NCBI GenBank assembly: GCA_003153655.1
Contig: PMAK01000114.1
Location: 1,555-25,919, forward strand
Direction: 5' to 3'
Length of the DNA stretch: 24,365 bases
Origin: Phycisphaerales bacterium
GTDB taxonomy: Bacteria; Planctomycetota; Phycisphaerae; Tepidisphaerales; Tepidisphaeraceae
Notes under the pieces: generated by a model
The model's input: only the letters and a program-made list of their open reading frames with translations
Database searches by the model: none
Told to the model about the DNA's origin: nothing
Program-made: the position numbers and the translations under genes
Part shown: positions 1-24,365 of the stretch, one piece after another
Position numbering within the stretch: the first letter of the stretch is position 1
How the letters are laid out: each line of letters starts with the position of its first letter

Positions 1-568
1 CAATATTGTTAAAAGCTGCAGGCACGCGTCCAGATCCCGCGGTGTCGGTCCCGAGCGCGAAGCTGACTAGTCCCGCCGCCACCGCCACAGCCGACCCCGA
101 ACTCGATCCACCAGAAATATATTTGACATCAAATACATTTTGGCACGCCCCATATGGCGATCGCACGCCCGCTAACCCCGTCGCGAACTGATCCAGATTT
201 GTCTTACCAATAAGAATGGCTCCGGCATCACAAAGCTTCTGCACAACGCTCGCAGATTTCGCCGGCGTATAAGCGAATTCAGGACAAGCAGCAGTTGTGG
301 GCCGCCCAGCCACATCAATGTTGTCCTTAACGGCAAACGGAATTCCATACAGCGGCAACTTCCGTCCCTCAGCCCGTGCCGATTCAACAGCAGCGATTTG
401 CCTGCCAATTTCCCGCTGGTCCATCCGATCAATCCAAATTGCCGGATCGGGATATGCCTCGATCCGCCGGCGCACTTCCTCCATCACGTCGCCGACGCTC
501 CATTGCCTCCCGGCATACTGAGCAGCAAGCGTAACCAAATCCAGTGAGTCACTTGAAGCCAAGGCCAT
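1..568 (-). CDS. atzF: Allophanate hydrolase / amidase-signature enzyme, N-terminal part (cut by window edge)
   Basis: This is an amidase-signature serine hydrolase. By context it is the allophanate hydrolase that turns allophanate into ammonia and CO2, the last step of guanidine or urea carboxylation pathways. The 189 visible codons contain Lys81 in a VKDN context, the GGSSSG loop with Ser155, and the DTAGSGR motif with Ser179. The 24-residue gap between the two serines fits the Ser-cisSer-Lys triad of the family. The segment GKTNLDQFATG is typical of the AtzF/DUR1 branch. The ATG at 568 has AAGGA five bases upstream and lies 20 bases after the glnT stop, so it is the third gene of the leftward unit. 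The C-terminal half is outside the window, so a C-terminal allophanate-hydrolase domain cannot be checked. Another amidase is possible, but the neighbours make AtzF much the best reading. Confidence 0.85.
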   Translation of the reverse strand, partial: MALASSDSLDLVTLAAQYAGRQWSVGDVMEEVRRRIEAYPDPAIWIDRMDQREIGRQIAAVESARAEGRKLPLYGIPFAVKDNIDVAGRPTTAACPEFAYTPAKSASVVQKLCDAGAILIGKTNLDQFATGLAGVRSPYGACQNVFDVKYISGGSSSGSAVAVAAGLVSFALGTDTAGSGRVPAAFNNI

Positions 569-588
569 TTCGATCCTTAAATCCGCCG

Positions 589-1977
589 TCAGATATATGT
601 CAGCGCCTCATTTCGCTCATCATCGGTCACGCGATAAAACCCGCGCGTCCACTCCTTATATTTCTGCTCGGCAAAGATTCGCTGAAACTCTTCCCCGAAT
701 GTCTCGGCAATTAGCGAATCCGATTCAAATTCCCGCACCGCGTCCAGCAACGTCTGCGGCAGCCGCGAAATCTTCCGCTTCTGCACGTCGCGGGCACTGA
801 ACGTATAAAGATTGTCATTCAGCGGCTCGCCCGGATCGAGATCATCCCGAATTCCAGCCAATCCCGCCGCCAAACTCACAGCGGCCGCGAGATAGGGATT
901 AACGCTCATATCAACCGCGCGATTTTCAACACATGGCCGGCTCATGGGCAAACGAAGCATGGCCGACCGATTGTTCTTGCCAAAACATCGCAGTACCGGC
1001 GCCCAAGACATCTCCGCCAGATCACCCTGCGCAATCAGTCCCTTATATGAGTTGTATGTCGAGCAACACACCGCCGTGATCGCCGGTGCATGCTTCAGCA
1101 ATCCCGCGACGAAATTCAAACAAATCCGCGAGCAGTTCAGCTCATACTTCTTCACCAGCGGATCGCCTTTCGCCGTCGGCAGAAAAACATTCTTCCCGGT
1201 TTTGATATCCGCCAAACTCATATTGAAATGCGCCCCGCTCCGAAAATCATTTGAAAACGGCTTAGGCATAAACGTGGCGATCGCGCCAATCGATTGCGCC
1301 ACCTGCCGCGCCATCAGACGCAGAAAAATAAACCGGTCTGACATCGTCATCGCATCAGCGAAGTGAAAATCAAATTCAAACTGCCCCTTCCCGCATTCCT
1401 GATCGAAGCTATGCACTCCCCACCCAAGTTCTTCGATATACCGGCACATCGGATCCAGAAAATCCATCGATCCAATGGTTTGCCCCACGTCATAGCACGC
1501 ATTCGGCCCCTTGAATTCCAACGGCGCCAACGGCACAAGCTTCCCCGCCGCATCCTTCCTCAAAACATAAAACTCCGGCTCGATCCCCAGATCAAACTTA
1601 AACCCCATCTCCGCGGCTTTCGCCAGAACCTTACTCAAGATCACCCGACCGTCCCCCAGCCATGGCTCGCCATGATAATGCGTGCTCGCATTCATCCATG
1701 CATACCGCTTATCCCAAGGACAAATCACGCAACTATTCAAATCAGGAACCGTGCAACATTCATCCTCCTGGGGTCCGACAAGTCCCATCCCTTCCACAGC
1801 GCCAACCGTGTAAAGCTCCGTCCCTTCGCACATCTCCTCAAATTTCGCCAGCGGCACACACTTCGCTTTGGGAATTCCGTGCACATCCACAAAAGCGGCA
1901 AAGCAATATTGCACGCCCGCAGCCTGCAGTTTTTTCTTCAGCGCAACAGCCTCTTTGTTCTCATTACTCATGTTCAT
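589..1977 (-). CDS. glnT: GlnT-type (type III) glutamine synthetase or gamma-glutamylmethylamide synthetase
   Basis: This 462-residue protein belongs to the glutamine synthetase superfamily and joins glutamate to ammonia or a small amine using ATP. Visible marks are the N-terminal beta-grasp segment (FVDVHGIPKAK, about residues 29-39), the metal-binding IEPEFYVLR strand, the ATP-site segment MPKPFSNDFRSGAHFNMSL, the NNRSAMLRLP segment, and the ENRAVDMSVNPYL segment near the C terminus. The overall pattern is that of the GlnT/GmaS group and not of GlnA. Members of this group include gamma-glutamylmethylamide synthetases, so methylamine is as plausible a substrate as ammonia. The ATG at 1977 overlaps the stop of the upstream creatininase-family gene as ATGA, which suggests translational coupling; a GTG at 2001 would give eight more residues. 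The product probably captures the nitrogen released by the pathway. Confidence 0.85.
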   Translation of the reverse strand: MNMSNENKEAVALKKKLQAAGVQYCFAAFVDVHGIPKAKCVPLAKFEEMCEGTELYTVGAVEGMGLVGPQEDECCTVPDLNSCVICPWDKRYAWMNASTHYHGEPWLGDGRVILSKVLAKAAEMGFKFDLGIEPEFYVLRKDAAGKLVPLAPLEFKGPNACYDVGQTIGSMDFLDPMCRYIEELGWGVHSFDQECGKGQFEFDFHFADAMTMSDRFIFLRLMARQVAQSIGAIATFMPKPFSNDFRSGAHFNMSLADIKTGKNVFLPTAKGDPLVKKYELNCSRICLNFVAGLLKHAPAITAVCCSTYNSYKGLIAQGDLAEMSWAPVLRCFGKNNRSAMLRLPMSRPCVENRAVDMSVNPYLAAAVSLAAGLAGIRDDLDPGEPLNDNLYTFSARDVQKRKISRLPQTLLDAVREFESDSLIAETFGEEFQRIFAEQKYKEWTRGFYRVTDDERNEALTYI

Positions 1978-2789
1978 TCTTTCGATGTTGACCTCGACCA
2001 ATCCAGCGGCGGCGATTCAGTCTGGGCCGATCTGACGAACGCCGTCAGAGCCTCGCCCATTTCGATAAACAATCGCCGTCCATCCTCAGCCGTCGCTCGG
2101 CTCGGCTCCCCGGTCAATCCGTTCTTGCTCGTTTGCGGCACCACATACGTAAATACCTTCCCGCCCGTCCGGTCCGGATCGTCCTCAATCTTGTCAAGCC
2201 GCACATTCTGGGGCTCCAGAAACATCATCAGCGCCGTCTCCGCACGATTCGCATGAAAATCCTTTCCATCATCAATGAACTGGTTCCAGATACTCCGCGT
2301 AAACTCAAAACTGTTCTTCAATCCAATCTGAAACTCACCTGCATGATCAAACCGAATCCGATCGATCGCGCACCGTAGCGACGAAGTATTTCCCCAATGC
2401 GAATTCACAATCAGCACCCGCCGAAATTCCGTCCGCATCAAAAACCCGCAAATCTCCCGGATCGTCAGCCCTAGCGTCTCCGGATAAAGCGACAAAGTTC
2501 CCGGCCACTTCTCCGTATGCCCGAGTGAGCACCCATATTGAATCGTCGGCAGCATCGGCACGCCCGTCTTTGCCGACGCATACATGCATGTTGCCGTCGC
2601 CAGCACGGAATCGGTGTTAACCGGAAGATGCGGCCCATGCTGCTCGGTCGCGCCAACCGGCAGCAAGCAAAAATCCCCTCCGCGCCCGCGCAATTCAGAA
2701 ATTTCCGGCCAGGACATCGCTTCCCATAGAATGGGCCTGGCCTCGGTCAGAGAATAAATAACATCCGCAATAGAGTGCGCACTATCCAT
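1974..2789 (-). CDS. Creatininase-family metal-dependent amidohydrolase (ArfB/MftE-like motif)
   Basis: This 271-residue protein has the metal-site pattern of the creatininase family: Glu49 and His51 in ATEQHGPHLP, Asp60, His131 in NSHWGN, and His179 plus Glu184 in HANRAET. The HWGN motif lacks the second-ligand Glu seen in true creatininase (HxEN). It resembles the HGGN type of family members such as ArfB and MftE, which open other amide rings or cleave peptides. Its substrate therefore need not be creatinine. It is the first gene of the leftward unit and is coupled to glnT. A TTG at 2816 would extend the frame by nine codons, but the sigma-54 promoter at 2817-2831 places the transcript start near 2805. 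The ATG at 2789, with GGGA upstream, is therefore the likelier start. The family is clear; the substrate is unknown. Confidence 0.8.
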   Translation of the reverse strand: MDSAHSIADVIYSLTEARPILWEAMSWPEISELRGRGGDFCLLPVGATEQHGPHLPVNTDSVLATATCMYASAKTGVPMLPTIQYGCSLGHTEKWPGTLSLYPETLGLTIREICGFLMRTEFRRVLIVNSHWGNTSSLRCAIDRIRFDHAGEFQIGLKNSFEFTRSIWNQFIDDGKDFHANRAETALMMFLEPQNVRLDKIEDDPDRTGGKVFTYVVPQTSKNGLTGEPSRATAEDGRRLFIEMGEALTAFVRSAQTESPPLDWSRSTSKE

Positions 2790-2816
2790 ACAGTCGTTCC
2801 CGTCCAGCAACGTCAA

Positions 2817-2831
2817 GCAATTAATGTGCCT
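2817..2831 (-). promoter_or_regulatory. Sigma-54 (-24/-12) promoter of the leftward creatininase-glnT-atzF unit
   Basis: Read on the minus strand this is AGGCAC-ATTAA-TTGC, which differs from the TGGCAC-N5-TTGC consensus only at the first base and has the exact GG-to-GC spacing. It predicts a transcript start near 2805, about 16 bases before the ATG at 2789, and so excludes the longer TTG start. Recognition by sigma-54 implies an enhancer-binding activator such as NtrC, whose gene is not in the window. Confidence 0.72.
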
Positions 2832-2915
2832 CGTTCGATATGTAAGAATTCACCGCGCCCTGCGGCCACCACGCCGGCGCTCAGTGCGCATAACAAACGC
2901 AAGGCCGGATCATTC

Positions 2916-2930
2916 GCCTAACCCGTAGGC
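2916..2930. repeat. Short inverted repeat between two divergent sigma-54 promoters
   Basis: GCCTA-ACCCG-TAGGC forms a perfect 5-base inverted repeat in the roughly 150 bases between the divergent promoters. A second palindromic patch, GCGCTCAGTGCGC, lies just upstream at about 2879. Either could be part of an activator site shared by both promoters. Arms this short could also arise by chance, and I see no clear NtrC consensus. Confidence 0.25.
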
Positions 2931-2982
2931 ATTTGACCAGAATCATTTCATTTGATTGAACACAATTCCGCTTCCCCCACCC

Positions 2983-2997
2983 TGGCATCAAACTTGC
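2983..2997 (+). promoter_or_regulatory. Sigma-54 (-24/-12) promoter of crnA
   Basis: TGGCAT-CAAAC-TTGC matches the -24/-12 consensus with exact spacing and only a C-to-T change at the sixth base. It predicts a transcript start near 3009, only 15 bases before the crnA ATG at 3024. The leader is very short and the Shine-Dalgarno is weak (GGAT at about 3011). Confidence 0.8.
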
Positions 2998-3023
2998 GGC
3001 CCGCAGTTTTGGATTAATCCCTT

Positions 3024-3791
3024 ATGCAAAACGTTTTGCTCTCAGAAATGACCTGGCCGCAGTTGAAGGAACGCCTAACCCGACATCCAGTGATCTTCAT
3101 TCCCTGCGGCGCAACAGAGCAGCACGGCCCGCATTTGCCGCTTGGCGTCGATGTCTATCTTTCAACGGCAATGGCCACGAAAGTCGCAACCGAAATCGGC
3201 GGCATCGTAGCGCCGGCACTCGCATACGGATACAAATCTATGCCGCGATCAGGCGGCGGCTCATTCTTCCCCGGCACGATCAACTTGGATGGCTCAACCC
3301 TCAGTCATATGGTCCGCGACATCATTCGCGAATGGTCCCGCCACGGCGTGCAGAAACTCTGCTTCTTCGATGGTCATTTCGAAAACCAGTGGTTCATCAC
3401 CGAAGGCATCGACCTGGCGGTACGTGAAATTCGCAATCCCGCGCTAAAGGTCATGCGTTTCGAGTATTGGGATTTCTTCACCACCCAAACGCTGCAGCAG
3501 GTGTTTCCCTCGGGCGATTTCTCCAGCATCGCCCTGGAACATGCCGCGGTAATCGAAACGTCGCTCATGCTCCATTTTCATCCGGACCTGGTGCGCAAAG
3601 AACTTATTCCCGACAATCCCTCGGCAAATCCGCCGCCTTATGATGTTTTTCCCGCCGATCCAAAATTCACTCCAAAATCCGGCGCTCTAATCACCGCGGC
3701 AGGCGCCTCACCCCTCAAGGGAAAAATCATGGCCGACCAGGCGGCAGCAGATATCGCCACAGCAATGCGCAAGACGTTCGATGCATCCTAA
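3024..3791 (+). CDS. crnA: Creatininase (creatinine amidohydrolase)
   Basis: This 255-residue protein closely resembles Pseudomonas creatininase, which interconverts creatinine and creatine with two metal ions. Glu32 and His34 in ATEQHGPHLP, Asp43, His118 and Glu120 in DGHFEN reproduce the metal ligands with a constant offset of two from the Pseudomonas numbering as I remember it. The segments YGYKS, SGGGSFFPGT, LEHAAVIETSLM and PPYDVFP are also family hallmarks. A Trp corresponding to Trp154 is present (Trp149 in EYWDFF). At the place of the flexible gate Trp174, just before the EH pair, the residue appears to be Ile, so substrate range may be altered. It is transcribed alone from its own sigma-54 promoter and its stop overlaps the end of the converging gene. 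No creatinase (creatine to urea plus sarcosine) is seen nearby. Confidence 0.82.
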   Translation: MQNVLLSEMTWPQLKERLTRHPVIFIPCGATEQHGPHLPLGVDVYLSTAMATKVATEIGGIVAPALAYGYKSMPRSGGGSFFPGTINLDGSTLSHMVRDIIREWSRHGVQKLCFFDGHFENQWFITEGIDLAVREIRNPALKVMRFEYWDFFTTQTLQQVFPSGDFSSIALEHAAVIETSLMLHFHPDLVRKELIPDNPSANPPPYDVFPADPKFTPKSGALITAAGASPLKGKIMADQAAADIATAMRKTFDAS

Positions 3792-4543
3792 AAGATGAAA
3801 TCGCACTGATGACCAGGGGGTGGCTCGAGAATCTCCCACGACCGCGATCCAATCAACTCTCTTTTGCTCCAATCTATATTCAGCTTGGAATCGCCGAAGG
3901 CCGATGTTCCCTCCCGCCAGAAGCACGCGGAGTCGCTTACGATCCACTCAGAAATCGGACCTGTCCGTATCCCGTGCGAAATCTCCACGTTGAATGGGTG
4001 TATCTGATGGTCCGATCCGTCAATCTTCCGATTGTCGATCGCCAGAATAAAATGTCGTCCCACAGCCACGAGCATTCCCACTTCACGCTCGCTCCTTAAA
4101 CGCATCACAAACGCTTCGCCGTTAGTTGAGGCCGCATCGTCGATCCTCTCCCAAACCTCGGTATACGACTCATCCACGCCTTCCTCGATCATCATTTGCT
4201 TATGCTCATCAGCGAATATGAGTCGGCCAATGTCGCGCTTGCCAGTTGGCGGGTTGAAGTCGAGCCATCGATTCCAAAGCCACGCCCCATTCGCCACCTC
4301 CAATGTCCCGGCAAATCCCTCCTGCCGGCTAAGCCAGGCTCGTTGCTCAGGATCGCAATCGCCCAGCGAACGAATCCCCGCAAACGAAGGCCGTTCCGCG
4401 GGAATCCGAATATCCACAAAATGCGTCCGCCCCTGCACCCACCAAACGCGCGTGGTTAAATCCTCGCGCCCATCCGGCCAGCGAATCGATCGCCGCGACC
4501 AGACGCCGATCAATGAATCCAAATCTTCAACCCGAACTCCCAT
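3788..4543 (-). CDS. Unrecognised conserved-looking protein in the guanidine/creatinine island
   Basis: I do not recognise this 251-residue protein. It has no signal peptide or membrane span, is rich in Trp, Arg and Asp, and alternates short polar and hydrophobic stretches. It begins with LIGVWSRRSIRWPDG followed by a TRVWWVQG strand and later RDIGRLIF and VGRHFILAIDN. This suggests a mostly beta fold, perhaps a calycin-like barrel that binds a small ligand; that is a guess. The ATG at 4543 gives a compact N terminus, whereas a GTG at 4627 adds 28 residues of low-complexity Cys/Arg-rich sequence without a ribosome site. Its end overlaps the crnA end by four bases, and it lies between crnA and the transporter operon. 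It may serve the same pathway as a sensor, binding or accessory protein. Confidence 0.65.
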   Translation of the reverse strand: MGVRVEDLDSLIGVWSRRSIRWPDGREDLTTRVWWVQGRTHFVDIRIPAERPSFAGIRSLGDCDPEQRAWLSRQEGFAGTLEVANGAWLWNRWLDFNPPTGKRDIGRLIFADEHKQMMIEEGVDESYTEVWERIDDAASTNGEAFVMRLRSEREVGMLVAVGRHFILAIDNRKIDGSDHQIHPFNVEISHGIRTGPISEWIVSDSACFWREGTSAFGDSKLNIDWSKRELIGSRSWEILEPPPGHQCDFIF

Positions 4544-4701
4544 CGGCCGCCACTTTATCGACCGGTGCAACGGAGCGCCACATCCAGATTGCCCGTTCGA
4601 CAGGCATCGGCATACAAAACCGCACACTGACCAAGCATCATCGCTCCGTCACATTTGTCCTCAACCGCCGGATTCAGCAATCTCCGGCCACTTCTCGCCG
4701 C

Positions 4702-4717
4702 TGGCACCGCCATTGCA
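4702..4717 (+). promoter_or_regulatory. Sigma-54 (-24/-12) promoter of the transporter/guanidine carboxylase operon
   Basis: TGGCACCGCCATTGCA is a perfect match to TGGCAC-N5-TTGCA with the correct spacing, and it predicts a transcript start near 4728. It is the strongest of the three -24/-12 sites in the island and drives a leader of about 226 nt before the first gene. The remainder of the gap to the left, 4544-4701, must hold any activator sites and the promoter of the leftward gene, but I see no convincing element there. Confidence 0.85.
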
Positions 4718-4727
4718 ATGTCTAAAG

Positions 4728-4953
4728 CCAGACAGGTTGGTCCCGCCGCACGGCGTAGATGCTGATCCGGGTCATTGATTCAGAAAAGCATCGAGTTTCG
4801 GTACAGCCGGACACCCGGCCTAGGCCGTCCGATCAACGACATGGGTTGGTTTCGGTATCTAAAGTCTCGATGTGCAGCCCGTCGTGGTATGTGCGGATCT
4901 TTAGACAGCCGAACCTGATTTTCCCGCCGAATTACTTAATGTCAGGAGTCCTC
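4728..4953 (+). ncRNA. Structured 5' leader of the transporter operon, candidate cis-regulatory RNA
   Basis: The leader can fold into several hairpins in order. A small one is CGCC/GGCG at 4744-4755. The next pairs GATGCT (4758-4763) with AGCATC (4787-4792). The next has arms CGGAC (4808-4812) and GTCCG (4827-4831) around the perfect palindrome CGGCCTAGGCCG (4816-4827). The longest pairs TCTAAAG (4858-4864) with CTTTAGA (4899-4905) and continues through GGTTTCGG (4848-4855) against CCGAACC (4909-4915). An alternative stem, CCTGAT (4914-4919) with GTCAGG (4941-4946), would cover the AGGAG ribosome site and competes with the foot of the long hairpin. That layout is riboswitch-like. The conserved core strings of guanidine-I, -II and -III riboswitches as I remember them are absent. 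Confidence 0.5.
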
Positions 4954-5958
4954 ATGAAAGGCGCTACGCGAGCCGTCGTCTGTACTTTTGTTTTGTCGCT
5001 ATTTTCCATGGCCGCCATCTCGGGGGCAGACCCTCTAAAGATAGGCTATAGCGATTGGCCAGGCTACGTCGCCTGGGAAGTTGCGATACAAAAGGGCTTC
5101 TTCAAGGACGCCGGCGTCGACGTCCAATTTATCTGGTTCGAATACGGACCCAGCATCGACGCCTTCTCCGCTGGAAAGATTGATGGCGTCACCATCGTCG
5201 CCGGCGATGCCATCTGCACCGGCGCCGGCGGAAAACCCTCCACCGGCATCTTGCTCGAAGACTATTCCAACGGCAACGACATGATCATCGGCAAGCCGGG
5301 AATCAACTCCGTCAAAGACCTCAAAGGCAAAACCGTCGCCGTCGAATTTGGCCTCGTCGAGCACGAATTGCTGCTAAAAGCCCTCGAAACCAACGGCATG
5401 ACCGACACCGACATCACCCTCCAAAAAATCTCCACCAACGACGCGCCGCAAACCCTCGCCTCGGGCAAAGTAGACGCCGTTGGCTGCTGGTATCCAATCT
5501 CCGGCCAGGCCCTCAAACAGGTCGGTGGCAGCAAGCCGCTATTCACCAGCGCGGACGCACCCGGTCTGATCTTTGACGAGCTGGCCGTCAGCAAGGAAAG
5601 CCTCGCCACCCGCCGCGATGACTGGAAGAAAGTCGTCAGCGTTTGGTTCCGCACGGTCGATTTCATCAACGATCCAAAGACCCGCGACGAAGCGATCAAG
5701 ATCATGTCCGGCAAGGTAAGCGTCCCAGCGGATGAATACGCCAAGAGCTTGGGCGGCACCGCGATCCTGGGTCTCAACGAGAATCTCAAGGCCTTCCAGA
5801 AAAGTGATTCGATGCTGTCCATCTATGGCTCGATGAAGATCTCCAACGACTTCTATATCAAGTACCAGGTCTACAAGGATTCGCAGGACACCAATGGCTA
5901 CGTGACGCCTCGCCTCATCGAGGAAGTCACCGGCAAAAAGCCGGAAGACGCCAAATGA
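4954..5958 (+). CDS. Periplasmic substrate-binding protein of a NitT/TauT-type ABC transporter, probably for guanidine
   Basis: This 334-residue solute-binding protein starts at the ATG with AGGAG five bases upstream. An open frame continues 65 codons upstream, but that stretch is leader RNA and does not look coding. Residues 1 to about 24 form a signal peptide (positive start, hydrophobic core, cleavage near SGA-DP). The mature part begins with LKIGYSDWPGYVAWEVAIQ, the typical first strand of NitT/TauT or SsuA-like binding proteins, and has the usual VKDLKGKTVAV segment and the ASGKVDAVG segment. It should deliver its ligand to the permease encoded next. Guanidine is the expected ligand because the transporter is co-transcribed with carboxyguanidine enzymes and related transporters accompany such operons elsewhere. 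Nitrate, taurine or aliphatic sulfonates are less likely here. Confidence 0.88.
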   Translation: MKGATRAVVCTFVLSLFSMAAISGADPLKIGYSDWPGYVAWEVAIQKGFFKDAGVDVQFIWFEYGPSIDAFSAGKIDGVTIVAGDAICTGAGGKPSTGILLEDYSNGNDMIIGKPGINSVKDLKGKTVAVEFGLVEHELLLKALETNGMTDTDITLQKISTNDAPQTLASGKVDAVGCWYPISGQALKQVGGSKPLFTSADAPGLIFDELAVSKESLATRRDDWKKVVSVWFRTVDFINDPKTRDEAIKIMSGKVSVPADEYAKSLGGTAILGLNENLKAFQKSDSMLSIYGSMKISNDFYIKYQVYKDSQDTNGYVTPRLIEEVTGKKPEDAK

Positions 5959-5995
5959 ACTAGGTGGACAAGGACGTCATTGACCGGGAGTTATT

Positions 5996-7171
5996 GTGAA
6001 TCGCCGGCCGAGTTGGTTAGCAATCCGAGAGCCGCTTTCCCCACGCAAGGCAACCGCCTTGAAGTTGGCGAGCTTTCTCTTGCCTCTGCTGATCTGGAGC
6101 ATCGTCAGCTATGTGCCATTCATCTGGCACCCGATGATCCTGATCACCTCGGCCGGCGATTCCGACCTCTTCGTCAAAGGCGAACGCTTCACACGCGAAC
6201 TCTTCGCCTCCGAAAACGTCGGCCTGGTCAAGGATGGTCTGAAACCCGGCGAAGGCTACCGAGTCAATCCCGTCTTCCTCCCGGCTCCGCACGAGGTTTT
6301 GAAGGCATTCTTCGTAGCCTTCAAAACGCCTCCATATTCCAAGGGCGATCCCTGGCTCCATCAAAGCCTATGGCACAGCATTCAGATTATCATGTGGGGA
6401 TTCTTCAGCTCGGCGATCCTGGGCGTGCCGATGGGAATTCTCGCCGGAACATTCGATGCATTCTCAAAACTTTTTGAACCGTTCATCGACTTTATCCGCT
6501 ACATGCCCGCCCCGGCATTCGGCGCGCTCTGCGTCGCGCTGCTCGGAATCGATGATGGTCCAAAGATCGCCATCATCTGGATCGGCACGTTTTTCCAGAT
6601 GGTGCTGGTTGTCGCCAACACGACGCGCCTTCTAGACGTCGGCCTCCTCGAAGCCGCCCAAACCCTCGGCGCAAGCCGCCGAAGATTGGTCATCAATGTC
6701 ATCCTTCCCGGCATCCTTCCAAACCTCTACAACGACATGCGAATCCTTCTCGGATGGGCCTGGACATACTTAATCGTCGCTGAGCTAATCGGCGCCAGCA
6801 GCGGCATCAGTTGGTTCATTAACCAGCAAGGCAAACATTTCCACTTCGATAACGTCTTCGCCGGCATCATGATGATCGGAATCATCGGCCTGATCTGCGA
6901 TCAGTTCCTGGCACTCTTCTCGACCTATTTATTCCCATGGCTTCCCAATCGGCGCGGCACGTCAATGATGACCGTAGTTGCCGGCGCATTCCTCTTCTTC
7001 CCACAGAGATATCTATGGCAGCGGGGTCGCGACAAAGCCGCCAAGCGCGCCGAACGCCAATCGTCCGGCTCTATAGCCGCCAAACCCGCGAGCGTCGCCA
7101 CCAAGCCTTTCCCAGCTTCAATACACGAAGCGTCCGCTGGAGGAGCAATTGCAGATGTCTCAATCACTTGA
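5996..7171 (+). CDS. ABC transporter permease, NitT/TauT (SsuC-like) family
   Basis: This 391-residue inner-membrane permease starts at a GTG preceded by GGGAG at 5986-5990. A first span at about residues 24-45 is followed by an unusually long extracytoplasmic stretch (roughly residues 48-105) and then the BPD-type core with several spans. The EAA loop is clear: Glu219-Ala-Ala with Gly225 in [12 protein letters not shown], the contact site for the ATPase. A basic, Ala/Ser-rich tail of about 60 residues follows the last span. Both the large insert after span one and the tail make it longer than typical SsuC/TauC permeases of about 250-280 residues. It sits 37 bases after the binding-protein gene and overlaps the ATPase gene by 17 bases, which suggests coupled translation. 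Confidence 0.88.
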
Positions 7172-8054
7172 GCTTCCCAGCTATCTGGAAAAAGAGCCGG
7201 CGGTCGAGGATCGCTTTCGCCGCATCTACCAGCGACCGGTCGTCCTCGATGTCGCCGGACTTGGTAAAACCTTCCATGCCGCCAACGGCGTGGTCGAGGC
7301 CTTGCGGGATATTCACTTTAAGGTGCATCGCCGAGAATTCATCTGCGTCATCGGCCCGTCCGGCTGCGGCAAATCCACCCTCATCCGAATCCTCGCCGGC
7401 CTCGATTATCCAACCTCCGGCGCCGTCAAACTCGACGGCCACGAAGTATCCGGCCCCGGCCCCGATCGGGGCATGGTCTTCCAGAATTACACCCTCTTTC
7501 CATGGCTTACCGTCAAGCGCAACGTCATGTTCGGCCCGCGCATGAAAGGCCATCAATATCGCGTCTCCGAAGCCGAAGCCCGAAAGTGGATTAAAATGGT
7601 CGGCCTCGATCGCTTTGAAAATTCCTATCCCAACCAGCTTTCAGGCGGCATGAAGCAGCGCGTTGCCATCGCCAGGACGCTCGCCAATCAGCCGCGCATC
7701 GTGCTGATGGACGAGCCCTTCGGCGCGCTCGATGCCCAGACGCGTGCCCAAATGCAGGCGTATCTCCAACAGATCTGGCTCAACGTGGATGTGACAATCC
7801 TATTCATCACGCATGACCTCGATGAGGCGATTTACTTGGCCGATCGGATCGTTGTTCTTGATGCCCATCCTGGCCGCATCGCCGAAATCATCGAAGTCCC
7901 GCTTCCCCAGCCGCGCACGCCGGAGGATTTCATCAGCCCGAAATTCCTCGCCACGCGAAAAAGACTGGACACCCTGATTCATCCGCCGAAGATGAACGAT
8001 GAGGATCGTCTCCCGATGGTAAAAATGACCGAGCCGGGCGACGATGTGATTTAG
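7155..8054 (+). CDS. ABC transporter ATPase, NitT/TauT family
   Basis: This 299-residue ATP-binding subunit drives the importer encoded by the two preceding genes. Visible motifs are Walker [10 protein letters not shown] (67-75), the Q-loop Gln110 in [11 protein letters not shown], the signature LSGGM (162-166), Walker B RIVLMDEP (181-188), the D-loop ALDAQTR, and His220 in the switch loop FITHDLDEA. The sequence resembles SsuB/TauB-type ATPases. An N-terminal extension of about 30 residues precedes the first strand, and a tail of about 40 follows the last helix. The ATG at 7155 has AGGAG nine bases upstream. A TTG at 7149 would be too close to that site. The gene overlaps the permease end and is followed 16 bases later by the first DUF1989 gene. 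Confidence 0.92.
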
Positions 8055-8070
8055 AACGCGAGAGGAACCA

Positions 8071-8904
8071 ATGTCCACGGACCCACATGTCTCAACCCCG
8101 CTGAAAGCCCGCGATCATGCTCGCGCGCAGGCTTCCACTGTCGTCCGCGCGATGCCGACGATCCCAGCCAGCACCGCAAAAGATCTTCCCGCGGGCGTAA
8201 CCGCGCAGGATGTCGTCTGGGACGAAACATTGGACGCAGGCGACTATTGTGCCCGAATCCTAAAAGCCGGCACGCGCCTGCGTCTCACGAATCTCGAAGG
8301 CGACGCCTGCGCAAATCTCCTGGCCTACAACGCGGATCGCCCCATCGAGCGCATCAATGTCGCCGACACCATCAAAGTCCAGTGGAACGCCTACCTTGGC
8401 AAGGGAAAACTCATCCTCAGCGACATGGGCCGCGTCCTTCTAAGCATCATCGAAGACACCTGCGGCAACCACGACACCATCTGCGGCCCATCCACCGAAA
8501 AATCCAACGCCCGCAAATTCGGCCACGGCGAAAACTACAGCCCCTATCCAAACGCCCGCGACCGCTTTCTCCTCGGCCTCTTAAAATTCGGCCTGGGCAA
8601 AAAAGATATCGCACCCAATATCAATCTTTTCAAAGGCGTTCGAGTCGGCGAAGGTGGGGGGCTCCAATTCATACCCCGCAGCAGCAAGCCGGGCGACTAC
8701 GTCGAGCTCCGCGCCGAGATGAACGTCCTGATTGTCGTCGCCAATACACCTCACGTCCTCGATCCGCGAACGAAATACACTTGCACCCCTGTCCGTCTGA
8801 CGGCTTATCGCGGCCCCGCAACTGCGCAGGACGATCCCATACGCGTCGCTACGCCCGAATCGGCGCGGGCCTTCCAAAACACCGACGACTATTTTCTAAG
8901 CTAA
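8071..8904 (+). CDS. cgdA: DUF1989 protein, larger subunit of carboxyguanidine deiminase (formerly 'urea carboxylase-associated protein')
   Basis: This 277-residue DUF1989 protein is the first of a pair that always accompanies this carboxylase class. The pair is known to form a carboxyguanidine deiminase that releases ammonia and gives allophanate. The family core is clear: NLEGDACANLLAYN (residues 74-87), DTCGNHDTICGP (129-140) and KFGHG (149-153). Compared with its partner, the cysteines of the ACSCESN motif are replaced (Ser141 and Glu143 at those positions), so it may contribute little of the metal or nucleophile site and act as the structural half. It has about 45 extra N-terminal residues. 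The ATG has AGAGGA five bases upstream. The A/B letter is assigned by operon order and may be swapped in other naming schemes. Confidence 0.85.
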   Translation: MSTDPHVSTPLKARDHARAQASTVVRAMPTIPASTAKDLPAGVTAQDVVWDETLDAGDYCARILKAGTRLRLTNLEGDACANLLAYNADRPIERINVADTIKVQWNAYLGKGKLILSDMGRVLLSIIEDTCGNHDTICGPSTEKSNARKFGHGENYSPYPNARDRFLLGLLKFGLGKKDIAPNINLFKGVRVGEGGGLQFIPRSSKPGDYVELRAEMNVLIVVANTPHVLDPRTKYTCTPVRLTAYRGPATAQDDPIRVATPESARAFQNTDDYFLS

Positions 8905-8915
8905 GTGAGGCAATG

Positions 8916-9566
8916 ATGACCATGACGATGCCAATTGAGCCGTCCGCGATTGAGGGAAAGGTCGTGTTGGACCACGTCATACCCTCACGAGCTCCCTGGT
9001 CCGGCGTCGTAAAAAAGGGCCAGATTCTCCGCATCGTCGATCTCGAAGGAAATCAATCCGGCGATTGCATTCTCTATAATGCCGCCAATCCCGAAGAGCG
9101 ATATAGCGCCGCCCAGACAATGGTCGCCCAGAAAAATATCTTCCTCGCTCTGGGCACCAACCTGATGAGCAACGAAGGAAACGTCATGATGGTTGTCACC
9201 GCCGACACCCTCGGCCGCCACGACACCATCGGCGGCGCATGCAGCTGCGAATCCAACACCCTTCGTTACGGCCATCACACAAAACACCAGCACGCCTGCA
9301 CCGAAAACTTTCTCTACGAGTTAGGTCAGCACGTCATGGGCAAGCGCGACATGACCAGCAACATCAACTGGTTCATGAACGTCCCCGTCGAAGCCGATGG
9401 AACCCTCGGCATCGTCGATGGCATCAGCGCACCCGGAAAATACGTCGATCTGCTCGCGGAGATGGATACGCTGGTTGTCATCAGCAATTGTCCGCAGATC
9501 AACAATCCCTGCAACGGCTTCAATCCGACGCCATTGCGTGTGATCGTGACCGAACCACGAGGATGA
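8916..9566 (+). CDS. cgdB: DUF1989 protein, smaller subunit of carboxyguanidine deiminase
   Basis: This 216-residue DUF1989 protein is the partner of the preceding gene in carboxyguanidine deamination. It contains DLEGNQSGDCILYNA (42-56), LGRHDTIGGACSCESN (99-114) with His102, Cys109 and Cys111, then RYGHH (117-121) and Cys128. This dense Cys/His cluster looks like a metal or catalytic site and is largely missing from the larger subunit, which suggests that this one carries the active centre; that is inference. Four in-frame ATGs lie at 8913, 8916, 8922 and 8928. GAGG at 8907-8910 gives the best spacing to 8916. It begins 11 bases after the previous stop and ends 25 bases before the carboxylase. 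Confidence 0.85.
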   Translation: MTMTMPIEPSAIEGKVVLDHVIPSRAPWSGVVKKGQILRIVDLEGNQSGDCILYNAANPEERYSAAQTMVAQKNIFLALGTNLMSNEGNVMMVVTADTLGRHDTIGGACSCESNTLRYGHHTKHQHACTENFLYELGQHVMGKRDMTSNINWFMNVPVEADGTLGIVDGISAPGKYVDLLAEMDTLVVISNCPQINNPCNGFNPTPLRVIVTEPRG

Positions 9567-9591
9567 TCGAATTTGCGGTGAGCTGCGCTCC

Positions 9592-12500
9592 ATGTTCAAA
9601 AAAGTTTTAATAGCCAACCGGGGCGAAATCGCCTGCCGGATCATTCGCACCCTAGATCGCCTCGGAATCGCCTCCGTCGCGGTCTATTCGGAAGCGGATG
9701 CGCATTCGTTGCACGTCTCCGCGGCCGGCGAATCCGTCTGCATCGGCCCCGCGCCCGCCGCGCAAAGCTATCTCCGCGGCGATCAAATCCTCGAAGCCGC
9801 CGCCAAAACCGGCGCCGAGGCCATTCACCCCGGCTATGGCTTCCTGAGCGAAAATGCCGACTTCGCCGACGAATGCGCCCGCGCCGGCGTAACTTTCATC
9901 GGCCCAACTCCCGACCAAATGCGAAGCTTTGGTCTGAAACACGCCGCCCGAGAGATTGCACAAACCTGCAAGATTCCCTTGCTCCCCGGCACCGATCTCT
10001 TAGTCAGCGCCGAAGAAGCCAAAAAATCCGCCACCCGCGTCGGCTATCCCGTCATGCTAAAAAGCACAGCCGGCGGCGGGGGGATCGGCATGCGACTCTG
10101 CCACGCGGACTCCGAACTCTCCGAATCCTTCGACGCAGTCCAACGCCTAGGAAAAAACAATTTCAAACATACCGGCATCTATCTCGAAAAATACGTCCAA
10201 AACGCCCGCCACATCGAAGTCCAAATCTTCGGCGACGGCAAAGGCACCGTCTTAGCCCTTGGCGAACGAGATTGCTCCACCCAGCGCCGAAACCAAAAAG
10301 TAATCGAAGAGACACCCGCTCCCGGAATCAGCAACCGGCTTCGCCAACAACTCTTCACCGCCGCTGTCGCTTTAGGACAAGCCGCAAAATACCAATCCGC
10401 CGGCACAGTTGAATTCATCGTCGACTCCGACACCGAATCCTTCTACTTTCTAGAGGTCAATACCCGCTTGCAGGTTGAGCACGCCGTCACCGAAGAAGTC
10501 ACCGGCATCGACCTCGTCGAGTGGATGATCAAACAAGCCGCAAATGAGTTGCCGCCGCTAACCAGCTTCAATATTTCCCCCAAAGGCGCGTCAATCCAGG
10601 TGCGTCTGTACGCTGAAGACCCAGCCAAAAATTTCCAACCTTGCTCAGGTTTTCTCCAAAACGTTAAATTTCCCGAATTCGCCCGCATCGAAACCTGGGT
10701 TGAGCGTGGCTCCGAGGTCACGGCCTTCTACGATCCCCTCATCGCCAAAATAATCGTCAAAGGCGCAGCGCGCGATGCTGCTCTGAAAAATCTCCAATCC
10801 GCGCTGGCGGAAACAAGAATCGCCGGAATTGAAACCAATCTCGATTACCTCCACCAGATTCTGAATGACCCAACCTTCCGCCAGGGCAAAATCACCACGC
10901 AATTCCTTGGCAAATTCAAATACGCACCGAACACCATTGATATCCTGAAACCCGGCACCCAAAGCACGGTCCAGGATTACCCCGGCCGCACCGGCTACTG
11001 GTCCGTCGGCGTTCCCCCGTCGGGCCCCATGGACTCTCTCGCCTTCCGGTTGGGCAACCGTATCGTCGGAAATCCCGACACCGCCGCGGGATTGGAACTA
11101 ACCGCCACCGGCCCAACCCTCCGCTTCAATATTCCCGCAACAATCGCCCTGACCGGCGCAGCGATGGACGCAACCATCGACGCCAAACCCGTCCCGTACT
11201 GGAAATCAATTGGAGTTTCTGCCGGCGCGATCTTAGAAATTAAATCCATACAAGGCCCCGGCACAAGAACCTATCTCTCCATCCGCGGCGGCATCGACGT
11301 ACCTCCCTATCTCGCCAGCAAAGCAACGTTCACCCTCGGAAAATTCGGAGGCCACGCCGGCCGTCCGCTCCGCGCCGGCGACGTTCTCCGTCTCGCGAGC
11401 CCCGACGATTTATCAACTCCAACTCCAATCGATCCCAACCTGATCCCAAAGTACTCTAGCGCCTGGGACATCGGCGTAACGTACGGCCCGCACGGCGCAC
11501 CCGATTTCTTCACCGAATCAGACATCGAAACATTCTTCCAAACCGCATGGAAGGTCCACTACAACTCCGACCGCACCGGCGTCCGCCTCATCGGCCCGCA
11601 CCCAACCTGGGCCAGAAAAGACGGCGGCGAAGCAGGCCTCCACCCCTCCAACATCCACGACAACGCCTACGCCATCGGCACCGTGGATTTCACAGGCAAC
11701 ATGCCTGTCATCCTGGGCCCTGACGGCCCGAGCCTGGGCGGATTCGTCTGCCCCGTCACCATTATCCAATCCGAACTCTGGAAAATGGGCCAACTCCGCC
11801 CGGGCGACACCATCCGCTTCCACGACGTCACCATGCAACAAGCCCTGCAAGCGGAAAAATCACAAGACGAAGAAATCAAAACGCTAAAACCAACTACACG
11901 CGCTGCGAACTTCCCAACCAAAGCTCAGGGAACTGGCTTGCTGGGGACTCCAATAATCCATCGCATCCCCGGGAAAATCGAAGTTGTCTACCGCCAGGAC
12001 GGCGACAAATATCTCCTCCTTGAATACGGACCTCTGGTTCTCGATCTCAACTTACGTTTCCGCGTCCACGCAATGCTGGACTATCTGGAAGCAAATCCCC
12101 TGAACGGGATCATCGACCTGACGCCCGGAATCCGCTCGCTCCATATTCACTACGACAGCCGAATCCTGCCACCGCAAAAATTGCTTGATGCCCTGATCGC
12201 CGCCGAGGCGAAATTGCCGGATGTCGATCATATCCAGGTTCCCACGCGCATCGTTCATCTTCCTCTTTCCTGGGACGACCCGGCAACCCAACTCGCGATC
12301 CAAAAATACACCCAATCGGTGCGTCCCGACGCGCCATGGTGCCCGAGCAACATTGAATTCATCCGCCGCATCAATGGGCTGAATTCAATCGACGAAGTAA
12401 AACAAATCGTCTTCAATGCCAGCTATCTCGTCCTTGGCCTCGGCGACGTCTATCTTGGCGCACCCGTTGCCACACCCATTGATCCACGTCATCGTCTCGT

Positions 12501-13197
12501 CACCACCAAATACAACCCGGCCCGCACCTGGACTCCCGAAAACGCCGTCGGCATCGGCGGCGCATACCTCTGCGTCTACGGCATGGAAGGCCCCGGCGGT
12601 TACCAATTCGTCGGCCGAACCTGCCAGATGTGGAACACCTACAAACAAACCGCCGACTTCAAAGACGGCAAGCCCTGGCTTCTCCGTTTCTTTGACCAAA
12701 TCCGTTTCTACCCGGTAACAGCCGCCGAGTTGCTCCGCTTCCGCGCCGATTTTCTTCAAGGCAAGGTCAAGCTCGACATTCAGGAAGAAACCTTCAGCTT
12801 GAAGCAGTACAACCAATTTCTTGCCGACAACCAGGCTTCAATCGCCAAATTCAAAACCAAACAACAAGCCGCGTTCGACGAAGAGCGAGCCAGATGGGAA
12901 GCCGCCGGCACATTAGTAACCGCCGCCGAGCCGCCCGAAACATCAGACGACAAAGGCCCCGCCGCGCTTCCGCAAGGCTGGGTCGCAGTTTTCGCTGAAG
13001 TCCCCGGCAACATGTGGAAGATCGACGTAAAAAAAGGCCAGAAAATCACCGTCGGCTCGCGATTGGCCATCATCGAATCCATGAAAATGGAAATCTCGGT
13101 ATCCGCCCCGGCAGCGGGAGAAATCGGCGACATTTTCTGCGCGGAAGGCCGGGTCGTGTCTGCGGGACAGGTCCTCTTCAGCATCAAGCCGGAATAG
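9592..13197 (+). CDS. Biotin-dependent guanidine carboxylase (often annotated urea carboxylase)
   Basis: This 1201-residue multidomain enzyme carboxylates guanidine (or urea) with bicarbonate and ATP. Residues 1 to about 448 are biotin carboxylase: LIANRGEIACR, HPGYGFLSEN (79-88), the glycine loop STAGGGGIGM (158-167) and EVNTRLQVEH with Asn290, Arg292 and Glu296. Residues from about 450 form an AHS2/PxpC-like half (STVQDYPGR) and from about 795 an AHS1/PxpB-like half (YGPLVLDLNLRF; YGMEGPGGYQFVGR), together the carboxyltransferase. A biotin carrier domain at the end carries ESMKME with biotinyl Lys1165; Ser replaces the usual Ala of AMKM. In the substrate-site segment TVDFTG, Asp699 seems to correspond to the position that is Asn in true urea carboxylase and Asp in guanidine carboxylases. 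The length is standard for bacterial stand-alone enzymes. The hydrolase partner lies in the leftward unit. Confidence 0.92.
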   Translation: MFKKVLIANRGEIACRIIRTLDRLGIASVAVYSEADAHSLHVSAAGESVCIGPAPAAQSYLRGDQILEAAAKTGAEAIHPGYGFLSENADFADECARAGVTFIGPTPDQMRSFGLKHAAREIAQTCKIPLLPGTDLLVSAEEAKKSATRVGYPVMLKSTAGGGGIGMRLCHADSELSESFDAVQRLGKNNFKHTGIYLEKYVQNARHIEVQIFGDGKGTVLALGERDCSTQRRNQKVIEETPAPGISNRLRQQLFTAAVALGQAAKYQSAGTVEFIVDSDTESFYFLEVNTRLQVEHAVTEEVTGIDLVEWMIKQAANELPPLTSFNISPKGASIQVRLYAEDPAKNFQPCSGFLQNVKFPEFARIETWVERGSEVTAFYDPLIAKIIVKGAARDAALKNLQSALAETRIAGIETNLDYLHQILNDPTFRQGKITTQFLGKFKYAPNTIDILKPGTQSTVQDYPGRTGYWSVGVPPSGPMDSLAFRLGNRIVGNPDTAAGLELTATGPTLRFNIPATIALTGAAMDATIDAKPVPYWKSIGVSAGAILEIKSIQGPGTRTYLSIRGGIDVPPYLASKATFTLGKFGGHAGRPLRAGDVLRLASPDDLSTPTPIDPNLIPKYSSAWDIGVTYGPHGAPDFFTESDIETFFQTAWKVHYNSDRTGVRLIGPHPTWARKDGGEAGLHPSNIHDNAYAIGTVDFTGNMPVILGPDGPSLGGFVCPVTIIQSELWKMGQLRPGDTIRFHDVTMQQALQAEKSQDEEIKTLKPTTRAANFPTKAQGTGLLGTPIIHRIPGKIEVVYRQDGDKYLLLEYGPLVLDLNLRFRVHAMLDYLEANPLNGIIDLTPGIRSLHIHYDSRILPPQKLLDALIAAEAKLPDVDHIQVPTRIVHLPLSWDDPATQLAIQKYTQSVRPDAPWCPSNIEFIRRINGLNSIDEVKQIVFNASYLVLGLGDVYLGAPVATPIDPRHRLVTTKYNPARTWTPENAVGIGGAYLCVYGMEGPGGYQFVGRTCQMWNTYKQTADFKDGKPWLLRFFDQIRFYPVTAAELLRFRADFLQGKVKLDIQEETFSLKQYNQFLADNQASIAKFKTKQQAAFDEERARWEAAGTLVTAAEPPETSDDKGPAALPQGWVAVFAEVPGNMWKIDVKKGQKITVGSRLAIIESMKMEISVSAPAAGEIGDIFCAEGRVVSAGQVLFSIKPE

Positions 13198-13203
13198 TGC
13201 ATA

Positions 13204-13271
13204 GTTCCGCACGCGATCCGCAGACGAGAGGATAACTGGGTGCGCGGAACATAGACGTGGAACTCGTCTGC
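13204..13271 (+). other. Interleaved inverted repeats, possible pseudoknot or alternative hairpins downstream of the carboxylase
   Basis: GTTCCGC (13204-13210) pairs with GCGGAAC (13244-13250), and GCAGACGAG (13220-13228) pairs with CTCGTCTGC (13263-13271). The arms are interleaved in the order A-B-A'-B', so the RNA could form an H-type pseudoknot or two mutually exclusive hairpins. It starts seven bases after the carboxylase stop and ends just before the 3' end of the opposing tRNA gene. There is no U-run, so it is not a standard intrinsic terminator, although it may end or protect the operon transcript. Confidence 0.4.
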
Positions 13272-13278
13272 TATCCAA

Positions 13279-13354
13279 TCGGGGCGACAGGATTCGAACC
13301 TGCGACCTCTTGACCCCCAGTCAAGCGCGCTAAACCAAACTGCGCCACGCCCCG
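13279..13354 (-). tRNA. tRNA-Pro, anticodon GGG
   Basis: A complete cloverleaf is readable on the minus strand. The acceptor CGGGGCG/CGCCCCG has seven pairs, the D-stem is GCGC/GCGC, the anticodon stem CTTGA/TCAAG encloses the loop CTGGGGG with anticodon GGG, and the T-arm GCAGG-TTCGAAT-CCTGT has the standard loop. The discriminator is A and the 3' CCA is not encoded. It decodes CCC (and CCU) proline codons. Confidence 0.95.
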
Positions 13355-13398
13355 GACTTCTGCGTGCCGCGTCAAATTACAGCCCCCCTCACAACCCG

Positions 13399-14271
13399 TC
13401 AACTTTTTGCGGTTCCCTCCAGTAACTCTAGTTCCAAACGGATATTCTCAACAATCGGAATCTCCCGAAGCTTCGCATGCCCCATCTCAGCGATCCGCCC
13501 ACGCTCGGCTTCCATCTCCGGCCGCAGATATTCCATGCAACGCTCAGCAATCCAGTCGTAACCGCAGAAGACAAGCCCATCAGGATATGGATTGCTCTCG
13601 GATAATTCCGAAACAACAAAACACCGGTTGTTCAAAAGATAAGAAATCCGTACCTGCTCAAGTTGGGCAGTCTCAAATTGATGCAGATTCAAAACGATCT
13701 TCGACCGCGCAATAGCCTGATCCCGTTCCCGCCCATAAGCCCCGAAAACAACTTCCAGTCGGCAGCAGCCCGCGAGCGCATCCAGCACTAATCCTCGCCG
13801 CCGGTTGTTCGCGCCATAAAAAATAACATCGATATCCTTCACGGGTGTATGAACGATCCGCTCCAGCCGCCGAGAATAACCGAGCGGCATATACCGCGCA
13901 TTTCCGCATCCGTTCGCCGTCAGAAATGCGACGTTCTTTGCCGAATAATCCCACACCCGCGGTGCAAGCCGCAAAAATTCCAGATAAGCCGGGAACGTAG
14001 GAGTCAGCCCAGCCCGCGCGTCGAGCGCTTCCATCTGAAAAACCACATACTGGCACTTGCTGCGAACGATCTCGTCGAAAGCCATCTTGTTCAAAAATGC
14101 CGTATGCCCGATCACAAGATTAAGCTTCTTCGTATCGAAATGATTAATAGACCGCTGAACCTTCCGTCCGAGCCCCTCAAAACAGTCAATCAGCAACTCA
14201 AGCACATCATCAAAAATCCCGCCATGTTCGTTCACGACCGTATGAACAATATTTATTTCCGAGATGGGCAT
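13399..14271 (-). CDS. Glycosyltransferase-like protein (family 1 / CgeB-type C-terminal fold)
   Basis: This is probably a cytosolic glycosyltransferase of 290 residues with a GT-B-like layout. The N-terminal half starts with a beta strand (ISEINIVHTV) and contains VVFQMEALDAR. The second half has DIDVIFYGANNRRRG, a loop and strand that commonly binds the nucleotide-sugar donor. It then has SKIVLNLHQFETAQLEQVRISY with Glu residues in the place of the acidic donor-site motif, and RCFVVSEL. This pattern is shared by proteins labelled glycosyltransferase family 1 or CgeB. The sugar and acceptor cannot be told. The ATG at 14271 begins with the first strand and has GCGGGG close upstream; a TTG at 14349 would add 26 residues. 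It is monocistronic, convergent with nothing, and sits between a tRNA gene and purD. Confidence 0.65.
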   Translation of the reverse strand: MPISEINIVHTVVNEHGGIFDDVLELLIDCFEGLGRKVQRSINHFDTKKLNLVIGHTAFLNKMAFDEIVRSKCQYVVFQMEALDARAGLTPTFPAYLEFLRLAPRVWDYSAKNVAFLTANGCGNARYMPLGYSRRLERIVHTPVKDIDVIFYGANNRRRGLVLDALAGCCRLEVVFGAYGRERDQAIARSKIVLNLHQFETAQLEQVRISYLLNNRCFVVSELSESNPYPDGLVFCGYDWIAERCMEYLRPEMEAERGRIAEMGHAKLREIPIVENIRLELELLEGTAKS

Positions 14272-14459
14272 GTACCCCGCAATTCTACCGTCCAATTTAA
14301 CCCACAAACAAATCCCATCGCACAATGTTAAATATTCGAGAAACTTCAACTCAATCCGTTAATCCTCAAAGGCCATCAAGCAGTAAAATAACGCCTCCTT
14401 GCCCTGGGAAACCTTTGCGGCTCCGCGGTTCAATCGGCATCCGCATTTCTTCAATGCTT

Positions 14460-14476
14460 GCCTTGCCCGGCAAGGC
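14460..14476 (+). promoter_or_regulatory. Perfect hairpin in the purD upstream region
   Basis: GCCTTGC-CCG-GCAAGGC is a perfect 7-base-pair hairpin with a 3-base loop, 44 bases before the purD ATG. It lacks a following U-run, so it is not an obvious terminator. It could be an operator or a leader hairpin that affects purD expression. A PurR-type box was not recognised. Confidence 0.35.
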
Positions 14477-14520
14477 TGCTAACTTACCCGTCGCTCAATT
14501 TGTCCCCAAGACAGGCAACA

Positions 14521-15786
14521 ATGAAAGTACTCATCATCGGCAGCGGCGGACGTGAACACGCGTTCGCCTGGAAATTGGCGGCATCCACTCATATAACCGA
14601 TCTATTTTGCGCGCCCGGAAACCCCGGCATCGCCGAACTAGCCGACGTCGTCCCTCTAGCCGCCACCGATTTGCCAGGCATCGAAAGATTCGTTCGCCTC
14701 AACGCCATCGATCTCGTGCTCATCGGCCCGGAAGACCCTCTCGCGCTGGGCCTCTCCGATCGGCTCCGCAACGCAGGCGTTCTGGTTTTCGGCCCATCCA
14801 AGGCAGCCGCACAAATCGAATCCGACAAATGGTTCGCCAAGGAAGTCATGCGTCATCAGGCGATTCCCACCGCCGATGCGCGCACTTTCACCGATCCCCT
14901 TTCAGCCGAGGAATACGTCAAAGCCCGCACCGATCCCATCGTCATCAAGGCCATCGGCCTCGCCAAAGGGAAGGGCGTCTCCATTTGCCAAAATCCCACG
15001 GAATCCCTGCACGCCATCGAAATAATGATGCGTAAAGGCCGCTTCGGCGAAGCCGGCAAGCGAATCGTCATCGAAGAGAAACTCTCCGGCCCAGAATGTT
15101 CCGTCTTGGCATTCGTCGACAAGCGCACGATCTATTTTCTGGAAACAGCCCAGGACCACAAACCGGTCGATGACGGCGACACCGGCCCGATGACCGGCGG
15201 CATGGGCGCATATTCCCCAACACCCGTCGTCACCCCCGCGCTGCTGACCCAAATCGAGAGAGACATCTTCGTTCCGGTCGTCGATGGCCTGCTTCGCGAG
15301 GGAATTGAATATCAGGGTTGCCTGTATGCCGGGTTAATGCTCACGCCCAATGGCCCAAAGGTTCTCGAATTCAACTGCCGCTTTGGCGATCCCGAAACCC
15401 AGCCGCTGATGATGCGCCTGAAAACCGATCTGATGGAAGTCCTACTTGCCATGTGCGAAGGAAAACTAGATCAGATCAGCCTCGATTGGGATCACCGTCC
15501 CGCGATCTGCGTTGTTGCCACTAGCAAAGGGTATCCCGGTGAATATCCCACCGGAATTCCAATCACCGGCATCACCGACGCGGACGCCATGCCCGATGTG
15601 AAAGTCTTTCATAGCGGCACCAAATTCAATGGTAAATCTCTGGTAACCGACGGCGGCCGAGTGCTAGGCGTCACCGCGCTCGGCGCGAACATCACCGACG
15701 CCCGCCGCCGCGCCTATGCCGCGATGGGCAAGATCAAGTTCGATGGAATGCATTACCGCAAAGACATCGGCTGGCAAGCACTCTAG
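14521..15786 (+). CDS. purD: Phosphoribosylamine-glycine ligase (GAR synthetase)
   Basis: This 421-residue enzyme joins phosphoribosylamine and glycine with ATP to give GAR in purine synthesis. The N-terminal domain starts MKVLIIGSGGREHA, the family signature. The ATP-grasp region follows with VIKAIGLAKGKGV and the EECSV-like segment GPECSVLAF. The fingerprint MTGGMGAYSPTP is present, and the metal-binding EFNCRFGDPETQP lies in the last third. The length is typical of a complete PurD. The start at 14521 gives the canonical N terminus; an open frame continues 21 codons upstream without family resemblance. Eleven bases separate it from the acid phosphatase gene, so the two are probably co-transcribed, although no metabolic link is obvious. 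Confidence 0.96.
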   Translation: MKVLIIGSGGREHAFAWKLAASTHITDLFCAPGNPGIAELADVVPLAATDLPGIERFVRLNAIDLVLIGPEDPLALGLSDRLRNAGVLVFGPSKAAAQIESDKWFAKEVMRHQAIPTADARTFTDPLSAEEYVKARTDPIVIKAIGLAKGKGVSICQNPTESLHAIEIMMRKGRFGEAGKRIVIEEKLSGPECSVLAFVDKRTIYFLETAQDHKPVDDGDTGPMTGGMGAYSPTPVVTPALLTQIERDIFVPVVDGLLREGIEYQGCLYAGLMLTPNGPKVLEFNCRFGDPETQPLMMRLKTDLMEVLLAMCEGKLDQISLDWDHRPAICVVATSKGYPGEYPTGIPITGITDADAMPDVKVFHSGTKFNGKSLVTDGGRVLGVTALGANITDARRRAYAAMGKIKFDGMHYRKDIGWQAL

Positions 15787-15797
15787 AGGAGACACAG

Positions 15798-16490
15798 ATG
15801 ATTCGCGCCCGCTTTTTCCCCATCGTGTTATTGACGGCTGTATTTGCCGCGGCCGCCAATGCCGGAGAAACCTTTCTTCAACCCGGCGAGATCGACATCA
15901 AATCGATTCTGCCGCCACCACCCGCCAGGGATTCCGATCAGACCAAACACGAAATCGAAGAACTATTACAGCTCCAATCCACCCGCACCGACGCGGACAT
16001 TGCGCGCATAAAAAGCGAAGTAAAATTCACCCCATTCCTTTTTTCCGAAATCCTAGGCCCAAAGTTCAATCCCGACGATCTGCCCGCGACCGCAAAGTTT
16101 CTGGCTAAGATATTGAAGTCCTCCAAAGCCATCAGCAATCAGGCCAAGGACATCTTCAAACGCGAACGCCCCTTCAATGTCGATTCGCGCATTCATCCCT
16201 GCGTGGAAAACGAAACAACCTTCTCCTATCCCAGCGGCCATGCAACGCGCTCAATGGTCATCGCGCTAACGCTCGCCCAAATATTCCCGGATCATGCCGA
16301 CGCCCTGATCGCCCGCGCCAAACTGGTAGGCGACGACCGCGAAACCGCCGGCGAGCATTTCCCCAGCGACGTAGAAGCCGGCCGAACGCTAGCCAAAGCC
16401 ATCTTCCAGCAGATGGAGAAAAACCCCGATTACCAGGCAGAATTAGAAAAAGCCAAAGATGAATGCCTGGCAAAAGAACCGGTAAAATAA
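15798..16490 (+). CDS. Secreted class A (PAP2-type) acid phosphatase
   Basis: This 230-residue periplasmic phosphatase resembles PhoN/PhoC-type non-specific acid phosphatases. Residues 1-22 form a signal peptide with an AANA cleavage region. The vanadium-phosphatase/PAP2 motifs are in order: KxxxxxxRP (KDIFKRERP, about residues 117-125), PSGH (in FSYPSGHATRS, about 143-146) and the RxxxxxHxxxD motif (RETAGEHFPSD). The last motif normally begins Ser-Arg; here it begins Asp-Arg, while the catalytic His and the Asp that polarises it are present. The ATG has GAGGAG seven bases upstream. It probably releases phosphate from external phosphomonoesters and follows purD at a distance of 11 bases. Confidence 0.85.
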   Translation: MIRARFFPIVLLTAVFAAAANAGETFLQPGEIDIKSILPPPPARDSDQTKHEIEELLQLQSTRTDADIARIKSEVKFTPFLFSEILGPKFNPDDLPATAKFLAKILKSSKAISNQAKDIFKRERPFNVDSRIHPCVENETTFSYPSGHATRSMVIALTLAQIFPDHADALIARAKLVGDDRETAGEHFPSDVEAGRTLAKAIFQQMEKNPDYQAELEKAKDECLAKEPVK

Positions 16491-16553
16491 ACCGACTGAA
16501 TTTCTTCGCGTCTGCCTTCGCGCTCTTGACGTATTCGCGGTTGTATTTCCAAT

Positions 16554-17135
16554 TCAAAACGCCTTAAGCAAAACCCGCACAACCCGCGTAAGCCCCGACC
16601 GCGCATTTCCAATAAACTGCTGGAAAATCTTATTCGTAACCTCCATGAATTCCTCCATTCCAGCCAGCCGTTCGCGGGTCAATTGAACTTCCCGCCCGCG
16701 CGCCGCCTGTTTACCAATCGTCTTCTCATCCAGCATTCGGCGGCATTCCCGAATCGTCTCCAAAACCGGGTCCATCTCCCGCCGCTTCCGCTCCGCGGTA
16801 ATCAAACTGAACATGTCCCACACATCCGTAAGGCTCTCAAAAAATTCTCGCCGCTCCCCCAGCTTATGAAGCCGGCGCACAATCCCCCAGTCGCACAACG
16901 CCCGCAACGACATGCTTGAATTTCCCCGGCTGATATGAAGCCGCTCCATCACGTCATCCATGCAAAGCGGCTCGGCGACCACGTACAATAGCGCATGAAT
17001 CTCCGCCATCGTCCGGTTGATTCCCCATGTTTGTCCCATTTCCCCCCACCGGCGAATGAACAGATCCTGCGCCGTCCGGAGTTGTGTCGCCACTGCCGGA
17101 GAGAGATTCGTACGATCCGCCTCAGCAACCGCCAT
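16554..17135 (-). CDS. GbsR/MarR-family transcriptional regulator
   Basis: This 193-residue DNA-binding protein has the GbsR-type N terminus, WGINRTMAEIHALLYV, then a winged helix at about residues 40-100. The recognition-helix region is HISRGNSSMSLRALCDWGIVRR, and a wing follows with LGERREFFES. A helical C-terminal half of about 90 residues, probably for dimerisation, completes it. GbsR relatives control osmoprotectant or efflux genes. Here the target is unknown, and self-regulation is likely because a palindrome lies directly upstream. The ATG at 17135 has GGAGG five bases before it. It ends near the acid phosphatase gene, to which it converges, and lies in the same direction as, and downstream of, the large PEP-CTERM gene with a 72-base gap. 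Confidence 0.85.
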   Translation of the reverse strand: MAVAEADRTNLSPAVATQLRTAQDLFIRRWGEMGQTWGINRTMAEIHALLYVVAEPLCMDDVMERLHISRGNSSMSLRALCDWGIVRRLHKLGERREFFESLTDVWDMFSLITAERKRREMDPVLETIRECRRMLDEKTIGKQAARGREVQLTRERLAGMEEFMEVTNKIFQQFIGNARSGLTRVVRVLLKAF

Positions 17136-17147
17136 TGCATCCTCCAG

Positions 17148-17182
17148 TTTCAGTAAGTACTGAAAGAATGCTAATACTGAAA
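17148..17182. promoter_or_regulatory. Palindromic operator with a third half-site upstream of the GbsR-type gene
   Basis: TTTCAGTA-AG-TACTGAAA (17148-17165) is a perfect 8-base inverted repeat, and another copy of TACTGAAA follows at 17175-17182. It lies 13 bases before the regulator start codon and overlaps its likely leader, so it is well placed for autorepression. No other copy was noticed in the window. Confidence 0.6.
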
Positions 17183-17207
17183 TAGTCTGAATGCAAAACC
17201 CAGATAT

Positions 17208-19934
17208 TTAGCTGGCGACCAAAGGTTGCCGAATTCGCCGCCGCGCCATCGCAACAACACCCACCATGACGGCAACAACACAACCCGGCTCGGGCACATC
17301 CGTCATCAACCCATTAGCGGCCGCAAACGCATCCAGCGCCGCGTAATCGTCGGCAGGCAGAACAATATCCGCCCCATTGGCCTGCTTCCCAAGATTTTCC
17401 ACCAGGAGCGTAAAATCGTCGCCGCTGACAACGCCATCATAATTAAAATCGCCCCGATCCCACGCGTTCACCTGCTTGCCCCAATTGGACACCAGAATAT
17501 TGAAGTCATCGCCGCTGACAACGCCGTCAAGATTTGCGTCCCCGTAGAGCGCGTAAGCCACTTCGATCTGTCCAGGAGCCAGCCCCGTAACCACACCATC
17601 CGCTCCGTCGGCATAACCAATGCCATAATTGGAATTGGCGGCCGAGCTTTCAATCCCCACCCCATTCCAAGCGCCGCCGTTGTATCCGGAGGCAATATAA
17701 CCGGCGACAACAGAGATCGGAGAACTACCGGTATAACTGATGAGCGCATGATTGTTACTGATATCCAGAATCCCATTGCCGCTGATCGTTAACCCGGTCA
17801 TCCGAGCCAAACCCGTCGAGGCTCCCAGTTTCAATGTCCCGCCACCTATCGTGACATTCCCATTTGGCAGCGCACCGCTCGCTCCGATCACCAGAGTCCC
17901 GCTCTCCACCGTCGTTCCACCTCCATAACTGTTCGATCCGCTAAGAACCACAGTTCCCGCATTCAATGCAGACGTCGCGGCAAGCGTGATTCCACCAACA
18001 CCGCTGATATTGCCGGAGATGGTGAAAACATTCCCCGATTGTTCCACGGCGATAGTTGTATTGGAGTTCAATGCCATCGGCGCTGAGATCGTGTGATTTC
18101 CGTTGTAATCGTTGATCTGCGCATTCGATGCCCCATTGTCCAACGTCAGTGTCCCGCCTGTTCCCTGTGCAATCGTATAAGAGAACGCGCTGCTGAAATT
18201 CAACGTCCCCACGGTTCGATTCCCATCGAGTGAAATAGTGGTTGCCGCTGAGTTTGTAATGCCAAAACTCGCGGTGTCACCCGCATTACCGGGAGAGTTC
18301 AGCGTCCAGTTGGCGCCACTCGACCAACTCCCACTGCCCGAAGCAGCCCATGTCGCGTAAACCAGTGAACTCGACGTCGGCGCGCCCAGCGCAAATAGCG
18401 TCGCGTTGTTGATCGCATACACCGTCCCATCCGGCCCGATCGTCGTCGGCGTATATGCTTCACCCAGCCCATTACTGATCGAGATTTGCTGCGTCAGCGT
18501 ATCAGTCCCCAGATTCCACCGATAAAGATTTCCGTCCTCGCTGTTGACCAGTACCGAATCCGTCGCCGGATCGACTACCGCAGTGTTGATGCACCACTCA
18601 TCGACAGCTCCAGGATTCTGTTGATCCTGAGCCGCATCCGGCGTCGGGCCCACGATGCTTTCCACGACCTGCATAATCGTTGCGCCGCCGGCCCCGTTGG
18701 AATTGGGGCGCGTGTCGGTCTCCGTCGCGTTCGGATCGAGAATCGCGATCATGTTCTGCCCGTTCCCGCCCGTGCCGGCATAGTTGTTGTATTTCGTCAT
18801 AATCAGATAGCTCGACGTCCCGTGATACGACGGCACCATTGATGCCGGGACAATCGACGCAGTGTCATCCCATCCAAACCCGCCGGTGGGCTTGGTGACA
18901 GACAAATTGGCCGAAAAATGCTCCATCCATCCCCGGCTTGTTCCCAAGTCGTCATAGACGCCCATGTAAACATCCCCGTCCGGACCAATCATGGGCGATG
19001 CCGTTCCGACATTGGGTATCAGAGCGCCGTTTCCAGTTTTGGGATCAACCAGTTCCACGCTCGCAGTCGGCGTCAGCGTCGATGCATTCAGGGCCACAAG
19101 TCTTCCCGTCCCGAAGTTTCCATCGCTCATCGCGACATAGACCGTGCTTCCGTCCGGCGTCACGGCCGGCGCGGAGTTCATTGCGACCTGTGTCATCCCC
19201 GCCGACACGCCATTCACCTTCAATTGATCCGCTTCAAAGAATGATCCCACGCCGCTCGCGCTGATGCGCGCAATGCCGTTGGTCAATCCTCCTGGCGCTG
19301 AATTACTCGTCTGATACCCGAAATAAATATCTCCCTCAGAATCAGCCGTGATCGGTGTGCTGATCGCGACACCCGCGTCGTATGCCGCGGCATTCGCCTC
19401 ATACGTGGATGGCGATCCATAAAACGCTTCCTGCGTCGGCGTCACCGATCCCGAACTGTTTAAAGACCCGCGCTCGTAAACAGTTCCGCCGTCGCCGGCG
19501 TAATACAGCGTATTCCCATTGGCCAGCGTCGGACTATAGCTAGGCGTCCACGTGTACGTCGCTCCCTGACCCATCGGCGGAAGCGTGTAGTCAGTGCTTT
19601 GTGTCCAGAGCGGGCTGCCATTCGCGCCATTGAATGCCTGAAGTTCAAATCCGCCGGATGCTCCAGTCTTCACCGGCACAATCACCGTGTTCTGAGCCGT
19701 GATCACCGGCGATCCATAATGAATCAACAACTCCCCGCCAGCGGACAACTGAGGATCCAAATCCACCGGCGTTTGCCACCGAATCGCATCCACCGGCTGC
19801 GACGCCACCGTAGACAGCGCCGTATGCTGCGCATTCCCGGCATACCCATCCCAAGCTTGCGCCATCGCTAACGCCGGCGTTGCAATGATGCTTGCGCAAA
19901 TAACAAAACGCCCGATTTTCTCCCATCCGCCCAT
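17208..19934 (-). CDS. Large secreted protein: beta-propeller, autotransporter-type repeat, dockerin pair and PEP-CTERM tail
   Basis: This 908-residue exported protein begins with a signal peptide (residues 1 to about 27, ending AMAQA). Residues from about 28 to 525 resemble a PQQ/quinoprotein-like propeller, opening with WDGYAGNAQHTAL and repeating short units such as GPDGTVYAIN and DGDVYMGVYD. Then comes a Gly/Ser/Asn-rich beta-helix region with an autotransporter-associated repeat near residues 655-690 (LSGSNSYGGGTTVESGTLVIG). Residues about 797-852 are two dockerin-type calcium loops, GDANLDGVVSGDDF and GDFNYDGVVSGDDF. The last 29 residues form a PEP-CTERM signal: VPEPG at 880, a hydrophobic span, then an Arg-rich end, which directs export and sorting. 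GGAGGG lies five bases before the ATG. The function is unknown; the protein is probably attached to or released from the cell surface. Confidence 0.88.
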   Translation of the reverse strand: MGGWEKIGRFVICASIIATPALAMAQAWDGYAGNAQHTALSTVASQPVDAIRWQTPVDLDPQLSAGGELLIHYGSPVITAQNTVIVPVKTGASGGFELQAFNGANGSPLWTQSTDYTLPPMGQGATYTWTPSYSPTLANGNTLYYAGDGGTVYERGSLNSSGSVTPTQEAFYGSPSTYEANAAAYDAGVAISTPITADSEGDIYFGYQTSNSAPGGLTNGIARISASGVGSFFEADQLKVNGVSAGMTQVAMNSAPAVTPDGSTVYVAMSDGNFGTGRLVALNASTLTPTASVELVDPKTGNGALIPNVGTASPMIGPDGDVYMGVYDDLGTSRGWMEHFSANLSVTKPTGGFGWDDTASIVPASMVPSYHGTSSYLIMTKYNNYAGTGGNGQNMIAILDPNATETDTRPNSNGAGGATIMQVVESIVGPTPDAAQDQQNPGAVDEWCINTAVVDPATDSVLVNSEDGNLYRWNLGTDTLTQQISISNGLGEAYTPTTIGPDGTVYAINNATLFALGAPTSSSLVYATWAASGSGSWSSGANWTLNSPGNAGDTASFGITNSAATTISLDGNRTVGTLNFSSAFSYTIAQGTGGTLTLDNGASNAQINDYNGNHTISAPMALNSNTTIAVEQSGNVFTISGNISGVGGITLAATSALNAGTVVLSGSNSYGGGTTVESGTLVIGASGALPNGNVTIGGGTLKLGASTGLARMTGLTISGNGILDISNNHALISYTGSSPISVVAGYIASGYNGGAWNGVGIESSAANSNYGIGYADGADGVVTGLAPGQIEVAYALYGDANLDGVVSGDDFNILVSNWGKQVNAWDRGDFNYDGVVSGDDFTLLVENLGKQANGADIVLPADDYAALDAFAAANGLMTDVPEPGCVVAVMVGVVAMARRRIRQPLVAS

Positions 19935-20106
19935 AGTTACCCTCCGATAAGACTCGGCGATTTTAACACCTTTCCAGCCCTAAAGCAGAATCTTCTGTTT
20001 GCTTCAGCGAATATGGCTGCCCTTGTGAAAAACATCGTCCGCTTGAACTCAAACCCGCCACCTGCTAATTTTCGCCCAAGATACAAGACTAAAGGAGCGA
20101 TATTTC

Positions 20107-20763
20107 ATGAGCCGCGACGCGCAACACCTGCAATCTCGATTCACTGTTTCTCAGTTGTCGCGATGGACCGGCTGGGTCTTATTTGCGGCCCTCTTCTGCA
20201 CATGCTTCACCGCATGTCAGGATCGCCCAACCTCGCTGACAGTCGCCCTTAATTACTTTCCGTCGAACACCATCAGCAATGCCTGGGCGCTCCCGCCGGG
20301 CCAGGGCAAAATTTATATTCTCCCCGTCGATGACGAACGGAAGGGCGATAAGACCAAGATCGGCGAAAACCTCGAAGACCCAACCAAGGTCGTCCCCATC
20401 TCCTCCGGCCTTCCCGCCCCAGCCGATTGGCTCCATGACACCCTCGGCGATGTTCTCCGCAACAACGGCCTGAACGTCGTCACCAGCGCAGACGATGCCG
20501 ACCTCATGATGAACGTCACGCTGACCGTTCTCTGGGTCAATGAAGCCGACGATTACAACGGGCAGATCACCATGATCATCAAGATTCAGGACAAAAACGG
20601 CAAAGTACTCTTCACTGCCACCACCAGCGGCCAGTACGAACTTTCCGGCAAGAGCCTCACCAGCTCCAATTACAGCCAGGTCCTGAGCAATTCCCTATAC
20701 GCCGCCGTCAATCGCCTCTTGAACGCTCCAGGCTTTCAGCAGTCGCTTGTCGTCGGCCACTAG
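20107..20763 (+). CDS. Predicted lipoprotein with a DUF4136/YajG-like body
   Basis: This 218-residue protein has an N-terminal hydrophobic stretch (about 22-36) ending in FTAC, so Cys37 is the likely lipidation site. The preceding 20 residues are unusually long for a lipoprotein signal. The mature part contains KIYILPVDDERKG, a region with DTLGDVLRNNGLNVV, and DADLMMNVTLTVLW, the pattern of envelope lipoproteins that combine a ligand strand with a helix and a beta sheet (YajG- or LptE-like). This similarity is weak. AGGAG lies eight bases before the ATG. The next gene follows after 45 bases and may be in the same transcript. Its role is unknown. Confidence 0.6.
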   Translation: MSRDAQHLQSRFTVSQLSRWTGWVLFAALFCTCFTACQDRPTSLTVALNYFPSNTISNAWALPPGQGKIYILPVDDERKGDKTKIGENLEDPTKVVPISSGLPAPADWLHDTLGDVLRNNGLNVVTSADDADLMMNVTLTVLWVNEADDYNGQITMIIKIQDKNGKVLFTATTSGQYELSGKSLTSSNYSQVLSNSLYAAVNRLLNAPGFQQSLVVGH

Positions 20764-20808
20764 GCGATTTGGTCAGAAAATTAAATTTCGCACCCGCCAG
20801 GATCTAAA

Positions 20809-21585
20809 TTGAAAGAGCGAATCCAAAAAATCCTGGCGAACGCCGGCGTTGACTCCCGGCGCAACGTCGAGGAAATGATTCGGCAGCGCCGCGTCGCCCT
20901 CAACGGCAGAATCGTCACCGATCTCCCCATCCTGATCGATCCGGCCATCGACAAAGTCGAAGTGGATGGCGAACCCATCAAACTCGGCCCCGCTCAAGGC
21001 AAAAGCCGGATTTACATCCTTCTCAACAAACCCAAAAACGTCTACACCACCAACGTCGCCCAAGGCGAGCAAACCCTCGCCATCGACCTGCTTCCCCCAA
21101 ATCTACCCGGCCGGGTCTATCCTGTTGGCCGCCTCGATGCCGACGCCAAAGGCCTGCTGCTTTTAACCAACGACGGCGAACTAACCCACCGCTTAACGCA
21201 TGCCCGCTTCGGCGTAGCCAAAACCTATCGCGCCGTCGTAGACGGATCCGTCAATGATCGTACGCTCACGGTATTAGAAAAAGGAATGTGGCTAGCCGGC
21301 CCGCGCGGCGGTGGGGGAGTCAAGACCGGACCGAGCCAATTAAAAATCGTCAACCGCTCCGATATCGCAACGGTCCTCGACATCACCATCCGTGATGTAG
21401 GCAACCGCCAAATCCGCCAAATGCTCACCAAGGTCGGCCACAAACTCCGCGACCTCACCCGCATCCGAATGGGCACGCTCACCCTTCACGGCCTATCCCC
21501 CGGCCAATTCCGTCACCTCACCAGCAGAGAAGTCAGCCAGCTTCGCGCCCTGGGCCGTCGCGAAAAACCGCCCCTCACCACTTAA
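20809..21585 (+). CDS. rluB: RluB/RsuA-family pseudouridine synthase, probably for 23S rRNA
   Basis: This 258-residue enzyme converts a uridine in rRNA to pseudouridine. Residues 1 to about 60 form an S4 RNA-binding domain (RIQKILANAGVDSRRNVEEMI, with VALNGRIV). The catalytic domain has YPVGRLDADAKGLLLLTNDG with Asp110 as the nucleophile and LTHRL after it. The Asp-Ala-Lys variant of the usual Asp-Thr/Ser-Glu motif leaves the catalytic Asp intact. The end has RQIRQMLTKVGH, typical of the RluB/RsuA/RluE group. S4 followed by the catalytic domain and little tail favours RluB or RsuA; which rRNA site is modified cannot be told by eye. The start is TTG with AGGA six bases before it. The 3' end overlaps the converging gene by 11 bases. 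Confidence 0.85.
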   Translation: MKERIQKILANAGVDSRRNVEEMIRQRRVALNGRIVTDLPILIDPAIDKVEVDGEPIKLGPAQGKSRIYILLNKPKNVYTTNVAQGEQTLAIDLLPPNLPGRVYPVGRLDADAKGLLLLTNDGELTHRLTHARFGVAKTYRAVVDGSVNDRTLTVLEKGMWLAGPRGGGGVKTGPSQLKIVNRSDIATVLDITIRDVGNRQIRQMLTKVGHKLRDLTRIRMGTLTLHGLSPGQFRHLTSREVSQLRALGRREKPPLTT

Positions 21586-22414
21586 TCGGCTGCGGCTCAA
21601 AATGCTTATAGCTCCTGGGAGTTGAAAACTGCGCCCCAATCTTCTTGATGTTCTCCTTGTAATCAATGTATTCCTGACTTCGCAGCCGCGCAAATCCCTG
21701 CAATCCGATCACCTGGTAAAAATCCATCCGCCATCCCTTCACGCCGCGTTCGATCGTGCAGGGAACTCCATTGGTCTGCAGAAAATCGCGGGCCTGTTTC
21801 GCGGTCGCCTCATCCCCATAGCTCTGAATCAGCATGTAATGCATATTGACGATTCGTGCGCCCGGCTTCGCCACCGCATCCACATTCGCAACCACCCCAG
21901 GTTTTGCCTGCACCACATCCGCCGCCAATTCCGTCGAGGCCGCGTTGGCGACCGGCTTTTCATCCGGTCCGACCAGCACCGCCGGATGCGCCGGCCCATC
22001 CTGAAGCTGCTGCTCGATCGAAAGATTCTGCGCCGGCCGCGTGGAAAGATGCCGCGCCAAAATCATCGCGCTGATAACGACCACCGCGCTCCCGCCGCCG
22101 ATGAGCGCTCCCATTTGCCGATCAACCCACCCGCGCACGCCCTGAGTCATGACGAGGACGTGCCCGATCCATTCCGCCCACATCGCCTTCAATCGCGGAA
22201 TAAAAGTAGATTTCCGCCGCGGCACAGGAATCGGCGCAGGCCCGGTCAATGTCTCCGGATCAGCTCTCTTTTGCTTCCAGAGGTCCACGGCCTGGGCGGC
22301 CATAGAACGCGAATACCCCTTCGCCGGCTCTTTTACCGCCGAAGCCTTGGGCTCCATTCGCTTGTCTTTGTGTATTACTTCAAACAACGCAACCGTGCGT
22401 TTCCCTTTGGCCAT
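21575..22414 (-). CDS. SPOR-like membrane-anchored protein
   Basis: This 279-residue protein has a basic N-terminal region of about 100 residues containing AKGKRTVALFEVIHKDKR. One membrane span follows (about 102-122, GALIGGGSAVVVISAMILA), and the C-terminal half is extracytoplasmic. The last 85 residues, from HYMLIQSYGDEATAKQARDFL, have the strand-helix-strand rhythm of SPOR-like peptidoglycan-binding domains: a strand with a polar-aromatic start, a helix of alternating acidic and basic residues, then a second strand. An N terminus of this kind in front of a SPOR-like region is, as far as I recall, typical of planctomycete proteins. It may bind the cell wall or division septum. It follows the small membrane protein gene in the same direction. 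Confidence 0.65.
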   Translation of the reverse strand: MAKGKRTVALFEVIHKDKRMEPKASAVKEPAKGYSRSMAAQAVDLWKQKRADPETLTGPAPIPVPRRKSTFIPRLKAMWAEWIGHVLVMTQGVRGWVDRQMGALIGGGSAVVVISAMILARHLSTRPAQNLSIEQQLQDGPAHPAVLVGPDEKPVANAASTELAADVVQAKPGVVANVDAVAKPGARIVNMHYMLIQSYGDEATAKQARDFLQTNGVPCTIERGVKGWRMDFYQVIGLQGFARLRSQEYIDYKENIKKIGAQFSTPRSYKHFEPQPIKW

Positions 22415-22526
22415 CCTTGACCATCCTTTCGGAAACCGTGTCTGATGAATTGTCGCTCCCGAAATTACGATTCCTAACCCCGAAGGTCAAGACGTCGCAC
22501 AAGAAATAATCCTCAAATTGAAGAAT

Positions 22527-22688
22527 CTATTTATGCTTAAAATTCGTCGGGTCACCGACAGGCGCATATCTCCCGATCGCATGACTCGCGGCAATCTCAT
22601 ACCCAATCCCAATAGCGCAGAGTGCCACAAGCAAAACAATACCGAGTGCCACCACAGTGAAAATGAATCGCAAATTGTATTTAGCCAC
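22527..22688 (-). CDS. Small single-span membrane protein (53 residues)
   Basis: This short frame was found by reading the minus strand of a gap without other genes. It starts at a GTG with AGG five bases upstream and encodes 53 residues: a short basic start (MAKYNLRF), one strong membrane span at about residues 9-30 (FTVVALGIVLLVALCAIGIGY), and a polar tail ending in PTNFKHK. A clean start, a hydrophobic run and a sensible tail make it more likely than chance. It lies 112 bases upstream of the SPOR-like gene in the same direction. The overlapping frames on both strands look noncoding. The function is unknown; conservation would decide whether it is real. Confidence 0.55.
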   Translation of the reverse strand: MAKYNLRFIFTVVALGIVLLVALCAIGIGYEIAASHAIGRYAPVGDPTNFKHK

Positions 22689-22868
22689 GCCAACCTATTT
22701 TTGCCGCGACTCCCGAATGAAGTCAAGGATGACTCTTCTGGCGCGTCAATCCAAAAAATCCCCGGTTTTCTCCAAAACGCGTCAAAACCTTCACCCAATG
22801 GACTCTTGTATAGAGTGCACTGCCTTTTTCGTCGGTATTAGCTCAGCACGCACTGAGGTTTGGAGGAA

Positions 22869-22909
22869 TCTCTCACGAAATCATTCGTAATTCGAGATAT
22901 TTTGAGAGA
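22869..22909. repeat. Stem-loop-forming inverted repeat in an intergenic gap
   Basis: TCTCTCA (22869-22875) pairs with TGAGAGA (22903-22909), and inside the loop CGAA (22876-22879) can pair with TTCG at 22884-22887 or 22891-22894. The rest of 22689-22953 shows no convincing gene. The structure lies downstream of the stop of the band-7/propeller gene and may be a termination or processing element, although a T-run is weak. Confidence 0.35.
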
Positions 22910-22953
22910 ATCCGGGAGGTGCCCACGTTAATTTAGTCGCCGCAAAACGAGAC

Positions 22954-24365
22954 TCAGATGAATGCAATATCTGCAACCCGATGCCGGGCCATCCCATACA
23001 AATGCAAATCCACCAAAGGCTTCCGCCCATCCCAGGCAGCCCAGATCACCAATCGCTGCCGGTCCGCCGAAACTCCCGCAACCCGATCAGCGGCCCCCGC
23101 CACCATTCGGAGTCCCCGATACGCGCTCGCATACTGCGTAACCACCTCATCATCCATGCCAACGCAAACTACCGGCCCATCCTCGCTCGCCAGCAGCACC
23201 CGCGAATCCCCCAACCACGGCAAACCCGCTGCCGCCCCCGTCCGCCCCGCGCGCCGCTGCCGGTCCTCCAATTTCAAATTATCCGCCGACCACGCGCACA
23301 TCTCCCCATCGTCGTGCGCCGCAATAATCCACCCCGGCCGCGAAACAATCCCAACAACATCTCCCTCGCCGACATCACCCAAAGGCGTCGCAGATCCGTC
23401 ATTCCCCAAAACAAACACCCGCGGGCCGCTGCTGAAAACCAATCGATTCGCTCCAACCACCAAAAGATTCCGCGGCGAAAAATCCGGAATCGGCCCGGAC
23501 GCCGGACGAATCGATTGCCGTGGCTTCTCCGGCTCGCCCTCATCCCAGCAGACCAATCCAGCCTCCCCGTGCGCCGCCCAAATCCGCCCATCGCGCAGCA
23601 CCGCGCTATTAAACCCCAATTGGCCCGTAAGCCCCGGATCAAAATATCGCCGCGGTTCCTCAGTCGATTCCGGATTCACCCGCAGCACGCCCGCCCGGCA
23701 ACCCAGCAGCAATCCTCCGCATCCATCCGACCGCACGCTCCGCAGTGGACCCAGATCACCCGGAACAGCAATCAATTCCGCCTGCGGCGAATCCCCGTCA
23801 ATCCGAATCAGTTGCGACCCGGCAACAGCCCACAACTTCGCATGCGCAACAGTCTGGGCCGACGCAGCCAGAACCGCCCGAAAAACATCCGGCTGATCAG
23901 CGGAACTCATTCGGCTAAGCACCTGTCCCGGCGACAAACCCGGAGCCGAAGCGCGAACGGCCTCAAATTGCCCAAACAATTCCGCCGATCGGCGAAGATA
24001 GTCAACCTGATCCGCCGCGCGTCGATGACTAGCCTCCCGTTGCATCGCCTCGACTTGCTCGCGCTTAAGCGTCGGACAATCCAAATCAATCTGAACAGGC
24101 GGAATAAGCTCAATGCCGCAGGCAAACGCCACCGCGCGAGCCGCCGCGACGATAAGCACGAGCATCTCCCGCCGCTTCTCGTCGCCGACAAGCGATTCAG
24201 CATCGCACTCGCGCGCATACTTCCGCGCCGCCATAGAAATCGCGCCGGCAAAGTGCCGCACCACATCCGCGCCGCTCGCCACCGAGCCGCCGGCCAACAG
24301 CGCCTCTTCTAGCATTTTCAATTCGTTCGGTTCCGGGAGTGCCCGCACCGTCGCGCTGAACGTTC
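22954..24365 (-). CDS. Band-7 (SPFH)-like domain fused to a beta-propeller, C-terminal part (cut by window edge)
   Basis: The frame is open to the right edge, so the N terminus is outside the window; the GTG at 24348 is not a convincing start because coding-like residues (TFSAT) continue before it. The first 150 visible residues are helical with a hydrophobic segment (LIVAAARAVAFACGIELIPP) and a coiled-coil-like stretch (LKREQVEAMQREASHRRAAD). This recalls the membrane-edge and oligomerisation part of SPFH/flotillin-type proteins. From about residue 170 onward, repeated short units such as AKLWAVAGSQLIRI, GRIWAAHGEAGLVCW and GWIIAAHDDGEMCAW indicate a beta-propeller of about six or seven blades, ending at the stop. 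It is probably a membrane-associated scaffold or sensor. The SPFH assignment is inferred; the propeller is clearer. Other readings of the N-terminal part are possible. Confidence 0.6.
   Translation of the reverse strand, partial: TFSATVRALPEPNELKMLEEALLAGGSVASGADVVRHFAGAISMAARKYARECDAESLVGDEKRREMLVLIVAAARAVAFACGIELIPPVQIDLDCPTLKREQVEAMQREASHRRAADQVDYLRRSAELFGQFEAVRASAPGLSPGQVLSRMSSADQPDVFRAVLAASAQTVAHAKLWAVAGSQLIRIDGDSPQAELIAVPGDLGPLRSVRSDGCGGLLLGCRAGVLRVNPESTEEPRRYFDPGLTGQLGFNSAVLRDGRIWAAHGEAGLVCWDEGEPEKPRQSIRPASGPIPDFSPRNLLVVGANRLVFSSGPRVFVLGNDGSATPLGDVGEGDVVGIVSRPGWIIAAHDDGEMCAWSADNLKLEDRQRRAGRTGAAAGLPWLGDSRVLLASEDGPVVCVGMDDEVVTQYASAYRGLRMVAGAADRVAGVSADRQRLVIWAAWDGRKPLVDLHLYGMARHRVADIAFI

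Follow-up and report, generated by a model that had tools for sequence, protein, structure and literature searches.

A conserved structured leader RNA at the predicted start of sigma-54-dependent transcripts in one family of Phycisphaerae, a riboswitch candidate for guanidine or a related compound

We found that the first half of the leader upstream of an operon for nitrogen compounds (about 4728-4842 of the window, the whole stretch of 24,365 nucleotides that we analysed) is a conserved RNA element, in which a closing stem (P1) surrounds three hairpins (P2-P4; Table 1). The element has a 50-base core with a mean identity of 93% across six copies, compared to 60% in shuffled sequences, and all six copies precede a gene for an NMT1-like substrate-binding protein (SBP). 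P3 and P4 differ in length from copy to copy, and P3 shows covariation. Judged by comparison of these sequences, the element appears to be a riboswitch-like structured leader RNA of a class uncatalogued where we examined it. The best explanation, to which we give about an even chance, is that 4728-4842 forms the 5'-terminal four-stem domain of a sigma-54-dependent mRNA and is most likely an aptamer for guanidine or a related guanidino/ureido compound, acting as an ON switch. The computed support for this explanation consists of the element itself, its fold, its location upstream of SBP genes and at the point where the transcript is predicted to start, and the guanidine-type operon of the window.

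Table 1. Features of the window at and downstream of the leader
Feature	Position	Strand	Remarks
Sigma-54 (-24/-12) promoter, TGGCACCGCCATTGCA	4702..4717	+	strict pattern; predicted start 4728
Conserved RNA element	4728..4842	+	model span, flanks included; R1 105.5 bits, R2 85.2 bits (window copy in training set)
GACAG, conserved unpaired 5' end (one copy GACAA)	4731..4735	+	alignments A1, A3
P1, 5' strand	4736..4742	+	pairs with 4831-4837
P2 hairpin, 4 bp, 4-nt loop	4744..4755	+	pairs without any variation
Junction TA, invariant	4756..4757	+	alignments
P3 hairpin; 21-39 nt across six copies	4758..4792	+	4 pairs changed on both sides
Junction GAGTTT, conserved (one copy GAGATT)	4793..4798	+	alignments
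P4 hairpin; 12-47 nt across six copies	4799..4827	+	comparative fold
Junction TCC, invariant	4828..4830	+	alignments
P1, 3' strand	4831..4837	+	comparative fold
Remaining leader, not conserved; contains the long hairpin and anti-Shine-Dalgarno stem described earlier	4838..4953	+	
NMT1-like ABC substrate-binding protein gene	4954..5958	+	first gene of operon
ABC permease and ATPase genes	5996..8054	+	
Two DUF1989 genes, UAAP1 and UAAP2 (carboxyguanidine deiminase-like CgdAB)	8071..9566	+	NCBIfam: urea amidolyase associated proteins
Carboxylase, NCBIfam name urea carboxylase	9592..13197	+	guanidine-carboxylase residues

Copies of the element were found with the SBP, the protein of the first gene, as the query against 198 relatives, the window's own genome included. 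Some match was obtained in 29 of the 198, with nine places in eight genomes at an E value of 1.8e-94 or better, and reading and pattern searching upstream of the orthologs revealed a block common to five loci (the window, L004, L007, L031 and L006). A covariance model built from these five copies (R1) and run over the 198 genomes found its training copies and a sixth copy absent from training, on contig C37 of genome G021 (60.4 bits, E 2.7e-13), which precedes an SBP gene 35% identical to that of the window. The next best match, L037, reached 28.5 bits; it sits opposite a long open reading frame and was rejected. Nine more matches scored 18 to 20.5 bits. Within the window's family, the six copies are distributed over five of 26 genomes.

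A second model built from all six copies (R2) recovered the same six from 397 class genomes (72.3 to 97.4 bits; next match 26.1) and, from 392 genomes of the phylum, the window copy and otherwise unrelated matches of at most 36.4 bits; the samples overlap, and large searches use stricter filters, under which weak matches are lost, so that diverged copies may have been missed. R2 matched 15 distinct further places in class and phylum genomes at E 0.01 or better, all at 36.4 bits or less, one of which (L063, 24.1 bits) belongs to G021. We rejected the best of the 15 (L064) as a palindromic repeat, and the other 14 as resembling coding sequence or lacking the core (all judged by eye, with genes not called). 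L064, from a genome of the same phylum, contains GC-rich palindromic repeats of the GGGACC...GGTCC type at 1440-1760, the source of this best chance match. A pattern scan of genome contigs, a set possibly without genomes near the window's, gave one match, within an open reading frame that is sulfatase-like by eye and in which R1 gave no match; the pattern had no match in viral contigs.

The fold was derived by running RNAalifold on MAFFT alignments that were not fitted to structure, with column shuffles within conservation and gap classes as the control. For the six copies (143 columns, 43 invariant), the consensus has P1 closing over P2, P3 and P4 at -20.84 kcal/mol, compared to -10.90 (sd 2.82) for the shuffles, one of 400 of which was as low; the alignment of five copies gave the same four stems (3 of 400 as low). 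RNAalifold gave -15.7 for the opposite strand and 0.0 for the downstream leader. When the alignment was fitted to the model, 96.7% of the cells in stems paired, compared to 17-57% when the structure was slid, a figure from an alignment that leans towards structure; in this alignment the changes on both sides of a pair all fall in P3, and one P1 pair is seen as GU, AU and GC. In the unfitted alignment of five copies, the signal relative to pair shuffles was weak (the covariation score was reached in 19 of 500, and the number of paired cells in 59 of 500). Since P2 is invariant and P1 and P4 have one varying pair each, covariation rests on P3 and the other stems on complementarity. When hairpins were folded in isolation, 17 of 18 were closed at their termini. 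Taken as a whole, the leader is not unusually stable (z -0.58; opposite strand -1.02), and thus proof of the element is comparative; a search by folding energy alone would not have detected it.

Outside the core, identity is lower: it is at the shuffled level (61%) in the flanks, taken as 100 nt upstream of the promoter region and 100 nt downstream of the element, and 69% in the first 600 coding bases, compared to 64% when shuffled. A coding explanation of the element is disfavoured because the length differences of P3 and P4 are not multiples of three. The reading frame of the SBP stays open in the upstream direction as far as an ATG at 4759 (an ORF of 399 amino acids), across most of the RNA element; we favour 4954 as the start of the SBP, from the preceding AGGAG and the signal-peptide-like beginning of the predicted protein.

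A preliminary description of this DNA had drawn the leader as a series of hairpins, the first two of which fold as drawn and correspond to P2 and P3, but it overlooked the closing stem P1. Its third hairpin (4808-4831) survives as an alternative pairing (z -1.19), the comparison favouring P4 in its place. The two repeats that it reported do occur twice each (TTTCGGTA at 4796 and 4850, TCTAAAG at 4721 and 4858); the conserved core includes no more of TTTCGGTA than TTTCGG in its first copy.

Upstream of all six copies lies the pattern (T/C)GGCA(C/T)-N5-TTGC, with GG and GC boxes at the -24/-12 spacing of sigma-54 promoters. Counted from the sequences, the distance from promoter to GACA is 14, 12, 12, 13, 13 and 12 nt (window, L004, L007, L031, L006 and L047, respectively), and if transcription is assumed to start 12 nt after the C, GACA lies at +2 to +4 in all six. 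The start predicted in this way for the window coincides with the left end of the leader in the preliminary description. By way of background, the pattern occurs 36 times in the 755,872 positions of the loci studied, an overlapping set that includes the six copies. A sigma-54 gene is present in the window's genome, and we infer that the mRNA is transcribed from the predicted sigma-54 promoter. With a looser pattern, a similar box was found at three of four orthologs without the element (L003, L008 and L009; not L005), so the promoter is more widespread than the RNA. Within the window, a creatininase gene (3024; region 2983-3791; above the NCBIfam cut-off) has a sigma-54-like box at 2983-2997 and almost no leader, and sigma-54 control here thus need not involve the RNA element.

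We considered that the element might be bound by a nitrogen-control protein, such as an antiterminator or a translational regulator, and itself sense no small molecule. This would fit both its presence on sigma-54 transcripts from nitrogen gene clusters of varied composition and its confinement to one family, as with lineage-specific protein sites. The best-conserved bases, however, are those of the multibranch junctions and those near P1, which is where aptamers are usually most conserved, and we regard protein binding as rather unlikely.

Turning to what an aptamer might bind, the window operon is, by its sequence, guanidine-type. In an alignment with the Kluyveromyces lactis urea amidolyase (5i8i), D699 of the window carboxylase lies opposite N1330, and the Asp of its GLGDVY motif aligns with position 1584 (counted by hand in this alignment). 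Asp at these two K. lactis positions marks guanidine carboxylase, and carboxyguanidine deiminase belongs among DUF1989 pairs, according to portions of PMC11410670; an excerpt of PMC12186494 gives the Asp/Asn rule likewise. Since both of these Asp residues are present, we take the window operon to be a guanidine operon. An allophanate hydrolase gene (G000:C95:362-1996, minus strand), which adjoins GlnT-like and creatininase-family genes, overlaps the left edge of the window (window 1-442), and this predicted gene neighbourhood seems to contain a complete guanidine pathway. Two further observations concern other parts of the window. The strongest predicted fold among 60 stretches sampled along the window lies at the start of the permease gene (6001-6226; -94.6 kcal/mol, z -5.5, reached by 0 of 200 shuffles) and could tune expression of the SBP relative to the permease. 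On the minus strand, 3788-4627 encodes a protein that matches Pfam HRI1 (PF16815, E 2.2e-10, above the gathering score).

At the other loci, the gene partners of the element differ. The copies in the window and in G012 head complete guanidine operons with transporter, DUF1989 pair and carboxylase. In G002, the SBP gene behind the copy is cut by the contig end, and a second contig, which probably continues the first, carries an SBP tail, transporter, DUF1989 pair and the start of a carboxylase gene; the G014 copy is followed by SBP and permease genes up to the contig end. Both copies in G021 head clusters with no carboxylase, one consisting of SBP and then GlnT-like genes (C61), and the other of SBP, TadA-like deaminase, permease, ATPase, second SBP and biuret-hydrolase-like enzyme genes (C37); the GlnT, TadA and biuret-hydrolase names come from scores below NCBIfam cut-offs. 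The operon behind the C37 copy (L049, 3391-8891) possibly encodes a guanylurea or biuret route. Among the nine close SBP places, the element is present at five (the window, G014, G002, G012 and G021:C61), and we found no element match at G021:C41, G078, G079 and G152, except one of 10.8 bits in G078. At G021:C41, the SBP gene lies opposite genes for creatininase, a GlnT-like protein, two DUF1989 proteins and a carboxylase; the guanidine-carboxylase cluster of G021 is without the element, and the two copies in this genome head other clusters. The operon is also present without the element in G078 and G079.

These arrangements bear on the possibility that the ligand is a nitrogen-status signal or some other compound (e.g., glutamine, urea, guanylurea or biuret) rather than guanidine, such that the element is a riboswitch of other specificity. 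The two copies of six that head clusters without a carboxylase argue for this, as does the G021 carboxylase cluster that lacks a copy, which together with the element-less operons of G078 and G079 is the point against guanidine as the ligand. On the other hand, the window and G012 copies, and probably that of G002, head guanidine operons. Moreover, in Pseudomonas mendocina MET, as an excerpt of PMC9800807 describes it, a guanylurea hydrolase of the same family as the biuret-hydrolase-like enzyme is encoded beside a gene annotated as cytidine deaminase, which makes guanidino chemistry plausible at G021:C37, and guanidine could link both kinds of cluster. Thus weighed, a different ligand strikes us as unlikely.

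Downstream of about 4840, the six leaders have 34% mean column identity, two invariant columns and no consensus fold, and we found no conserved terminator or anti-Shine-Dalgarno sequence across them. At its best, pairing between the Shine-Dalgarno region and the leader was not above that of shuffles (p 0.14 to 0.90 in the six leaders; 0.35 in the window). There was a weak hint that the P1 3' strand has partners in the downstream leader, with a combined p of 0.015, uncorrected for three kinds of test and due mostly to L006 (the strongest) and L031; for the P1 5' strand the combined p was 0.62. Neither anti-Shine-Dalgarno switching nor switching by the P1 5' strand is supported. We also rejected a C-rich 3' leader as a Rho-loading region, with C/G ratios of 0.86 to 1.42 and no consistent excess.

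An element that fills the opening ~110 nt of the predicted transcript, with no conserved platform, might simply give the transcript a structured 5' end for protection or positioning, or be a self-cleaving RNA, and have no part in regulatory sensing. We consider this very unlikely, because junctions that are near-identical though the SBPs share only about 35% identity would seem to exceed the needs of a protective hairpin. Expression platforms are often poorly conserved, so the ribosome-site switch of the preliminary description, in which 3' leader stems and a CCTGAT/GTCAGG stem govern the ribosome site, may be a device specific to the window, and both strings are indeed in the leader, but it is scarcely credible given that the CCTGAT/GTCAGG stem is not conserved, that the long hairpin (4848-4915; z -2.57 alone) is not conserved among the six leaders, and that Shine-Dalgarno pairing is no better than shuffled in any of them. 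That description named as its refutation a lack of conservation or covariation of the stems in related leaders; by this test the 3' half of the leader fails and the 5' half stands.

Its broader proposal, a structured riboswitch-like leader unlike the known guanidine classes, agrees with the conserved structured domain found here, which has no Rfam match where examined. Searches with Rfam 15 gave no match over the element up to E 10 in window 4500-5100, L031 and L007, and cmscan at the gathering score gave none over the element in ten ortholog loci. The NMT1 motif, a xanthine riboswitch, lies before NMT1-family genes as the element does; the element has no match in Rfam, a library in which we assume the NMT1 motif to be present. 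Guanidine-I (ykkC, RF00442), guanidine-II (RF01068) and guanidine-III (RF01763) are likewise 5' leader RNAs before guanidine-metabolism genes, and guanidine-I in other bacteria precedes carboxylase operons, according to portions of the published work, as the element does in the window. In contrast to this likeness in position, the covariance search with these three models, which the preliminary description had proposed, gave nothing over the element, and under stricter filters none of the 198 relatives yielded a guanidine-I match (the positive control matched in B. subtilis). The guanidine-IV (GGAM-1) and GGAM-2 to GGAM-6 candidates, as sections of PMC7736828 present them, are also structured leaders, found by comparing guanidine-linked upstream sequences, and several likewise have no obvious expression platform; they come from other phyla, mostly before sugE genes, and it is by these listed lineages, not by alignments, that the element is set apart from them. 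We found no published report of the element in searches of the literature on guanidine riboswitches, guanidine carboxylase, sigma-54 and planctomycetes/Phycisphaerae.

If the element is an aptamer for guanidine or a related compound, nitrogen limitation would lead to sigma-54 transcription of an mRNA that opens with it, the substrate (guanidine or a related guanidino/ureido nitrogen compound) would be bound by the aptamer, and the bound substrate would permit expression of the transporter and breakdown genes, that is, a substrate-induced ON switch. Guanidine-I in other bacteria permits expression when the substrate is present, according to portions of PMC11410670. Because a conserved terminator or anti-Shine-Dalgarno sequence was not found, the output may occur via species-specific pairing or another mechanism. 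The points against this explanation are that the copies number six and come from one family, that covariation comes only from P3, and that no platform is conserved. The element is thus perhaps a lineage-restricted riboswitch candidate, for guanidine or a related compound. That it represents a further guanidine riboswitch class, unrelated to the catalogued ones, limited to one family and built onto sigma-54 promoters, is conceivable but doubtful. If true, nitrogen shortage (through sigma-54) and the presence of the substrate (through the RNA) would be read jointly on one transcript, and the element would be an example of a structured leader that occupies the very start of a sigma-54 transcript. 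Guanidine-I was found in none of the 198 relatives searched, yet some of them have guanidine-carboxylase operons, and the element offers a short RNA, with natural variants, with which to probe how the substrate may be sensed.
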